Assembly: GCF_000384395.1 (NCBI RefSeq)
Contig: NZ_ARWE01000001.1
Coordinates: 3,384,501-3,448,500, forward strand
DNA from: Geopsychrobacter electrodiphilus DSM 16401
Lineage (GTDB): Bacteria; Desulfobacterota; Desulfuromonadia; Desulfuromonadales; Geopsychrobacteraceae
Direction of reading: 5' to 3'
DNA length: 64,000 bases
A program made the translations under genes and the position numbers. Positions 1-64,000 of the stretch are shown one piece after another. The first letter of the stretch is position 1; each line of letters opens with the position of its first letter. The notes under the pieces were generated by a model. It saw nothing but the letters and a program-made list of their open reading frames with translations, was not told where the DNA came from and made no database searches.

Positions 1-1057
1 CCAAAAAGCCGTAAAACACCACGCTCATGGTGCTGTGCCCGCTGGGGAAGCCCCAGCTGGAAACCCCGCTGTAAATATCGATCGGCCGGGGTCGATGCAA
101 GGTCCATTTGAACAGCTGCACCAGCCCGACACCGCCAGCAACGGCAGCCAGCCAGTACCACACATCACGAAACCTGCGGTGAAACAACAGCACCGCCAGC
201 ACCGTTAATACCAGCGGGAAAAGAACCAGGGCATCACCGAGCTCGGTGAGCGCTACAAAAAACTGATCCCCCCAGGGCGAGCGCAGCGACTGCAGCCAGT
301 GATAGATCGCCTGATCGGCCTGAACCAGCGGATCAAAGGTGATCAGATCCTCCAGCACCCCGGCGAATAACCAGACCGCCAGCAGCAGCGCAATACAGAG
401 CAGCGGCAGCAGTCTCTCCCCTTTGGCCCCGAGGCGCCCCAGACGCTCGAACCCCTTGCGCGTGAGCCAGAAGGTCAACCACAGAAGCAGCCCCAGCATC
501 AGCAACAACAGGCTGAGCCGGGTGCTGACGGCGCCGACCAGAGTCAGTGAGCTGCCGAGGATAACCCCAGGGAGAATGTAGGCGAAGGCCCAGCCGATGG
601 CAGAAAGTATATTGACCAGCAAAAAGCGCCTGACCGGCATATCCAGCATGCCGGCGATGACCGGAATGACCGGGCGCACCGGACCGACAAAGCGGCCGAA
701 TAGTACGCTCTTGCCGCCATGTTTATGGAAGAACTCTTCACCACGCTGCAAAAGTTGCGGATGCTTGCGAAACGGCCAGAGTTCTTTGATCCCCTGATGG
801 TAATGATGCCCCAGCCAATAGCTGAGGCCATCACCACTAATAGCCCCGGCCATGGCGGCAAGCAGGGTGATTTTCAGGGAGATAGCTCCGCTGCCGGCGA
901 GGGCGCCGATGCCGACCATCATCACCGTTCCAGGCACCAGCAGGCCGACCAGAGCCAGGGATTCTGAAAGCGAAATCAGAAAGATCGCCAGATAAGTTGC
1001 CAGGGGGTAAAGCGAAACCCATTGCAACAGATTATGCCAGAGGTGCGACCAGTCCAT
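1..1057 (-). CDS. DedA family / PAP2 phosphatase fusion membrane protein (3' part cut by window edge)
   Basis: The open frame starts at ATG 1057 and is still open at base 1. The first 200 or so residues are a DedA/SNARE-associated domain, with LVPGTVMMVG, the GHHYHQG loop and the FGRFVGPVRPVIPVIAGM signature of DedA undecaprenyl-phosphate flippases. After a short membrane segment comes a PAP2 lipid-phosphatase domain: KWTLHRPRP is the first phosphatase motif and SSWGFPSGHSTMS the second, and the third lies beyond the edge. DedA-PAP2 fusions are a known architecture, thought to dephosphorylate and recycle polyprenyl or phosphatidyl lipids at the inner membrane. The gene starts 17 bp after the sulfatase-family gene, so it should be the last known cistron of the PepSY/two-component operon. 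Its place there suggests a lipid-recycling role in envelope defence, which is inference. Confidence 0.88.
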   Translation of the reverse strand, partial: MDWSHLWHNLLQWVSLYPLATYLAIFLISLSESLALVGLLVPGTVMMVGIGALAGSGAISLKITLLAAMAGAISGDGLSYWLGHHYHQGIKELWPFRKHPQLLQRGEEFFHKHGGKSVLFGRFVGPVRPVIPVIAGMLDMPVRRFLLVNILSAIGWAFAYILPGVILGSSLTLVGAVSTRLSLLLLMLGLLLWLTFWLTRKGFERLGRLGAKGERLLPLLCIALLLAVWLFAGVLEDLITFDPLVQADQAIYHWLQSLRSPWGDQFFVALTELGDALVLFPLVLTVLAVLLFHRRFRDVWYWLAAVAGGVGLVQLFKWTLHRPRPIDIYSGVSSWGFPSGHSTMSVVFYGFL

Positions 1058-1074
1058 AACGGCCTTTCAGGGTG

Positions 1075-3051
1075 TCACTTTTGCACGGCCTGTTCAGATT
1101 CAGGCTTTATTTTCTCCGGCAGTCGATACTGCTGATTAAAGTAGGTATAAGACGGCCAGAGCGCAAGTGCTGAGGCTTCGACCGCAAACTTGGGATCAAG
1201 GTCCTGGGCGACGAGCTTGCCGCCGGTGTAACGGAACTGTTTGGCTGGCAGGTGTGGCTGTTGCACGATGACCTGATCGCCGACCATGGTCGCGTGGTTC
1301 AGATTGAACTGCATGACCGCATGCCCAGGATCGTCGGCCGGAATCTGTAACAGGTTGCGCCCTGGCATGGGGTGCCAGGTAGTCTTACCCAGAAGGCTCA
1401 GCAGGGTCGTCGGCAGATCGGACTGGCCGGCAATTTTGCTGATAACCTGCGGTTTGATGTCGGCGCCCAGAATCAGCGCGGGGATGTGAAACTTGTTAAT
1501 CGGCACCAGAGCGTTACCGTAAACCCGATTTGAATGATCGGCGACAATCACAAAAAGAGTGTTCTTCCAGTAATCCGATTTCTGCGCCTGAGCGATGAAT
1601 TTCCCCAGGGCATAGTCGCTGTAGCGCACCGCATTCCCGAGCTTGGAATAGGCCTGTTCGTTTTTCAGAATGCCACTGGGGATATCGAAAGGTTCATGGT
1701 TTGAGGTGCTGAAAACCAGAGCGAAGAACGGCTTGTCACCCATCTTGCGAAATTCTTCATCGGCGCGGTTAAACAAATCTTCGTCCGAAACCCCCCAGGT
1801 TCCCCGGAATTTAGGGGTTTCGAAATCACCTTGATCGACGACCTTGTCGAAACCGTTCCCGAGGAAAAATCCGCGCATATTATCAAAAATACTCTCACCA
1901 CCATAAATAAAGCTGCTTTTGTAGCCCAGCGGTTTAAACAGCTGCGCCAGGGTAAAGAAGTGCCGTTGCGCCAGGCCGAGTTTGACCACGCTACGTCCGG
2001 GCGAAGGGAGCAGCCCGGCGGTCGTCGCTTCGATGCCGCGCACCGAGCGCGTCCCGGTGGCATACATGTTTTCGAACCAGATCCCCTCGTGACGCAGTTT
2101 GTCCAGCTGCGGAGTCCAGTCTTCGCCGCCAAGAGATCCGACGAAATCGGCACCGAGGCTCTCCTCGAGGATGATGACCACATTGCGCGGGCGTGCCAGC
2201 TGCTGCAGCGGGTCCTGGCGGTGGTAGGTGGGGATGTCTTTGTCGGGGAAGGCCGTGGACGGCAGGTTCATATAGCTATACAGCTGACTGAACATTTCGG
2301 CGACGGGCATTTTCGGATAGAGCCGATCCGCCCGGCCTTCATTGTGAATGTTCTGCACCGCATAAAGCAGCGAGTAGGTCGAACTGACGCCCAGGCGATT
2401 GACCAGCTGATCGACAGAAAAGGAAGCGGTGCTGAGATTCGCCGGGCGGTGATCGAGACTGGAGCGCGCACCGAGAAAGATGAGGACCCCACAGAGGGGA
2501 AACGCCAGCAGGCGCCAGCGCAGCCGCCAATGGCTCTGTTGTTCCCCCAGCCTGAGCATGGTTCTCAGACTGAGCCAGATGGCCAGAATCAAGAGCGCCA
2601 GGCCGATAAAAAGTTGCAACTTGTAACTGGCCCAAAGGGTTCCGAAGACTTCTTTGGGATGATTCAGATATTCAAAAAAAAGCCGCCCCGGTCGGCTGTC
2701 ATACTGGTTGATGTAAGAGGGCGTGGCCGTTTCCATATAAACGAAAATTCCGAAGCACAGAGAGAGAAAAGCTGCCTCTACGCGGCGAAAATAGCGTCGC
2801 AGGGTCGGAAAATCAGGGAGGAGCAGGCTACAAACCACCGGCAGGGCAATGGCAAAGCAGATGACAATCAGGTCAAAGCGCAAGCCGAAACCGAGTACCG
2901 GCCAGAGGCCGTCAACCGCCGAAACCCGTGGCCAGAGCCAGATAATAAAGGCGATACGGAACAGACTCAGCACCAGCATGGATTCAAGGATGAAAAACAC
3001 CGACGGCGCCAGTGGGCCGCAAAAACGCGCAAATTTGGTTGATACAGACAT
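1075..3051 (-). CDS. LtaS/OpgB-type sulfatase-fold phosphoglycerol or phosphoethanolamine transferase
   Basis: The 658-aa protein has about five N-terminal membrane segments, then a large extracytoplasmic alkaline-phosphatase-superfamily domain. Visible motifs are VVIILEES (metal-binding Glu), ATGTRSVRGIEA (candidate Thr nucleophile, as in LtaS), FSTSNHEPF and VADHSNR (metal ligands). LtaS and OpgB move glycerol-phosphate from phosphatidylglycerol, and EptA/PmrC adds phosphoethanolamine to lipid A; the substrate here cannot be read from sequence. A longer frame reaches 3147, but ATG 3051 is preceded by an AGAAGGA ribosome site and opens directly into the first membrane helix. It follows the sensor kinase by 108 bp on the same strand. 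Together with the PmrA-box-like control this resembles a pmrCAB arrangement, which is inference. Confidence 0.87.
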   Translation of the reverse strand: MSVSTKFARFCGPLAPSVFFILESMLVLSLFRIAFIIWLWPRVSAVDGLWPVLGFGLRFDLIVICFAIALPVVCSLLLPDFPTLRRYFRRVEAAFLSLCFGIFVYMETATPSYINQYDSRPGRLFFEYLNHPKEVFGTLWASYKLQLFIGLALLILAIWLSLRTMLRLGEQQSHWRLRWRLLAFPLCGVLIFLGARSSLDHRPANLSTASFSVDQLVNRLGVSSTYSLLYAVQNIHNEGRADRLYPKMPVAEMFSQLYSYMNLPSTAFPDKDIPTYHRQDPLQQLARPRNVVIILEESLGADFVGSLGGEDWTPQLDKLRHEGIWFENMYATGTRSVRGIEATTAGLLPSPGRSVVKLGLAQRHFFTLAQLFKPLGYKSSFIYGGESIFDNMRGFFLGNGFDKVVDQGDFETPKFRGTWGVSDEDLFNRADEEFRKMGDKPFFALVFSTSNHEPFDIPSGILKNEQAYSKLGNAVRYSDYALGKFIAQAQKSDYWKNTLFVIVADHSNRVYGNALVPINKFHIPALILGADIKPQVISKIAGQSDLPTTLLSLLGKTTWHPMPGRNLLQIPADDPGHAVMQFNLNHATMVGDQVIVQQPHLPAKQFRYTGGKLVAQDLDPKFAVEASALALWPSYTYFNQQYRLPEKIKPESEQAVQK

Positions 3052-3158
3052 GCAATTTTCCTTCTTTTCTTTAAACCCGCCGAAGCTGATCAGGTCACAG
3101 TGACACACCGCCTCGGTTTTTTTTGATTGATCGTCCCAGAAACGCAATAGTTTACGCC

Positions 3159-4475
3159 CTAAGTGAATTCGGTATCAAGTGGCAGCCTCACCAATACTCT
3201 CAACCCGTTCTGCTGTTCGGCGTCAGCGAGGGTGATTTCGCCATGGTGACGTGTGACCACTTCCTGAACAATCGCCAGGCCCAGGCCGCTGCCCAGTTCG
3301 GAAGTCCCGGGGCGGCGGTAAAACCGCGCGAAGACCTGGACGCGCTCTGCGTCGGGGATTCCCTGGCCGTTGTCCTGGATCTCAAATTGAGCAAAATTTT
3401 CAAACCGACTTAAGGTCACATCGACGCGCCCCCCTTCGGGTGTATAGCGGACGGCGTTATCGACCAGGTTACCCAGCATGATCCGCAGGCTTTCGGTGTC
3501 ACCTTTGATAAACAGGGCTTCATCCCGACCAACGCCGAGATCAATCTGCCGATTTAATGCCGCCGAAGAATGGTCCGTCACCACCGACTTCATCAAAGCA
3601 CTCAGATCGACCCGGGTAAAGGGGCGTTGCCAATCTTCGGGTTCCATCCGCGCCAGGGTCAAAAGCTGTGTTACCAGATGGCTGGCGCGCGAGGTGCCGG
3701 CGCGAATCTGTTCGAGAGCCGCCGTTTTTTTCTCCACGCTGGAGACGCGTTCTAAAAGCTGGGCCTGTAGCTGCACGGCCGCCAACGGGGTGCGCAGTTC
3801 GTGTGCGGCATCGGCAATGAATTTACGCTGTCCATCCAGGGCCTCGCCGAGCCGTTTCAGCAGGTCATTCAAGGCGTCAATCAGAGGCTTGATCTCTTCT
3901 GGTGCATCCTGCATGAGGAGCGGAGTGAGGGCGTAAGGACGCCTGAGGCCAAGAGCGCGTGTTATCTCTTTTAAGGGGCGTAAGCCGAGTCCCACACTGA
4001 CCCAGACCAGAATGCCAAGTACAAAGACCAGCACAATAACCGGGGCAACCGCACCCAGCGCGATGCCGGTGCTCATCTCGAGTCGATCCGAATAGGGCTG
4101 GCTGGTCTGAATCAAACGGTCACCGCGACGCAAGACAAAACTGCGCCACAGCATCTTGTTTGAAAGATGGGTACTGAAGCCCTCTTCTGCCAGGTTCGGA
4201 GCACCTTCCTTGCGGTTGATGTTCGTCAGCAATGAGCCGTCACCCCGCCAGACCTGAATGACAAAATCATCATCATTGTCCTGGAGGCTAGTCAGAGGGG
4301 GCGGGAGAAACTCCCCTGTTGCAGACACGCTGTAGGCCAGTTGGCGCAGGCGGTCATCAAACAGATTGGCCAATTCACCGCGCACATAAAAAAAAGTGAG
4401 CCCGCTGCTCGTCACAATGGCGATCAGTTGACCGATCAGCAGCCAGCGCAACAGTTTTTTACGGATCGAATTCAT
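3159..4475 (-). CDS. Sensor histidine kinase, QseC/PmrB-like
   Basis: A 438-aa membrane kinase. It has TM1 at about 10-30, a periplasmic domain at about 31-138 with an acidic DNDDD cluster near residue 66, and TM2 at about 140-165. A HAMP linker, HisKA with the phospho-acceptor His225 in AAHELRTPLAAV, and an HATPase_c domain with N-box (LGNLVDNAVRYTPEG) and G-boxes (DNGQGIP, GSGLGLAI) follow. It overlaps the response-regulator gene by 4 bp, so the two are translationally coupled partners. Acidic periplasmic clusters sense cations or cationic peptides in PmrB and PhoQ, so such a signal is plausible here but not shown. Confidence 0.93.
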   Translation of the reverse strand: MNSIRKKLLRWLLIGQLIAIVTSSGLTFFYVRGELANLFDDRLRQLAYSVSATGEFLPPPLTSLQDNDDDFVIQVWRGDGSLLTNINRKEGAPNLAEEGFSTHLSNKMLWRSFVLRRGDRLIQTSQPYSDRLEMSTGIALGAVAPVIVLVFVLGILVWVSVGLGLRPLKEITRALGLRRPYALTPLLMQDAPEEIKPLIDALNDLLKRLGEALDGQRKFIADAAHELRTPLAAVQLQAQLLERVSSVEKKTAALEQIRAGTSRASHLVTQLLTLARMEPEDWQRPFTRVDLSALMKSVVTDHSSAALNRQIDLGVGRDEALFIKGDTESLRIMLGNLVDNAVRYTPEGGRVDVTLSRFENFAQFEIQDNGQGIPDAERVQVFARFYRRPGTSELGSGLGLAIVQEVVTRHHGEITLADAEQQNGLRVLVRLPLDTEFT

Positions 4476-5134
4476 TTCAGATTCCCCAGCAGATAACCGA
4501 CCCCGCGCAGGGTCCGAATGGCATCGGCTCCAAGTTTTTTGCGCAGGTTATGGATATGCACCTCGATGGCATTACTTTCGATTTCACTCCCCCAGCTGTA
4601 GAGCTTCTCTTCGAGCTGGGCCCGCGAAAGTACCGCACCAGGACGGTCAATCAGGGCCTGTAACAGCGAAAATTCTTTAGCGGAAAGGGTAATTTCAAGC
4701 CCATTTAAGGTGCATTTGTGGCTGGCGGGATTAAGGCACAACGTCCCATGGCACAGCAGCGGTTCGGCACGTCCCTGCTGGCGTCTTTGCACTGCCCGGA
4801 TACGCGCGCTGAGTTCATCGAGATCGAAAGGTTTCACCAGATAATCATCGGCCCCGGTGTCCAGCCCGGCAATCCTGTCCGCAACGGCATCGCGGGCGGT
4901 CAGAATCAGCACGGCGACCGCATTCCCTTTTTTACGCAAATCGGCCAGCACCTCCAACCCTGAGCGATCGGGTAACCCCAGATCGAGCAGCACCAGTTCA
5001 TAGTCCTCGGTTTCAAGTGCCAGTTCAGCGTCAGCCGCGTCCTGGGCCCAATCAACGGCATAACCTTCAATTATCAGACCCTGACGAACGGCAATAGCGA
5101 TCATGGCGTCATCTTCAACCAGCAGAATTCTCAT
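4472..5134 (-). CDS. OmpR/PhoB-family response regulator, PmrA/QseB-like
   Basis: A 220-aa two-domain regulator. The receiver domain carries the acidic pocket VEDD (residues 6-9), phospho-acceptor Asp51 in VLLDLGLPDRSG, the switch Thr in LTARD and Lys in YLVKPFD. The C-terminal winged-helix domain (about 125-220) ends in the typical IEVHIHNLRKKLG recognition region and TLRGVGYLL. Regulators of this class bind 11-bp-period direct repeats. Four such repeats of PmrA-box form occur at 5784-5800, 7961-7977, 8074-8090 and 13856-13872, and this protein is the obvious candidate to bind them (inference). The cognate kinase overlaps it by 4 bp. Confidence 0.94.
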   Translation of the reverse strand: MRILLVEDDAMIAIAVRQGLIIEGYAVDWAQDAADAELALETEDYELVLLDLGLPDRSGLEVLADLRKKGNAVAVLILTARDAVADRIAGLDTGADDYLVKPFDLDELSARIRAVQRRQQGRAEPLLCHGTLCLNPASHKCTLNGLEITLSAKEFSLLQALIDRPGAVLSRAQLEEKLYSWGSEIESNAIEVHIHNLRKKLGADAIRTLRGVGYLLGNLK

Positions 5135-5210
5135 CTATAAAAACCTCGCATTACATCCATCAGGGACGCAGCCAAGCCCTAAGCATAGCCTATCGAGCGA
5201 ACAAAGAAAT

Positions 5211-5234
5211 GGGCCGGAGCTTTTGCCCCGGCCC
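5211..5234 (-). terminator. Intercistronic hairpin between PepSY gene and response regulator
   Basis: A 10-bp GC-rich stem (GGGCCGGGGC with GCTCCGGCCC on the minus strand, one G-U pair) with an AAAA loop is followed by the moderately T-rich ATTTCTTTG. It lies 9 bp past the PepSY stop and 77 bp before the regulator start. It may act as a partial terminator or an mRNA-stabilising hairpin that makes PepSY more abundant than the two-component proteins. Confidence 0.5.
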
Positions 5235-5242
5235 GCAAAGAA

Positions 5243-5596
5243 TCAATCCTTATCTTTTTTATCGTTTTTGTCACCGTCGTGGTCATTATCTGCTGTGTCG
5301 AGTTGTTTCGCTAGAACCTTACCGTTTTGCGTGTCGAGTGTCACCCTGTAGGTTTTCTCATGGCTGACAATTTCCACCCGGTAAACAGCGGTGGCATCTT
5401 CGTCGTCCAGCTCGGCACTAATCGCCTTACCTGGAACGACCGCCAGGGCACCGCTGACAGCCTGGTTCAAGGTGATCCTGGCCTCAGCCAGAGCCTTGTC
5501 ATTTTTTGCATTATTCTCATCGGCCCAGGCCTTCACGGTCATTGTCGCCGTGGCCAGGATCAACGTCAGCAAACCCAAAATCGCGATTTTCTTCAT
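5243..5596 (-). CDS. Secreted PepSY-domain protein with acidic tail
   Basis: A 117-aa protein with a cleavable signal peptide (about 1-25) and one PepSY domain (about 38-95, with AVYRVEIVSHEKTYRVTLDTQNGKVL). The C-terminal tail is rich in Asp, His and Lys (DTADNDHDGDKNDKKDKD). PepSY proteins are periplasmic and often sit beside OmpR-type two-component systems, where they are thought to modulate the kinase or a protease. It is the first gene of the minus-strand operon PepSY, regulator, kinase, sulfatase-family transferase, DedA-PAP2. The acidic tail could bind cations, which is inference. Confidence 0.88.
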   Translation of the reverse strand: MKKIAILGLLTLILATATMTVKAWADENNAKNDKALAEARITLNQAVSGALAVVPGKAISAELDDEDATAVYRVEIVSHEKTYRVTLDTQNGKVLAKQLDTADNDHDGDKNDKKDKD

Positions 5597-5633
5597 TTTT
5601 ATATTCTCCTTTGACTCTCGTCTCTTTCAAAGT

Positions 5634-5665
5634 TTGAATCCTGCATATTGAAATCGAGGATTCAA
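5634..5665. repeat. Inverted repeat upstream of the PepSY gene
   Basis: Perfect 8-bp arms TTGAATCC (5634-5641) and GGATTCAA (5658-5665) are separated by 16 bp. They lie between the strong hairpin at 5672-5703 and the PepSY start at 5596. This could be an operator or part of the folded mRNA leader; no factor is assigned. Confidence 0.45.
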
Positions 5666-5671
5666 TTTTCA

Positions 5672-5703
5672 AAAGGCCTGTCACCCTCAGGTGACAGGCC
5701 TTT
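5672..5703. terminator. Strong 14-bp hairpin, terminator-like in both directions
   Basis: Perfect stem AAAGGCCTGTCACC / GGTGACAGGCCTTT with a 4-nt loop; the arms provide short A and T tracts on either strand. On the minus strand it lies downstream of the outer-membrane protein gene at 5944. It also lies inside the predicted leader of the PepSY operon if transcription starts at the PmrA-box-like promoter (5768-5800). It is therefore either a terminator for the upstream gene or an attenuator of the PepSY operon. Confidence 0.7.
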
Positions 5704-5715
5704 CAAGGGGGGTAA

Positions 5716-5760
5716 AGAAGCCCGCTTCGCATTGTGAGGGGTTACGATTTCGGGCTTCTT
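5716..5760. terminator. Second hairpin upstream of PepSY operon
   Basis: A 10-bp perfect stem AAGAAGCCCG (5716-5725) / CGGGCTTCTT (5751-5760) encloses 25 nt. On the minus strand the descending arm ends in TTCTTT, again terminator-like. It is in tandem with the hairpin at 5672-5703, just downstream of the PmrA-box-like promoter. Confidence 0.5.
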
Positions 5761-5767
5761 CAGGCGA

Positions 5768-5800
5768 AATATAAAGACGAAACATTAAGTCAATATGAAG
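5768..5800 (-). promoter_or_regulatory. PmrA-box-like direct repeat and -10, PepSY operon
   Basis: On the minus strand CTTCAT-N5-CTTAAT (5800 to 5784) is followed after exactly 10 bp by the -10-like TATATT (5773-5768). The form matches the established PmrA box YTTAAK-N5-YTTAAK with one change in the first half. The 11-bp period and placement over the -35 region are typical of OmpR-family activation. The first downstream gene on this strand is PepSY, so autoregulation is likely. The rest of 5597-5943 holds only two hairpins and one inverted repeat. Confidence 0.6.
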
Positions 5801-5943
5801 GGAGGCTTCGGTCGGATAGCGGGTACTCCCTGTTGCCTGCGGAAAAAACGCTCTGATGCCAGTTACTGAAACACAGAAAAACGGAAATACCACTATCAAG
5901 CTAAAACCGTCGCACCCTTTGACCATTTCCCAAAAGATGAGAA

Positions 5944-6849
5944 TTAAAAGTGATACTCGACCCCGACGCCGTAACCATCCTTGAAGCCATATGGGGAACT
6001 GGCGCTGTTGCCGCGATTAAGGTTATTGAAGCCATACGCATTGACATACGTATCTATGTTTTTAAAAAAATAGTAACGCAATTTAAGATCGTAATCGAAT
6101 TCGCGTTTCGTGCCCCCGAGACCGTCATGGGCATTAAACAAAGACACCCCCGCTTTCCTCGCAAACCAGAATTGCATCGAAGTTGAAAGCTCGAGTTTGG
6201 GGTTATCTATCGTTCCCAATAAATAAAAGTTATTATCCCATTCTATTTTATAGAGCGGCTTATAGGCCAAAAGATTTGGTGCGACCTTCTTCCCATAAAA
6301 AAACAGGATGGTATGGAGGGAGGAATCAATTTTGTCATAAGTGAATCTGAAATTTATATCGGCACCGAGAAGTACTTCTTTTGACAGTTGTTCTGACTCT
6401 TCATCGGAATAATCGACACCAGGGAAAAGCGTAGAAGGTTTCTCAGATTTAAAGGGCAGAGCAAAAGAGCCGTAAAGACCAAGGTTAAATGATTCATAGG
6501 TCTCTTTTTTATAGAGCGGATACAGAGAAGTTAACTTCCCCCTGAGTTCCAGCATGCTGTTTTTTTTAAACCCGGTTCCGGTTTGCTTGTCGCCATAAAG
6601 TGCATGTATGTCTATATTGTTAATAAAATGTTTAAAATCCAATTCGCCCTTGATTCCGATGATGGCTTTTGGCTTAAGCCCTATATTGTTTATGCCCGGC
6701 ATTTCTCCACCTATTTGCCCCAGGTACAGGGTAAACTTTTTATTTGACGAACTATCAACGGGATCCGAATTTCCTAAGGGTCCGGCCATGCTGATATCTG
6801 CAGAAAATAAAAATACAAGAACCACAAAAGTGGAAAATAATTGCTTCAT
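5944..6849 (-). CDS. Outer-membrane beta-barrel protein of unknown function
   Basis: A 301-aa protein with a signal peptide (about 1-22, ending SMAGP). The body is made of alternating amphipathic strands such as LELSTSMQFWFARKAGVSLFNAHDG and DLKLRYYFFKNIDTYVNAYGF, and it ends in Phe (GVGVEYHF), the usual outer-membrane barrel signal. I do not recognise the family. A GGAG ribosome site sits 7 bp before ATG 6849. It follows the VirK/YbjX gene by 60 bp on the same strand with no promoter evident between, so it is probably co-transcribed from the PmrA-box-like promoter at 7945-7977. A role in envelope remodelling is inference. Confidence 0.75.
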   Translation of the reverse strand: MKQLFSTFVVLVFLFSADISMAGPLGNSDPVDSSSNKKFTLYLGQIGGEMPGINNIGLKPKAIIGIKGELDFKHFINNIDIHALYGDKQTGTGFKKNSMLELRGKLTSLYPLYKKETYESFNLGLYGSFALPFKSEKPSTLFPGVDYSDEESEQLSKEVLLGADINFRFTYDKIDSSLHTILFFYGKKVAPNLLAYKPLYKIEWDNNFYLLGTIDNPKLELSTSMQFWFARKAGVSLFNAHDGLGGTKREFDYDLKLRYYFFKNIDTYVNAYGFNNLNRGNSASSPYGFKDGYGVGVEYHF

Positions 6850-6909
6850 TCAAATACTCCAGTTTTTCTTTCTAAGGATTCAACAGAAACGCAAGGAATG
6901 GACTCGATC

Positions 6910-7833
6910 TCAACCTGTAACTGTTCCGAAAAGGGAGTAAATATTAGCCGCAAAAGTATCCAGCCATTCATAACGACGCCGATACATGGACCGTTTTTTT
7001 GACACAATTTCTTCGAGCGGTTTTCGTGTCAGCTGAGGTAGCAGAACGAAATTGGAATCAACATCCCGGGCTTCAAATTCAGACCACAGCTCATCATAAT
7101 CAAGCTGGACCTTCCCTTTTTGTTTTTTACTGTACCGTTTGGCCTGAAACACATGGGCATTCTTCTTGACCGCCATGACCTGCTCGGCCCCCAGCGCTTT
7201 TGCAATCATCAAGACACCCAGGACAACAAGGGATTTTGGCCTTAACCCGTAGGCCCCCTTGGTCATGATGCGGACCTTCTCCTGAGCCTGGTCAACCGCA
7301 GGTTCAGGTCCCTGCACCGACCCGATGATGAGATGAAGCTGCTCTGCTGTCCCGGCCAGAGAAAACGCACAACTATAGAGTCGCTTCCCCGCTTCATCCA
7401 CGACCGAGAGCACCAGCTCCCCTTCCCTGCGGAAAACCCCATCGTAACGCAGGATGACGCGATTAAAATTGTCGGGATAACGGCCGAGCTCGATCCCGGA
7501 CTCAAGGAATAACGGCTCGATAAGATTCGGGTAGCGCCGCAGCAGAAGACGATAATGTTCCTCCACCCTCTGCGCCCGCACGCGGGCACTGGAATTGGCA
7601 ATCTGATAGGGGCGTAAGGTCTTGTCCAGGAGTTCTCGATGTTTCTCTGGCAGGGTTCTCAACCGTTCTTCCTGAAAAAGAAAAAACATCTGCTTGAGAA
7701 CGCGGCGGTAAAGCAGGCTCCGCAATAAAAATCGGACTCTTTTAAATTTATAGTGAGCATTTTCAGCCGGATGGATTATCCGGGCCATAGCGAAGGCAGA
7801 GAAGTGAATTTTGTCGGTCAAGTCATCGTTCAT
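6910..7833 (-). CDS. VirK/YbjX family protein (DUF535)
   Basis: 307 aa matching the VirK/YbjX (DUF535) family along most of its length. Recognisable stretches are LRPYQIANSSARVRAQRVEEHY, LVLSVVDEAGKRLYSCAFSL, TKGAYGLRPKSLVVLGVLMIAKALGA, AHVFQAKRYSKKQKG, DYDELWSEF and EIVSKKRSMYRRR near the C terminus. In Salmonella, VirK/YbjX proteins belong to the PhoP/PmrA-linked response and contribute to cationic-peptide resistance; their biochemistry is unknown. A PmrA-box-like promoter lies 112-144 bp upstream of the start, which agrees with that role. An AAGGA ribosome site precedes ATG 7833. Confidence 0.87.
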   Translation of the reverse strand: MNDDLTDKIHFSAFAMARIIHPAENAHYKFKRVRFLLRSLLYRRVLKQMFFLFQEERLRTLPEKHRELLDKTLRPYQIANSSARVRAQRVEEHYRLLLRRYPNLIEPLFLESGIELGRYPDNFNRVILRYDGVFRREGELVLSVVDEAGKRLYSCAFSLAGTAEQLHLIIGSVQGPEPAVDQAQEKVRIMTKGAYGLRPKSLVVLGVLMIAKALGAEQVMAVKKNAHVFQAKRYSKKQKGKVQLDYDELWSEFEARDVDSNFVLLPQLTRKPLEEIVSKKRSMYRRRYEWLDTFAANIYSLFGTVTG

Positions 7834-7944
7834 GTCGTTTTATTCCTTACCCCCAGGTGATGCGCAACCACGAGGAAAAACATACCCAACCCAAAAACAC
7901 CCCCTGCTCGACGAAAAACAGGGTATCCCCCATTTCTCAGGGCC

Positions 7945-7977
7945 AGATTAAAAAGCCAACCTTAAGTGAATATGAAC
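7945..7977 (-). promoter_or_regulatory. PmrA-box-like direct repeat and -10, VirK/YbjX gene
   Basis: On the minus strand GTTCAT-N5-CTTAAG (7977 to 7961) is followed after 10 bp by TAATCT (7950-7945), a good -10. Sequence and spacing copy the site at 5768-5800. It faces the VirK/YbjX gene that starts at 7833. The intergenic stretch 7834-8196 otherwise holds only the plus-strand site at 8074-8106. Confidence 0.6.
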
Positions 7978-8073
7978 GCTGCTTATATTGAGCAAAGGTC
8001 CTCCGAATGGTTCAGGTTACGAATATACCGAAGGGGAGGAGAAATAAGCCGCAGGTTCGACCCGGGGAAATCC

Positions 8074-8106
8074 CTTCAGTCTGAGTTAAGTTGTTCCCTG
8101 TAAAAC
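8074..8106 (+). promoter_or_regulatory. PmrA-box-like direct repeat and -10, ABC operon
   Basis: Plus-strand CTTCAG-N5-GTTAAG (8074-8090) is followed after 10 bp by TAAAAC (8101-8106). It is the most degenerate repeat of the four but keeps the 11-bp period and the 10-bp spacer. It is the only copy on the plus strand, and the first plus-strand gene downstream is the secreted protein at 8197, which heads the ABC operon. Confidence 0.5.
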
Positions 8107-8196
8107 AATATTCAAAATTCTGGATGTCTGTCATTGACCCTGGTCTTCTGATGTTCAATCCGGACAACGCTGTATAGCAAAAGAAAGGGACTGAAA

Positions 8197-8841
8197 ATGA
8201 CCTCGAAGACAAAAAAATCGAAAACAAAATTATCATTTCTTATTGCTCTTGCCCTGGTCGCGGGCATGAGCGGCTACGGCGAGACAGGCCGGGTCTGGGC
8301 GAGTGACAACCCGGCTGCCAGTTCCCCGCGCATGGACAGCAGGCGCTCAGAGTTGCCGGTCGCAGCGGAAAAAAATCCTCCTGGCGATATCCCGGACAGC
8401 CAGGTGTTTGTCCCCTACTCCTCATCGCAAGCAGGCTACCGACTTTCAGTTCCGGAAGGCTGGGCCCGGACAACCAGTGAACATGCCGTTACCTTTCAGG
8501 ACAAACTGAACGGATTGTCGGTGACGATCACCAAGGCAGATAAATTACCTGACAAACGCGACATCTATAACAACCAGGCCACCAGGCTGAAGCAGACCGG
8601 CAGAGCCGTCATCATGAAGCAGATCAAAACGGTAAGGCTTTCCAACCAGCCAGCCATACTGATGCGCTATGAATCAAATTCAGAACCGGATCCGGTCATC
8701 AATAAACAGGTCCGCCTCGAAAACAGCAGCTATTTCTACTACCACAACGGCAAGCTGGCGGAACTCAGACTCTGGGCTCCGCTGGGCGCGGACAATGTTG
8801 ATCAGTGGCGTCTCATCTCACGCAGCTTCAACTGGAGGTAA
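8197..8841 (+). CDS. Secreted protein of unknown function, possible PsbP/DcrB-like fold
   Basis: 214 aa with a long positively charged N-terminal region and a hydrophobic signal segment (about 13-35, ending VWA). A low-complexity linker precedes a compact domain (about 68-213) with YRLSVPEGWARTTSEHAVTFQD, LSVTITKAD, AILMRYESN and SYFYYHNGKLAELRLWAPLGADNVDQWRLISRSF. The pattern of an exposed pre-SVPEGW strand, a beta sheet and a final RLISRSF-like strand resembles PsbP/DcrB/DUF1795-type domains, but I cannot assign it firmly. The ABC ATPase gene starts 2 bp after the stop, so it is probably the periplasmic partner of that transporter. Confidence 0.7.
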   Translation: MTSKTKKSKTKLSFLIALALVAGMSGYGETGRVWASDNPAASSPRMDSRRSELPVAAEKNPPGDIPDSQVFVPYSSSQAGYRLSVPEGWARTTSEHAVTFQDKLNGLSVTITKADKLPDKRDIYNNQATRLKQTGRAVIMKQIKTVRLSNQPAILMRYESNSEPDPVINKQVRLENSSYFYYHNGKLAELRLWAPLGADNVDQWRLISRSFNWR

Positions 8842-8842
8842 T

Positions 8843-9508
8843 ATGAGGGTTCTTGAGGCCTTTGACCTGTACCGCTTCTACCATATTGAAGAGGAAGAGA
8901 CCCTCGCCCTGAAGGGGGTGAGCCTGGCGCTGGAGGCCGGCGAGTTCATCGCCGCGCAGGGCCCTTCGGGGAGCGGCAAATCCACCCTGCTTGCCTGCCT
9001 GGCTGGGCTGGACGAGCCGGACGGCGGCTATGTGACCGTTGCGGGCCAGCGTCTGACCCGACGCTCGGAGGCCGAGCGGGCCGCCGCGCGCGTTGGCAAT
9101 ATCGGGATCATGCTCCAATCGGGAAACCTGCTGGACCATCTGTCGGTCGAAGACAATATTCGCTTGCCCATGGTGCTGGCCGCCAAAGTTGATCAGCCGT
9201 ATTTAGACGAGCTGCTTAAGATGGTCGGTCTGGAGCATCGGCGGCAGGCACGCCCCGCCCAGATCTCCGGCGGGGAAGCGGCCCGCGCGGGGCTGGCCGT
9301 CGCCCTGGCCACCCGGCCGCAAGTCCTGCTGGCCGATGAGCCGACCGGTGAGGTTGACGCTGAGATCGAAGCGCAGATTCTCGCCTTGCTGGATCGCTAC
9401 CGAAAAAATGGCGGGGCTATTCTGGCGGTAACCCACAGCAACGCCGTGGCAAACTATGCCGACCGGATTATCCACCTTTTTGATGGGAGGATTGTCACTC
9501 ATGCCTGA
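8843..9508 (+). CDS. ABC transporter ATP-binding protein (MacB/LolD type), first ATPase
   Basis: A 221-aa nucleotide-binding domain. Walker A is GPSGSGKST (about 36-44), the Q-loop is in GIMLQSGNLL, the signature motif is the variant ISGGEAAR in place of LSGGQ, Walker B/D-loop is VLLADEPTGEVD, and the switch His is in AVTHS. ATG 8843 was chosen because GGAGG precedes it by 4 bp. The gene overlaps the second ATPase by 8 bp. The E-for-Q change in the signature suggests an asymmetric ATPase pair. Confidence 0.9.
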   Translation: MRVLEAFDLYRFYHIEEEETLALKGVSLALEAGEFIAAQGPSGSGKSTLLACLAGLDEPDGGYVTVAGQRLTRRSEAERAAARVGNIGIMLQSGNLLDHLSVEDNIRLPMVLAAKVDQPYLDELLKMVGLEHRRQARPAQISGGEAARAGLAVALATRPQVLLADEPTGEVDAEIEAQILALLDRYRKNGGAILAVTHSNAVANYADRIIHLFDGRIVTHA

Positions 9509-10160
9509 CCTTGTCAACCTGGATAACCTTGGCCGCACCTATACTCAGGGCGGCATCTCGGTGGCGGCACTGACCGCCATCACCTGCAGCGTTGCCCCCG
9601 GCGACCATATTGCTGTGGTCGGCGCTTCCGGCAGTGGCAAATCGACTTTATTGCATCTGATCGGCGGACTCGATGCCCCGACATCAGGCAGCATCTCATG
9701 GCCCGGGTTGGGCAAAAAATCGGAGCTTCGCCCGGAAAAGGTCGGCTTTATCTTTCAATCCCAAAGCCTGCTAGCCCCCCTCACGGTGGTCGAAAATGTC
9801 GAGCTGCCGCTCCTGCTGCAGGGGATAACCCCGGCGGCGGCCCGCATGGCAGCAGAAAAAACCCTGAGAGATCTGGAAATGGCGGCACTGATCGACAAGC
9901 TGCCGGAAGAACTTTCCGGCGGACAGGCCCAGCGGGTCGCGGTGGCCAGAACCCTGGCCGCCCGGCCGCAACTGATATTGGCCGATGAACCAACCGGACA
10001 GCTCGACCACCCTACGGCCCAACATCTGTTTACGACCCTGCTGGCAGCGATTGCCGAGACCGACACCAGCCTGATTGTCGCCACCCACGATCCTGCCATT
10101 GCCGAGCATATGCGCATTCAATGGCATATCCAGCATGGAATGATGGAGGTCAAACCATGA
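9501..10160 (+). CDS. ABC transporter ATP-binding protein (MacB/LolD type), second ATPase
   Basis: 219 aa with Walker A GASGSGKST, Q-loop FIFQSQSLL, canonical signature LSGGQAQR, Walker B LILADEPTGQLD and switch His in ATHDP. ATG 9501 has GGGAGG 7 bp upstream. Its stop overlaps the permease start (ATGA at 10157-10160), so ATPase and permease are coupled. The two ATPases with a single large permease imply a heterodimeric motor. Confidence 0.92.
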   Translation: MPDLVNLDNLGRTYTQGGISVAALTAITCSVAPGDHIAVVGASGSGKSTLLHLIGGLDAPTSGSISWPGLGKKSELRPEKVGFIFQSQSLLAPLTVVENVELPLLLQGITPAAARMAAEKTLRDLEMAALIDKLPEELSGGQAQRVAVARTLAARPQLILADEPTGQLDHPTAQHLFTTLLAAIAETDTSLIVATHDPAIAEHMRIQWHIQHGMMEVKP

Positions 10161-12811
10161 GATTTATCACCTGCTGGCTGAAGGGTCTGCTGACCTACCG
10201 CCCGGAACGCCTGCTGGCCACTATGGCCGGAATCGGCCTGACAATTGCCACCCTTGCAGCTTTAGGGACCTTCATCGCCTCAAGCTCCGTGAGCATGACA
10301 AAACGCGCCATCGGCGATGTCCCCATCGATTGGCAGGTGCTGGTATCCGGCGATACTTCGGTGGCCGCTTTTACCGATACCCTGGCAAAAACCACCCGCT
10401 ATACGGCGTTGCAGCAGGTGACCTATGCGGATACGGCTGGCTTTGAGGCCAGTACCGACGGTACGGTGCAAACCACGGGACCAGGTCAGGTGCTTGGTAT
10501 AAGCGACGCCTATCGCCAAGCCTTTCCCTCCGAGATCAGGCCGCTGACCGGCGCCCGGCAAGGGGTTCTGGTCGCCCAGCAAACCGCCGCAAATCTGCAT
10601 GTCAAGGCGGGCGACAGGGTGCTGATCAAGCGGATCGATTTGCCCCCGGTCGCGGTGACCATTGCGGGTATCGTTGATCTCCCCGATGCCGATGCGCTCT
10701 TCCAGGTGGTGGGTGCTTTAGCCGGGACCGCTCCTACCGCGCCGCCGGACAATGTCCTGCTGCTCCCCGGGACGCAATGGCACCGTCTGTTCGACCCCCA
10801 GGCCAGCAGCAGTCCGGACACAGTCAGCACCCAGTACCATGTCAAAATAGGACATGATCTCCCCACCAACCCGAATGATGCCTATCTGACCGTCAAACAT
10901 CTGGCCAATAATCTTGAGGCCCGTAATTCAGGCGGCATCAGCGTGGCCGACAACCTTGCCGCCCGCCTGGCCGGCACGCGGGCCGATGCCATGTATGCAC
11001 GGGTCCTCTTTCTGTTTCTCGGTCTGCCCGGAGCATTATTAGCCATCCTCCTGACCCTGTCGGTGGCGGCTTCGGGTAAAAAACACCGCCTCCACCAACA
11101 AAGCCTGCTGCGTGTGCGCGGCGCTTCTCGCCGACAGATTTTGAAATTTGAGTTGGGGGAGAGCACAATTGTCGGGATCGGCGGGGTGGTTTGCGGGGGA
11201 ATTTTATTCCTGCTGGCCGGTACAATGACTCAAGTTGGCGCAGACAGCAGTGAGTCGCTGGGCTGGCTGGCCGGAGCATCACTGGCAGGTTTTCTTCTGG
11301 CCCTGATCAGCACCCTCTATCCGGCCTGGCAGCAGGCCCGCCATTTCAGCGTCGCCGCCTCGCGGGATCTCTTGCGGCGTTCCGGCAAACCCCTGTGGCA
11401 GAAAACCTGGCTGGATATCATTCTTCTGGGGTTGGCCTTTTTTGAATACTGGCGGACGGCCAGCTCCGGCTATCAGGTGGTACTGGCGCCCGAAGGCGTC
11501 GCGCAAATATCTGTCCACTATGAAGCCTTTATTGCCCCACTCTGCCTCTGGATCGGCGGCATCCTGTTAGCCGCCCGGTTGGGAGAGGACAGCCTTGAAC
11601 ATGGCCGACAGATCCTGCTCCGGCTGCTGCGACCCCTAGCGCCCAATCTGACCGGGCCGGTGGTGGCGTCATTGATCCGTCAACGTCGGCTTATCAGCCG
11701 GGGGATGATCATGGTCGCCCTGGCGATCTCGTTTGCCGTTTCCACCGCCACCTTCAACACCACCTATAATTTCCAGTCACGCGTCGATGCCGAACTGACC
11801 AACGGCGCCGATGTCGCGATCAAGGGCTCCAGCGCCGCGCCTCCCGGCAGCAAACTCGCCGAGCTCAAAGCCCTGCCCGGTGTCGCCGCAATCCAACCGA
11901 TGCTGCACCGGTTTGCCTATGTCGGCAAGGACCTACAGGACATCTACGGCATCAACCCCGACCAGATCGGCACTGCGACCCCGATGTCCAACGCCTATTT
12001 TGCCGGCGGCAATGCCAAAGCCACGCTGGCGCTGCTGGCCAAAAATCCTGATGGTCTGCTGGTCTCGGAAGAGACGCGCAGAGATTTTCAACTCCGGCCG
12101 GGGGATCAATTAAATCTGCGCTTACAGCTGGCGACAGATCACCAATATCATTTGATCCCCTTTCACTTTATCGGGGTCGTCCGTGAATTCCCCACCGCGC
12201 CCAAGGATTCTTTTCTGGTGGCGAATGCTGACTACCTCACCCGCCAGACCGGGATCACAGCTCAGGAAATCGTCCTGATCCGCACCGCTGGTGACGCCGC
12301 CCAGCTGGCGGCTGAGGCGCGCAAGACGGTCTCCTCCCTGGCCGGGGTCAAGGTGACCGATCTCGGTTCGGCACAGCGGCTGATCAGCTCCAGCCTAACC
12401 TCCGTTGATCTGCACGGCCTCACGCGCCTGGAACTGATTCTCGCGCTCTTCCTGGTCATGGGAGCGACCGGGTTGATTCTGGCGCTCGGTCTGACCGAAC
12501 GCCGCCGTAATTTCGCCATCCTTGAGGCACTGGGCGCCAGCAGCCGGCAGCTGGGAGCTTTCATCTGGAGTGAAATTTTACTGATCCTGGTCGGCGGCGG
12601 CGTTATCGGTACCTTCCTCGGGTTGGGGATCGCACAGATTCTGGTGAAGGTTTTAACGGCGGTGTTTGATCCGCCGCCTGAACACCTCTATATCCCCTGT
12701 AGCTATTTGTCGCTATTGGCGGTGGTCGCGATTGTCTCAACAATTCTTGCGACCTGGATCATAAGGCAGGTATCACATCGCCCGGTCGTCGAAGAATTAC
12801 GAAACCTTTGA
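10157..12811 (+). CDS. FtsX-like ABC transporter permease, two FtsX modules
   Basis: An 884-aa inner-membrane protein. One TM helix (about 18-42) is followed by a periplasmic MacB_PCD-like domain (about 45-275) and three FtsX TM helices (about 280-405). After a middle membrane region (about 420-560) come a second periplasmic domain and a C-terminal FtsX domain (about 755-880, with LTERRRNFAILEALGASSRQLGAF). Two FtsX modules in one chain match the YbbP-type permeases. Such mechanotransmission permeases handle lipoproteins, lipids, peptides or signalling rather than small solutes. ATG 10157 is fixed by the ATGA overlap. Confidence 0.9.
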   Translation: MRFITCWLKGLLTYRPERLLATMAGIGLTIATLAALGTFIASSSVSMTKRAIGDVPIDWQVLVSGDTSVAAFTDTLAKTTRYTALQQVTYADTAGFEASTDGTVQTTGPGQVLGISDAYRQAFPSEIRPLTGARQGVLVAQQTAANLHVKAGDRVLIKRIDLPPVAVTIAGIVDLPDADALFQVVGALAGTAPTAPPDNVLLLPGTQWHRLFDPQASSSPDTVSTQYHVKIGHDLPTNPNDAYLTVKHLANNLEARNSGGISVADNLAARLAGTRADAMYARVLFLFLGLPGALLAILLTLSVAASGKKHRLHQQSLLRVRGASRRQILKFELGESTIVGIGGVVCGGILFLLAGTMTQVGADSSESLGWLAGASLAGFLLALISTLYPAWQQARHFSVAASRDLLRRSGKPLWQKTWLDIILLGLAFFEYWRTASSGYQVVLAPEGVAQISVHYEAFIAPLCLWIGGILLAARLGEDSLEHGRQILLRLLRPLAPNLTGPVVASLIRQRRLISRGMIMVALAISFAVSTATFNTTYNFQSRVDAELTNGADVAIKGSSAAPPGSKLAELKALPGVAAIQPMLHRFAYVGKDLQDIYGINPDQIGTATPMSNAYFAGGNAKATLALLAKNPDGLLVSEETRRDFQLRPGDQLNLRLQLATDHQYHLIPFHFIGVVREFPTAPKDSFLVANADYLTRQTGITAQEIVLIRTAGDAAQLAAEARKTVSSLAGVKVTDLGSAQRLISSSLTSVDLHGLTRLELILALFLVMGATGLILALGLTERRRNFAILEALGASSRQLGAFIWSEILLILVGGGVIGTFLGLGIAQILVKVLTAVFDPPPEHLYIPCSYLSLLAVVAIVSTILATWIIRQVSHRPVVEELRNL

Positions 12812-12838
12812 TGCTGAACGTTCAGGTCTGCATGGAGA

Positions 12839-12862
12839 GTCTCTTTCGGAACGGAAAGAGAC
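12839..12862. terminator. Hairpin after ABC operon
   Basis: A 9-bp perfect stem GTCTCTTTC / GAAAGAGAC with a 6-nt loop lies 28 bp after the permease stop. There is no T tract, so it may only protect the 3' end. Confidence 0.4.
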
Positions 12863-12879
12863 GATGCTGCGGAAATAAA

Positions 12880-12916
12880 ACAAGAGCAGCCTTCGCATGG
12901 CAAAGGCTGCTCTTGT
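12880..12916 (-). terminator. Intrinsic terminator of the COG4705 gene
   Basis: A 14-bp perfect stem ACAAGAGCAGCCTT / AAGGCTGCTCTTGT is followed on the minus strand by TTTATTT. It lies between the convergent permease and COG4705 genes and best serves the latter. Confidence 0.8.
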
Positions 12917-12939
12917 GCTGGGCAAAAAAGAATTGCGCG

Positions 12940-13716
12940 TTAGCTATCCGCACCATTGGTAACTTCAATTGTGGCGACGGAGGATCTTGCTTTGAGGGTC
13001 ATAAAGAAAACCAGGCTGACAATCACGGTGAGAAAAATAACATTCACCGGGGTCATACCGAATCCCAGCCCGCCATCGACTTTCGTCTGGATCAAGAAAT
13101 CACCGATAGAGGCCCCAAGGGGTCGGGTCAGAATAAAAACCACCCAAAAGGTCAGGGTACTATTCAATTTCAGGCCATAATAACCGAATGCTACTACCGC
13201 TATTGACAGGGAAAAGGTCAGCAGCGCAACCCCGTAGCCCAGGTTGATACCTTCAGAAATAAGATCGCCGGCGCCTGTCCCGAGGGCGAACGCCAGTAAA
13301 ATGATTATCCAGTAATAAACTTCTCTTTTGTTTGTATCTATGGAGTGAATTGAGAGTGTTTTTTCGGACTTATACCAGACAGCAAAACCAGCAAGCATAG
13401 TTATGGTGAACACAATACTCAGGGTTAACAGGCTGACGCCAAAATTTTCAACAAACATATCGGTAATGAGAGTACCGACGACACTCATCAACACCACAAC
13501 CGTCCAGTAACTCGCAGGGACATAGCGCTTTAATCTGAGCTGAATAACGAGGAAGACCGCCAATAAAACACTCATAACCAGAGTCGTGCCATTCAATCCG
13601 AGGCCAAGCCTGTCAGAAAGAAAATCTGCCCCGGTTTCACCGACCGTGGTTGACAGCACTTTTACCACCCAGAACATGAGGGTTATTTCTGGCACTCTAA
13701 GCAATAAGTTTTTCAT
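12940..13716 (-). CDS. COG4705-family multi-spanning membrane protein
   Basis: A 258-aa, almost entirely hydrophobic protein with about eight helices. It shows internal duplication: VVKVLSTTVGETGADFLSDRLGLGL, GTLITDMFVENFGVSL, ALGTGAGDLISEGINLGYGVAL and TRPLGASIGDFLIQTKVDGGLGFG each repeat a [TS]xGxxxxDxxxxxxxxG pattern. This is the hallmark of the uncharacterised membrane-anchored COG4705 family. ATG 13716 was chosen over upstream starts because AGGAG precedes it. The PmrA-box-like site at 13840-13872 faces it. Members of this family have been seen beside PepSY and two-component genes, which would fit the regulon idea. The function is unknown. Confidence 0.85.
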   Translation of the reverse strand: MKNLLLRVPEITLMFWVVKVLSTTVGETGADFLSDRLGLGLNGTTLVMSVLLAVFLVIQLRLKRYVPASYWTVVVLMSVVGTLITDMFVENFGVSLLTLSIVFTITMLAGFAVWYKSEKTLSIHSIDTNKREVYYWIIILLAFALGTGAGDLISEGINLGYGVALLTFSLSIAVVAFGYYGLKLNSTLTFWVVFILTRPLGASIGDFLIQTKVDGGLGFGMTPVNVIFLTVIVSLVFFMTLKARSSVATIEVTNGADS

Positions 13717-13839
13717 TTTTTTCTCCTGAAGTAAGCGCAACCAGATTGAATGTCCCGAAACGCCGGTTCGATGATTCACGCAGGGCGCGGCAGGGGCCAA
13801 TAGCTCCCATGTCAAGCGTTAACCCCTTTCGTGAACTGC

Positions 13840-13872
13840 AGGTTGCTCAAACGACCTTAAGCCAATATGAAG
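13840..13872 (-). promoter_or_regulatory. PmrA-box-like direct repeat, COG4705 gene
   Basis: On the minus strand CTTCAT-N5-CTTAAG (13872 to 13856) is followed after 10 bp by CAACCT (13845-13840), a poor -10. The repeat itself is the closest to the PmrA-box consensus of the four. The COG4705 gene starts 124 bp downstream at 13716. Confidence 0.55.
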
Positions 13873-13932
13873 ACATTCATTTTTATTGAGAAAATTTAAA
13901 ACCCTGAGATCTGCGTAAAAAATGACGGGGCC

Positions 13933-13963
13933 TTGGCATATTGACGACGAGAGTGGTTATAAT
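13933..13963 (+). promoter_or_regulatory. Possible sigma-70 promoter of DUF255 gene
   Basis: A perfect TATAAT at 13958-13963 lies 28 bp before the start codon, with TTGGCA at 13933-13938 (19-bp spacing, longer than ideal). Confidence 0.4.
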
Positions 13964-13990
13964 TAGCAGAACCCTTTCTCTGGAGACTTC

Positions 13991-16120
13991 ATGTCATTTT
14001 ATCCCTTTATCTCTCCTCTGTGTCTTGCCTCAATCCTGCTGGGCGTAGCGCCGCAAGCGGCTCTGGGCAACCGGCTGAGGCTGGAACAGAGCCCCTACCT
14101 GCTGCAGCATGCCGACAACCCGGTCGAATGGTTCCCCTGGTCGGAAGAAGCCTTTGCTCTGGCCGAAAAAGAGCGGCGCCTGATTTTTCTCTCCATCGGC
14201 TACTCGACCTGTCACTGGTGTCATGTGATGGAACATGAAAGCTTCGAGGATACCGAGGTCGCAAAACTCCTGAACAAGGACTTCGTGGCGATCAAGGTCG
14301 ACCGCGAAGAACGCCCCGACATCGATCAGTTTTACATGCAGGTCGCAACCAGATTGACAGGTCAGGGCGGCTGGCCACTGACGATCATCATGACCCCGGA
14401 CAAGGTGCCGCTCTTCGCCGCGACCTACCTGCCGAAGACGGGACGTTATAACCGTCCCGGCATGGTTGATCTGCTCCCGCAGATCGCCGCAGCCTGGACC
14501 GATCATCCGCAGCAACTCGAACATGACGCCCGTCAGTTTTTGGTCAGCATGGCGCCACAGTCTGCAGCGCAGGCGTTTGATCCGGTCTTGATTGAGCAGG
14601 CGGTCGGACAGATGCGCTCCGAGTTTGATGCCAAAGATGGCGGCTTCGGCGCGGCGCCCAAATTCCCGCGTCCGCATCAGCTGAGCTTTTTACTGCAACG
14701 CTACCGGATCGACCGCAACCCGCAACTGCTGGCAATGGTTGAAACCACGCTCAGCGCCATGCGCGACGGGGGCATTTATGACCAGCTCGGTTACGGTTTC
14801 CACCGCTACTCCACCGATAAAAAGTGGCTGGTGCCGCATTTTGAGAAGATGCTCTACGATCAGGCGGGTGTGGCAGAGGTCTACCTCGAGGCGTTTCAGG
14901 TGACCGGCAAGCCCGACTATGCCGCCACCGCCCGCGAAATCTTCAGCTATCTGCAGGACCAGATGCGCAATCCGCAGGGCGGCTTCTATTCGGCTGAAGA
15001 CGCCGACACTGAAAAGGCCGAGGGGAGCACTTATCTGTGGACGGAAAAGGAGTTACTGGAGGTTCTTGGGCCGGAGCGCGGAGCACGCTTTGTGCAGTAT
15101 TTCGGGGTGACCACCCCAGGGAATTTTCCCGACGAAACAACCGGGGCCGTAAGCGGCAACAATATTCTGCATCGCACCAGACCGATTGCCGTCTGGGCCA
15201 AAGAGTTTGACATGTCAGCCGCGGACCTGAGCACCGAACTTGATGCCGACCGCACAGAGCTGATGCGACTCCGTGAACACCGCCCCCAACCCTTTCGCGA
15301 CGACAAGGTGCTGACCGCCTGGAACGGCATGGTGATTTCAGCCTTCAGCAAAGGGGGAACCATTCTCCGGAGCGATGAGCTTCTGAAGATAGCGAACGAG
15401 ACCGCGGATTTCGTTTTGACAAAGCTGCGTAAGGCGGATGGCCACCTGCTGCGCCGCTGGCGCAACGGACAGGCGGCCATAAACGCTTTCGCCGAGGACT
15501 ATGCCTATCTCGCGCGCGGACTGCTCGACCTTTACCACGCCGATCTCGATCCACGGCGCTTGCAACAGGCGCTGGCGCTGGCCGACATTCTGTTCGACGA
15601 ATTCGCCGGCAACGGCACCATCTACACCAGCGCCGACCTGAAAGAGCTGCCGCAACGCACCAGCGAACGCTACGACGGCGCGATCCCCTCAACCCCATCC
15701 ATCGCGCTGGAAGTCGCGGCACGTCTCGCCCAGCTCACCGGCGACGTCAAATGGTCAGAGCGTGCCGCTCGGCTGCTCGAGGGCGCAACCAGCGAGGTCA
15801 AACGTTACCCGCAAGGCTTTCCGCATCTGCTCTCTGCCGCCGAGCGCCTGCTGGGCAAGAGCCGTGAACTGGTGATCATTGGCCAAAGAGCTGACCCACA
15901 CACCAGGGAGATGCTGGAGATTCTGCGCAAGGCCGATCCGACCCTGACGTCGTTGCTGTTTGTCGAGGCGGAAGAACCCGATCCCCTGACAGTTCTCGCG
16001 CCTTTCACCCGCGACATGCACCAGATAAACGGCCTGACCACCGCCTACCTGTGTGAAAATCACGCCTGCGGCAGGCCCGTGACCGACCCTGCCCAGTTCT
16101 CACAACAGCTGGGCAGGTAA
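13991..16120 (+). CDS. DUF255 thioredoxin-fold protein (YyaL/SPATA20 family), probably exported
   Basis: 709 aa. The family signature [24 protein letters not shown] opens the thioredoxin-like domain and is followed by [18 protein letters not shown], with a CxxC pair flanked by His. [11 protein letters not shown] and TGQGGWPL follow. The rest (about 180-700) is the alpha/alpha six-hairpin glycosidase-like half, with [30 protein letters not shown] and [15 protein letters not shown]. The first 25 residues ([22 protein letters not shown]) look like a signal peptide, while many family members are cytoplasmic. The family's activity is not established. The thiamine-binding-type gene follows by 34 bp. 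Confidence 0.92.
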
Positions 16121-16154
16121 GCTATATTAACCATTTTCACGCAGGAGCTTTCAG

Positions 16155-16454
16155 ATGCAGATCATTGTCGATCTTTGCCTGGTACCCATGGGGGTCGGAG
16201 TCTCGGTCTCCCCTTATATCGTCGCTTGTCAGGAGGTGCTTGAAGAAGCAGGGTTAAACTTAGCCCTGCATGCCTACGGTACCAATATTGAGGGGGAATA
16301 TGATGAGGTTTTCATGGCGATCCGGCGCTGCCATGAACGGGTTCATGAGATGGGGGCCCCACGCATTACGACCACGATCAAACTGGGGAGCCGTACAGAC
16401 CGTGCCCAGAGCATGGCCGACAAGATAGAGAGTGTGCGCAGCAAATCGGGCTGA
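16155..16454 (+). CDS. MTH1187/YkoF-family thiamine-binding-type protein (DUF77)
   Basis: 99 aa covering the whole family: VDLCLVPMGVGVSVSPYI opens the first strand, with LALHAYGTNIEGEYDEVFMAIRRCHERVHEMGAPRITTTIKLGSRTD after it. MTH1187-family proteins have a ferredoxin-like fold and some bind thiamine or a related pyrimidine. The real ligand here is unknown. AGGAG precedes ATG 16155 by 7 bp. It is probably co-transcribed with the DUF255 gene and is convergent with the GGDEF/EAL gene. Confidence 0.88.
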   Translation: MQIIVDLCLVPMGVGVSVSPYIVACQEVLEEAGLNLALHAYGTNIEGEYDEVFMAIRRCHERVHEMGAPRITTTIKLGSRTDRAQSMADKIESVRSKSG

Positions 16455-16467
16455 AACGGCAGAAAAA

Positions 16468-19173
16468 TCAGGCTCCAGCGCCGGGAAAGTTAAACCGAAA
16501 GCAGGGCGAATCCCCTGCATTTTGACTGAACACAGGCGTGAGAAACTTTTCGCGCAGTTCGGCTTCAGGGATCGGCCGACTGAAGAGGTACCCCTGCCCG
16601 AGCTGACATCCACGGCGGGAAAGAATATCGATCTGCTGCTGTGATTCAATCCCCTCGGCGATCACTTCCAGATTCATGCTGCGACCTAGAGCGATGATCG
16701 CGTCGACGATCATCGCCGGCTCCTTTTCATCGACCAGACGGAAAATGAAGGAGTGGTCTATTTTCAGTTGATCCACCGGGAAGCGATTCAGATAACTGAG
16801 CGAGGAGTATCCGGTACCGAAGTCGTCAACCGAAAGCCGGATGCCGCGCATGCGCAGATCGGTCAGCTCCATAATCGTCGACTTTACATCACGCATGATG
16901 ATGCTCTCGGTAATTTCCAGTTCCAGATCTGCCGGCGTAATCCCTGTTTCGGTCAGGATCAGATCGACGGTCTCGATGAACCCGGAATGTTTCAATTGGC
17001 GACCGGAGATATTTACCGCCATGCGTAGCGGGAAAAACCCCTGCCGTTTCCATGCGACCTGCTGACGACAAGCCTCGCGCAGCACCCACTCACCGATCGG
17101 TACGATCAGTCCGGTCTCTTCGGCCAGTGGAATAAAATCGTCCGGTGGCACCAACCCCTGCAAAGGGTGAATCCACCGCACCAGCGCTTCGACCCCCATC
17201 AGTTTACCGGTCGCCAGTTCGACCTGTGGCTGGTAATAGAGGCAGAATTGCCCCTCTTCGAGGGCCTGCCGCAGATCACTCTCCAGCAGCAACATTTCAT
17301 GCGCACGCGCGTTCATACGCGAGGTGTAGAACTGGTAGTTATCCTTCCCCTCATTCTTGGCGTGATACATGGCGACATCGGCGCATTTGATCAGATCCTC
17401 AGCGCTCCCGGCATCATCCGGAAAGATGCTGATCCCGATGCTACCGGTCGCCACCAGCTGATAACCGTCGATTTCGGCGATGCGGCCCAACTCCTCCCGT
17501 ACCCTCTGCGCCATGGCGGTAACGGTCTGAAAACAGTCGACCTGCTCCAGCAGGATCAAAAACTCGTCACCACCTAACCGGGCAACGGTATCCGCGTCAC
17601 GCACTGCAGCCCGCAAGCGGTGTCCGACCTCCACCAGCATACGATCACCGATCTCGTGACCCAGGGTATCGTTGATATTCTTGAAACGATCAAGATCGAT
17701 GAACATCAGCGCCATTTTATGTTGTCTGCGTAACGCCTTTGCCAGCGCATGGCGCAAACGGTCCTCAAACAGCAGACGATTCGGCAGCCCGGTCAAGGGG
17801 TCGTGATGCGCCATGTGCTGCAGGCGCTTTTCCTTCTCACCCAGCAACTCTTCAACCTTAAGCCGAGCGGTGATGTCGCGCGAAGCCTCAATCATGCCGC
17901 GCAGACGACCGTCAGCATGCCAGATAGGCGATGCGGTCAGCTCAACAATACGCCGCTCTTGCCCGACAAAATGGCAATGAATGGTAGTGACCGTTTTGCC
18001 GGTTGTTTTGACCTCATGCAGGGGGCAGGGGTGGTCATCCCCGGAACAGGGGGTGGCTCTTTGATGGAGGAGTTGATAACAGCAGAGGTCCTTCTGCCTG
18101 TGCGGCAGTTCCGGCAGACACTCAGCGGCGACCCGATTCATCATAAGCAGCTGGAACTCGGGTGAGATCACCATGATCGGATCGGTCACACCATCAATCA
18201 CCGTCTGTAAAAATTCTGATTGTTCAACCAGTTCCGCTTCAATGCGGTGCCTGGCAGCAAGTTCGATTTCGAGCTGGTCATTCTTCTGCTTGATTTGGCG
18301 CGTCTTTATTTGTACCTGCCAGCGGGTCTGATAAATCCCCAACCACATGAGAAAAAACAGAACAATAATCGCCACGGCCAGGGGGTAGACCCAGGCAGGG
18401 AGATGCGTTCCGAAACTGGAGGGTGACAACCATTTACCGAGTAACAAATGATAAGGCGAGCCCTCTGAATTTTTCCACCGGGCAAAAGTAGACTCCAGCT
18501 GCTCTTTTAGAGGTCTGGCATTGCCGCGAGCAAAGGCCATGCGGATATCAACCGGATTGAGCAGCACCGAGCTCGGTTCAAGCGCGAATTGCGCCTGATG
18601 CCAAGCGCCGAAGATCCGATTCACTAATGCGGCATCGGCCCGCTGATCCTTGACCGCCTGGAGTGCGGCAGCATAGTTCGGCACGGGGATGAACTGAAGC
18701 TTCAGACCAAAGCTGGTGGCCAGTTCTCGCAGACCGCCGGCACCCTCCAGAAAAACATCTGCATTAATAACCGCAACCCGCTTGCCACTCAGGTCAAGAA
18801 TGGAAGAGATATGGGAGGAGTGAGCGGCAAAGACCTGACCCCAGTTTGAAAGCAGGGTGGTGTTAAGAAAATCGAACTGTTCAGCACGCTGAGAGGTGTA
18901 GGCGATCGGCCCAAGCAGGTCGATCTTCCCCTGGTTGAGGAGTTCAAGACATTCGGCCCACTCGCAGGAGACATAGTTTAGAGTCCAGGGCTGATTGCGA
19001 CTGGCGGTTGCCAGAAGTTCAGGAAAGAATCCGCTCGGTGCCCCTGCATCATCCATGAATGAGAGGGGGGGATTCGGATAGATGCCAACCCGATAACTCG
19101 TCTCGGCGGCGCAAGGCTGCGCTGCCGTCAACAGCATGATCCCGGCTAAAAGTAGTAGACAGCTCCGTAACAC
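16468..19173 (-). CDS. GGDEF/EAL cyclic-di-GMP enzyme with periplasmic SBP-bac-3 sensor and PAS domain
   Basis: About 901 aa. A signal peptide leads into a solute-binding-protein family 3 domain (about 25-245: YRVGIYPNPPLSFMDDAGAPSGFFPELL). A TM helix (about 265-285) is followed by a short coiled coil and a PAS domain (about 320-440). GGDEF follows (ARLGGDEF, with RDAD inhibitory site) and then EAL (EALVRW, NISGRQL, ELEITES, DDFGTGYSSL), both with intact catalytic residues. It likely senses an amino acid or similar ligand in the periplasm and makes or degrades cyclic di-GMP. GTG 19173 was preferred because GGGGGA precedes it by 5 bp; TTG 19197 or ATG 19179 are alternatives. Confidence 0.92.
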   Translation of the reverse strand: MLRSCLLLLAGIMLLTAAQPCAAETSYRVGIYPNPPLSFMDDAGAPSGFFPELLATASRNQPWTLNYVSCEWAECLELLNQGKIDLLGPIAYTSQRAEQFDFLNTTLLSNWGQVFAAHSSHISSILDLSGKRVAVINADVFLEGAGGLRELATSFGLKLQFIPVPNYAAALQAVKDQRADAALVNRIFGAWHQAQFALEPSSVLLNPVDIRMAFARGNARPLKEQLESTFARWKNSEGSPYHLLLGKWLSPSSFGTHLPAWVYPLAVAIIVLFFLMWLGIYQTRWQVQIKTRQIKQKNDQLEIELAARHRIEAELVEQSEFLQTVIDGVTDPIMVISPEFQLLMMNRVAAECLPELPHRQKDLCCYQLLHQRATPCSGDDHPCPLHEVKTTGKTVTTIHCHFVGQERRIVELTASPIWHADGRLRGMIEASRDITARLKVEELLGEKEKRLQHMAHHDPLTGLPNRLLFEDRLRHALAKALRRQHKMALMFIDLDRFKNINDTLGHEIGDRMLVEVGHRLRAAVRDADTVARLGGDEFLILLEQVDCFQTVTAMAQRVREELGRIAEIDGYQLVATGSIGISIFPDDAGSAEDLIKCADVAMYHAKNEGKDNYQFYTSRMNARAHEMLLLESDLRQALEEGQFCLYYQPQVELATGKLMGVEALVRWIHPLQGLVPPDDFIPLAEETGLIVPIGEWVLREACRQQVAWKRQGFFPLRMAVNISGRQLKHSGFIETVDLILTETGITPADLELEITESIIMRDVKSTIMELTDLRMRGIRLSVDDFGTGYSSLSYLNRFPVDQLKIDHSFIFRLVDEKEPAMIVDAIIALGRSMNLEVIAEGIESQQQIDILSRRGCQLGQGYLFSRPIPEAELREKFLTPVFSQNAGDSPCFRFNFPGAGA

Positions 19174-19224
19174 CGGCATCCCCCAAAAGCGTGGCAATTA
19201 ACCCAAGCCCATTAAGAAATCATT

Positions 19225-19258
19225 AATTATTCCCAGACTACTCGATCTGGGAATAATT
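19225..19258. repeat. 13-bp inverted repeat between DUF3014 and GGDEF/EAL genes
   Basis: Perfect arms AATTATTCCCAGA / TCTGGGAATAATT enclose 8 nt. No T tract follows, so it may be an operator or a weak terminator of the DUF3014 gene. Confidence 0.5.
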
Positions 19259-19312
19259 GCAAGCTCCTCCTGAGGGAGAGGTTTGACGCAGGAAAGCAGC
19301 AGTGACGGAAAG

Positions 19313-20143
19313 CTACCAATCTTTTCGGACCAGGGCCTCACGCAGGCCTTGAAGTTTCTGTTTGACGCGCCGGGTATTTTCAACTCCCATGCGCAGCAGA
19401 ATCTTCTGCCCCGCTGAACGGGACTCCAGATCCGGATCGGCATAACGGAAACGGTTGATATGACGGACGAGCGCTATGGGCTCCTGCGGCTCCGGGGTCG
19501 CGAGAAGGTCATCGATGGCAACGATAAGACGGTCATTAAAATAGCCGCTGGGTTCACCAGCTTCACGGTAGGCCTGCTGAAACAGGGGATAAAGCCCACG
19601 ATAGAGACGCAGCAAGACCTCATCCGGGATTATTTCAACCAGTTTGACATAGGCCAGATAACGCAGCATGTTTGTCTTGCCGAGGGTGCGTTGGTCACCA
19701 CTTCCGCTGGTCACAAAACCCGGCTCGGGGGGGACGAACGGCAGGTACAGCCGGGGAATGCTCTGCTCCGGGAGATGATCAACAAAGAGCACCAGCTTCT
19801 GAATAAAAAAGTTCAGATCGAGCAGCAATAGCAGCTTTTGGTCCTTCAGCAACTGAGGTAACCGGGTCCTCAGATAGGTATCCGCGCCCTCGAGATCCGT
19901 GGGGAAAGGGAGCGCCTCAGGCTCGACAGAAGCACTGACAGCCGGACTCTCGAGCGGGACAACCGGATGGCGGGGAGGGACCGGGAGACGGGAGCTCTCA
20001 GACTCAGTCGCTGGTTCCGGAACGACATTTAGTACACTTAAGGGCTTATTCTCCGGGAAATACTCCTCAAGATTCGCAGCAAGATACCAGCCGACTGCGG
20101 CAGCTACCAACAGCACCAGCGCCAAAATTCTCAGTTTCATCAT
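19313..20143 (-). CDS. DUF3014 domain membrane-anchored protein
   Basis: 276 aa with one N-terminal TM anchor (about 5-25), a Pro/Glu/Ser-rich linker (about 35-80) and a DUF3014 domain (about 85-270). Visible family stretches are LDLNFFIQKLVLFVDHLPE, YLPFVPPEPGF, YVKLVEIIPDEVLLRLYRGLYPLFQQAYREAG and FNDRLIVAIDDLLATPEPQEPIALVR. The function is unknown; the domain should face the periplasm. rsgA ends 130 bp upstream on the same strand. Confidence 0.85.
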   Translation of the reverse strand: MMKLRILALVLLVAAAVGWYLAANLEEYFPENKPLSVLNVVPEPATESESSRLPVPPRHPVVPLESPAVSASVEPEALPFPTDLEGADTYLRTRLPQLLKDQKLLLLLDLNFFIQKLVLFVDHLPEQSIPRLYLPFVPPEPGFVTSGSGDQRTLGKTNMLRYLAYVKLVEIIPDEVLLRLYRGLYPLFQQAYREAGEPSGYFNDRLIVAIDDLLATPEPQEPIALVRHINRFRYADPDLESRSAGQKILLRMGVENTRRVKQKLQGLREALVRKDW

Positions 20144-20273
20144 TCATCCTGATCGAAAAGCAGGGCCCGCAAAAAAAAACGGACGAATGTCCCCCCAGAC
20201 TCCACCAGTAAGCGTAAGACAGCAATGCGGTCCGGTCAACGTTAGAGCTGCATATTTCTCTTTATAGAGAAAA

Positions 20274-21281
20274 TCAGCGCCGTCGTTGCAGCTGGGAGAG
20301 TTCATCTTTCAAACGCAGATAGTTGGCCAGACGGAGATCGTCGAGGGTCGATGAGACAACCGCTGCCTGTACCGCACAACCCGGTTCAGATTGATGTCCG
20401 CAGTCGGAGAAACGGCATTGCAGGGCCAGGGCTTCAATCTCGGCAAATGATTCGACCAGATCCTCTTCTTCGCCCCAGAGATGCAGCTCACGCATGCCGG
20501 GATTGTCCATCAGGACGCCACCGCCATCCAGAAGAAAAAGTTCGCGATGGGTCGTAGTGTGCCGCCCCTTGCCGATCCCCGCACTGACGGCGGCGACCTT
20601 CTGGCGCTCGTCACCGAGCAGGGCGTTAATGATAGTCGATTTGCCGACTCCGGACGAGCCGAGCAGCGCCAGAGTCTCTCCCGGGCGCGAATAAGCCTTG
20701 AGCTGTGCGACCTGCGTCTGATCTTTGGCGCTCAGCAGTTCAACCGGTGAACCCGCCGCAACCTCAAGCACCTGCCGCCTTTGGTTGTCGACATCATGAC
20801 TGAGGTCCGCCTTGTTCAACACCACTACCGCTTCAGCGCCCCCTGCCTTGACCAGGGTCAGGTAGCGTTCAATGCGCCGCAGACTGAAATCCTGATCGAG
20901 GCCACAAACGATAAACACGCGCTCGACGTTGGCGGCGATCACCTGCTGCTCGATGCGCTCGCGCCCCTTCCCCTTGCGCCGGCCGGGGAGATTGCGCGCA
21001 AAGGAGGAGAACCGGGGGAGAATAGCGTGGATCATGCCACGCCCCGCTTCCGGCTGCGCCTCAATGGCGACCCAGTCGCCAACCACCGGCAGATCCTGCC
21101 GTCCTTCGGCGTTATGCCGCATCTTCCCGGCGAAACGCACAGTTAATTCCCCGAGGGAACAGATCACCCGGAAATAATTCTTTTCACCACGAAACACGCG
21201 CGCCGGCAACAGCCCTTGTGCCGCAAAAGGGCTGAACACCTGCTCAAAGCTCTCGTTCCACCCGTAGTCTTCTAGATTCAT
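20274..21281 (-). CDS. rsgA: Ribosome small-subunit-dependent GTPase RsgA
   Basis: 335 aa with the circularly permuted GTPase order of RsgA. An N-terminal OB-fold is followed by G4 (VVVLNKADL), then G1 (GSSGVGKSTIINAL), the switch region GKGRHTTTHRE and G3 (DNPGMREL). The C-terminal zinc knuckle is CRFSDCGHQSEPGC. RsgA checks late 30S maturation and releases assembly factors. The ribosome-binding site before ATG 21281 is weak, but the frame opens at the family's usual N terminus. Confidence 0.95.
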   Translation of the reverse strand: MNLEDYGWNESFEQVFSPFAAQGLLPARVFRGEKNYFRVICSLGELTVRFAGKMRHNAEGRQDLPVVGDWVAIEAQPEAGRGMIHAILPRFSSFARNLPGRRKGKGRERIEQQVIAANVERVFIVCGLDQDFSLRRIERYLTLVKAGGAEAVVVLNKADLSHDVDNQRRQVLEVAAGSPVELLSAKDQTQVAQLKAYSRPGETLALLGSSGVGKSTIINALLGDERQKVAAVSAGIGKGRHTTTHRELFLLDGGGVLMDNPGMRELHLWGEEEDLVESFAEIEALALQCRFSDCGHQSEPGCAVQAAVVSSTLDDLRLANYLRLKDELSQLQRRR

Positions 21282-21449
21282 GGATGGCAGATTAGCATGA
21301 AGCGAAATAGGGGAGATACCGGAATCGCGCAGCGTTTAACGGCACGGCACAGAAGAACGTAGAGAAAAACAGGGATGAGCATTCGGTCAATATGCGCCAG
21401 CCGCTCCAGAAACCTGGGGCGGATGGCGCATATTCTAAACGGAAAAGGA

Positions 21450-22214
21450 TCAGATGTCTTCTTCGTCATCTTCCAGTTCAGGATCCGCTTCGACCTTCTT
21501 TTTGCCGAACAGACGGGCCACGATAATCCCGACCTCGTACAACAGAATAAAAGGGATGGCGATTGACGCCTGCGAGAAGACATCGGGTGGGGTCAGAACC
21601 GCGCCGATCACAAAAGCCACAACCAATGCGTACTTGCGCTTGGAAGACAACCATTTGTAATCAACCACTCCCATTCGGGCGAGGAAAAAGATTATGATCG
21701 GCAGCTCGAAGACCAGACCGAAGGCGAAGAGCAGGCGGGTCGACAAAGTCAAATAGGAGCCCATCGACAACATGGCGTTGATCTCGCCGCCACCCGTGCC
21801 GAAGTTGACCAGAAAGGTAAAAATCGTCGGGAACACATAGGAAAAACCGAAGTAGGTTCCGAGTCCGAAACAGAGGCAGCTGGCCAGCACGAAGGGGACG
21901 GCAAAAATCTTTTCATTCTTGTAGAGCGCCGGTGCGACAAAACCCCAAAGTTGCCACAAAATCACCGGCATGGCGACAAGCAGCCCGGCCACCGCTGCCA
22001 CCTTGAGGTAGGTGAAAAAAGGCTCGGTCGCCTGAATAAAGACCAGCGAACTCCCCTTGGGAAGCGCCTGCTGAACCGGCGCAGAGAGGATTTTAAACAA
22101 CTTTTCGGCCACCGAATAACAGCCAATAAACGCCACCAGCCAGGCGGCCGAGGCAATAATCAGGCGTTTGCGCAACTCTTCGAGATGCCCGGAGAGCGGC
22201 ATGGAATCAAACAT
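21450..22214 (-). CDS. tatC: Twin-arginine translocase subunit TatC
   Basis: 254 aa with six predicted TM helices and the TatC signatures [10 protein letters not shown] near the N terminus, [25 protein letters not shown] and [12 protein letters not shown]. TatC binds the twin-arginine signal peptide. It overlaps tatB by 8 bp, so the two are coupled. The charged C-terminal tail ([13 protein letters not shown]) is longer than usual. A clear client in this window is the PsrA-type reductase at 36448-38649. Confidence 0.96.
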
Positions 22215-22584
22215 CAGCCTGCTCCTGATCTACAGGTCCCTGGGGTGTTTTCTCGTCCACAGTTTTGGCAGTCTCGAGGGTGCTGACCGAGGCCTTGTTG
22301 GCGACGCTGGCATCGCTCTCGGGATCAACCTCGCCATCGACATAGGGGTTATAGGAGCGTTCGGTCCCCGGCGGGGTCAGCTTGCCGTCCTTGAGCAGGC
22401 GCTCCTTGGTCTCGGCAACACGGGTCTCTTCCTGAAGGGTATTTTTAAACTCTTCGGTCGCACGTTTGAACTCGGCGAAGCCCTTGCCCAGGGCGCGTGC
22501 CAGCTCAGGCAGTTTTTTCGGACCGAGCACCATCAACGCCAGGGCACCGATCAGCAGCAGTTCGGACATACCGATTCCAAACAT
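22207..22584 (-). CDS. tatB: Twin-arginine translocase subunit TatB (or TatA/E)
   Basis: 125 aa. A short N-terminal helix carries the family pattern [29 protein letters not shown], followed by an amphipathic helix and a charged tail. Glu in SELL near residue 8 favours TatB over TatA. AAGGA precedes ATG 22584 by 5 bp. With TatC it forms the signal-recognition half of the Tat system, and TatA would be elsewhere if this is TatB. Confidence 0.92.
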
Positions 22585-22654
22585 GGTAATCCTTTCAGAA
22601 AGGAGAGTATACTAGGCATCCGCAACCTGGACGAACCCGGCTCGAATCTGCGCG

Positions 22655-22684
22655 AGAATAGCGGGTTGTCACGCCCTCTGTCAA
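22655..22684 (-). promoter_or_regulatory. Sigma-70 promoter of tatBC
   Basis: On the minus strand TTGACA (22684-22679) and TATTCT (22660-22655) are 18 bp apart, about 70 bp before tatB. Confidence 0.6.
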
Positions 22685-22707
22685 GCGGATGTGCAGGGGC
22701 GAAAAGT

Positions 22708-22736
22708 TTGACTTATCAGGGGGTTTGGTCTAGCAT
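22708..22736 (+). promoter_or_regulatory. Sigma-70 promoter of nadA
   Basis: TTGACT (22708-22713) and TAGCAT (22731-22736) are 17 bp apart, ending 45 bp before the nadA start. It is divergent from the tatBC promoter. Confidence 0.6.
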
Positions 22737-22781
22737 TCGCGACCTGTAACCGACACTGAAAACCATAGGGAATTGGCTCAG

Positions 22782-23696
22782 ATGACTCAGGATCAGATCA
22801 AGGCACGCATTCTTCAGCTGGCCGAGGAACACAACGCCCTGCTGATGGCTCATAACTACCAACGCGATGAAATTCAAGAGATCGCCCATATCACCGGCGA
22901 TTCCCTGGCCCTCTCGATTGAAGCCGCACGCACCGACAAACAGATCATCGTTTTCTGCGGGGTGCATTTCATGGCCGAAAGCGCAGCGCTCTTAAGTCCC
23001 GAAAAAATCGTACTGCTTCCACGCCATGACGCCGGCTGTCCGATGGCCGACATGGTCACCCCTGAAGGCTTGCGCGAACTTAAAAAACAACACCCCAAGG
23101 CGACGGTCGTGACCTACGTCAATTCCAGCGCCGCAGTCAAGGCCGAGAGCGACATCTGCTGCACCAGCTCCAACGCAGTCAACGTGGTCCGCTCCCTCGA
23201 CTGCGACGAGGTTCTGCTGGTCCCTGACCGCAACCTGGGGCGCTACATCGCCAGCCAGGTCGACAAAACCTGCCATATCTGGGAGGGCTTTTGCCCGACC
23301 CACGAACGCCTGAAGGTCGCACAAATTGAAAAGGCCCGCGCCGACCACCCCGACGCCATCTTCATGGCCCACCCGGAATGCGCGCCCGAAATCCTTGCCC
23401 TGGCCGACCATATCTGTTCAACCAGCGGGATGTACGAGTACGCCGCTGCCAGTTCGGCCACAACCTTCATCGTCGGCACCGAGATGGGTATCCTCTACCG
23501 GCTGCGTACCCAGAATCCGGGCAAAACCTTCATCCTGCCGAGCGAAGGACTGATCTGCCCCAATATGAAGCTGACCTCACTCGAAGATCTGCTCAAATGC
23601 CTCGAAACCCTGAGCCCGCGTGTGACGGTCGATCCCCTGACGGCAGAAAAAGCCCGGCTCACCCTCGATCGCATGCTCGCCGTCCCCCGCGATTAA
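22782..23696 (+). CDS. nadA: Quinolinate synthase NadA
   Basis: 304 aa of the [4Fe-4S] NadA family, which condenses iminoaspartate with dihydroxyacetone phosphate to quinolinate for NAD synthesis. Visible motifs are [24 protein letters not shown], the cluster cysteines in HDAGCPM (with FCGVHFMAE before), [10 protein letters not shown] and GLICPNMK, and HPECAPE. ATG 22782 was chosen over TTG 22773 because the AGGGA ribosome site is too close to the latter. mfd follows after 29 bp. Confidence 0.96.
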
Positions 23697-23725
23697 TTAA
23701 CGCCCCGCGGCTGAGCCGCAGCAAG

Positions 23726-26700
23726 ATGGCCTTCATGGATCAGGAACTCTCTCAGCACATCAACTATGCGACGGCTCAAAGCCTGCTTGATGGCTTTACT
23801 GATCGTCACCGCCAACTCGAAATTCTGGGCATTAACGGTAGCAGCGATGCCGCCCTGCTCTCCAAAACCCTCGGCCGGAACTCCCGCCCGCTGTTCGTGG
23901 TCTGCTCCAGCCAGAAAGAGGCCCAGCGCCTCTGCACCGATCTGCAGTTTTTTGCTCCGAGAGCCGAGCGTATTGCCCTCTTCCCGCATTGGGAGCTCGG
24001 CCCCTACGATCCGCTGACCCCGCACCCCGAGATCGAAGCCAGCCGGCTGGACAGCCTGGTCCGGCTGCTCAAAGGGGAGATCGACGCCCTGATCGTGCCA
24101 GCCCGCGCCCTGATGCAGCGCGTCATCCCGCGCCCGATTCTGGCCAGCCTCTCCCTGGTTCTGAAACTTGAAGATGAATATCCGCGGCAGGAGCTGCTGC
24201 AACAACTGCAGAATCTCGGTTATCAACCCGTCGCGCTGGTCGAAGACCGGGGCTCCTTTGCGGTGCGCGGTGACATTATCGATATCTTTCCGGCTGATGC
24301 CCAGCAGCCGGTGCGCCTCGATTTTTACGGCGACTATATCGAGCGGATGCGCACTTTTGATCCGACCAGTCAGCGCTCCGAGCCTGGCGAATTAAAACAG
24401 CTGCGCCTGATCCCCTCGCGCGAACTCTGCCTGAGCGGCGAGCACCTTGAGCACCTGCTCCTTAAGCTGAAACAACGCTGCGATGAACTGGAGCTGCCGC
24501 GCAACCTGCGGGACGGGATCAGCGAAGAGCTGAAAGAGGGGATTCTTGCACCGGGGCGCGCCTTTCTGCTGCCGTTCAACTACCCCGGACTCGAAAGCCT
24601 GTTCGATTATCTCCCCGAGGCGGACCTGATCTTCAACGATCCCCCGGCGATCGAACAGGAGATCGACCTTTTCAGCGGCGAGATTCGTGCCGCTGAAAAG
24701 CGTCAACTCGAACACCGACTGCCCCACGTCAAACGCCAAACCCTTTACCTTGATCCAAGCGAACTTGAACAGGCTTTCGGCCGCTACCGCCGGATCGAGC
24801 TGAGTCGCCTGCAGGTTTTTCAGCTGGATGATCAGCGCCAGAGCTACCACTTCGACATTAATGGCAACTCTGACCTGCGCGCCAGCCTGGCGCCGGGCCA
24901 GGACGGGCTGGCCCCCCTGCTCGAACGGCTCGAGGGCTGGAGCGAAGAGGACTGGCGGATCTTGCTGGTCTGCCGCCAATCGGGACAGGCGCAACGCCTG
25001 CAGGGGTTGCTGCGCGAAAACGGCTGGGAGCTGCCTTTACGGCAACAGACAGAGCTGAGCCGCCTGCCCGCTGGTGCACCACAGCTGCAGGTCGGAGAAC
25101 TCTCGGCGGGCTTCCGCATGCCTTACGATCGGCTGGTCATTATCACCGAAGAGGAGATCTTCGGCCAGCGCAGCCATCACCGCAAGAAGACGCGCAAGTC
25201 GGCACTGCAACTCTTTTCGAGCCTGGCCGATCTACGCGAACAGGATTTTATCGTCCACACCGACCACGGGGTCGGACGTTATCTGGGACTGATTCACCTG
25301 ACGACCGGCGGCAGCGAAGGGGACTATCTGCATCTCGAATACGCCGGCGCCGACAAACTCTACCTGCCGGTCGAGAGGATCGAAAAGGTTCAGAAGTATA
25401 TCGGCGGCGAAGGTGCCCAGCCGCGCCTCGACAAGATGGGTGGCCAGGGCTGGGAAAAGGCCCGCCTCAAGGCCCGCGCCGCGATTGAGGAGCTGGCCCG
25501 TCAGCTGCTTGAAATTTATGCGCGCCGCGAGCTGTGTGAAGGCTTCGCCTTCAGCCCGCCAGACCGCCTGTTCCGTGAATTCGAAGCGACCTTCCCCTAC
25601 GAAGAGACGTCCGATCAGGCCGCGGCCATTATTGACGCCCTCACCGACATGTGCTCACCCAAACCGATGGATCGCCTGATCTGCGGGGATGTCGGCTATG
25701 GCAAAACCGAGGTCGCCCTGCGCGCGGCGACCAAGGCAGTACTTGATGGCAAACAGGTCGCGGTGCTGGTGCCGACCACGGTGCTGGCCCAGCAGCACTG
25801 GAAAAGTTTCAGTGAGCGCCTCAAGGACTTTCCGGTCCAGGTCGAAATGATCTCGCGTTTCCGCACCCCGGCCGAGATCAAAAAGGTTCTGGAAGGGATG
25901 GCGAGCGGTCGGGTCGATATTGTCATCGGCACCCATCGCCTGCTGCAACGTGATATCCGCTTCAAGGATCTGGGTCTGCTGGTCATCGACGAGGAACAGC
26001 GCTTCGGCGTCAGCCACAAAGAGAAGCTGAAAAGCCTGCGCGCCGAGGTCGACACCCTGACCCTGACCGCCACGCCGATCCCGCGCACCCTGCATATGAG
26101 TATGGCCGGCATGCGCGACCTGTCGGTCATTGAGACCCCGCCGATTGACCGCCTGGCGATCCGCACCTATGTCACACGCTTCGATGATGAGCTGATCCGC
26201 GAGGCGATCCTGCGCGAACTGCGCCGCGGCGGGCAGGTCTACTTTGTCCACAATCGGGTCCAGACGATTGGGGCCATGGCGGAACACCTGCAGCAGCTGG
26301 TCCCCGAGGCCAAAATCGCGGTCGGCCACGGCCAGATGCCTGAAAAGGAGCTGGAAAGAGTAATGCTCGATTTCATCGAGGGACGCAGCAACCTGCTGGT
26401 GGCTTCGACGATTATCGAGAACGGGCTGGATATCCCTATCGCCAATACGATTATAATCAACCGCGCCGACTGCTTCGGACTCTCGCAGCTCTATCAGTTG
26501 CGTGGCCGTGTCGGGCGCTCGGACCGTCGCGCCTACGCCTACCTGCTGATCCCCGGCGAAGCCTCCCTGACCCGCGAAGCCCGCGAACGCCTCAAGGTGC
26601 TGCAGGAGCTGACCGAACTCGGTTCCGGCTTCCGTATCGCCAGTCACGACCTGGAGCTACGCGGAGCGGGGGACCTGCTCGGAGCCAAGCAATCGGGCCC

Positions 26701-27241
26701 GATCGCCGCGATCGGTTTCGAACTCTATACCGAACTGCTCGAAGAGACGATTGAGAAGCTGCGCGGCCATGAATGCGAAGCGCGCATCGACCCGGAGATC
26801 CGCCTCGGGCTTTCGGCTTTTCTCCCCGAAAAGTACCTCCCCGACCCGAATCAGCGCCTGCAATTCTATCAAAAATTGGCGGGCGCTGAAGATGATCGCG
26901 AGATCTTCGATATTGCCGATGAACTGCAGGACCGTTACGGCGCCCTGCCACCCCCGGGCGAATTGCTGCTCGGTGTCATGCGCCTGCGGATTATCCTCAA
27001 GGAGTTATGCGTCGAACTGCTCGAATATGATGGCCGCCGCCTCAACCTGCGCTTTCATGCCAGCACCCGGGTTTCACCCGACCTGATCCGCAGCCTGTTG
27101 GATCAAGAACCCGAACGCTTCAGCTTATCAGCTGATTTTCGGCTGAGCATCCGCTGCGAGCGCTGGCAAGGCGAAGAGTTACTGCGCGAAACCCGGCGGG
27201 AACTGCAGAGATTTCAAGGAGTGGCGCATGTTGAAGCTTAA
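23726..27241 (+). CDS. mfd: Transcription-repair coupling factor Mfd
   Basis: A 1171-aa protein of full family length. The UvrB-like damage-recognition module (about 25-460) is followed by the RNA-polymerase-interaction domain (about 495-560: [36 protein letters not shown]). The RecG-like translocase comes next, with Walker [34 protein letters not shown] and the TRG region, and a C-terminal TRCF domain ends the chain. Mfd displaces stalled RNA polymerase and recruits UvrA; uvrA lies 3 kb downstream. The start at 23726 or 23735 is uncertain because the ribosome site is weak. It overlaps the next gene by 14 bp. Confidence 0.96.
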
Positions 27242-28169
27242 GCGCCTGGGACTGGGTCTTTTGGTGCTCGGCCTGGGTCTCTGTGCCTGCCAGCAGGAGC
27301 AGAAACCGTTGATCAGAATCGATCAGCATCTGGTAACCCTGAACGCCTTCCGTCAAGAGATTCAACCGCTGCAGAAGGAATTGGCCCTGCTCCCGCAGGA
27401 GCAGCAGAAACTGCTGCTGCGTCAGGCGCTATCGCAACTGATCGACCAGGAGCTGCTGATGGCCGAAGCACAGCAGCGCGGCATTGAAGTCAGCGAACAG
27501 GAGCTGCAGCAGGAGATAGCGGCCTTACGGGGAAATTACACAGCAGCCGAGTATCAGGACATTCTCCTCAGTTCGGGGCAAAAGCCTGAGCACTGGAAAC
27601 ATCAGCTGCGCATCCGGCTCTTAGGTGTCAAGGTTGCCGCGCGGATCACCGAGGCCAAGATCCATATCAGCCCCACCCAGATCGAAGAATTTTATCTGCA
27701 GCACCGCGCGGACTATAGCCGACCGGAACAGGTTCGGGCACGCCAGATCCTGCTGACAACCACTGAGGAGGCGATCAACCTGCGCAGCCGCCTGATCGCC
27801 GGCGAAACCTTTGCGACCCTGGCAAAACAGCACTCGCTCTCCCCCGAACGGGTCAACGGTGGGGATCTCGGGCTCTTTTCCCGCGGCCAATTCCCCCCCG
27901 AAGTCGATGCTGAACTTTTCAACCTGAAACCGGGCCACATCAGTGACCCGATCAAAAGCCCCTACGGCGTGCACCTCTTCCAGGTCGAGCAGCGCTTTGC
28001 GGCCAGAGTCCTCCCCCTCTCCGAGGTTGAGGGCTCAATTCTCGCAACCCTCAAAGCCCGGGAGGAGACGCGTCTCTACCAGGAATGGCTCCACGCCCGG
28101 CGTGAACGTAGTGATGTCCGCATCGATTGGGAACAGCTGGACAAACTCCACTTCGACAGGGCAGAATAG
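27228..28169 (+). CDS. PpiC-type peptidyl-prolyl isomerase lipoprotein
   Basis: 313 aa with a lipoprotein signal peptide (LGLGLCAC, candidate lipidated Cys near residue 21), a SurA_N-like chaperone region (about 30-160) and one parvulin rotamase domain (about 165-265). The parvulin part has VRARQILLTTTEEA, FATLAKQHSLSPERVNGGDLGLFSRGQFPPE and ISDPIKSPYGVHLFQVEQR. It should fold outer-membrane proteins in the periplasm. It overlaps mfd by 14 bp and is followed by a second SurA-like gene after 43 bp. Confidence 0.91.
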   Translation: MLKLKRLGLGLLVLGLGLCACQQEQKPLIRIDQHLVTLNAFRQEIQPLQKELALLPQEQQKLLLRQALSQLIDQELLMAEAQQRGIEVSEQELQQEIAALRGNYTAAEYQDILLSSGQKPEHWKHQLRIRLLGVKVAARITEAKIHISPTQIEEFYLQHRADYSRPEQVRARQILLTTTEEAINLRSRLIAGETFATLAKQHSLSPERVNGGDLGLFSRGQFPPEVDAELFNLKPGHISDPIKSPYGVHLFQVEQRFAARVLPLSEVEGSILATLKAREETRLYQEWLHARRERSDVRIDWEQLDKLHFDRAE

Positions 28170-28212
28170 CGCCTTCACCAAATTGTCTTAACCCCAAAGG
28201 AATGGAACCCTG

Positions 28213-29154
28213 ATGAAAAAGATCCTCCTGACAAGCCTGCTCCTGCTCTGTGCGACCAGCGTTTTCGCCACCACCCTGATCAAAACTGTGGCGGTCGTCA
28301 ATAACGATGTGGTTACCAGTTACCAACTGGAGAAGAAACTCGCTCTCGTCATGGCGACCAGCGAAGGGAAACGCCAGTTCAGCCAAAAAGAACATGCCGC
28401 CCTGCGGCTGTCCGTCCTCAATGATATGATCGACGATCTGCTGGTGGAACAACGCATTCACGAACTTGGCCTCACGGTGACAGACCAGGAGCTCAACTCG
28501 GCGATCGAAGATGTTCAGCGCCAGAACAAATTAACCAGTGAACAGCTTAAAGATGCCCTTCAGGCCCAGGGGATGTCGTTTGAAGGGTATCGCCAGCAAC
28601 TGCAAAAGGAAATTTTGCGCTACAAGCTGATTGCCAAAGAGGTGCACAGCAAAGTCGAAGTGACCAACGCCGAAATCCGCGCCTATTTCGACGCCCACAA
28701 AGATGAGTACATGACCGTTCCAACCTTGCATCTGTTGCGAATCAGCTATCCTCTGCCCAAGGACGCGACGGCAGAACAAATAACCCAGATCAAGCAAAAG
28801 GCACAGATCGCGCGGCAGCTGCTGCTGGAAGGCAAACCCTTCGCCGAGGTGCTGGCCGGAGTCGGGACTGATGCCAATGGCGGCGACATGGGGACCATGA
28901 TCGAAAAGGAAATGCACCCGGAACTGCACAAGATGGTGGCCACATTAAAGGTCGGTCAGATCAACGAGCCAACAGAAGCTCTCGGCAGCATCCATATCTT
29001 CCAGGTGCTGGAGCGAACCCCGGCGAAGGCAGAACTGACCGATGAGGTCAGCGCTGCCATCGAAAAAATCCTGGCCACGCAGAACAGCGAGAAGCGGTTT
29101 GCCGAATGGAAAAAGGAACTCCGCCAGGATGCCGTTGTCGACATCCGCATCTGA
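28213..29154 (+). CDS. SurA-like periplasmic chaperone / peptidyl-prolyl isomerase
   Basis: 313 aa with a signal peptide (about 1-19), a SurA_N domain (about 25-140: KTVAVVNNDVVTSYQLEKKLALV, LNDMIDDLLVEQRIHELGLTVTDQEL) and one parvulin domain (about 170-275: TLHLLRISYPLPKDATAEQ, FAEVLAGVGTDANGGDMGTMIEKEM). E. coli SurA has two parvulin domains; this shorter form has one. It is the last gene of the nadA/mfd/ppiC/surA run before the terminator at 29191. Confidence 0.9.
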   Translation: MKKILLTSLLLLCATSVFATTLIKTVAVVNNDVVTSYQLEKKLALVMATSEGKRQFSQKEHAALRLSVLNDMIDDLLVEQRIHELGLTVTDQELNSAIEDVQRQNKLTSEQLKDALQAQGMSFEGYRQQLQKEILRYKLIAKEVHSKVEVTNAEIRAYFDAHKDEYMTVPTLHLLRISYPLPKDATAEQITQIKQKAQIARQLLLEGKPFAEVLAGVGTDANGGDMGTMIEKEMHPELHKMVATLKVGQINEPTEALGSIHIFQVLERTPAKAELTDEVSAAIEKILATQNSEKRFAEWKKELRQDAVVDIRI

Positions 29155-29190
29155 CCTTTAAGCTTTCTTATAATTTGAGCTTCAATAAAT

Positions 29191-29217
29191 CGGCCCGGGT
29201 CTTCCAGGCCGTTTTTA
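29191..29217 (+). terminator. Intrinsic terminator after SurA-like gene
   Basis: The stem CGGCCCGG / CCAGGCCG (one mismatch) with a 5-nt loop is followed by TTTTT. It lies 36 bp past the stop. Confidence 0.75.
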
Positions 29218-29311
29218 TTTCTCCCTGACCCTGATCTCATCCTGCTTATTGTCGCGCCCCCCTCTGATCAGATATACTGGTCGATTGATGCGAACCCAAG
29301 GATCTCTTCAT

Positions 29312-30307
29312 ATGCGACCGATCATTATCACCATGGGCGACCCTACCGGAATCGGGCCGGAGCTGATCCTCCGTTCCCTGGCGGCAGGCGGACTTCCGAA
29401 CAGGCCGCTTCTGGTCGTCGGTGACCTACAGGTCCTGCAGAACACCGCAACGCAACTAGGGGTGAAACCGCAAATCTCAACGGATGCCCAAGGCCGCACC
29501 TGCTTTACCCTGAAAGGGAACCGTTTTTCGCTGCAACCCCTTTCGCAGCTCGCCCCTGACAACTTCAGCCCCGGGCACCCCGACGACTGCTGCGGGCGGG
29601 CCATGGTCGCCTATATCGAATGGGCCATCAGCGAATGTCGCGCCGGACGCGCTGCCGCCATGGTGACCTGCCCGATCAACAAGGCGGCGATCAATCGCGC
29701 GGGCTGCCACTTCCCCGGCCATACCGAACTGCTTGGCGAGCGCTGTCAGGCGAAACGCGTGGTGATGATGCTGGCCGGCAGTCACCTCAGGGTGACCCTG
29801 GCGACCATCCATACCGCCCTTGCCAAGGTTCCCGGCTTGCTTGACAGTCAGGAAATTTTTGAGACCATCCGCATCACAGACAAGAGTTTGCGCGAGCATT
29901 TTGGGTTGAAAGTCCCGCGGATTGCAGTTTTGGCCCTCAATCCACATGCTGGGGAAGAAGGACTCTTCGGGGATGAAGAAGAACGCTTCATTCGACCGGC
30001 TATCGCCCTGGCCCAACAGGCCGGGATCTGCGCCAGCGGTCCTCACAGCGCCGACACCCTCTTCTACTTTGCCGCACGCGGCGACTATGACGCCGTGGTC
30101 TGCATGTATCACGACCAGGGATTGATCCCGCTCAAGCTGCTGCATTTCGATGATGCGGTGAATGTCACCCTCGGCCTGCCGATTGTGCGCACCAGTGTCG
30201 ATCATGGCACCGCCTATGATCTGGTCGGCAGCGGACGCGCCAGTATTGCAAGCCTGCAGGCCGCCATCCAGATGGCGGCGCGCATGGCCGATAACCTCAA
30301 ATTCTGA
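29312..30307 (+). CDS. pdxA: 4-hydroxythreonine-4-phosphate dehydrogenase PdxA
   Basis: 331 aa of the PdxA family (pyridoxal phosphate synthesis). [14 protein letters not shown] opens the protein, with [16 protein letters not shown] (first metal His), [15 protein letters not shown] (second) and [14 protein letters not shown] (third), and [12 protein letters not shown] near the end. ATG 29312 has AAGGA 9 bp upstream. uvrA follows after 13 bp, so the two are probably co-transcribed. Confidence 0.95.
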
Positions 30308-30320
30308 AGGTACTTTTTCG

Positions 30321-33131
30321 ATGATAGAAAAGATCAGCATCCGCGGAGCCCGCGAACACAACCTCAAAAATATCGATCTCGATATCCCCCGCGATCAACT
30401 TGTGATTATCACCGGCGTCTCGGGATCAGGCAAGAGCACCCTCGCCTTTGACACCATCTACGCTGAAGGTCAGCGGCGCTATGTCGAAAGCCTCTCGTCC
30501 TACGCCCGCCAGTTTCTGGAGCAGATGGAGAAACCGGATGTCGACCAGATCGATGGCCTGTCGCCCGCCATCTCGATCGAGCAGAAGACCACCTCGCGCA
30601 ACCCGCGCTCGACCGTCGGCACCGTCACCGAAATCTACGATTACCTGCGCCTGCTCTTCGCCCGCGCGGGTGAGATCCACTGCCACCGTTGCGGCCAGCT
30701 GATCAGTTCACAAACGGTTGAGCAGATGGTCGACCGGATCATGCAGACCCCTGAAAAATCCAAAATTATGGTGATGGCGCCACTGGTCCGCGAACGCAAG
30801 GGGGAGTACCGCAAGGAGTTGGCACAACTCCAGGCCGATGGCTTCGTCCGGGTCCGGATCGATGGCAAAATGCACGAACTGGGCGAAGATTTTCAGCTGG
30901 ATAAAAAACGCCAGCACAGTATCGAGGTGGTGATTGATCGTCTGGTGGTAAAACCGGGGATCGAAACCCGGCTCGCCGATTCCATCGAAACGGCGTTGAA
31001 ACTTGCCGACGGCATGGTCCGGATTGAGATTCCCGATGGCGAAACCCGTCTCTTTTCGGCCAAACATGCCTGTATCGATTGCGGCCTCTCCTACCCCGAA
31101 GTCACACCGCGGATGTTTTCTTTTAACAATCCGCATGGTGCCTGCCCTGATTGCAGCGGACTGGGAACACGCAACTATTTTGATATTGAACAGGTCGTCC
31201 CTGACTCCAGCCTGTCGTTGCGCGAAGGCGCCATTGTTCCCTGGGACAGCCGCACCGGTTACTACTATCAGGCAATGCTTGAAGCCCTGTCTGAGCACTA
31301 TCAGTTCAGCATGCGCGTCCCCTTTTCCAACCTCCCTGAGTCAGCGCGTTCAATTCTTTTGAACGGTTCAGGCAAAGAGAAAGTCAGATTCTTCTTTGAT
31401 CAGGGGGAGAATCGCCATCATTACGAAAAGGCGTTTGAAGGGATTCTGCCGAATCTGGAGCGGCGCTATCGTGAAACAGATTCGGACACGGTGCGCGAAA
31501 ATCTCGAAAAGTATATGAGCGTCATCCCCTGTCCGAGCTGCGAGGGGGCGCGCCTGCGTCCTGAATCTCTGCACGTCCAGGTCGCACAGAGAAACATTCA
31601 ACAGGTCTGTGCCATGTCAATCGCCGAGGCAACCGCCTTTTTCCTGAACCTCGAGCTCCCCCCAAAACAGGCCGAAATTGCACGGCGCATACTGAAAGAA
31701 GTGCGCGATCGCCTCGGATTTTTAAGTCACGTCGGGCTCGATTATCTCTCTCTCGACCGCGCGTCAGGGACCCTGTCGGGGGGGGAGGGTCAGCGCATCC
31801 GCCTCGCCACCCAGATCGGATCATCGCTGATGGGGGTGCTTTATATCCTCGACGAACCCTCGATAGGACTCCACCAGCGCGACAACCAGCGGCTGCTTGA
31901 AACCCTGCAGAAACTACGCGATCTCGGCAACACGGTCCTGGTGGTCGAGCATGACGAAGAGACCATGCTGTCAGCTGACTACCTGATCGATATGGGTCCG
32001 GCGGCAGGAGTGCACGGCGGCGAGGTCGTATTCGCCGGACGGCCCAAAGACGTGATCAACTGCGCTGACTCACTGACCGGCCAATATCTGTCGGGCCGAA
32101 TGAAAATTGAGATCCCCAGGCAGCGCCGCACCAGCGAACGCAAGCTTGAACTGAAAGGCGCCAGCGCCAACAATCTGCAGAATGTCGATGTCGAAATCCC
32201 CCTCGGCGTCCTGACCTGTGTGACCGGCGTCTCCGGTTCAGGGAAATCCTCACTGATCATCGAAACCCTCTACAAGGCTCTCGCCCAGAAACTGCATCAC
32301 AATCGGGAAAAAGCCGGGCCGGTCAAACAGATCCTCGGGCTTGAGCAACTCGACAAGGTGATCGACATTGATCAATCGCCCATCGGCCGCACCCCGCGCT
32401 CCAACCCGGCGACCTATACCGGGGTCTTTACCGATATCCGCGAGCTCTATGCACAGCTCCCCGAGGCGAAGATCCGGGGCTACAAACCGGGACGTTTTTC
32501 CTTCAACGTCAAGGGCGGCCGCTGCGAAGCCTGTAGTGGTGATGGAATCATCCGCATCGAAATGCACTTTTTACCCGATGTCTACGTGGAATGCGAGGTC
32601 TGTAAAGGCGCGCGCTATAACCGTGAAACCCTTGAGGTCAAGTACAAAGGAGAGAGTATCGCCGGCTTGCTCGACATGACCGTCAATCAGGCCAGCCTGT
32701 TCATGGAAAACCTGCCGCGGATCAGCAACAAACTCGAAACCCTGCGCGATGTCGGACTGGGCTATATCAAACTGGGACAGAGCGCGACGACACTCTCCGG
32801 GGGGGAAGCCCAACGGGTCAAGCTCTCCCGCGAACTCGGCAAGCGGGCCACCGGGCGCACCATCTATATTCTGGATGAACCGACCACCGGCCTGCATTTC
32901 GCAGACATTCACAAACTGCTGGAAGTCATCGACCGCCTGGTCGAGGGGGGGAATACGGTCGTTGTCATTGAACACAACCTGGATGTCATTAAAACGGCAG
33001 ACTACGTTATAGACCTCGGACCCGAGGGAGGCAAAGGGGGCGGGCAAATCATCGCGGCGGGGACCCCCGAACAGATTGCGCGCTGTGCAGAATCTTACAC
33101 CGGACAGTTTCTCCTGCGCTATCTGAAGTAA
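30321..33131 (+). CDS. uvrA: Excinuclease ABC subunit UvrA
   Basis: A 936-aa UvrA of standard length with two ABC ATPase modules. Walker A sequences are [14 protein letters not shown] and [14 protein letters not shown]. The signatures [14 protein letters not shown] and [15 protein letters not shown] and the Walker B motifs [13 protein letters not shown] and [13 protein letters not shown] are intact. Zinc modules include CHRCGQ and CEACSGDG...CEVCKG. The [21 protein letters not shown] stretch is the family hallmark. UvrA starts nucleotide excision repair and also receives damage from Mfd. No clear LexA box was seen upstream. Confidence 0.97.
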
Positions 33132-33394
33132 AAATGCGCAGTGGTTTCGCCACTACTTCAGACCAGGAGTGTCGCTTTTTTTCCTCTAAGGTGTCAATTT
33201 TGAGGCGGAAATCACTCATTAACGCTTCCGGCTTACGCAGCTCAGAATTAATAATCGAGGCTAACCACCTAAAAGAAGACCCCTGATTTCATTTCAGCCA
33301 TTGATTCCAAAAACTAACCGGCGCGAATGGAATGGGATTTGCAATTCTTTACGATAAGTACTTGCGACCGATAACTCCTGTAACAGGACACTAT

Positions 33395-33793
33395 GTGCTA
33401 AAAAATCTGATCTGCCTGATTCTGCTGACAACCTTCACCTGTGCTTGCGCACCCACGCGCGCCTTGATTCAGTCGGAGCCTCCCGGGGCGATGGTGATCA
33501 TGGATGGCCAGGAACTGGGTGTCACTCCGATCAGCTATAGCCACAAACTCAGTTCCGGTGAGAACCATGAGATATCCCTCCAGCATCTGGGCTTTGAATC
33601 GATCGACATGACCATCAAGGCAGACAAGACGGATTCCAGTGCTCTTAAAAGCTGGCTGACCGCAGGTGTCATCTGGAGTCCGTTGTGGATCGGCACCCTC
33701 TTCACCAAGAAACTTAAAGAGAGCTACATGTTTGTCATGAAACGCAATCCACAGCAGATGACCGCCAGTCTCGGACAAGAAGCGCAAAAATAA
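33395..33793 (+). CDS. Small PEGA-domain lipoprotein-like protein
   Basis: 132 aa. The N-terminal hydrophobic segment ends in TFTCACAPTR, a probable but imperfect lipobox. A PEGA domain follows (about 25-75: ALIQSEPPGAMVIMDGQELGVTPISYSHKLSSGENHEISLQHLGFE), and a second hydrophobic segment (SWLTAGVIWSPLWIGTLF) lies near residue 95. GTG 33395 was preferred because AGGA lies 7 bp upstream; the ATG at 33332 has no ribosome site. PEGA domains are surface or cell-wall-associated beta modules of unknown ligand. The 263 bp between uvrA and this gene hold nothing I can name. Confidence 0.75.
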   Translation: MLKNLICLILLTTFTCACAPTRALIQSEPPGAMVIMDGQELGVTPISYSHKLSSGENHEISLQHLGFESIDMTIKADKTDSSALKSWLTAGVIWSPLWIGTLFTKKLKESYMFVMKRNPQQMTASLGQEAQK

Positions 33794-33823
33794 TTTTTCT
33801 CTCTTTTCGAATAAACTCTTTTT

Positions 33824-33848
33824 AAACCGGCCTATTGGCCGGTTTTTT
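33824..33848 (+). terminator. Intrinsic terminator after PEGA gene
   Basis: The 9-bp stem AAACCGGCC / GGCCGGTTT with loop TATT continues into a T6 tract. Confidence 0.85.
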
Positions 33849-33998
33849 GTTTTTGAGCACGTTTAATAAGTGCCCTGCAGTTGCGATTTTTTTGAATTTC
33901 GGACGCGACTCGATTATGATGAACAGGCAATCAATAAAACCCGGCCTAAGAGACCATCACCTCAACAACCTCCGATGCCACACCCAGGGGAATCGACA

Positions 33999-34334
33999 AT
34001 GGCTGAAAAAATCTGCCCGACCTGCAAAGCAGAACTCAAGGGAAAATACTGGTGCGCCAAATGCAAAACGGTATTTAGATGCCCTCTACCTGGCTGTGAA
34101 ACCGAAATTACCAAACCAGGTACTGAGGACTGTCCGCGCTGCGGGCTCTTTTTTGAAGAGTATCTAAGTCAACGCAAAATGTATCGTCGTTGCCCCAAGT
34201 GCAAAAAAAAGCAGGGGCTCTCCGAACAGCAGTGTCGCGCCTGTCGGCACTGGTTCAACTGCCCGACCTGCGGAGAGAAGGTATCAACCAACACTATCCT
34301 GACCTGTCCACGCTGCGGCACAGGGTTGCGCTGA
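33999..34334 (+). CDS. Small multi-zinc-ribbon protein
   Basis: 111 aa containing eight cysteine pairs: CPTC, CAKC, CPLPGC, CPRC, CPKC, CRAC, CPTC and CPRC. This would make up to four zinc sites. Between them are Lys/Arg-rich segments. ATG 33999 has AGGGG 8 bp upstream. Proteins of this kind bind zinc and often nucleic acid or partner proteins, but I do not recognise a family of known function. It stands alone between two terminators. Confidence 0.75.
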   Translation: MAEKICPTCKAELKGKYWCAKCKTVFRCPLPGCETEITKPGTEDCPRCGLFFEEYLSQRKMYRRCPKCKKKQGLSEQQCRACRHWFNCPTCGEKVSTNTILTCPRCGTGLR

Positions 34335-34354
34335 GAGCATATAACTTTCTTAAA

Positions 34355-34390
34355 AAGAAGGGGCCGGTCATTGCTGACCGGCCCCTTCTT
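34355..34390. terminator. Strong bidirectional terminator
   Basis: The 16-bp perfect stem AAGAAGGGGCCGGTCA / TGACCGGCCCCTTCTT with loop TTGC has T-rich tails on both strands. It serves the zinc-ribbon gene on the plus strand and the small selenoprotein candidate on the minus strand, whose extended stop ends at 34392. Confidence 0.9.
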
Positions 34391-34391
34391 T

Positions 34392-34547
34392 TTATTTTAC
34401 AGTCTCATCGCTGTTCTGCTTTTCGGTCTCCCGCACGGGGAGACTGCAAGAAGCTGACATTCAGGTCTGAACCCCCATGCGCGGCAGAATCCAGCGATTT
34501 AATACGAACCAGACTGCGACTATCCCGAGTAACCAGAGTAAATCCAT
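34392..34547 (-). CDS. Candidate small membrane selenoprotein (UGA read as selenocysteine at codon 29)
   Basis: An ATG at 34547 with AGGAG 8 bp upstream opens MDLLWLLGIVAVWFVLNR, a single TM helix, then WILPRMGVQT and an in-frame TGA at 34463-34461. Reading through gives MSASCSLPVRETEKQNSDETVK and a TAA at 34394-34392, for 51 aa, with U and C spaced UxxxxC. A 7-bp hairpin with a GUG-containing loop starts 16 nt after the TGA, in the window expected of a bacterial SECIS. The frame ends 2 nt before a strong terminator. If the TGA is a stop, the product is a 28-aa membrane peptide. Sec-dependent Geobacter relatives are known to encode many selenoproteins. Function is unknown; a membrane-bound redox role is inference. 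Confidence 0.65.
34426..34444 (-). promoter_or_regulatory. Bacterial SECIS-like hairpin
   Basis: The minus-strand stem GTCTCCC / GGGAGAC (7 bp, perfect) has the apical loop CGTGC. The loop begins 23 nt after the UGA and has G at its second position, matching the general bacterial SECIS model of a loop 16-37 nt after the UGA with G in the first two loop positions. It lies inside the extended coding frame. Confidence 0.6.
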
Positions 34548-34568
34548 AAAGTGTTCTCCTTTAAGTCA

Positions 34569-34597
34569 AGCATAAGCGATCTGTGCCTGTCACGCAA
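34569..34597 (-). promoter_or_regulatory. Possible sigma-70 promoter of the selenoprotein candidate
   Basis: On the minus strand TTGCGT (34597-34592) and TATGCT (34574-34569) are 17 bp apart, ending 21 bp before the start codon. Together with the terminator at 34617-34643, it makes the small gene an independent unit. Confidence 0.45.
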
Positions 34598-34616
34598 TTA
34601 CCAGCTGCTCATCGCT

Positions 34617-34643
34617 AAAAAAAGGCCGGCCCGAAGGCCGGCC
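34617..34643 (-). terminator. Intrinsic terminator of the psr operon
   Basis: On the minus strand the 8-bp stem GGCCGGCC / GGCCGGCC with a stable TTCG tetraloop is followed by T7. It lies 60 bp past the PsrC stop. Confidence 0.92.
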
Positions 34644-34703
34644 AAGGAGGCAGGAATGATCAGGACGTCAATCTGCCCTGACCGGTTGTTCCTCTGGCGA
34701 TTA

Positions 34704-35852
34704 TCAGTGTTGTTCACTTTCAAGATCGAGGGAGACAAACCTTTCAATCAGGGTATAGGCGAACGCGCTGAAGGCGATACAACCGACGACAATCAGCACC
34801 TCAGCAATTGAAGGGGTGTAAGTGAATACACCACCGACAAGCCCTTTGGCGCCCTGACGCATCGGATAAATCTGGCCAGCGATGGTCATGTCATAGCGCA
34901 TGAAAAACATCCCGATTAACGCCATCAGGCTTGCCAGCATCGTGGTAAAGGGGGTTCTATTTTTTCGCAACAACAGCCCCAGGGGAATCAACAGACCGAC
35001 AAGCACTTCACCCAACCAGAAATTAGCTGATAAATCGCCGTTAACCAGGGCCATGACTGGTTCGTAGTGACCGGGTTGCTGACCGTAGAGGCCGACAATC
35101 ACATTCCAGAACACAGAGAAGATCAGAACAAAAATCATCAGGCGCAAAATGCGGCCGAGCAGCCTGATAACACGTTTATCGGTATCATCCATCAGCAGCC
35201 CACGCAGGGCGTGATGAAAGTACATTACCAGACAAATCAGCGCCGTTCCCGAGACCAATGCAGTAATCAGGATATAAACCGGTAGAAAAGCGCCATGCCA
35301 GAACGAGCGTGCCAGGGTTAAGCCGAAGACCGAGCCCAAGACCGAAGGTGCGGCGATGGCAAACAGAAAGCCGAGGGTACCCGTTACCATTGACAGCTTC
35401 TGGTTATCGGTCATGAGCGCATAAAACTCAACAATCAGCACGACCAGATATATGCCGTAAACCGTGCCCATCCACCAGATAGCGGAAGAAAAGTTCGGCG
35501 ACAGCAGGGTATAAATCATATTAAAAGGACGTTCCAGATCCATCCCGATGGCACCAAAAGCCCCCATCAGACAAACGATCGCCAGCAGGATCGCGCGACG
35601 ACAGATCAGGTTGAACTCGTGAAACCCGAACACATGCCCTAAACTGGAGATGAGGCAGAGCCCGGAGCAGGATATCGCCATGAAAACGTAGGTCGAAATC
35701 AAGATGCCCCATGGCACCCCGCGTGAAACGTTAAAGGCATGTTCATGGCCGACCATATAACTGTAGCCCGCGGCACCTACCGCGGCAATCAGACAGGCCC
35801 CGAGGAACGCAAACCACAGGATATAACCAGGTTTTTTAGCCAGGGTTGACAT
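34704..35852 (-). CDS. psrC: NrfD/PsrC-type membrane subunit of the molybdopterin oxidoreductase
   Basis: 382 aa with about ten TM helices of the NrfD/PsrC family. The N-terminal part (SYMVGHEHAFNVSRGVPWGILISTYVFMAISCSG) and MDLERPFNMIYTLLSPNFSSAIWWMG are typical. It should oxidise quinol and pass electrons to the iron-sulfur subunit. No haem-binding motif is seen. It is the last gene of the operon, 12 bp after PsrB and before a strong terminator. The assignment as polysulfide reductase rests on the family and gene order; thiosulfate, tetrathionate or other sulfur oxyanions are possible substrates. Confidence 0.9.
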   Translation of the reverse strand: MSTLAKKPGYILWFAFLGACLIAAVGAAGYSYMVGHEHAFNVSRGVPWGILISTYVFMAISCSGLCLISSLGHVFGFHEFNLICRRAILLAIVCLMGAFGAIGMDLERPFNMIYTLLSPNFSSAIWWMGTVYGIYLVVLIVEFYALMTDNQKLSMVTGTLGFLFAIAAPSVLGSVFGLTLARSFWHGAFLPVYILITALVSGTALICLVMYFHHALRGLLMDDTDKRVIRLLGRILRLMIFVLIFSVFWNVIVGLYGQQPGHYEPVMALVNGDLSANFWLGEVLVGLLIPLGLLLRKNRTPFTTMLASLMALIGMFFMRYDMTIAGQIYPMRQGAKGLVGGVFTYTPSIAEVLIVVGCIAFSAFAYTLIERFVSLDLESEQH

Positions 35853-35864
35853 AGTCGTCTTCTC

Positions 35865-36419
35865 CTAAATCAAATAGAACAGATACGGCTTAGTACCCAT
35901 TTCCGGTTTGAGAACGCGGTGCTTATTTTTAGCCAGCAGCATTGAAACCTCGGAACTGGGATCATTCAGATCTCCAAAGACCCGAACCTTGGTCGGGCAG
36001 GTTTCAACACAGGCCGGAATGCCCCCCACAACTATCCGCTGGATACAGAAGGTGCATTTGTCGATCACACCTGTCTCTTCGTTGTAATAACGTGCGTCAT
36101 AAGGACAGGCCAGCATGCAATATTTACAGCCGATGCATTTATCCGGGTTGACCGTCACGATGCCCCCGGCCGTGATCCCGGTAGCGCTGGTCGGGCAGAC
36201 GGAATTACATGGCGGGTTTTCGCACTGATTACACTGACTCGGCGCGAAACTCTGACCAAGATGGGGATAAGTCCCCCGCAAAGGATCTTCGGTGACCCAA
36301 TTGCGATAGGTCTCATTACCAATCGGAACATTATTTTCCGCCTTGCAGGCCACCGTACAGGCCTTGCAATCGATGCACCGTCTGGTGTCAAGGACGATGG
36401 CGTAGCGTTTTTCTTTCAT
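35865..36419 (-). CDS. psrB: PsrB-type four-cluster ferredoxin subunit
   Basis: 184 aa with four cysteine groups for 4Fe-4S clusters: CIDCKACTVAC, CNQCENPPCNSVCP, CIGCKYCMLACP and CTFC with CVETCP. This is the standard electron-transfer subunit between PsrA and PsrC. It has no signal peptide, so it would cross the membrane as a passenger with the Tat-exported PsrA. It sits 28 bp after psrA and 12 bp before psrC. Confidence 0.94.
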   Translation of the reverse strand: MKEKRYAIVLDTRRCIDCKACTVACKAENNVPIGNETYRNWVTEDPLRGTYPHLGQSFAPSQCNQCENPPCNSVCPTSATGITAGGIVTVNPDKCIGCKYCMLACPYDARYYNEETGVIDKCTFCIQRIVVGGIPACVETCPTKVRVFGDLNDPSSEVSMLLAKNKHRVLKPEMGTKPYLFYLI

Positions 36420-36447
36420 CTTTTCAACTCCTTAACTGCTGCCCCCT

Positions 36448-38649
36448 TCAAGCGGGGCTGACGTCGACAAAGGTCTGATGCATGGCGACATTGCCAGAAA
36501 TAGGCTCGAGTTTTTCCTCGATCAGGGCTGCATCACAGGCGCCAACGCCATAGATCAACGATTGGCCTTTGGAGATAACCCCGAACCCATGTGCCATATA
36601 GACACAATCAGGACGGATCTTGTCTGTTACCTCCAGTTTGAGCGTCCCCTCGCCGACATTGCTCTTGACCTTAACCATCTGCCCGTCGCGCAGGCCCATC
36701 TTTTTGGCAGACTGCGTATTCAGCCACAGTGCATTCTCCGGCATCAGATCATGCAGATAGGCATTATTTGCCGTGGTCCCGTGGGTGAAATAGGCGTTGC
36801 GTCCTACGATCAAACGAAATTTCCCGGTCGGAACCCCGGCATGCCGCTTGTAGACCGGCATGGGATCGAGCCCCTTCTTGACATAGTTTTCAGAATAAAT
36901 TTCAATTTTGCCTGTCTTGGTTCTCAGCCGTTTCCCTTTCGTCAAGCCGTAACTCGGCTCCACCTTCATGTAATGAACGCCCTTACTCTTAAGATCCTTA
37001 AGAATTTTGGGATTCTTTTCAACCTGATGATGGATGTAGTCATCCATCGTAAAATCAAAGGTATCGGCAATATCCGAGCTCAGCCGTTTCGCCAGATTCT
37101 GCATGATCCAGAGATTCGGTTTACTCTCAAACAACGGTTCAATGCAGGGCTGCCGAAAGGCCACAACCGGCAGGATTCCACCGATCGATTCAAGCGGATC
37201 CTGGCGTTCAAGGTAGGTTGCTTCGGGCAACACAACATCCGAATACCAGGCGGTATCGCTCATGGCGATATCGATGGTGCAGATAAAATCCATCTGATCC
37301 ATCATCTTCATGGTTTTGGCGCGATTAGGCACCGACATCAACACGTTCTGTTTATAAATCATCATCCCTTTGACCGGATAAGGCTTTTCCTCGAGAATCC
37401 GGTCACGCATCGCAGTCCAGGAGCCGTCTTTCTCAGACAGAAATGCGGCGCTGCCATTGTCGATACGAAGGGGCACACCATCATACCAGGGGGCCAGATA
37501 GTCATGGTTCTGTAATGGGATATGGCTGTTGGGCACCAGGCCACCCTCGGTATCCCAGTTGCCGACAACGGCATTGAGAATAGCCATTGCCCGGCGCAAC
37601 TGAACATCGTCATCAGCAAATGAAGAACGGCGTCCGGGATAGAACACCGCCTTGGGCGCGGCCTTGGCGAACTCCCGCGCAATGCGTTTGATATCCTCGG
37701 CCGGGATTTCACACTCCACGGCCGCCCATTCAGGAGTGTACTGCTTGACGTGCGGCACCAGCATATCGAAACCGACTGTCATCTTCTCGACAAAATCTTT
37801 GGCATACCGCCCTTCGCCAACAATGACGTTAATCATCGCCAGGACAAAGGCCATATCCGATCCCGGCTTGATCGGAAACCACTCATCGGCCTTGGCGGCG
37901 GTTTTGGTGAAGCGTGGATCAAGGTAAATCAGTTTGCGTCGACCGCCGTCACCCTTGAGCTGATCAATGGAATCCGGGGTGATCAGAGCTTCGCTGCGAT
38001 TGGCTCCCGCCATGATGATGTAATCCGCATTGAGAACGTCCGGCGTCGGGAATGTGCCGTAAGTGGCGCTGAACCCTTGAATGTTGGAAGACAAACATAG
38101 GCTCGGATGGCGTACCGTATTCGGCGAACCGAAGCATTCCGCCATTTGCAGGAAAAAGTGTTCCTGAAAGGTCCCCTCGGTCGAGGCGAACATCACCCCG
38201 GCCCGGGTATATTTTTCGGCGATCTCATTCATATTCTTCGCCACCAGGTCGAGAGCCTCGTCCCAGCTGGCACGCCGCCATTTTCCCTCACCCCGTTTGC
38301 CTGAGCGGATCAGTGGATATTTCAGGCGATCAGGATCATAAACCACCTTGACGCCGGCATTTCCACGGGCGCAAAGCATGCCGCGGCTCTTGATGTATTC
38401 GGGGTTCGGATCCAGCTTGTGGATTCGTCCATCGCGAACCCGTGCGATCACGCCACATTTGTTGACACACATGCCACAGGCGGTAAAGACATCCTTCGTC
38501 CCTCCCATCTTCGACGTTGTGACCTCGCCAGAATCGGCCAGCGCCTTGAGTACCGTCGTTTGTGCCCCGACTGTCGCGACAGCCAGCGCACATCCCGAAG
38601 TCCCCAGAAAACGCCGACGACTCAGTTTTTTATCGATCAGTCGTGCCAC
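36448..38649 (-). CDS. psrA: PsrA/PhsA-type molybdopterin oxidoreductase catalytic subunit
   Basis: 733 aa. The twin-arginine signal SRRRFLGTSG (residues 10-19) directs Tat export. A 4Fe-4S motif follows (CGMCVNKCG and GMLCARG), then the molybdopterin domains and the dinucleotide-binding C-terminal domain (LIVGRNAYFTHGTTANNAYL). The Mo ligand is most likely the Cys in HPSLCLSSNIQG, as in the polysulfide, thiosulfate, tetrathionate and arsenate reductase branch; it is Cys, not Sec. The start is GTG 38649 with AAGGAG 6 bp upstream. The periplasmic enzyme probably reduces polysulfide or a related sulfur compound, and the exact substrate is open. Confidence 0.91.
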   Translation of the reverse strand: MARLIDKKLSRRRFLGTSGCALAVATVGAQTTVLKALADSGEVTTSKMGGTKDVFTACGMCVNKCGVIARVRDGRIHKLDPNPEYIKSRGMLCARGNAGVKVVYDPDRLKYPLIRSGKRGEGKWRRASWDEALDLVAKNMNEIAEKYTRAGVMFASTEGTFQEHFFLQMAECFGSPNTVRHPSLCLSSNIQGFSATYGTFPTPDVLNADYIIMAGANRSEALITPDSIDQLKGDGGRRKLIYLDPRFTKTAAKADEWFPIKPGSDMAFVLAMINVIVGEGRYAKDFVEKMTVGFDMLVPHVKQYTPEWAAVECEIPAEDIKRIAREFAKAAPKAVFYPGRRSSFADDDVQLRRAMAILNAVVGNWDTEGGLVPNSHIPLQNHDYLAPWYDGVPLRIDNGSAAFLSEKDGSWTAMRDRILEEKPYPVKGMMIYKQNVLMSVPNRAKTMKMMDQMDFICTIDIAMSDTAWYSDVVLPEATYLERQDPLESIGGILPVVAFRQPCIEPLFESKPNLWIMQNLAKRLSSDIADTFDFTMDDYIHHQVEKNPKILKDLKSKGVHYMKVEPSYGLTKGKRLRTKTGKIEIYSENYVKKGLDPMPVYKRHAGVPTGKFRLIVGRNAYFTHGTTANNAYLHDLMPENALWLNTQSAKKMGLRDGQMVKVKSNVGEGTLKLEVTDKIRPDCVYMAHGFGVISKGQSLIYGVGACDAALIEEKLEPISGNVAMHQTFVDVSPA

Positions 38650-38752
38650 GTCAAACTCCTTTTCGCCTTGCCGGCCTCATGAACATCCAAACCTGCCGGC
38701 TTAATAATTAACTCAATAATCTAGATACTTGAATGTTTTAATCCAAAATAAA

Positions 38753-38780
38753 GGGAGGACGGATAAAGCGCCGTCCTCCC
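38753..38780 (-). terminator. Intercistronic terminator-like hairpin between DUF3373 and psrA
   Basis: The 10-bp stem GGGAGGACGG / CCGTCCTCCC with an 8-nt loop is followed on the minus strand by TTTATTTTGG. It lies 10 bp after the DUF3373 stop and 104 bp before psrA, so it may lower or uncouple psrABC expression from the upstream genes. Confidence 0.7.
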
Positions 38781-38790
38781 CGGATAAAAT

Positions 38791-40299
38791 TTAAAACTTA
38801 ACTGTCATGGACAGATTTACATCCACAGCGGTGTCAACCACCGGGAACGCCGAGTAAGCTTTCCCATCTTTAACATCAGCAACCTTCTGTGGCTTACCGA
38901 CCGGAGAGCCGCTACCAGTGTACTGATAATCATAGTAAAGCGCACCAAGCTTGATGAAGGCCCTCGGATTGATATCGAAGATATAATAGACTTCACCGAC
39001 ATGACCACGAGTTGCCAGTTTGGAGCCTAAGACATCGTCCTGTGCCTGGGTAAAGGGAATCCAATATTCTGAACCGTAGTTGTACTCCAGGCCCAGCTTA
39101 CCCATGGGGGCAGGAATCTGCATGCCGACGTAGACCGAATAACCGTTGTGATCTTTGCCAACTCCATCTTGCGCGTAATTTCCAGTAGGTGCCCCTGTTG
39201 CAGCATCATAAATTGGCGCCGCATCCGACAAGAGACCGCCGAAGCCCATACCATTAAAGTTATTATTGGCAATAGTCCGGGTGTAACCGAAGGAACCGAA
39301 GAAGTTCATGCCATTCATGAGGGAGACACCACCACCGACACCTGCCAGTATCATGTCACCAATATTGGTCGAAGCCTGCAGACGTGAAATATAGCCCAAT
39401 GGATTTGAGCCGTCCGCTGCAAGTCCCATAGGCATGACCGCTAACCCTTTGAAACCATCGCTGACGTCCTTGACCCCAAACAACGTCATCTGCAGCCAGG
39501 AAGCATCGGTATTCCAGACGTCGAAGTTAAACCCGCCGAGATGGGTGTCTTTGACATCCGTTTCACGATAAAGAGTGCCATTGCCATACTGCGACTCATA
39601 GCCCTGGCCGTAGCAGAAACGCAGGGTCTGCCCTTCCACTTCAGTCAGATCGCTCAGGTGGTAACCGATGGTGATGCCGTCAAAGTTGAAATTGACCAGA
39701 TGGCCCGAAGGGGTGCCGCCGCGCAGCTCGTTTTCGCGGTAGTTGGCCGGTGCGCCATAGGTCGAGGGCCGACGGCCGATCGACAGATAAAAGGGGCTGT
39801 CAGCAATGTCTTTCCAGACAAAAAAGGCCCGCTCGACCCGCAGGAAATCGCCGTTGGTGTTACCACCGTCGGTGCCGTCCATGGTGAAGGCGTTCCAGGA
39901 GTCCATGACCTTGGCCCCAGTCGAATCACCCCAGTTTTTATACATGTTCAGGCGGCCCATAAACTCCATATTATCAGCAATGTGAGCCTTCATCCCAAGA
40001 CGCAGACGGGTCGTATAAAGAAGCGCGTTGGTCTCGTCAAATTCAGCCTTGGGAAGGGCAAAAAATCCTGCGGTGGTCATCATCCCCTGTGCAACCGTTA
40101 CCTTTTGCTTGGTTGAATCGGCCTTAACTCGCAGGTCGCCGTAGAAACTTATCCGGTCAGTTGCGACCTTACGCTCGGCCTTATCAAGCCGAGAACTCAA
40201 TTCGTCCAACTGCTGCTGCAGTTGATCAACAGTCGCTGCCATAACCGTGGCAGGGGCCAGCAGCAACAGGACCATCAACAGGGTCAAAAACTTTTGCAT
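38791..40299 (-). CDS. DUF3373 outer-membrane porin-like protein
   Basis: 502 aa with a signal peptide (about 1-22), a short coiled coil (VDQLQQQLDELSSRLDKAERK) and a long beta-barrel region of the DUF3373 family. Recognisable stretches are FYGDLRVKADS, LLYTTRLRLGMKAHIADNMEFMGRLNMYKNW, FLRVERAFFVWKDIADSPFYLSIGRRPSTYG and DFDVWNTD-like strands, ending in SMTVKF. ATG 40299 was chosen because GGAGGA is too close to the ATG at 40305. DUF3373 proteins occur in metal- and sulfur-reducing Desulfuromonadales, but their role is unestablished. It lies between the cytochrome c and psrA. Confidence 0.85.
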   Translation of the reverse strand: MQKFLTLLMVLLLLAPATVMAATVDQLQQQLDELSSRLDKAERKVATDRISFYGDLRVKADSTKQKVTVAQGMMTTAGFFALPKAEFDETNALLYTTRLRLGMKAHIADNMEFMGRLNMYKNWGDSTGAKVMDSWNAFTMDGTDGGNTNGDFLRVERAFFVWKDIADSPFYLSIGRRPSTYGAPANYRENELRGGTPSGHLVNFNFDGITIGYHLSDLTEVEGQTLRFCYGQGYESQYGNGTLYRETDVKDTHLGGFNFDVWNTDASWLQMTLFGVKDVSDGFKGLAVMPMGLAADGSNPLGYISRLQASTNIGDMILAGVGGGVSLMNGMNFFGSFGYTRTIANNNFNGMGFGGLLSDAAPIYDAATGAPTGNYAQDGVGKDHNGYSVYVGMQIPAPMGKLGLEYNYGSEYWIPFTQAQDDVLGSKLATRGHVGEVYYIFDINPRAFIKLGALYYDYQYTGSGSPVGKPQKVADVKDGKAYSAFPVVDTAVDVNLSMTVKF

Positions 40300-40335
40300 C
40301 GTCATTCCTCCATATTTATAAGTTAAAATCCCTGC

Positions 40336-40659
40336 TCAGCCGCAGGTTTCAGGTTGGTCTGAGTCAACAGCGTGGTCAAACAGGAACTGATTGATATCCT
40401 TCAGATCCTTTTCGGAAAACTTTTTCATGACCTCGGGACTTTTCTTGTGTTTGTCCTCGTTAAAGAAGCGATCCCACTGTTTCTGGGTTTTCGACAGCGG
40501 GGTTAGCTCTCCACCCTCGGCACCGGAGACATGACAGACTTTGCAATTTTTCTTGTAGAGATATTTGCCTTTACGCGAGTTACCGCCCTCTGCAGCAAAG
40601 ACTGCTGTGCAAGCAAAAACCACCACCATCATCACGATCAGAACCTTCATCAATTTCAT
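40336..40659 (-). CDS. Monohaem c-type cytochrome
   Basis: 107 aa with a signal peptide (about 1-22) and one haem-binding motif CKVCH (about 39-43). The rest is helical (KTQKQWDRFFNEDKHKKSPEVMKKFSEKDLKDINQFLFDHAVDS), with Met in SPEVMKK a candidate axial ligand. It ends in a lone Cys (QPETCG). It is the first gene of the operon, downstream of the sigma-54-like promoter at 40835-40853. It could shuttle electrons between the membrane reductase and the outer membrane, which is inference. Confidence 0.9.
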   Translation of the reverse strand: MKLMKVLIVMMVVVFACTAVFAAEGGNSRKGKYLYKKNCKVCHVSGAEGGELTPLSKTQKQWDRFFNEDKHKKSPEVMKKFSEKDLKDINQFLFDHAVDSDQPETCG

Positions 40660-40834
40660 TTTCTGCTCCTTCTCAAGCCTTGAGATGTTTATGCCACGAA
40701 CAACCAGACGAATATTCGCAGCGGTTACTATTGTTGTTGCGTTACTGGCAAGACAATTTTCAACGAAATTGGCCAGGACATTGATAGAGATTAAATATGT
40801 TTTACGCGATATCTAAATTTCTCAATATAGTACT

Positions 40835-40853
40835 ATCAAGATATATGCCAAGC
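40835..40853 (-). promoter_or_regulatory. Sigma-54-like promoter of the cytochrome/psr operon
   Basis: On the minus strand CTTGGCATATATCTTGAT reads as a -24 element TTGGCA and a -12 element TTGA, with GG-N10-GA in place of the usual GG-N10-GC. It lies about 180 bp before the cytochrome start and 72-205 bp downstream of three activator palindromes. The other stretches of 40660-41157 are AT-rich and hold no gene. Confidence 0.5.
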
Positions 40854-40924
40854 AGAATGCTTTTTGTAAAACTTCGAAACTATAGGGGTTTTTAAAAAAA
40901 CACCTGAGGGCGGCAAACAGATAC

Positions 40925-41040
40925 GAAACGATTTGTTTCTAATGTTCGGCGATAAAATTCGGGAGGGGCCTGCATTCTACGGTTGTTTGTCGAGAATTTG
41001 CGAGGATTGAAACATTTCGTTTCTGGAAACATTTTGTTTC
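40925..41040. promoter_or_regulatory. Three GAAAC-N5-GTTTC palindromes, probable activator-binding sites
   Basis: Three 15-bp copies lie at 40925-40939 (GAAACGATTTGTTTC), 41009-41023 (GAAACATTTCGTTTC) and 41026-41040 (GAAACATTTTGTTTC). A weaker copy, GAAAACAGTTTC, sits at 41045-41056. They lie upstream of the sigma-54-like promoter at a distance normal for enhancer-binding proteins. The PAS-AAA+-Fis activator at 42004-43707 is the natural candidate to bind them. Confidence 0.65.
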
Positions 41041-41157
41041 ACTGGAAAACAGTTTCTGCTATCTGCGAAAGAAGTTATCGGTAAGAAATCAATAAAAAAA
41101 GCACCAGGGAAAATTCCGATGCTTCATACTTTACCAACCTTCAACCCGACTGAACTG

Positions 41158-41766
41158 TCAACTTACATCGCAGAGTTCTTCTTCATGTTGACAAAACAGC
41201 ATCAAAATCTCTGCCGACCAACGGTAAACCTGGTGGGCACTCTCGACCCGCAGAATTCGCTGGCAAAACGGATAAACCCAGGGCTGCAGCAAGGAATGAC
41301 AGAAATCGACCTGTTTCTGACGTAAGCTATGAGCTGCCTCAAGGTCATTGCGCGACAAGGCATCGATCTCCTTCCCTACCAGAAAGTAGAGAAACTCCAT
41401 TTCGGTCGCAATAAAATCGGGGGGTTCACCACCTTCCTCATGGTTCAAACCCTCTCCTTCGTAAGCGCTCAAAACGCAAAGTGTTGTTTGCCCCATCAAC
41501 TGCCCCTCTTTTTCGAGATAAACCGAACCATAAGGGGGTGCCGGGACGCCGCCCAGTCGGCTGATAAAAAGTTCAGTATAACCAGTTTGCAGTTCAACCA
41601 GATCCGGGAGAGCGTTCAACTGCGGGGGGTGAGATGAAAGAAGGGTGGCCGCCGCGGCAACCTCATCAGATAAATCTCCAATCAGAGAAATATCAGGGTA
41701 GCTGAATATTCTCGCAAAAAACCGATACAGCTCCTGGCGTTGATAATTCTCAAGCATGTTGTCCAT
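41158..41766 (-). CDS. TorD/DmsD-family maturation chaperone
   Basis: 202 aa, all helical, of the TorD family. Typical features are YRFFARIFSYPD, YTELFISRLGGVPAPPYGSVYLE and the PDFIATEMEFLYFLVGKEIDAL stretch that corresponds to the conserved PDHxxxxLxF region. These cytoplasmic chaperones hold molybdoenzymes until cofactor insertion and shield the Tat signal. It is convergent in function with psrA, 0.5 kb from the operon, and lies between it and the activator gene. The start could also be the ATG 9 bp further in. Confidence 0.85.
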   Translation of the reverse strand: MDNMLENYQRQELYRFFARIFSYPDISLIGDLSDEVAAAATLLSSHPPQLNALPDLVELQTGYTELFISRLGGVPAPPYGSVYLEKEGQLMGQTTLCVLSAYEGEGLNHEEGGEPPDFIATEMEFLYFLVGKEIDALSRNDLEAAHSLRQKQVDFCHSLLQPWVYPFCQRILRVESAHQVYRWSAEILMLFCQHEEELCDVS

Positions 41767-41815
41767 GACTCCCTTGCCGATCCGTTTAAAAACCCAAATG
41801 CAAAATCAATTTTCC

Positions 41816-41865
41816 AACCCGCATAGTCCAGCAGGGTCCTTGGAGCCTGCTGGACTATGCGGGTT
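41816..41865. repeat. 20-bp perfect inverted repeat, head-to-head repeat ends
   Basis: Arms 41816-41835 and 41846-41865 are perfectly complementary (AACCCGCATAGTCCAGCAGG and its reverse) around a 10-nt loop. The right arm is the left end of the repeat element at 41842-42004, and the left arm is a second, inverted copy of that end. It could act as a terminator upstream of the torD-like gene. Confidence 0.75.
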
Positions 41866-42004
41866 GAAGCGAAAATTCGAATGGTTGAGATCAGATTTTG
41901 GCTCGGTTGCAGGCTCATAGCCATAGCTATGGGGCAAAAAGGAGCTGAAATCTGGGCCAAACAGTCGGATTTGCAGCCAGCTCATGGATAGTCCAGCAGG
42001 CTCC
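41842..42004. repeat. Structured intergenic repeat element, copy 1 (163 bp)
   Basis: The element is bounded by a perfect 17-bp terminal inverted repeat, GGAGCCTGCTGGACTAT at 41842-41858 and its reverse at 41988-42004. Inside are further matching arms (CAGATTT...GCTC with GAGC...AAATCTG) and a CCATAGCTATGG palindrome. It closely resembles the copy at 61758-61922. It abuts the stop codon of the sigma-54 activator gene. It has no coding capacity I accept, so it is probably a MITE- or REP-like element. Confidence 0.75.
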
Positions 42005-43707
42005 TAGACCAGACCCGCATTCTTCATACGGCGCCACAGGGTCGTGCGACTGATCCCAAGCGCATCAGCTGCCGCACTTTTTTGCCAGCGACAACGCTCA
42101 AGGACCTGCTGCAACTCGCGCTGCTCACCCCCTTCAGAGTCATCGGCAATATTTGTCGCTTTGGTTATATATCCCTGCATCTGAACCGGCAGGAAGCGGC
42201 GTTCGATTCGCCCTGAAGTACTGGTGACATAGGCATGTTCCACCGCATTTTCAAGTTCCCGCACATTTCCAGGCCAATTGTATTCCATCATCAGCGCCAT
42301 GGCGCGGGTTGAAATTTCCTGGATTCGCTCGCCGCGGGCATTAAATTTTTCGATAAAGAACTCCACCAACAACGGAATATCTTCTTTCCGCTCCCGCAAG
42401 GGCGGAAGATGCAGCGGAACGACACACAGTCGATAGTAAAGGTCCTCACGAAAAAGCCCCTGTGCGACCTCTTTGCGCAGATCCTTGTTGGTCGCCGCGA
42501 TCACTCGCACATCCGCCTTAAGGGTCTTGACCCCACCGACACGCTCAAATTCACGTTCTTGCACAGCGCGTAACAGCTTGGCTTGCAAGGCGAAGGAGGT
42601 ATCTCCGATCTCGTCCAGAAACAGTGTGCCGCCCTCAGCCAGTTCAAAACGCCCCGGCTTGTCACGAATCGCCCCGGTAAAGGCTCCCCTGTCATGGCCA
42701 AACAGTTCGCTTTCAAGCAAACTGTCGGTCAATGCGGCACAGTTGACCCGCACAAAAGGCTTATTCCGGCGTTCGGAACGGTAGTGAATGGTCCGTGCCA
42801 TAATCTCTTTGCCGGTGCCGCTCTCACCTTGAATCAGCACCGTTGCCTCGGTGGCGGCCACATTGTCCGCCAGCTCAAAGAGCTCGGCCATCGTCTTGCT
42901 TTTGCCGACAAAATCACTAAAAGAGAGACTATCCCCTAAACGTTTTTTTAGTTTTTCAACCTCGGACCGATCGCGCACAATCCCGATACAACCGCTGATC
43001 TTTCCATCGGAATCTCGTAACAGGTCGGAAGAGATAAAGGCAGGGATGTTGCCACCGACCCGACTGACAAGAGTGGCGCGACAATTTTGAATCGGTTTCT
43101 CATTCTCAAGCGTCCAGCGCAGCGGACAATCGACGTCACACACGCTGGTTTTCAGAACGTCGCGACAACAGGCACCAAGAACTTCCTCCTCTGCAAAGCC
43201 GGTCATCCGCTCAAGGCTGCGCGAAAAGGCCGTAATCCGCATGGAAGTATCAACCGTATAAATACCGTCAGCGATTGAATTGACCAGTGCCTTCGAACGC
43301 TCCGTCTCAGCCTGCAGACTCGCCTGTTTCTTTTGCAGACGGGCCGACATTTCATGAATCACCGGCGCCTGACGAAAGGATTCCAGCAGTGCCACACAAG
43401 AGCCCTCATCCCCGAAGAGCGGCGTCAACTCGACGATCAAAGGCAGACCGTCCCCGATCCCTTCCGTTTCCAGACGATGCAGACCTTTCCCCTGTTTGAC
43501 AATTTCGGCGAGGGGGCCACTCTCGGACAGAACCGAAAACCCCGTCGCCTCATCCGCATGCCGACCGCGCAACGACGCCTCATCAGCCTGAAACAAGCTA
43601 CAGGCCTGCTTGTTAGCCGCGAGCACCATCCCCTGCAGGTCAAGAAGGAGTGCTGCTTGCGGGAGTTGTTCAAACAGCTTGCGATCACCCAGAAAAGGGA
43701 GGGACAT
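42004..43707 (-). CDS. Sigma-54-dependent transcriptional activator with two PAS domains
   Basis: 567 aa. PAS 1 (about 10-110) is followed by a coiled coil (about 115-140) and PAS 2 (about 140-265). PAS 2 contains a cysteine group, CCRDVLKTSVCDVDCPL, that may bind a cofactor or sense redox state. The AAA+ domain (about 275-505) has Walker A GESGTGKE, an intact GAFTGA sigma-54 loop and Walker B LFLDEIGD. A C-terminal Fis-type HTH (SAAADALGISRTTLWRRM) ends the chain. ATG 43707 has AGGA 7 bp upstream. Being next to TorD and the psr operon, with sigma-54-like sites upstream of the cytochrome gene, it most likely controls that respiration. Confidence 0.93.
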   Translation of the reverse strand: MSLPFLGDRKLFEQLPQAALLLDLQGMVLAANKQACSLFQADEASLRGRHADEATGFSVLSESGPLAEIVKQGKGLHRLETEGIGDGLPLIVELTPLFGDEGSCVALLESFRQAPVIHEMSARLQKKQASLQAETERSKALVNSIADGIYTVDTSMRITAFSRSLERMTGFAEEEVLGACCRDVLKTSVCDVDCPLRWTLENEKPIQNCRATLVSRVGGNIPAFISSDLLRDSDGKISGCIGIVRDRSEVEKLKKRLGDSLSFSDFVGKSKTMAELFELADNVAATEATVLIQGESGTGKEIMARTIHYRSERRNKPFVRVNCAALTDSLLESELFGHDRGAFTGAIRDKPGRFELAEGGTLFLDEIGDTSFALQAKLLRAVQEREFERVGGVKTLKADVRVIAATNKDLRKEVAQGLFREDLYYRLCVVPLHLPPLRERKEDIPLLVEFFIEKFNARGERIQEISTRAMALMMEYNWPGNVRELENAVEHAYVTSTSGRIERRFLPVQMQGYITKATNIADDSEGGEQRELQQVLERCRWQKSAAADALGISRTTLWRRMKNAGLV

Positions 43708-43833
43708 AGCCAATTCCTATTTTTAATTAATATATATGATATTTAATATCTTACAGAGCCCAGGAATTCAGGTCAACAGAAATTTGCGCCGGGCAAACGC
43801 AGCCCTGAATCGACAGGCCCGGGGCCACTTCCT

Positions 43834-44655
43834 TCACAAATAACTTCGCCCGCCAACGTAGGCATTTGACCAGTATTTTGAGGAGAGGTTCGCGAGTCGC
43901 ACCGTCTTGCCAGTCCGCGGCGCATGAATAAATTGGCCAGCACCGGCATAAATTCCGACATGCGTCACCCGATTACCACCGTGGGTCGCAAAAAAGACCA
44001 GATCCCCTTTCTGCAGTTGAGCCATGGAAATCTTAACCCCTTTGTCGTATTGAGCTCTTGAATTCCGTGGCAGATTTAAACCATTAATACGATAGCAGAC
44101 CAGGGTCAGTCCGCTGCAATCAAAACCCCGCTGGGTCTCCCCCCCCCATAGATAGGGGACGCCGATAAATTTACGCGCGGTCCTCACCAGTTCATCCCGT
44201 AAACTTCCGCGACCGCTCCGCCTGATTTGCGCCGCGGGATAACTTTCCGGGATCACGACAAAAAAACGCGCGATCACCCCCTTGCGCTGCAACAGTTCCG
44301 CCTGTCCCCGGGCGGCAGGGTATTGCGCATAATTTCCAAAACGAACTTTGTACAGGTTATCAGAATCACGAAAATAGTAGGCATCAAGCCCTTTGGCCTC
44401 AAGCTCCTTTTCAAATCTCGCAGCATTCTGAACCTCCGAAAAGGCCCCGACCTGAATGCTGAATTGCATCGTTTCCAGTGTGGTGGTCTCTCCTGCGGCA
44501 GGCTGCGTGACAATCAGCCCGGCTATCGGATCGCCCGAACCCGTCACATCCCCCGGCGGAGATAATAAAATGGATGATGGCCCACAGCCTGGCAACAGCA
44601 ATAGAAAACAAAATAAAAAACAACAAGCAGTGAGGGCCCATTGAGACCGCAACAT
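43834..44655 (-). CDS. SPOR-NlpC/P60 lipoprotein, cell-wall peptidase
   Basis: 273 aa with a lipoprotein signal (LLLLPGCGPSS), a SPOR domain (about 58-130: MQFSIQVGAFSEVQNAARFEKELEAKG, LYKVRFGNYAQYPAARGQAELL) and an NlpC/P60 domain (about 150-270). The catalytic Cys is in GFDCSGL, the His in VTHVGIY, and the polar third residue in FIHAPR. SPOR domains bind denuded septal peptidoglycan, so it likely cuts or remodels cell wall at division sites. ATG 44655 with GGAG 7 bp upstream was chosen. Confidence 0.92.
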   Translation of the reverse strand: MLRSQWALTACCFLFCFLLLLPGCGPSSILLSPPGDVTGSGDPIAGLIVTQPAAGETTTLETMQFSIQVGAFSEVQNAARFEKELEAKGLDAYYFRDSDNLYKVRFGNYAQYPAARGQAELLQRKGVIARFFVVIPESYPAAQIRRSGRGSLRDELVRTARKFIGVPYLWGGETQRGFDCSGLTLVCYRINGLNLPRNSRAQYDKGVKISMAQLQKGDLVFFATHGGNRVTHVGIYAGAGQFIHAPRTGKTVRLANLSSKYWSNAYVGGRSYL

Positions 44656-44863
44656 CAAAATTCTCCACGTTATAATGGTCCCGGGTCGCACTTGACAGCT
44701 CCGGGCAACAGCAAAAATCTGAAGCCTTTGCCCATACTACCTTGCAACTTACCTCAGGCCAACACTCGGATCAGCGAAATTGAGCCCGCAGGAAAAATAT
44801 TACCCGATCTGGCTCCTGCAGGGACTTACAACCTCTGATATGATGTCGGTCAAGGAGGTCGTC

Positions 44864-45268
44864 ATGACAAACAGCTCGAAGTTTCCGCTGCAGGTCTTCT
44901 ACGACGGCAGTTGCGGAGTGTGCAGCCGCGAAATGATGATCTACCAGCGGCGTGAGTGCACAGACCGCCTGCATTTTATCGATATCAGCGCCCCCGACTT
45001 CAACGCCGCCGAGCATGGGCGCAGCCGCGCTCAGTTTATACAAGAATTGCATGTCCGCGATTCAGCAGGGGAGTTCCATACCGGCGTGGCCGCGTTTAGC
45101 CAAATCTGGAGTGCCTTTCCCGACTCACCGCTCTACAGCCTGCTCGAATGGACGGTCGGTCTGCCGGGAATTCACCAGGCCGCCGACCTCGGCTACGCCA
45201 CCTTCGCCAAATTCCGGCACCTGTTGCCTAAAACTGACTGTCGCGACGGCAGTTGTGGATTACACTGA
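44864..45268 (+). CDS. DCC-family thiol-disulfide oxidoreductase (DUF393)
   Basis: 134 aa with the family motif YDGSCGVCSREM (DxxCxxC) at about 12-23, RLHFIDISAPDF and a C-terminal Cys pair. DUF393/YuxK proteins have a thioredoxin-like fold; their substrates are poorly known. ATG 44864 is preceded by AAGGAGG, a near-ideal ribosome site 6 bp upstream. The glycine-zipper lipoprotein gene follows by 55 bp. Confidence 0.88.
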   Translation: MTNSSKFPLQVFYDGSCGVCSREMMIYQRRECTDRLHFIDISAPDFNAAEHGRSRAQFIQELHVRDSAGEFHTGVAAFSQIWSAFPDSPLYSLLEWTVGLPGIHQAADLGYATFAKFRHLLPKTDCRDGSCGLH

Positions 45269-45323
45269 TATTAATTGGTATGCTGAAACTCGACGGACTA
45301 TTGACCAGCAGAGGAGAGTTACA

Positions 45324-45794
45324 ATGAAGAAATCAATAATCGCCCTTTCACTTTTCACCATGATTATAGCTGGTTGCGTCTCGCAACCGGGCCAGAGAGA
45401 ACAGATGGGAACATTGTTGGGCGCCGGGACTGGCGCCCTGGTTGGCTCCCAAATGGGGAGTGGCACGGGACGCCTGGTGGCCGTCGCCATCGGCACCCTG
45501 GCGGGCGCCCTGATCGGGCAGGATGTGGGACGCACCCTGGATGCGGCCGACCGCATGGCAATGGAGCAGAATGCCCAATATGCGCTGGAGCATGCACCGA
45601 CCAACGCCGCGACCCCCTGGCGCAATCCCGATTCTGGCAACAGCGGGAATATCATCCCGATTGAAACCTACAAGGCCAAAACCGGAGAATACTGCCGGGA
45701 ATACCAACAGACCGTCAGGATTGGTGGCGAGGTGCAGAAAGCCTACGGCACCGCCTGCCGTCAGCCTGACGGGAGCTGGAAGATTATTCGCTGA
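45324..45794 (+). CDS. Glycine-zipper 2TM surface-antigen-like lipoprotein
   Basis: 156 aa with a lipobox (IIAGCVSQ, Cys at about residue 18) and a glycine zipper (about 28-70: GTLLGAGTGALVGSQMGSG, GTLAGALIGQDVGRTLDAADR). The C-terminal domain is of the RT0821/Lpp0805 type (EYCREYQQTVRIGGEVQKAYGTACRQPDGSWKII). It should be an outer-membrane lipoprotein of the 17-kDa-antigen family; the role is unknown. GAGGAGAG precedes ATG 45324. Confidence 0.87.
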   Translation: MKKSIIALSLFTMIIAGCVSQPGQREQMGTLLGAGTGALVGSQMGSGTGRLVAVAIGTLAGALIGQDVGRTLDAADRMAMEQNAQYALEHAPTNAATPWRNPDSGNSGNIIPIETYKAKTGEYCREYQQTVRIGGEVQKAYGTACRQPDGSWKIIR

Positions 45795-45809
45795 CAGCGC
45801 ACCGAAAAT

Positions 45810-46241
45810 TTAACTTTTGAGGCGTTGGGTCCGCTCACGCCGCGCGGCGAAATCGAACTCGTGGCTCATGCGCCAGACCAGCCGCAACCGTCTGGTTGAG
45901 GTCCGCACCTGTCCAAGCCACATGGCGATCCCGGCACACGCAAAGAGGACGCCATGTGGCGCGACATAGCTGAAACCAGAGTTGCGCCCGACAAGGCCAG
46001 CCCCCATATCCAGCAGAACTCCCGCCAACAGGGTGTACACCCCCAAGCGCAATGCCAGTTTGACGATCAATCCGGGACGAATCAGGCCGGTGGCGTTTTT
46101 ATTGACCAGCGTTTTCCAACGCCAGGCAAAGAGTCCATGCACGCAATAGCCGAGTCCCAACAGGCTATCCAAGCCGCGCAGCAATAAATAACCAGCAGCC
46201 AAGCCCCAGAACAGCGCTACAACGTACAGAGTGAGAGTCAT
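45810..46241 (-). CDS. Unrecognised membrane protein
   Basis: 143 aa with four predicted TM helices (about 5-35, 58-82, 88-110 with a polar break) and a basic C-terminal tail (RRERTQRLKS). I do not recognise a family. It is convergent with the lipoprotein gene at its 3' end and divergent from the ABC-F gene. The ribosome-binding site is weak. Confidence 0.6.
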   Translation of the reverse strand: MTLTLYVVALFWGLAAGYLLLRGLDSLLGLGYCVHGLFAWRWKTLVNKNATGLIRPGLIVKLALRLGVYTLLAGVLLDMGAGLVGRNSGFSYVAPHGVLFACAGIAMWLGQVRTSTRRLRLVWRMSHEFDFAARRERTQRLKS

Positions 46242-46388
46242 TATTCGCCTGTGTAAAAAGAGAGAAAAACGGAGTCAAAGTACCCCGCAACGTTCTCTCC
46301 GTCCAGCTTTTCCGATAAAATCCTTGCCGCCTGCCAATCCGACATGTTAACAGAGCGGGACTTTTCAGCTAGTGGAGGAGATTCCCGA

Positions 46389-48023
46389 ATGATCCATCTG
46401 ACCAATATCAAAAAACAACACGGCGCGCAGGTGCTGTTCAATAATGCCAGTTTTCAGATCCTTCCCGGCAGTCGCAGCGGCATGGTCGGACCGAACGGCG
46501 CCGGCAAATCGACCATCTTCCGCCTGATCACCGGCGAAGAAGAGGTGGATGCGGGGGAGATCAACTGCGGCAAGAAGGTAGTCATCGGCTACTTTTCGCA
46601 GGATGTCGGCGAGATGTCGGGCCGCTCGGCGCTGGCCGAAGTTATGGCGGCATCAGCCGAGGTGATGAACCTCGGGGAACAGATCTCGAGCATGGAACAA
46701 CAGATGTGCGAACCCCTTGAAGATGAGGCCCTCGCCAGCCTGCTCGAACGCTACGGCGATGCCCAACAAGAATTTGAACACCGCGGCGGGTACGATCTCG
46801 AACCCCGCGCGCAGGCGGTTTTAACCGGCCTGGGCATTGGCCCCGATGCCTATGATCGACCGGTCGAGAGCTTCAGCGGCGGCTGGAAGATGCGCATCGC
46901 ACTGGCACAAATATTGACCCTTAATCCCGACGTGCTGCTGCTCGATGAGCCGACAAATCACCTGGATGTCGAATCGATCGTCTGGCTGGAAAACTGGCTG
47001 GCGACTGACTACAAGGGGGCCCTGCTCATGACCAGTCACGACCGCGACTTCATGAATCGCCTGGTCACGCGCATCGTCGAGGTCGCCGGACAGACAATCA
47101 CCACCTACGGCGGCAACTACGATTTTTATTTGCGTGAACGCGAAATCCGCCGCGAACAGCTGATTGCCAGCCACCGCCGGCAACAGGAGATGCTCTCCAA
47201 AGAAGAAGAGTTTATCGCGCGCTTCGCCGCCCGCGCCTCCCATGCCGCCCAGGTCCAGTCGAGGGTCAAAAAGCTGGAGAAGATCGAACGGATCGAGATC
47301 CCGGCTGATGAAAAGCAGATCCGCTTCACCTTCAATGCCCCGCCGCGCAGCGGCGATGATGTCGTCGCCTTCGACCGCCTGGCCAAAAGCTGGCCCCTCC
47401 CTGAAGGTGGCGAAAAGCCCGTGTTCAGCGGTATCAGCGGCATGATTCAGCGCGGCAACAAGATCGCCGTCACCGGGATCAACGGTGCGGGGAAGTCAAC
47501 CTTTCTCAAAGCCCTGGCGGGTCTGACCGAGCCGACCAGCGGCAGCGTCACCCTGGGCGCCAACGTCGAACTCGGTTATTTCAGCCAGCACTCGATGGAG
47601 CTCCTCGATCCGAAAAAAACCGTCTTCGAGACCCTGCAATATACCCTGCCCCAGGCGTCCATCGGCGTGATTCGCAACCTGGCCGCCGCCTTTCTGTTTC
47701 GCGGCGATGATGTCGAGAAACGGGCCGACCGGCTCTCCGGCGGCGAAAAGAGTCGTCTGGTCATCGCTACCCTGCTCGCGCGACCCATCAACCTGCTGAT
47801 CTTTGACGAGCCGACCAACCACCTGGATATTCAATCCCGCGAAGTCCTGCTCGACGCCCTGCAGAACTTTGCCGGTACCGTCATCCTCGTCAGCCACGAC
47901 CGTCACTTTCTCCGTTGCCTGGTCGATCGCGTCTTCGAAATCGACCATGGCCAGATGCAGATCTACGATGGAGAGTACGAATACTATCTGCATAAAACCG
48001 GGCGGGAACATGCCGCGGTTTAA
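46389..48023 (+). CDS. ABC-F family ATPase (EttA/YbiT/Uup type)
   Basis: 544 aa with two ABC domains on one chain and no membrane segments. Walker A motifs are GPNGAGKST and GINGAGKST; the signatures are FSGGWKMR and LSGGEKSR; both Walker B motifs read FDEPTNHLD or LDEPTNHLD. The linker between them (about 240-320) is a charged helical pair (P-site tRNA interaction motif region). ABC-F proteins bind the ribosomal E site and relieve stalled translation. GGAGG precedes ATG 46389. Confidence 0.94.
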   Translation: MIHLTNIKKQHGAQVLFNNASFQILPGSRSGMVGPNGAGKSTIFRLITGEEEVDAGEINCGKKVVIGYFSQDVGEMSGRSALAEVMAASAEVMNLGEQISSMEQQMCEPLEDEALASLLERYGDAQQEFEHRGGYDLEPRAQAVLTGLGIGPDAYDRPVESFSGGWKMRIALAQILTLNPDVLLLDEPTNHLDVESIVWLENWLATDYKGALLMTSHDRDFMNRLVTRIVEVAGQTITTYGGNYDFYLREREIRREQLIASHRRQQEMLSKEEEFIARFAARASHAAQVQSRVKKLEKIERIEIPADEKQIRFTFNAPPRSGDDVVAFDRLAKSWPLPEGGEKPVFSGISGMIQRGNKIAVTGINGAGKSTFLKALAGLTEPTSGSVTLGANVELGYFSQHSMELLDPKKTVFETLQYTLPQASIGVIRNLAAAFLFRGDDVEKRADRLSGGEKSRLVIATLLARPINLLIFDEPTNHLDIQSREVLLDALQNFAGTVILVSHDRHFLRCLVDRVFEIDHGQMQIYDGEYEYYLHKTGREHAAV

Positions 48024-48098
48024 ATACTCATGAGCTAGAAACGCGGCAGCTTTTGTGATCGAAGGGTCCACTCCGCGCATCCCTGGAAGACCTCAAAT

Positions 48099-48139
48099 AA
48101 AAATGGCCGGCCTCTAAACAGGTGGGCCATTTTTATTTT
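48099..48139 (+). terminator. Intrinsic terminator after ABC-F gene
   Basis: The 10-bp stem AAAAATGGCC / GGCCATTTTT encloses 16 nt and is followed by ATTTT. Confidence 0.85.
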
Positions 48140-48235
48140 CCACCAATATGATGCTACTATTTACTATCAGGTCGGGGTGAATTCACATGAGGGAAGCCAA
48201 AGATTAGTTCATCTCCACATCCGAGGACAGGACTG

Positions 48236-49315
48236 ATGACACTATCGACAGGGCAGGACTCAGCACATCGCCAACTGGTTGAGAGCGAAGAGCATTATCG
48301 CAATCTCGTCGAACTCGCAGTCGATGCCATTTTTATGGGTGACGCTCAGGGGAAGATTATTGGCGCCAACCAGAGCGCCGTCAGCTTGACAGGCTACAGT
48401 CTTGATGAACTGCTCGGCATGAGCCTCGGCGAATTGTTCAGCGCGGAAGAGCGGGACAGGGTCCCGCTGCGCTACGACCTGCTTAAGGCCGGCCAGATTG
48501 TGCAGAGCGAAAGGATGCTGACCCGCAAAGATGGAGGCCTGGTCGCTATCGGCATGAACAGCCGCATGATGCCCGATGGCACCCATCACACCTTCATCCG
48601 CGACATTACCGAACGCAAAGCCGACGAAACCCGGATGCTCGCCCTGATCCGTGAGCTGGAGGCCTTCACCTTCACCGCGTCACATGACCTGCGGACCCCG
48701 CTCTCCTCCATCCTCATGGCAACAGAAATCCTCGAAAGCCGCTGCAAACAGACCCTCGACGCACCAGAGCACAGCCTGTTGCAGATGATTGCAAATTCAA
48801 CCCGCGAGATGCTGACCCTGGTCGATAATCTGCTCCTTCTCGCCCGCGCCGAGAGCCCCCTGCGGCCATCTCAACCTGTCGACAGCAATAAAGTTCTCGC
48901 CGAGGTGATTGACAGCCTCAGCCTGCGCCTGGAGACCACCGGGGTCGCAATAAAACAAGATCCGGTCCCTGACCTTAAGATCCCTGAAACCTTCATCAGC
49001 CAGATATTTCACAACCTGATCGGAAACGCCCTGAACTACGCTGGGCGAAAAGGGGAAACCATCGAAGTCAGCGGGCGGCAACAGGGGAACAGGGTGCGGC
49101 TTTACGTGCGGGACCATGGTCCGGGGATTCCAGCTAAAGAGCACGGTCGAATTTTTGAGCTCTTTTATCGCGGCGAGAACGCAAGTGAACAGGTCGGATC
49201 CGGTCTGGGGCTGGCAATTATTGCGAAGATCGCCCGCGCCTTTAATGGCCAGGCCTGGGCTGAGGAGACCCCCGGTGGTGGCGCTACCTTCTGTGTCGAA
49301 CTCGAAAACACCTGA
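48236..49315 (+). CDS. Cytosolic PAS sensor histidine kinase
   Basis: 359 aa without membrane segments. A PAS domain (about 18-125) is followed by HisKA (about 140-205) with the phospho-acceptor His in ASHDLRTPLSSIL, and HATPase_c with LIGNALNYAGRKGE, DHGPGIP and GSGLGLAII. No receiver or partner regulator is adjacent, so it is an orphan kinase. The signal and target are unknown. The ferritin-like gene follows on the same strand. Confidence 0.9.
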   Translation: MTLSTGQDSAHRQLVESEEHYRNLVELAVDAIFMGDAQGKIIGANQSAVSLTGYSLDELLGMSLGELFSAEERDRVPLRYDLLKAGQIVQSERMLTRKDGGLVAIGMNSRMMPDGTHHTFIRDITERKADETRMLALIRELEAFTFTASHDLRTPLSSILMATEILESRCKQTLDAPEHSLLQMIANSTREMLTLVDNLLLLARAESPLRPSQPVDSNKVLAEVIDSLSLRLETTGVAIKQDPVPDLKIPETFISQIFHNLIGNALNYAGRKGETIEVSGRQQGNRVRLYVRDHGPGIPAKEHGRIFELFYRGENASEQVGSGLGLAIIAKIARAFNGQAWAEETPGGGATFCVELENT

Positions 49316-49441
49316 CTCCGTTAGCCCGGACCGGGGCTTCAGTCGGCCCTCCCCTTGATTTCCGCCTGCCAACACAGTAGATTGAGGGCTCTCTCCTTCC
49401 TCTGCATTCTTGCCTGTAGCCCCTGACCAAGGAATCAATAA

Positions 49442-49924
49442 ATGCCTACGGCGAGTACCAGTATCACGACTTTAGCTGCGGTTATCGACCTGGTTATCTC
49501 CCTGGAAAAATATGGTCGCGATTTTTACGCCCAGGCCAGCGAGATGGCCTCTGAACCAGAGTGCAAAGCATTCTTCTCATGGCTGGTAGAGCAAGAGGAT
49601 GACCACCATAAAACCTATCTGACCCTAAAAAAGCAGACGCTGAATGTCGACCTTCCGCAGGAGAAACTGCTTGGCGGGTATGGCCAATTTATCGAAATGC
49701 TGGTCAGGGAAGTGACTGAGAACCTGATCGTCAGTGCGAACCCGACGCTTGACGATGCCATCGCCAAGTCCTTGCTCTTCGAGGAGAGCGTGGTGCGTTA
49801 TTTTGAAAAAGTGAAGATCCTTTTCCCTGCAGAACAGGCCCGGGTTATCGAAGAGATCTGTGCCGAAGAGCGCAAGCATATCGACGCCATCCTGGAGTAC
49901 ACCGCACACTTCGAGGTCAGTTGA
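49442..49924 (+). CDS. Ferritin-like/rubrerythrin-type diiron protein
   Basis: 160 aa, a four-helix bundle with metal-ligand patterns LEKYGRDFYAQASE, EQEDDHHKTY, FEESVVRYFEKVK and CAEERKHIDAI (two ExxH-type ligands). It lacks the rubredoxin module, so it is a short ferritin-like member. It could store iron or remove peroxide in an anaerobe. AAGGA sits 8 bp before ATG 49442. Confidence 0.82.
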   Translation: MPTASTSITTLAAVIDLVISLEKYGRDFYAQASEMASEPECKAFFSWLVEQEDDHHKTYLTLKKQTLNVDLPQEKLLGGYGQFIEMLVREVTENLIVSANPTLDDAIAKSLLFEESVVRYFEKVKILFPAEQARVIEEICAEERKHIDAILEYTAHFEVS

Positions 49925-49999
49925 TCCGCCGTCATTCTTAAGAGGCCGATCCCGGCCACTCTCCCGACTTGAGCCCCCAGTCCCGCCTCGCTGGCGCTT

Positions 50000-51871
50000 T
50001 TAGATATTACTCCCCTGGGTCGCACTGGAATTTTTGGGCAGATCCGCATCGCTCATGATGATATCGCGATAGGTCCCGCCGGCCGGGATCATCGGATAGA
50101 TGTTCTCCTCGCCCTTGACGATAATATCGAGCAGGAAGGGTTCGTCAGGGTTGGCGAGCATCCGGGCAAATGCAGCGGGAAGTTCCTCTTTAAGCGAAAC
50201 CCGCTCGGCCTTGACCCGATAGCCTTCGGCGATGGCGATGAAGTTCGGGTAGATATCCCTCTCATCCCCCCCCTTGACCATGCAGGGATCCGACAGATCG
50301 GTCCCGGAGCGATGGCCATCGTAGATCATGTCCTGCCACTGACGCACCATCCCCAGCCATTGATTGTTGATGACAACCACCTTGACCCCGATTCCGTAAC
50401 GATGGCAGACAGCCAGCTCATGAATCGTCATATTCAATGAGCCGTCGCCATCGATATCGATCACCAATCGCTCGGGACAACCGACCTTGGCCCCGATGGC
50501 AGCCGGAAGCCCGTAACCCATGGTACCGAACCCTGAACTGCTCAGAAACGAACGGGTCTGCCGACTGCGGTAATGCTGCATAGCCCACATCTGATGTTGA
50601 CCAACTCCCAGACTTACAATCGCTTCACCATCGGTCAAGTCACTCAGTTGAGAGATCGCATATTGCGGCGTGATCTCTTCGCTCGCGGGAACCTGAAACG
50701 GAAATTTGGTGCGCAGATCAGTCAAATACCCCAGCCACGCAGTGTGATCAGACGATTCAACGATCTCGATCAGTTGACTCATGGCAGGCCGCAGGTTAGC
50801 GCAGATAGGCAGGGTGACCGGTTTATTTTTATTCAGCTCGTCGCGATCAATGTCGATATGAATAATCTTGCCATGCTTGATAAATTCGCTGACATTCCCG
50901 GTGACCCGGTCATCAAAACGTACCCCCAGGGCCAGCACCAGATCGGCCTCGTTGACCGCCACGTTGGCGTATTTGCTGCCATGCATGCCCAGAATATCGA
51001 GCGCCAGATGGTGCCCGGGCGGAAAAGCGCCATGGCCCATCAGGGTGGTGGTCACCGGGCAACAGAAGTGCTCTGCCAATGCGAGCAGTTCATCCTGACT
51101 GTTGGAGCTGACCACGCCGCCGCCGGCGTAGATGACTGGCCGCCGGGCTTCGCGCATCAGGCGCCGACACTCTTCCAGCTGAGTTTCGCTGATCCCGCCA
51201 ATAACCGCTTCCGGCGCCTCAATCACGGCCGGCATGCGCGGTGGCGCATAATTCCCTTCCGGATCGCGCGGGTACTGCTGCTGAATATCCTTGGGGATAT
51301 CGATCAGCACCGGGCCCGGCCTGCTCCCGCCAGCCAGCGCAAATGCCTCGCGGACAATTTCGGGGATATCTGTGACCTTTTTGACCAGGGTACTTTTTTT
51401 GGTCACAGGACGGGTGATGCTGACGATATCCACCTCCTGGAAGGCATTTTTCCCCAGCAGGTGCGAGGGGACATTGCCGCAAATCGCGACAATCGGGATC
51501 GAATCGCTGTACGCATCGGCGATCCCGGTCACCATGTTGGTCGCGCCGGGGCCCGAGGTCGACAGGCAGACACCGACCTTCCCCGTCGCCCGCGCATACC
51601 CCTGGGCAGCATGCACCGCCCCCTGTTCATGTTCAGTGCGAATGCAGCGAATATCAAATTCACGGAGTACATCGAAAATTTCCAGATTGGCTCCCCCCGG
51701 ATAACCGAAGATTGTGTCCACCTTCTCCAGTTGGAGACATTTGGCCAGCAGTTGCGCGCCGCGCAACGCTTTTTCGCGTTGTTCCGGGCAGATCTCGCGC
51801 AGCGGACCTCCGGTTACGGTGCCAACATTCTGGTAGGTGACATTGTCATGCGGACTTGTCGTCTTGTTCAT
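50000..51871 (-). CDS. ilvB: Acetolactate synthase large subunit (IlvB type)
   Basis: 623 aa of the TPP-dependent acetolactate synthase family. FGYPGGANLEIFD opens the pyrimidine-binding domain, with RTEHEQGAVHAAQGYARATGKVGVCLSTSGPGATN, and the TPP/Mg motif GDGSLNMTIHELAVCHRYGIGVKVVVINNQWLGM near residue 475. About 40 extra residues precede the domain. No ilvN small subunit or other ilv/leu gene is nearby, so regulation by valine, if any, would need a subunit encoded elsewhere. Catabolic ALS is less likely because of the ilvB-like motifs. Confidence 0.9.
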   Translation of the reverse strand: MNKTTSPHDNVTYQNVGTVTGGPLREICPEQREKALRGAQLLAKCLQLEKVDTIFGYPGGANLEIFDVLREFDIRCIRTEHEQGAVHAAQGYARATGKVGVCLSTSGPGATNMVTGIADAYSDSIPIVAICGNVPSHLLGKNAFQEVDIVSITRPVTKKSTLVKKVTDIPEIVREAFALAGGSRPGPVLIDIPKDIQQQYPRDPEGNYAPPRMPAVIEAPEAVIGGISETQLEECRRLMREARRPVIYAGGGVVSSNSQDELLALAEHFCCPVTTTLMGHGAFPPGHHLALDILGMHGSKYANVAVNEADLVLALGVRFDDRVTGNVSEFIKHGKIIHIDIDRDELNKNKPVTLPICANLRPAMSQLIEIVESSDHTAWLGYLTDLRTKFPFQVPASEEITPQYAISQLSDLTDGEAIVSLGVGQHQMWAMQHYRSRQTRSFLSSSGFGTMGYGLPAAIGAKVGCPERLVIDIDGDGSLNMTIHELAVCHRYGIGVKVVVINNQWLGMVRQWQDMIYDGHRSGTDLSDPCMVKGGDERDIYPNFIAIAEGYRVKAERVSLKEELPAAFARMLANPDEPFLLDIIVKGEENIYPMIPAGGTYRDIIMSDADLPKNSSATQGSNI

Positions 51872-51968
51872 AGGAGCGAACCTTCTCTGGATTGAGGGGC
51901 AAATTCAGACAGGGTTCACTATTGCGCATTCCGCCGATCTGAGTCCACTGATTCCGAGCAAAACACCA

Positions 51969-52060
51969 CTCCCCCCCCCCACACACGCATTAAAAGCCCC
52001 TCTATCTCAATGCGTATCTCAATATATTGTCCATTTCTGACGCCGGAGACAATTTCGAGG
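51969..52060 (-). other. ilvB leader with G9 run and tandem repeat
   Basis: Between ilvB and the divergent nfeD gene, the minus strand contains a run of nine G (51980-51972) and a 12-bp-period direct repeat of ATTGAGATA (52009-52029 region). No T-box, leader peptide or terminator pair could be made out. The rest of 51872-52139 shows nothing firm. Confidence 0.35.
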
Positions 52061-52139
52061 TAAAATGTAAGTCTAGGCTGCTCTGATCCTATCCCCGTCA
52101 AAAGGAGGTTTTTTATTCTGCCTCCGAAAGGTAAAGCGA

Positions 52140-53459
52140 ATGAGGCGCTGCCTGCTGTTGATCGTCAGTCTTCTGGTTTTTTTCACTCTCGTCCCCCTCG
52201 GCGCCGAGCAGTCTACGGCTACGCCGATCATCGCTCAACTGACCATCGACTCTGCCATCAATCCGATTGTCGCTAAATTTATCAGTGAACAGATCATCGC
52301 CGCCAACGCACGTAAGGACAGGGCGCTGCTCATTGAACTGAGCACCCCCGGCGGCCTCGACAGCGCGATGCGCGAGATCATTCGGGCCGAGCTCAACTCC
52401 AGCATTCCGATCATCGTCTACGTCGCCCCAGCAGGGGCACGAGCCGCTTCGGCCGGAACGCTCATTACCCTGGCCGCCGATTTCGCCGCCATGGCTCCCG
52501 GAACCAACATCGGCGCCGCGCATCCGGTTTCCATCGGGGGCGGGGTGCAGCAAGACAAGACCATGGAAGCGAAACTGGTCAACGACGCCGCGGCCTACGC
52601 GCGCAGCCTGGCTCTGCAGCGCGGACGCAACCTTGACTGGGCTGAAAAAGCGGTGCGCGAAAGCATCTCATCATCGGCACAGGAAGCCCTGGACCAGCGG
52701 GTCATTGATCTAATCGCCGCCGACACCGGCGAACTGCAGAAAAAGTTGAATGGCCGCACCTACCTGCGCCAGGGACAGAAGCTCACCCTGACTACCACCG
52801 AGGCTCCCCTCATGAAGATCGAAATGAACTGGCGCCTGCAGATCCTCAGCGCGCTCAGCAACCCGACCTTCGCCTACATGCTGATGATGCTCGGCATGCT
52901 CGGCATCTTTTTTGAGATCGCCCAGCCGGGCGTCATCCTGCCGGGTGTGGTCGGGACCATCAGCATACTCCTCGCGTTCTTCGCCTTTTCGACTCTGCCG
53001 ATCAACTACGTCGGGCTGTTGCTGATTTTGCTGGCGGTGGTGATGTTCATTCTGGAGGTCAAGGTCCCCTCCTACGGCATGCTCACCGTCGGCGGCATCA
53101 TCGCCATGGCCTTCGGCTCATTGATGCTGATCGACAGCAGTCAACCCTATCTGCAGATCTCCAAAGCTGTTATTGCCGCGACCGTAGGGGTCAGCGCCGG
53201 ATTCATCCTGTTTGCCAGCTGGATGGTCATACGCACCCAGAGCCGTCCGATCGCTTATGGACAGGAAGGGATGATCGGCGAGCACGGCAGGGCCGAGAGC
53301 GATATTCACGACGCGGGGGAGGTGTTTGTGCATGGCGAGCGCTGGCGAGCGCGCTCGGATATAGAGATCAAAGCCGGTACCGAAGTCGAAGTCGTCAAAC
53401 TTTTGGACGGTCTGGTGCTTGAAGTGCGTGCAACAAATGACAACCCAAAAGTTAGCTGA
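52140..53459 (+). CDS. nfeD: NfeD-family membrane serine protease (ClpP-class)
   Basis: 439 aa. A signal peptide leads into an extracytoplasmic ClpP-class protease domain (about 30-225) with LIELSTPGGLDSAMREII, catalytic Ser in GARAASAGTLITL and Lys in LDWAEKAVRES. Four TM helices follow (about 235-365), and a C-terminal OB-fold NfeD domain (about 375-435: GQEGMIGEHGRAESDIHDAGEVFVHGERW). NfeD proteases pair with slipins and are thought to control membrane quality; the slipin gene follows 160 bp later. Confidence 0.93.
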   Translation: MRRCLLLIVSLLVFFTLVPLGAEQSTATPIIAQLTIDSAINPIVAKFISEQIIAANARKDRALLIELSTPGGLDSAMREIIRAELNSSIPIIVYVAPAGARAASAGTLITLAADFAAMAPGTNIGAAHPVSIGGGVQQDKTMEAKLVNDAAAYARSLALQRGRNLDWAEKAVRESISSSAQEALDQRVIDLIAADTGELQKKLNGRTYLRQGQKLTLTTTEAPLMKIEMNWRLQILSALSNPTFAYMLMMLGMLGIFFEIAQPGVILPGVVGTISILLAFFAFSTLPINYVGLLLILLAVVMFILEVKVPSYGMLTVGGIIAMAFGSLMLIDSSQPYLQISKAVIAATVGVSAGFILFASWMVIRTQSRPIAYGQEGMIGEHGRAESDIHDAGEVFVHGERWRARSDIEIKAGTEVEVVKLLDGLVLEVRATNDNPKVS

Positions 53460-53489
53460 AGTTTCAGCCGGTTCGCGACCAGGCCCGGG

Positions 53490-53562
53490 ATCCGGGCTGC
53501 AGCTGTCGTCGGAGGAAAGTTAAGTGGCAACGTTGGACGCAGGCAATAGCTGCAGCCCGGAT
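53490..53562. repeat. 15-bp perfect inverted repeat with 43-nt spacer between nfeD and slipin genes
   Basis: Arms ATCCGGGCTGCAGCT (53490-53504) and AGCTGCAGCCCGGAT (53548-53562) are perfect complements. There is no T tract. It could be an mRNA processing or stability hairpin, or a mobile-element footprint. Confidence 0.6.
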
Positions 53563-53618
53563 GCTCCCCACGGAGAGACGGAAGGTTCCCGGCTAACATC
53601 TAATAAAGGAGGCATAAT

Positions 53619-54431
53619 ATGTTCGGATTGGGATTAAGCTTGGCTTGGCCGATTGGCGTTCTCTTTCTGGTGGTTATTCTCGCCTCCGCAATCCGCGTTT
53701 TGTGGGAATATGAACGCGGCGTGATGTTTCGCCTTGGACGTTTCTCCTGCGTCAAGGGCCCAGGGCTGATTTTTATGATTCCGCTGGTTGACCGCATGGT
53801 CAAGGTCAGCATGCGCACCGTCGCGATGGATGTTCCACCGCAAGATGTCATCACCCGCGACAATGTGTCAGTTAAGGTTAATGCGGTGCTTTATTTTCGC
53901 GTGGTACATCCCGACAAGGCGCTGATCGAGGTCGAAGAGTATCTCTACGCTACCAGCCAACTGGCGCAGACCTCGCTGCGCAGCGTGCTCGGCCAGGTCG
54001 AACTGGATGAGCTGCTTTCACAGCGCGACAAGATCAATAAAAACCTGCAAGAGTTGCTCGACCGCCAGACCGACCCCTGGGGGGTCAAGATCTCCAACGT
54101 CGAGATCAAGCATGTGGATCTGCCCATCGAAATGCAGCGCGCCATGGCCCGTCAGGCCGAAGCCGAGCGCGAGCGGCGCTCCAAGATCATCCACGCCGAA
54201 GGGGAATCCCAGGCCGCGGCCAACCTGGCCAAGGCAGCCCAACTGCTTTCGACCGAATCGGGCGCCCTGCAGCTGCGTTTTCTGCAGACACTGACCGAAA
54301 TCGCCGCGGAGAAGAACTCGACCATCCTCTTCCCGTTGCCGATGGAACTGATTACGCCGTTTCTTGACAAAGCGAAACAGACGAAAGAGTTGAAACCTCA
54401 ATCCACCGGCAGTTCAACCCCGCAGGTCTGA
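53619..54431 (+). CDS. Slipin (SPFH/stomatin-family) membrane protein
   Basis: 270 aa with one N-terminal hydrophobic hairpin (about 5-28), an SPFH domain (about 30-195: [56 protein letters not shown]) and a charged helical tail with [18 protein letters not shown]. Slipins form ring-like membrane scaffolds and are substrates or partners of NfeD proteases. It overlaps the convergent CDGSH gene by 34 bp at the 3' ends. Confidence 0.93.
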
Positions 54432-54643
54432 TCGCAAAAAGGCTGCTTTCCAGTATTGCCACAGCTGCACAAATAGACCTTGCGCCGCTCTTTAATTTCA
54501 AATCGGATCGGCAATTCTCCGCCGCGATGGTTGCCATCACAAAAAGGGAGGTTTTTCGAGCCGCCGCAGACGCAGCGAAAATAGGTGCCCGGCTCAAGGG
54601 TGAGGGCAATCGGCATACCGGCATCAGTGTTAGGTTTGGTCAT
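54398..54643 (-). CDS. Dual CDGSH-type iron-sulfur protein
   Basis: 81 aa with two CDGSH-like modules. The first is [16 protein letters not shown] (complete 3Cys-1His set). The second is [16 protein letters not shown], in which the position of the ligand His is Cys. Each module normally holds a 2Fe-2S cluster. It begins 3 bp after the tamB stop on the same strand and overlaps the slipin gene tail to tail. The final residue set GVELPVD follows the Cys. Confidence 0.85.
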
Positions 54644-54646
54644 GGT

Positions 54647-57600
54647 TTAGTCTCCCAAAAATTTAATTTTCGTAAACTCGATCTTGTAATAGATATCAGC
54701 ACCGCTCACCTCACCCAACTGGGATTCGATATCGACCCGTTTGCTGAGGCTGTACCGCAACTGCAGCTGGCTGGCACTGCTCACCAGAGCGCGCCCGTAA
54801 CTCAGGTAAAGCTCTGGGGTCAGGTATTTCCCGACCGTCACAACGGCACCCTCAAGCCCTCCCGCAGACCCGGCATTGACATTAATGACGTCGATCCCGG
54901 TGCGATTCTGCAGACGTTGTTGAAAGCTGGCCGAATCTCCGGCCGACAGGATCGCTCCTGCGGCCAGGCTGAGGGCACCGACATCACTCGAGCTACCCAG
55001 CGTGGGCCGACCGAGCACAATATACGACAGAATATCGGTATCATCCAGCGCCGGATCCGAGATCAGGCGGATCACCGGTTGACGCGCGGTGCCACCCACG
55101 GCGACCCCGGCGCTGACCTCGCCGATCTTCCTGGTGGCAACAACGTCGAGGGCCGGGTTATCGGCCGGTCCGCCGTTGAAATATAATCGACCGCTGCTGA
55201 TCGGCAATTTGACCCCGTAGGCGCTGTAATGCCCACTGGGGATATCGATCTGCCCGCGGGCGAGAACGCCGGACTGTTCAGCCTTGTTCAGATGAAAGTT
55301 CCCCTTGAGCCGCACATCGAGCCCGCGATCCTTGACCACCACCCGATCTCCCAGTTCGACCCCCAGATCGAGCTTCAGCTTGAAGGTCTTCGGCGCTTCG
55401 GGTTTAGGCAGCTGATCGACATACACCACGTCTTCGCTGCGGCTGACCCGCCCCGTCGGATGCCAATTGACAATCTGCAACTCCGGAACCTTCAATACAC
55501 CCCCCAGGCTTAAACCCGCGGCGTTACCGGTCAGCTTCAAGTCGGGCGAGGCAACCATTCGCAATTCGGGCAGATTCACAATCAGGACGTTATCGCCCTT
55601 GAGTTCGAGCTCAAACGCCTTCGGAGCCCAACCGGCAAACAGAACCTCCCCTGTTCCCTTCAGTTGCCCCTCTCCTGATTTGAGGGCAATCTGCTCAATC
55701 CTGAGTTTCTGGGCGCTGAACACAGCCTTTAACCCGATCTGCTCCAGAACGACTCCCAACTGACTCAAACTGAGTCGTCCGTTCAGCAGCTGCAGATCAC
55801 CAGAAAACTCCGGTTTCTGCAGGTAACCGGCGAGCCTCAGCGCCCCACCGATTTCGCCGCTGAAATCGGCAAGCTGCTCCGGAACCAGCAAGGACAGGGC
55901 GCCAAGTTTGCCGAGATGAAATTTAAATTCTCCTGCAAGCGGGGCCTGCGCCACCTGCTCCAGCGGCCAACGCGCCGGGAGCTTCAGGTTCAGGTCACCG
56001 GCGAGGCCATCGCCTTCCCCCAGGCCAAGACTGATCGTCGCGTCCAGGCCCTTCTGCTGCCAATCGAACTTCAGCTCGGTCTGATCAATGGGGATCTCAA
56101 ACCGACTCTGTCCATCATGGTAACTAAAAGCCCCCTGCTTCACGCCGCCCGTGCCCGCCAGCATAAAATGACCGTCTACATACCAGCTACCGCGAATATC
56201 GGCGGCCAACAGGCCACGAAACTCCTGACCCGGTGGCATTTTCGGATTGAGCAGACTTAAGGGAAGATCATGCAGGGCAAGTTCGAGATTCACCTGCGGC
56301 GGGAGTGCAAGTCCGACCTCAGCTGTCGACGCGGCCCGCAGCATTAATCGTCCACCAGCGCGTTCCTGTAACTCGACATTGAGTCCCAGACCCTGCTGGT
56401 CCCAGTGCCCGGCAAGCTGCACCTTCTCGAGCTGTAGCCGCTGCCCGTCAAAAATCAACCCCCCGGCATAATCAGCCTGCAGGTTCAGGGAAACCCCCTC
56501 GTTCTTTTCTTGGCTGAAGCTCCCCTCCCCGGTACTTAAGCCAGCGAGCTCAACTCCCGAAAGCCAGGGGTTCAGCGCGGCAAGATTGATCTGTTCCCAG
56601 CCCCCATGAACCCAACGGCGGCCATCCTGCCGGCTCCAGTCCCCGGCCAGGCGGAACTGCCCACCTTTGTCCCCCTTCAGTAGAATTTCAGCAAAATTAA
56701 CCTGCGCCGGGGCAACACTTAAGGCGAAAGGGTGGTCCAGTCGGAACGCTTCGGTCTCTGCTGCGCTCAATTCAAGGGCCGTAACCTGACCGCGCCAGGC
56801 ATCCTTTTGCCACTGACCTTGCGCCTGCAGGTGGGCCTGAGCGTTTCCTTGTTTCAGCGCCAGTTGCAGCTGGTGCGCACTCGGCAGACCCTGCAGTTGC
56901 AGATCAAGGCCTGCCAGCCGAGCTTCGCCCCGTTGCACATCGCTCAGCTTCAGATGCAGATCGACAGGACCCGTCGCCACCGGCTGTTCCCCTACCAGCG
57001 ATAACCCGGCAATGCGCCAACGTTGATAAGCCAGATTTTTCAGTTCCCCGTTTACTGCACCATGCGGCCAATCCGTGGTCCAGGCCAGCCATCCGGCGAG
57101 CTCTCCCTCTCCCGCCAGCGGCGGCCAGAGCGCCTTTCCATCGCGCAGATTCAGGCTGAAGGAAAGCCGTTTAGCGAGATCCCCCTCGGCCTTGAGCCGT
57201 CCCCAGGCCCCGTTCAGATCGAGCTTGTCAATTCGCAGTCGGCGACCTCCCCGCCAGTCGCCACGCAGTTCACCGCTGAAATCGCGACCCAGCAGAACCC
57301 CTTTGCTGACCTGCGCGCTCCCGCCCAGTTGCAGGCCGCTGACAGCCGAGTTTTTCAGCCAGGCATCGACCTGCAGATCGACGCGCCCTTGCGGTCCCTC
57401 GGGAATCCGGCTTAGCTGAAGGTCATGTCCCTGCAGTTTGAAGACGCTGGAAATCCCGTCACGCCAATCAAGGGCGGCCTCCCCCGCAACATCGCCGCCC
57501 AGCAGGCGTCCCTGCAGCTGGGTTAGCCCCAGATGCCCTGCATCTCCCTTCAGCTCGCCCTTCACATTCAACTGTTCCCAGCCAACCGCAGCGTTGCGCA

Positions 57601-58606
57601 GCTCAATGCGCCCGGCGTACCGGTCTTGTTGTCCGTTTAAATTCAGCTGTCCGCCGAGACTGGTCGCATGCCCCAACTCTGGCCGCAGATCGAGATCGGT
57701 CACCGCGAGATCAGCCTGCCAGCGGAACTCTGACTGCCAATCAAGCCGCAGGTCGCCACGGACCACTCCACCGGTTTTGCTGCCGCGATCAAACTGCAGG
57801 CCGTGCAGTTCGAGTCCGGCCAGATCGAGTTGCAGATCCCCGGCCAGACGATAACCAGGGGAAGATTCACCCTGGCTGGTGAAGGTCACCGGACCCCGCA
57901 ACTTTCCGGCCGGAGTGCGGGTCAAAGCAAGCCGTGCGTTGATGGTTTCAAACGGTCCCAGGGGGGCGGGCAGGATCCAACCGATCTGACCGCTCAAGAG
58001 AGAGGTGTCGGCCCGCAGTTTCAAATCCCCGGTCCAGTTCCCCCAATCGCCACCGAACTCCACCCCTGAAAGGTTCAGCTCCGCCGCGCTGCACTGGATA
58101 TTGCCAGCTAACTGCAGCAGGGTGGTCTGCCCGCCGGCATCAACAAGTTGCAATGAATCAAGCTCTACCCTGTGCAGCGCCAGTGACCAACCCCCCAGAG
58201 CCGACAACAGGGGATTGAGATCTGGGATCAAAATCGAAGCAGCTTCAAGCGGCGCGGCCGCCGGTTTTTCCGCCACACCAGCGCGATGCACCTCGAGGCG
58301 CCCGGCCTTTAATAGTTCGATCTGCACGCGCCGCTGTAACAAAGCTGACGGCTGCCAGGTAACCTGCAACTGGTCAGCGAACAGATGCCCCCCCGGCCAG
58401 GCGACCTTGACCCCCTGCAGCACAAGCCCATCCAGCAGACTGCCGTTCAGATCGGCGAGCTCAACCTTAACCGCCGTCTGGGTGCCGACCCGTTTGAACA
58501 GCCAGAGCGCTCCGGAGCGGGTGGCCAGCAGCCAACCACCGCCGGCCCCCAGACCGACGAGCAGCAGCAGGAGCAGCAGCCCTATGAGTCGACCTTTTTT
58601 CACCAT
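54647..58606 (-). CDS. tamB: Translocation and assembly module subunit TamB
   Basis: 1319 aa with one N-terminal TM helix and a long periplasmic chain of repeated amphipathic beta strands. It ends in the DUF490/TamB domain (about 970-1315: ARGQIDIPSGHYSAYGVKLPISSGRLYFNGGP, VGGTARQPVIRLISDPALDDTDILSYIVLGRP). TamB bridges inner and outer membranes and moves phospholipids or barrel proteins. It overlaps tamA by 7 bp, so coupling is clear. Confidence 0.93.
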   Translation of the reverse strand: MVKKGRLIGLLLLLLLVGLGAGGGWLLATRSGALWLFKRVGTQTAVKVELADLNGSLLDGLVLQGVKVAWPGGHLFADQLQVTWQPSALLQRRVQIELLKAGRLEVHRAGVAEKPAAAPLEAASILIPDLNPLLSALGGWSLALHRVELDSLQLVDAGGQTTLLQLAGNIQCSAAELNLSGVEFGGDWGNWTGDLKLRADTSLLSGQIGWILPAPLGPFETINARLALTRTPAGKLRGPVTFTSQGESSPGYRLAGDLQLDLAGLELHGLQFDRGSKTGGVVRGDLRLDWQSEFRWQADLAVTDLDLRPELGHATSLGGQLNLNGQQDRYAGRIELRNAAVGWEQLNVKGELKGDAGHLGLTQLQGRLLGGDVAGEAALDWRDGISSVFKLQGHDLQLSRIPEGPQGRVDLQVDAWLKNSAVSGLQLGGSAQVSKGVLLGRDFSGELRGDWRGGRRLRIDKLDLNGAWGRLKAEGDLAKRLSFSLNLRDGKALWPPLAGEGELAGWLAWTTDWPHGAVNGELKNLAYQRWRIAGLSLVGEQPVATGPVDLHLKLSDVQRGEARLAGLDLQLQGLPSAHQLQLALKQGNAQAHLQAQGQWQKDAWRGQVTALELSAAETEAFRLDHPFALSVAPAQVNFAEILLKGDKGGQFRLAGDWSRQDGRRWVHGGWEQINLAALNPWLSGVELAGLSTGEGSFSQEKNEGVSLNLQADYAGGLIFDGQRLQLEKVQLAGHWDQQGLGLNVELQERAGGRLMLRAASTAEVGLALPPQVNLELALHDLPLSLLNPKMPPGQEFRGLLAADIRGSWYVDGHFMLAGTGGVKQGAFSYHDGQSRFEIPIDQTELKFDWQQKGLDATISLGLGEGDGLAGDLNLKLPARWPLEQVAQAPLAGEFKFHLGKLGALSLLVPEQLADFSGEIGGALRLAGYLQKPEFSGDLQLLNGRLSLSQLGVVLEQIGLKAVFSAQKLRIEQIALKSGEGQLKGTGEVLFAGWAPKAFELELKGDNVLIVNLPELRMVASPDLKLTGNAAGLSLGGVLKVPELQIVNWHPTGRVSRSEDVVYVDQLPKPEAPKTFKLKLDLGVELGDRVVVKDRGLDVRLKGNFHLNKAEQSGVLARGQIDIPSGHYSAYGVKLPISSGRLYFNGGPADNPALDVVATRKIGEVSAGVAVGGTARQPVIRLISDPALDDTDILSYIVLGRPTLGSSSDVGALSLAAGAILSAGDSASFQQRLQNRTGIDVINVNAGSAGGLEGAVVTVGKYLTPELYLSYGRALVSSASQLQLRYSLSKRVDIESQLGEVSGADIYYKIEFTKIKFLGD

Positions 58607-60339
58607 CCGAAACCGATCCCGATATGCAATCTGAGTGAAAACTTCTCGCCGCCGATCGGAGTCGCCAGATCAACCTGAATCGGACCAACCGGCGTCCCAT
58701 AGCGTAGCCCGGCGCCGGCGCCGGACTTAAGGACGTAATCATCCCAGGAATTAAAGGCATTCCCCGTATCGATAAACAGAGCGACCCCCCAGTGCTGCCC
58801 CAGCTGTTTGCCCAGTTCAATACTACCGGCCAGCAGATGCTCGCCGCCGATGACCGCACCGGTTTCATCCTTAGGGCCTAACGCCTGGTAGGCATAACCC
58901 CGCACCGAACGGTCCCCGCCAGCGAAGAAGCGCAAAGAGGCAGGGATCTCTTCAAAGGGATGATCGGTAAGCGTTGTGGCGACCTGCCCTCGCAGAGTCA
59001 CCGAGGTGCGGAAGGGCAAGGGAACGAACAGATCGGCGCTCCCCAAAAGCTGCATCAGACTGATCTCCGAGAAAAAGCGCTGGTCGCTGCCCCGGACTTC
59101 TCCCTTGAGGTGATAGCCATAACCCTTGCCAGTGGTTTCGGGGAGCTGCACCTCTGTGTAGCGCAAACCCGGCATCAAAAACCCGGTGTAGACCGAATCG
59201 GCTGAGATGTCAGACTTTTCGTACTGGGCTCGGACAAAGACCGCGCCAATCCGGCTGCCACCAAACCCGTAGGTCTGCTCCGCCTCAGAAAAAATATAGC
59301 TGTTGTTGTAATTATCGAGCTGTTCGGCGCGATAACCACCCTGCAGATTGAGCCCGGTATTCAGATTGCGGTAGCCGGGAAAAGCGTAGCTGCCCGTGTA
59401 ACTCTGGGATTTTTGAGCTGCCAGCAGATCAAGATTAAAGGTATGCCCCAGCTTCCAGACGTTGGCGTCACGGTATCGCAGGGCCAGGCGCGCGCCAGTG
59501 TCGGTGCCATAGCCGATTCCCGGTCGCAGACTGTAGCGTTTTCGCGGCTCAAGTTCGATCTCGATCGGCAGCTTCACCCCTTGTCGTTCTTCCGGTAGGG
59601 GGATGACCAGGACCCTGCGAAAGCGATCCGAGTCGCGCAGGTTTTTCTGGGTACGGCCCAACAGCCGGTAAGAAAATTCATCCCCCGGTTTAAACGCCAG
59701 ATAGCGCCGTAAAAACCGTTCGGGAAACTCATCGGCACCGCTAAACTTGACCGCACCGAAACGGCTACGTTCGCCACTGGCGATCTGCAAAAAGATTCTG
59801 GCCTGATTCAGCTCGCGATCAATCTGCACTTCATGGCGAGTAAAACGGGCATCGAGGAAGCCCTGATCCTGCACATGGGCGAGCAGTTCAGCCTTCCCCG
59901 TTTCGTAAAGATCTTCACGCAGCACATCCCCGGTTTTCAGGGGAAAATCTTTCAACGCCAGATCCGGCCGCTCGGCAGTTGAGGGGACCAGCTCAATCCG
60001 ACGCTCGACCAGCCGGACAGCGGGCCCCGGATCGACATGCACTCGCAGCAAAACCTTATCCCCCTCAGGCTCCTGACGGCTGCTGACCTCCGCGTGAAAG
60101 TAGCCGAAGGGCTCAAGGATATCGTGAACCTTCTGAGGGAGTTGTTTCTGATAGCGCTCAAGCCACAGCGGGTTGAGCGGCCCCGGGTTTTTCAGGGCCG
60201 GCGGCAGCGCGATCGCTTCGAGAACCTGCAGCTGCAGCTCTTTTGGCAGACCGGTCAAGGCGATCTGGACTTCGGCGCAGACCGGAGAAACCAGCAGAAG
60301 CAGAAGGAATATGGGAAGCAGAACAAAAGTGCGTGGCAA
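58600..60339 (-). CDS. tamA: Outer-membrane assembly protein TamA (Omp85/BamA superfamily)
   Basis: 579 aa with a signal peptide (ends near PVCAEV), three POTRA-like repeats (about 25-255) and a C-terminal 16-strand barrel. It has GGDRSVRGYAYQALGP (lid-lock RGY motif) and RYGTPVGPIQVDLATPIGG, ending in GIGFGW (terminal aromatic). The start is TTG 60339, because no in-frame ATG exists before the signal peptide and AAGG lies 9 bp upstream. It forms a pair with TamB. Divergent from the Gre-like gene. Confidence 0.93.
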   Translation of the reverse strand: MPRTFVLLPIFLLLLLVSPVCAEVQIALTGLPKELQLQVLEAIALPPALKNPGPLNPLWLERYQKQLPQKVHDILEPFGYFHAEVSSRQEPEGDKVLLRVHVDPGPAVRLVERRIELVPSTAERPDLALKDFPLKTGDVLREDLYETGKAELLAHVQDQGFLDARFTRHEVQIDRELNQARIFLQIASGERSRFGAVKFSGADEFPERFLRRYLAFKPGDEFSYRLLGRTQKNLRDSDRFRRVLVIPLPEERQGVKLPIEIELEPRKRYSLRPGIGYGTDTGARLALRYRDANVWKLGHTFNLDLLAAQKSQSYTGSYAFPGYRNLNTGLNLQGGYRAEQLDNYNNSYIFSEAEQTYGFGGSRIGAVFVRAQYEKSDISADSVYTGFLMPGLRYTEVQLPETTGKGYGYHLKGEVRGSDQRFFSEISLMQLLGSADLFVPLPFRTSVTLRGQVATTLTDHPFEEIPASLRFFAGGDRSVRGYAYQALGPKDETGAVIGGEHLLAGSIELGKQLGQHWGVALFIDTGNAFNSWDDYVLKSGAGAGLRYGTPVGPIQVDLATPIGGEKFSLRLHIGIGFGW

Positions 60340-60489
60340 TAGTCAGAACCTTCGTAATAGAATACGGCCCTTAAAACGCCTGATTGTACCCGGAGCCAGG
60401 TGCCGGAATGGTCTCCTGGGCAGCGATTCCGCAGGTAAAGAATTAATATAGCCGAGAGCGTACAGCCTTTGGTAAAGATTGAGCATATC

Positions 60490-60990
60490 ATGGATAAAAT
60501 GGACAGATTAGATAAAGTCGCTCTCCGAAACCTTATTCTCGCGCAGCTCAAAGCGGACCGCGATCTGCTGCTGCAGGCGGCCAGCGCAGCGCATGCTGCG
60601 GCGACCCACGCCGAAAATATCCCTGACAGCAAATATGAAACCCTCAGTATCGAGGCATCCTATATCGCTCAGGGGCAGGCCAACCGTGCCCAGGAGATCA
60701 GCCTGGCGATGGAGAGCTTTCGACAGCTCGACCCAAAAAACTTTACGCCCCATGACCCGATCAGGCTGGGGGCTCTGGTCCTGCTCGAAGATGAGGATGG
60801 GCACCAGCGCCTGATTCTCCTCGGTCCCGCCGCCGGTGGCCTGAAGCTCAGCTTTCCGCAAGGGGAAATTATGGTCATCACCCCCGACTCGCCCCTCGGC
60901 GAAAACCTCCTCGGCAGACAGGTTGGTGACGTCGTTGAGCTCGCGGTGGCAGGGCGGCTGCGCGAATATGAAATCCTGACTATCAGCTGA
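60490..60990 (+). CDS. GreA/GreB-family elongation-factor-like protein
   Basis: 166 aa. The N-terminal half is helical (IEASYIAQGQANRAQEI) and the C-terminal half (about 85-165) is the Gre FKBP-like domain, with DPIRLGALVLLEDEDGHQRLILLGPAAGGLKL, ITPDSPLGENLLGRQVGDVVEL. The N-terminal coiled coil is not the classical GreA one with an acidic tip, so transcript-cleavage activity is uncertain. ATG 60490 (or the next ATG, 60499) is more likely than TTG 60469. rpsD follows 143 bp later. Confidence 0.8.
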   Translation: MDKMDRLDKVALRNLILAQLKADRDLLLQAASAAHAAATHAENIPDSKYETLSIEASYIAQGQANRAQEISLAMESFRQLDPKNFTPHDPIRLGALVLLEDEDGHQRLILLGPAAGGLKLSFPQGEIMVITPDSPLGENLLGRQVGDVVELAVAGRLREYEILTIS

Positions 60991-61062
60991 CCTTCACCCC
61001 TCATTCGACCTTCTCCCACCGGGAGAAGAGTTAAACAGAAAGATACTGCATTCAAATAATAG

Positions 61063-61091
61063 TTGACAATAACAGTCATATTTAATAAGAA
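61063..61091 (+). promoter_or_regulatory. Sigma-70 promoter of the S4 gene
   Basis: TTGACA (61063-61068) and TAAGAA (61086-61091) are 17 bp apart, 43 bp before the start codon. Confidence 0.75.
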
Positions 61092-61106
61092 TGAAAACCG
61101 TTTTCA
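61092..61106. promoter_or_regulatory. Fur/Zur-type 7-1-7 palindrome over the S4 promoter
   Basis: TGAAAAC-C-GTTTTCA is a perfect 7-1-7 inverted repeat directly adjoining the -10 box and covering the expected transcription start. Fur-family boxes have this architecture (TGATAAT-N-ATTATCA), and the position is that of a repressor. The binding protein, Fur or Zur, cannot be told from sequence. Confidence 0.6.
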
Positions 61107-61133
61107 AAAACCCAAGGAGAAACGGAAGAAGAT

Positions 61134-61754
61134 ATGGCTAAATTTACCGGCCCCAAAGGAAAGATCGTACGCCGCTTCGGGGTCAACATTTTCGGCAACC
61201 CCAAATACGACGAATTATTGCAGCGCCGCAATCAGGCCCCGGGCCAGCATGGGCCCAAGCCCAGACGTCACAAAAGCTCTGACTACGCCCTGCAACTGAT
61301 CGAGAAACAGAAATTGCGTTTAAGCTACGGCATGCTCGAGAAGCAGTTTCGTCGCGTATTTCACAAAGCCCAGCAGATAACCGGTGTCACCGGCGACAAT
61401 CTGCTGATCCTGCTGGAAACCCGCCTGGACAACCTTATTTTTCGCGCCGGTTTCAGCCATTCCCTGGCCCAGGCGCGTCAACTGGTCAACCACGGCCACC
61501 TGCGGGTCAACGAACGCCGGGTCGACATCGCCTCATACCAGGTAAAACCCGGAGACAGCATCAGTGTGCGCGAGAATGAGAAGACCAGCACCTTGATCGC
61601 AGGCTGCCTGAAAGAGCGCCGCAGATTCGCGGTTAACCCCTGGTTCGAGGTTGAACCTGAAACTTTGCAGATCAGGGTTAAACGTCTGCCGCTACGCGAT
61701 GAAATTCAGAGCCCGGCACTTGAAAATCTGATCGTTGAATACTACTCGAAATAA
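61134..61754 (+). CDS. rpsD: Ribosomal protein S4, cysteine-poor (zinc-independent) form
   Basis: 206 aa with full S4 layout: N-terminal domain (GPKGKIVRRFGVN, QAPGQHGPKPRRHKSSDYALQLIEKQKLRLSYGMLEKQFRR) and S4 RNA-binding domain (about 95-160: LETRLDNLIFRAGFSHSLAQARQLVNHGHLRVNERRVDIASYQ), ending YYSK. The zinc-type S4 has four Cys near residues 9-31. Here those positions are Lys, Val and others, and only one Cys occurs, at about residue 158. It lies alone, away from any alpha-operon gene. It is probably a zinc-sparing paralogue. Confidence 0.88.
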   Translation: MAKFTGPKGKIVRRFGVNIFGNPKYDELLQRRNQAPGQHGPKPRRHKSSDYALQLIEKQKLRLSYGMLEKQFRRVFHKAQQITGVTGDNLLILLETRLDNLIFRAGFSHSLAQARQLVNHGHLRVNERRVDIASYQVKPGDSISVRENEKTSTLIAGCLKERRRFAVNPWFEVEPETLQIRVKRLPLRDEIQSPALENLIVEYYSK

Positions 61755-61757
61755 CCT

Positions 61758-61922
61758 AGAAATCTGTCGGACTATGCAGGTTGAAACGAAAATTCGGATC
61801 TTTAAGATCAGATTTTGGCTCGTTTCCAAGCTCATAGCCATAGCTATGGGGCAAAGAGAAGCTGAAATCTGGACCAAACAGTCGAATTTGCAGCCAGCTC
61901 ATGGATAGTCTGACAGACTCTT
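61758..61922. repeat. Structured intergenic repeat element, copy 2
   Basis: Closely related to the element at 41842-42004 over the whole length, including the shared centre CATAGCCATAGCTATGGGGC. Ends are imperfect inverted repeats (AATCTGTCGGACTAT and its counterpart at 61906-61920, about 13 of 15). The ends differ from copy 1 but pair with each other, i.e. they have changed together. It lies between the S4 and VUT genes. Confidence 0.75.
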
Positions 61923-61953
61923 GGTTTAGAGGGTCTCCAGGAAAGCTTAAAAC

Positions 61954-62448
61954 ATGAGTGCTGCGTTTTATCTCGGTTCAATTATTCTGGCCAATATTCT
62001 GGTCCACACCCTCGGCATTGTGACTGTGCTCGGGGTAACCTTTCCGGCGGGGGCGGTGGCGGTCGGGCTGACCTTTTCGGCGCGCGACTTTGTACAGGAC
62101 CGCTATGGCAAGTTCGGCTGCTGGGGCTGGATGCTGGTCGCGTCGGGGATCACCTTCGCCTTCAATCAACAGCTGGCGCTGGCCTCAGTCTGCGCCTTCG
62201 GGGTCGCCGAAACCAGTGACTGGCTGATCTACAGCGGCACCAGGGGGAGCTTCGAAAAGCGCATGATCCTGAGCAATCTGATCTCGACGCCCCTCGATTC
62301 GCTGGTGTTTGTTTTGTTGGCCTTCGGTCCACTCTGGCCGGCAATCTGGGGACAGGCGCTGATCAAAATGCTCAGCAGCCTGCTGGTTCTGCCGCTGTTT
62401 AAAAATGGTAAGATCCGCACCCTGCACCTCAGTGTTCAACGCGGCTGA
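61954..62448 (+). CDS. VUT/YhhQ-family membrane transporter
   Basis: 164 aa with five or six TM helices. It matches the VUT family, seen in FPAGAVAVGLTFSARDFVQDRYG, ASVCAFGVAETSDWLIY and LDSLVFVLLAFG. Members such as YhhQ take up queuosine precursors, and others may carry vitamins. The protein is shorter than YhhQ (about 220 aa). AGGAAAG precedes ATG 61954. Convergent with murB. Confidence 0.83.
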   Translation: MSAAFYLGSIILANILVHTLGIVTVLGVTFPAGAVAVGLTFSARDFVQDRYGKFGCWGWMLVASGITFAFNQQLALASVCAFGVAETSDWLIYSGTRGSFEKRMILSNLISTPLDSLVFVLLAFGPLWPAIWGQALIKMLSSLLVLPLFKNGKIRTLHLSVQRG

Positions 62449-62460
62449 ACACTAAGCCCT

Positions 62461-63426
62461 TTATTTTTGAGCCTGATCAGCCGGCATCACCACCCCCTGC
62501 GGACTGACATAACGCACCTCACAGTGCAGGTCAAAACCAATCTGATCCAAAACGATTCTGCGGATATGGGCGATCAGGGCGAGGACATCGGCGGAACTGG
62601 CGCCGCCGGTGTTGAGGATAAAGTTAGCGTGCTGCTGTGAGACTTCGGCTGCGCCGCAGCGCAGGCCTTTGAGACCTGCGGCTTCAATGATTTGACCGGG
62701 CGGGCCAACGCTTGTGTGCATCTTGCTGGTACTTAAGAAGACCGAACCGCAGTTGGGGGTTTTACGCGGAAACTTTCTCCGCCGCTCGCGCAGATCACAG
62801 ACCATCTCACGCCGGATGGTTGCCAGCTCACCCGCGGCACATTCCAGCTCGGCCTTGACCACCACCACTGCCTCTCCTTGCAGGACACTGCTGCGATAAG
62901 CAAAATCGCATTCTGCCTGTGACCGGATCTGCAACCTTCCAGTAGAATCGACCAGCCAGACCCGGCGGATATTTTCACCGATTCCCTTGCGCTGACTGCC
63001 GCCGTTCATCAATACCAGCCCCCCCAGCGTACCGGGAATCCCGATACAATGTTCCAGTCCGGCCAGACCGGCGCGCATTGCCAGTCGCGCCAGTTGCGGC
63101 ACCCAGGCTCCTGCTTCGGCGCTGATAATATTTCCGTCGATATGAATTCGGGAGAAAGCTGAACCGAGCTTGAGGGCAACCCCGCGCAGACCGGCATCAT
63201 CAAACAGCAGATTGGTCCCCTGCCCGATGACCACCAGCGGAATCTGATGCTTATGCGTGTAACTGATCAGGGTGATAATCTGGGCAATACTGACAGGTTC
63301 GACCAGCAGATCGGCCGGGCCCCCGATTCGCCAGCTGCAGTGGTCTGCCAGGGACTCATCATGATACGTCTGCCCTATATCCTGTGTCGCCAATGCCAGC
63401 AGCATATTTTTTAATGAACCAGGCAA
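62461..63426 (-). CDS. murB: UDP-N-acetylenolpyruvoylglucosamine reductase MurB
   Basis: 321 aa of the MurB family. FAD-binding features are SWRIGGPADLLVEP, IGQGTNLLFDDAGLRGV and GIPGTLGGLVLMNGG. The catalytic Ser is in PNCGSVFLSTSK and Glu in HCEVRYV. It completes UDP-MurNAc in wall synthesis. It stands apart from a mur/fts cluster. The start is TTG 63426 with GGAG 6 bp upstream; ATG 63405 has no ribosome site. Confidence 0.92.
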   Translation of the reverse strand: MPGSLKNMLLALATQDIGQTYHDESLADHCSWRIGGPADLLVEPVSIAQIITLISYTHKHQIPLVVIGQGTNLLFDDAGLRGVALKLGSAFSRIHIDGNIISAEAGAWVPQLARLAMRAGLAGLEHCIGIPGTLGGLVLMNGGSQRKGIGENIRRVWLVDSTGRLQIRSQAECDFAYRSSVLQGEAVVVVKAELECAAGELATIRREMVCDLRERRRKFPRKTPNCGSVFLSTSKMHTSVGPPGQIIEAAGLKGLRCGAAEVSQQHANFILNTGGASSADVLALIAHIRRIVLDQIGFDLHCEVRYVSPQGVVMPADQAQK

Positions 63427-63450
63427 AAACGCTCCGGCAAAAGTTGACTC

Positions 63451-64000
63451 TCAGATTTGAAAAACACAATCCTTCCCCTGCGCCTTGGCTTTATACATCG
63501 CGGCATCCGCCATATGAACGAGGCTATCAAAAGCCGGGATATTTTTATGGGCAAAGGTTGAGACCCCGATACTGATCGTCACATGATCGTTCTTCAGACA
63601 ACTGAACAAATGAGCCTTTACTGTAGCACGCAGCCGGGTTGCCAGATCAAAAGCACCTTCGGCCGAAGTATTCGGCAAAATAATTGCAAACTCCTCTCCC
63701 CCATAGCGGGCGGGGATGTCGATATCTCTGGCCACCATTTTTATCAGCAGGCCAATCTGCCTGAGCACCTCATCACCACAGGCGTGACCATATACATCGT
63801 TGATCCGTTTGAAATCATCAATATCAAAAAATAACAGCGACAACGAACTATTATAACGGTCAGCCCTGCTGAATTCTTCTTCCAAGCGATTGTAAAAATG
63901 ACGATGGTTGTAGAGTTTTGTCAGACCATCACGAATGGACATCTCTTCGAAGTATTCCTGCGCGGTTTTCATGGTATCGAAAAGCATCGCATTCTCCAGC
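63451..64000 (-). CDS. GGDEF diguanylate cyclase (5' part beyond window edge)
   Basis: The frame runs through the edge at 64000. The visible 182 codons start with LENAMLFDTMKTAQEYFEEMS, the usual end of a GAF domain, then a full GGDEF domain (about 20-178) with LTKLYNHRHFYNRL, FFDIDDFKRINDVYGHACGDE, RYGGEEF and the RDID inhibitory site. The catalytic residues are intact, so it should make cyclic di-GMP. ATG 63987 exists but would leave the sensor domain off, so the true start is upstream of the window. Confidence 0.88.
   Translation of the reverse strand, partial: LENAMLFDTMKTAQEYFEEMSIRDGLTKLYNHRHFYNRLEEEFSRADRYNSSLSLLFFDIDDFKRINDVYGHACGDEVLRQIGLLIKMVARDIDIPARYGGEEFAIILPNTSAEGAFDLATRLRATVKAHLFSCLKNDHVTISIGVSTFAHKNIPAFDSLVHMADAAMYKAKAQGKDCVFQI

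Follow-up and report, generated by a model that had tools for sequence, protein, structure and literature searches.

SELENOK and SELENOS are single-pass eukaryotic selenoproteins with a short membrane helix near the N-terminus and Sec in a cytosolic tail, close to the C-terminus. Bacterial sulfide detoxification operons contain a BigR-type regulator, a persulfide dioxygenase, a TauE exporter, and SQR. We know of no small Sec/Cys membrane component in the operons of this kind that have been described. Bacterial selenoproteins such as FdhA and SelD are decoded through a bSECIS hairpin, for which the rule is a G at loop position 1 or 2 and a distance of 16–37 nucleotides from the UGA (PMC13188914). 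Table 1 in the main text of that paper (2026) lists 119 prokaryotic selenoprotein families and subfamilies, and several of these (for example, mercuric transport, SaoP, and YeeE/YedE) sit in the membrane and carry Sec/Cys motifs.

The gene described here lies on the minus strand of a 64,000-nucleotide stretch of the Geopsychrobacter electrodiphilus DSM 16401 genome (the window). Like FdhA and SelD, it has an in-frame UGA and, 16–37 nucleotides downstream, a hairpin whose small loop has an early G; as with them, the genome encodes Sec machinery, and Cys takes the position of Sec where that machinery seems to have been lost. Unlike them, it is much smaller, no known domain was found in it, and its Cys homologues are rare (4 of 153 distinct proteins). 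With SELENOK and SELENOS, to which it is likened by description only, it shares the short N-terminal membrane helix and the Sec in a predicted cytosolic tail; it differs from them in that theirs is the Sec close to the C-terminus.

No entry with a Sec-x4-Cys pattern on a single helix is evident in Table 1 of the main text of PMC13188914. NCBIfam, whose model numbers many entries in that table carry, gave no meaningful match: the window protein had none, and 25 members together had one, to an unrelated model at E 0.042. In Pfam, the window protein had one match at 0.096, below cut-off, and five diverse members had none at E ≤ 0.001. Three earlier papers (PMC1914089, PMC1242214, and PMC1794560) name other Geobacter and Desulfuromonas candidates, among which the 51-residue family is not evident. 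The deep-Sep survey reports 13 known and 0 new selenoproteins for the 3,958,620-nucleotide genome of Desulfuromonas soudanensis WTL, and its main text states that selenoproteins lacking Cys homologues may be missed (PMC12013277). One locus in our collection, L017, is taken to be from this strain, and we infer that deep-Sep missed its family gene. The family was found in no library or catalogue searched, nor in the open-access PMC papers searched, and appears to have been overlooked. The mode of UGA insertion would be ordinary, and the predicted protein architecture is unlike that of the listed families.

The gene and its flanking signals

The frame reads MDLLWLLGIVAVWFVLNRWILPRMGVQT-(TGA)-MSASCSLPVRETEKQNSDETVK-TAA. 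Its codon layout is ATG, 28 codons ending in LNRWILPRMGVQT, TGA, 22 codons (MSASCSLPVRETEKQNSDETVK), and TAA. The sequence-only reading had described 28 codons, a TGA, and 22 more codons behind a good ribosome binding site, and both the frame and the site (AAAGGAG) were found at the locus. Relatives have comparable purine-rich sites upstream of the start. The features are collected in Table 1.

Table 1. Features at the selenoprotein locus and beside it, in window coordinates
Feature	Coordinates	Strand	Basis
Predicted small membrane selenoprotein gene, 51 residues, Sec at 29, ATG to TAA	34392..34547	minus	Comparison
UGA codon read as Sec29	34461..34463	minus	TGA inside 36 strong matches; replaced by Cys in four distinct genes from Planctomycetota, in genomes with no convincing tRNA-Sec
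Codon of conserved partner Cys34 (Sec-x4-Cys)	34446..34448	minus	4-residue spacing in 137 of 149 distinct Sec proteins
SECIS hairpin GTCTCCC-CGTGC-GGGAGAC, within coding sequence	34426..34444	minus	Folding; rules of PMC13188914, section 5; covariation
Single predicted membrane helix, residues 2–23, then conserved stretch preceding Sec	34479..34544	minus	AlphaFold2; charge pattern
Ribosome binding site AAAGGAG, 8 nt before ATG	34556..34562	minus	Read from sequence
GC-rich inverted repeat and T run after stop codon, terminator-like	34352..34391	minus	Sequence reading
Terminator-like hairpin ending upstream operon, preceding selenoprotein gene	34624..34643	minus	Scan
Small multi-zinc-ribbon protein, convergent with selenoprotein gene	34008..34334	plus	
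Mo/FeS/NrfD operon	34704..38649	minus	Models all below cut-off

The signals around the frame are less uniform. A strong terminator had been claimed after the stop codon; a GC-rich inverted repeat with a T run does stand directly past the TAA, but it is absent from the output of a scan for terminator-like hairpins. The claimed promoter was not recovered, with 0 sigma-70-type sites in the 461 bases scanned at the gene. An Rfam scan of 34300–34760 gave 12 matches, all below gathering scores, and those near 34620–34720 overlap a terminator.

Translation table 11 gives a frame of 28 codons, with a hairpin and a terminator-like repeat downstream. The locus could on these grounds be read as a gene for a 28-residue membrane peptide that ends at the UGA, with the conserved 3’ stretch being a regulatory RNA or a terminator region. 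The comparison with relatives bears on this directly.

Conservation and the residue coded by the UGA

Machinery for Sec insertion, which the sequence-only reading had presupposed, is present in the genome. The genes selA, selB, and selD are adjacent at 1185320–1189634 (543.5, 359.3, and 343.7 bits, respectively, all above cut-offs), and selD has an inner TGA of its own. A tRNA-Sec gene (selC) was found at 2640671 with 66.4 bits, also above cut-off. Across the phylum, tRNA-Sec is above cut-off in 355 of 395 genomes and therefore cannot explain which members have the selenoprotein gene.

Conservation on both sides of the TGA, predicted by the same reading, was seen in a six-frame search of 40 relatives and the genome itself. 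The protein was found in 36 of the 41 genomes at E < 1e-11, with the TGA inside each match; three of the remaining five had no match and two had weak matches. A profile built from 25 of 30 loci was then searched across the phylum and found the family in 167 of 395 genomes (142 of 328 of good quality), and every one of the matches listed has at least one TGA inside. All 17 sampled genomes of the window’s own class are positive. One genome (G192) has two family matches, C1:513614 and C25:95481, the second being weaker (E 1.5e-7).

A scan of a species-level genome collection gave 149 relatives. The best 80 of the 149 are, by title, mostly from Desulfuromonadia, and include Desulfacinum, Desulfomonile, Syntrophobacteraceae, Planctomycetota, and a contig titled Kuenenia; 79 of these 80 have TGA and one (L110) has a Cys codon. 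In Planctomycetota, the protein was found in 24 of 294 genomes, and the loci as read comprise 20 Sec and 4 Cys forms. Five of the Planctomycetota matches listed have no stop; one of the five (G610) ends ahead of the Sec column, and its gene (L144) has the TGA.

One record titled Chloroflexi (L106, JADFVC010000239.1) encodes a protein one residue different from that of a Desulfuromonadaceae contig (L095). The record is probably mislabelled, because of this single difference and because the phylum search from its genome returns places of the window’s phylum. That search gave 121 of 297 genomes at places repeating those of the window’s phylum and hence is no independent sample of Chloroflexota; five of the matches listed have no stop and end ahead of the Sec column. 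A tblastn search of plasmids with the window protein was negative, as was a search of viral contigs with one peptide pattern; neither collection thus shows a sign of mobile spread.

The protein pattern is well kept on both sides of the UGA. Among 149 distinct Sec proteins, with L184 counted as a Sec member, Pro at −7 and Gly at −4 relative to Sec never vary, 147 proteins have Trp at −16, and 145 have Thr at −1. A Cys follows Sec after four residues in 137 proteins, after five in nine, and after eight in one. The two without a Cys within 11 residues (L144 and L146) suggest that some lineages can do with Sec alone. Median length in the family is 52; some start codons were set too far downstream when loci were read (e.g., L050 and L084), with the Sec region unaffected. 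Constraint right after the TGA equals that before: across 61 sequences, the codons preceding it have a pN/pS of 0.36 and the five that follow have 0.35.

Distinct proteins number 153, of which 149 have Sec and four have Cys at the UGA position. The tRNA-Sec was sought in 22 genomes, 18 with the Sec form and four with the Cys form, at a cut-off of 47 bits. It scores at least 69 bits in 14 of the 18 Sec-form genomes and in 0 of the 4 Cys-form genomes. Best scores in the other four Sec-form genomes are 52.7, 49.0, and 34.5 bits, with none listed for the fourth; these are perhaps draft gaps. Among the Cys-form genomes, G434 has a best score of 46.0 bits, below the cut-off, and G622 and G679 have no match at E ≤ 3e-8, a limit that could hide a match of 47–48 bits. 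G608 has two matches of 49–50 bits, slightly above the cut-off, which are read as probably other tRNAs. The presence of Cys at exactly the UGA codon, in genomes seemingly without Sec, is the strongest argument that the UGA stands for selenocysteine.

Four observations count against a frame that ends at the UGA. A TGA lies inside all 36 strong matches, four genes replace it by a Cys codon with the frame continuing, pN/pS after it is as low as before, and the Cys five residues on is kept in 137 of 149 proteins. A 28-residue peptide followed by a regulatory RNA or terminator region is accordingly given next to no credence. Decoding of the UGA as selenocysteine, judged from this comparison of sequences, is strongly supported and close to certain. 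The claim of a tiny selenoprotein missed by annotation is likewise supported at the level of the family, where many genomes agree with it.

The protein is predicted to cross the membrane once. AlphaFold2, run with 41 sequences, gave a helix at residues 2–23 and an unstructured tail (mean pLDDT 68.8, moderate confidence). The charge pattern fits this model. Over 155 rows, some of them repeated, the mean Lys/Arg count is 0.25 in the N-terminal segment versus 1.86 in the 12 residues before Sec, while the mean Asp/Glu count is 0.79 versus 0.10. By the positive-inside rule, this suggests an N-out, C-in orientation. The membrane protein of the sequence-only reading is in keeping with this predicted topology. 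A thioredoxin-like fold was not seen in the model, which has one helix and a disordered tail, and a PDB profile search gave two matches at E 1.2 that are not meaningful. The one-helix topology is considered likely, and the selenoprotein and its one-helix architecture taken together are held with great confidence.

The hairpin downstream of the UGA

The sequence-only reading had pointed to a 7-base-pair hairpin beginning 16 nucleotides past the TGA with G second in its loop, and this hairpin is present as described. The loop, CGTGC, has G second and T third. Under the bSECIS rule, the hairpin is accepted with a spacing of 23, a CGUGC loop, and −11.1 kcal/mol. As a lone sequence it folds modestly better than its shuffles (z −1.85, with 9 of 200 folding at least as well), so the case for the hairpin rests on comparison.

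A strict rule demanding an unbroken stem is passed by 73 of 146 non-redundant Sec members, versus 3.4% of shuffles (30 per member). The other 73 members fail it, including L040, L041, L043, and L044 of the window’s own genus; in L041 and L043 the stem is interrupted by one mismatch.

Covariation was measured in two ungapped groups of 20 and 38 sequences, chosen by protein pattern after the hairpins had been seen; a third group of 24 sequences was left out. The group C..[EG][DS][RQ] (n = 20) has 88.6% of cells paired, and 6 of 7 pairs show double changes; the cells with such changes number 33, compared with 11.7 ± 3.0 in shuffles. The group C.[LP]P[VG][RG] (n = 38), which includes the window, has 82.0% of cells paired, and 3 of 7 pairs show double changes; here the cells number 25, compared with 8.5 ± 3.6 in shuffles. 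The paired share, the number of double-change cells, and the score were each reached by 0 of 500 shuffles in both groups. The other two of the five measures were often matched: 25 and 31 of 500 shuffles reached the number of double-change pairs, and 158 and 402 reached that of pair types. In the window’s group, 48 of 266 cells are unpaired, of which 42 fall in the two outer pairs, and the outermost pair is unpaired in 31 of 38 sequences.

The stem covaries. Retention of the hairpin in relatives, which the sequence-only reading also implied, is borne out by the compensatory changes, but not throughout, given the unpaired cells and the four relatives of the same genus that fail the strict rule.

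The hairpin also seems to dictate part of the protein, namely the LPVR or LPRDG that follows the Cys. In this stretch, pN/pS is 0.74 across the 61 sequences, compared with 0.35 in the five codons past Sec and 0.36 upstream of it.

The Cys form L110 has its gene at positions 1436–1639, in a genome without tRNA-Sec above cut-off. This gene keeps the hairpin GTGCGGT-GTC-ACCGCAC of its Sec relatives L099 and L105, which is likely a fossil of recent Sec loss. The other three Cys forms (L191–L193) have no hairpin passing the bSECIS rule.

Gene neighbourhoods and possible functions

Eight marker proteins were searched by tblastn within 6 kb of 141 loci, 19 from Planctomycetota and 122 from other groups. 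In Planctomycetota, MBL-rhodanese was found at 7 of 19 loci, an SQR-like protein at 7, TauE at 6, DsrE at 3, and any of the four at 11, where the queries came from L191, L105, L117, and L110, which are themselves counted, and where some of the 19 loci are close relatives, so not all independent, and some are short. The nearest match is always on the same strand as the selenoprotein gene. The remaining 8 loci show none of the four. These markers were found at 0 of the 122 loci outside Planctomycetota.

Two Planctomycetota loci (L191 and L192) have the order TauE, MBL-rhodanese, selenoprotein-family gene, and SQR-like gene. The gap to the MBL-rhodanese gene is 10 nucleotides in L191. In L192, the two genes overlap by 4 nucleotides. 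Pfam identifies Lactamase_B with Rhodanese, and Pyr_redox_2, in L191 proteins, and TauE in an L117 protein; the SQR-like protein scores 259.2 against NF049943, whose cut-off is 525. MBL-rhodanese occurs in 7 of 9 genomes, with one to three copies in each genome having any. Six of these seven have a copy no more than about 2.5 kb from the family gene, and in four of the six it is the sole copy; in G432 it is located elsewhere in the genome. Compact sulfur clusters with TauE, MBL-rhodanese, DsrE, or SQR-like genes are present at L099, L109, L110, L117, L191, and L192. An ArsR-type match on the opposite strand lies about 0.27 kb away at L099 and L110. Two further loci (L097 and L206) had been placed in the MBL-rhodanese neighbour cluster and were rejected; their ORFs are probably antisense artefacts, and tblastn found no MBL-rhodanese there. 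In Planctomycetota, the family gene can thus lie near genes of the kinds seen in sulfide detoxification operons, of which it may be a component; at the 122 other loci there is no such link.

Neighbours outside Planctomycetota are mostly a matter of positional synteny, or are FmdB-type or CcdA genes. A downstream block common by position in Desulfuromonadia consists of a zinc-ribbon protein, uvrA, and pdxA, the latter two recognised from sequence. At 25 of 81 loci the zinc-ribbon cluster follows the selenoprotein gene on the opposite strand, and a convergent gene for a small multi-zinc-ribbon protein is likewise present in the window. An FmdB-type zinc-ribbon gene is directly beside the selenoprotein gene, and on its strand, in several families (e.g., L160, L162, L166, L201, and L205).

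The operon upstream of the gene in the window encodes a molybdopterin protein (PhsA-like, 554.9 bits, cut-off 694), an iron-sulfur protein (TtrB/DsrO-like, 192.0 and 191.3 bits, cut-offs 416 and 200), and an NrfD protein (DsrP-like, 52.4 bits, cut-off 350). It is read as a probable thiosulfate/polysulfide-reductase-like enzyme of unsettled substrate. The operon ends 156 nucleotides upstream on the same strand, 15 of 81 loci have the Mo-protein cluster about 2 kb upstream, and NrfD-type genes are near 5 of 81, all of which would fit an accessory subunit of this complex. A terminator-like hairpin lies between the two in the window, most of the loci compared do not show the operon, and another gene intervenes in L164, L169, and L172. 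The operon was set aside as a partner on account of the hairpin and because most of these loci do not show it, and a subunit role is thought very improbable.

As a single-pass inner-membrane protein, the product would have its N-terminus outside and Sec in a short cytoplasmic tail beside the membrane. Sec could pair in a selenenylsulfide with the Cys five residues on. With its selenol at the inner membrane face, the protein would suit a selenenylsulfide cycle or the carriage of sulfane sulfur. Because the Planctomycetota clusters contain sulfide and persulfide genes, a membrane-tethered selenol/persulfide relay is favoured, which would take or pass sulfane sulfur or disulfide equivalents beside enzymes that oxidise sulfide or use persulfide. 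The gene is nearly universal among the sampled anaerobic Desulfuromonadia, and there the same relay could work with sulfide or polysulfide. This sulfur-relay function, drawn from the Planctomycetota neighbourhoods only, is put forward tentatively. It is somewhat more doubtful that the protein is a membrane-bound sulfur carrier of an unknown type, whose selenol would take sulfane sulfur from quinone-linked sulfide chemistry and hand it to rhodanese or persulfide-using enzymes.

A role in general membrane thiol-disulfide redox, with a CcdA/TlpA-like, peroxiredoxin, or quinone-linked reductase partner in place of sulfane-sulfur transfer, would account for other neighbours. CcdA-like matches lie within 6 kb at 6 of the 122 non-Planctomycetota loci, genes that look TlpA-like, peroxiredoxin-like, or rubrerythrin-like are near several loci, and presence in 17 of 17 genomes of the window’s class suggests a housekeeping role. 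The CcdA gene, however, is convergent on the other strand in four of the six, all four in the window’s class, and the clusters in Planctomycetota suggest sulfide and persulfide instead. We consider this role possible, though on the unlikely side.

Sec and Cys might instead bind a soft metal or metalloid at the membrane face, perhaps with an FmdB-type zinc ribbon or an ArsR-type regulator. An FmdB-like match on the same strand lies within 0.43 kb at 15 of 122 loci (L101 and L156 are probably the same place), and an ArsR-type regulator lies within 6 kb at 9 of the 122 and at 4 of the 19 Planctomycetota loci. One neighbour at L117 appears P-type-ATPase-like, and several membrane selenoproteins in the main text of PMC13188914 are tied to metals. 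The neighbour lists contain no consistent metal transporter, however, and the single ArsR protein scanned scores above cut-off for the general ArsR/SmtB model and below cut-off for the specific ones, including the sulfur sensor BigR. A metal ligand is judged improbable, and the selenol/persulfide relay is retained as the favoured reading.

The family is present in about 40% of the sampled genomes of its phylum, yet is seemingly absent from the libraries searched and from Table 1 of the main text of PMC13188914. It was likely overlooked because it resembles an open frame of 28 codons and because discovery methods rely on Cys homologues, which are rare here. This suggests that selenoproteomes are still undercounted, and the sequence and hairpin pattern could be used by annotation pipelines. 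The family also connects selenium with membrane sulfide chemistry in a way that can be tested.
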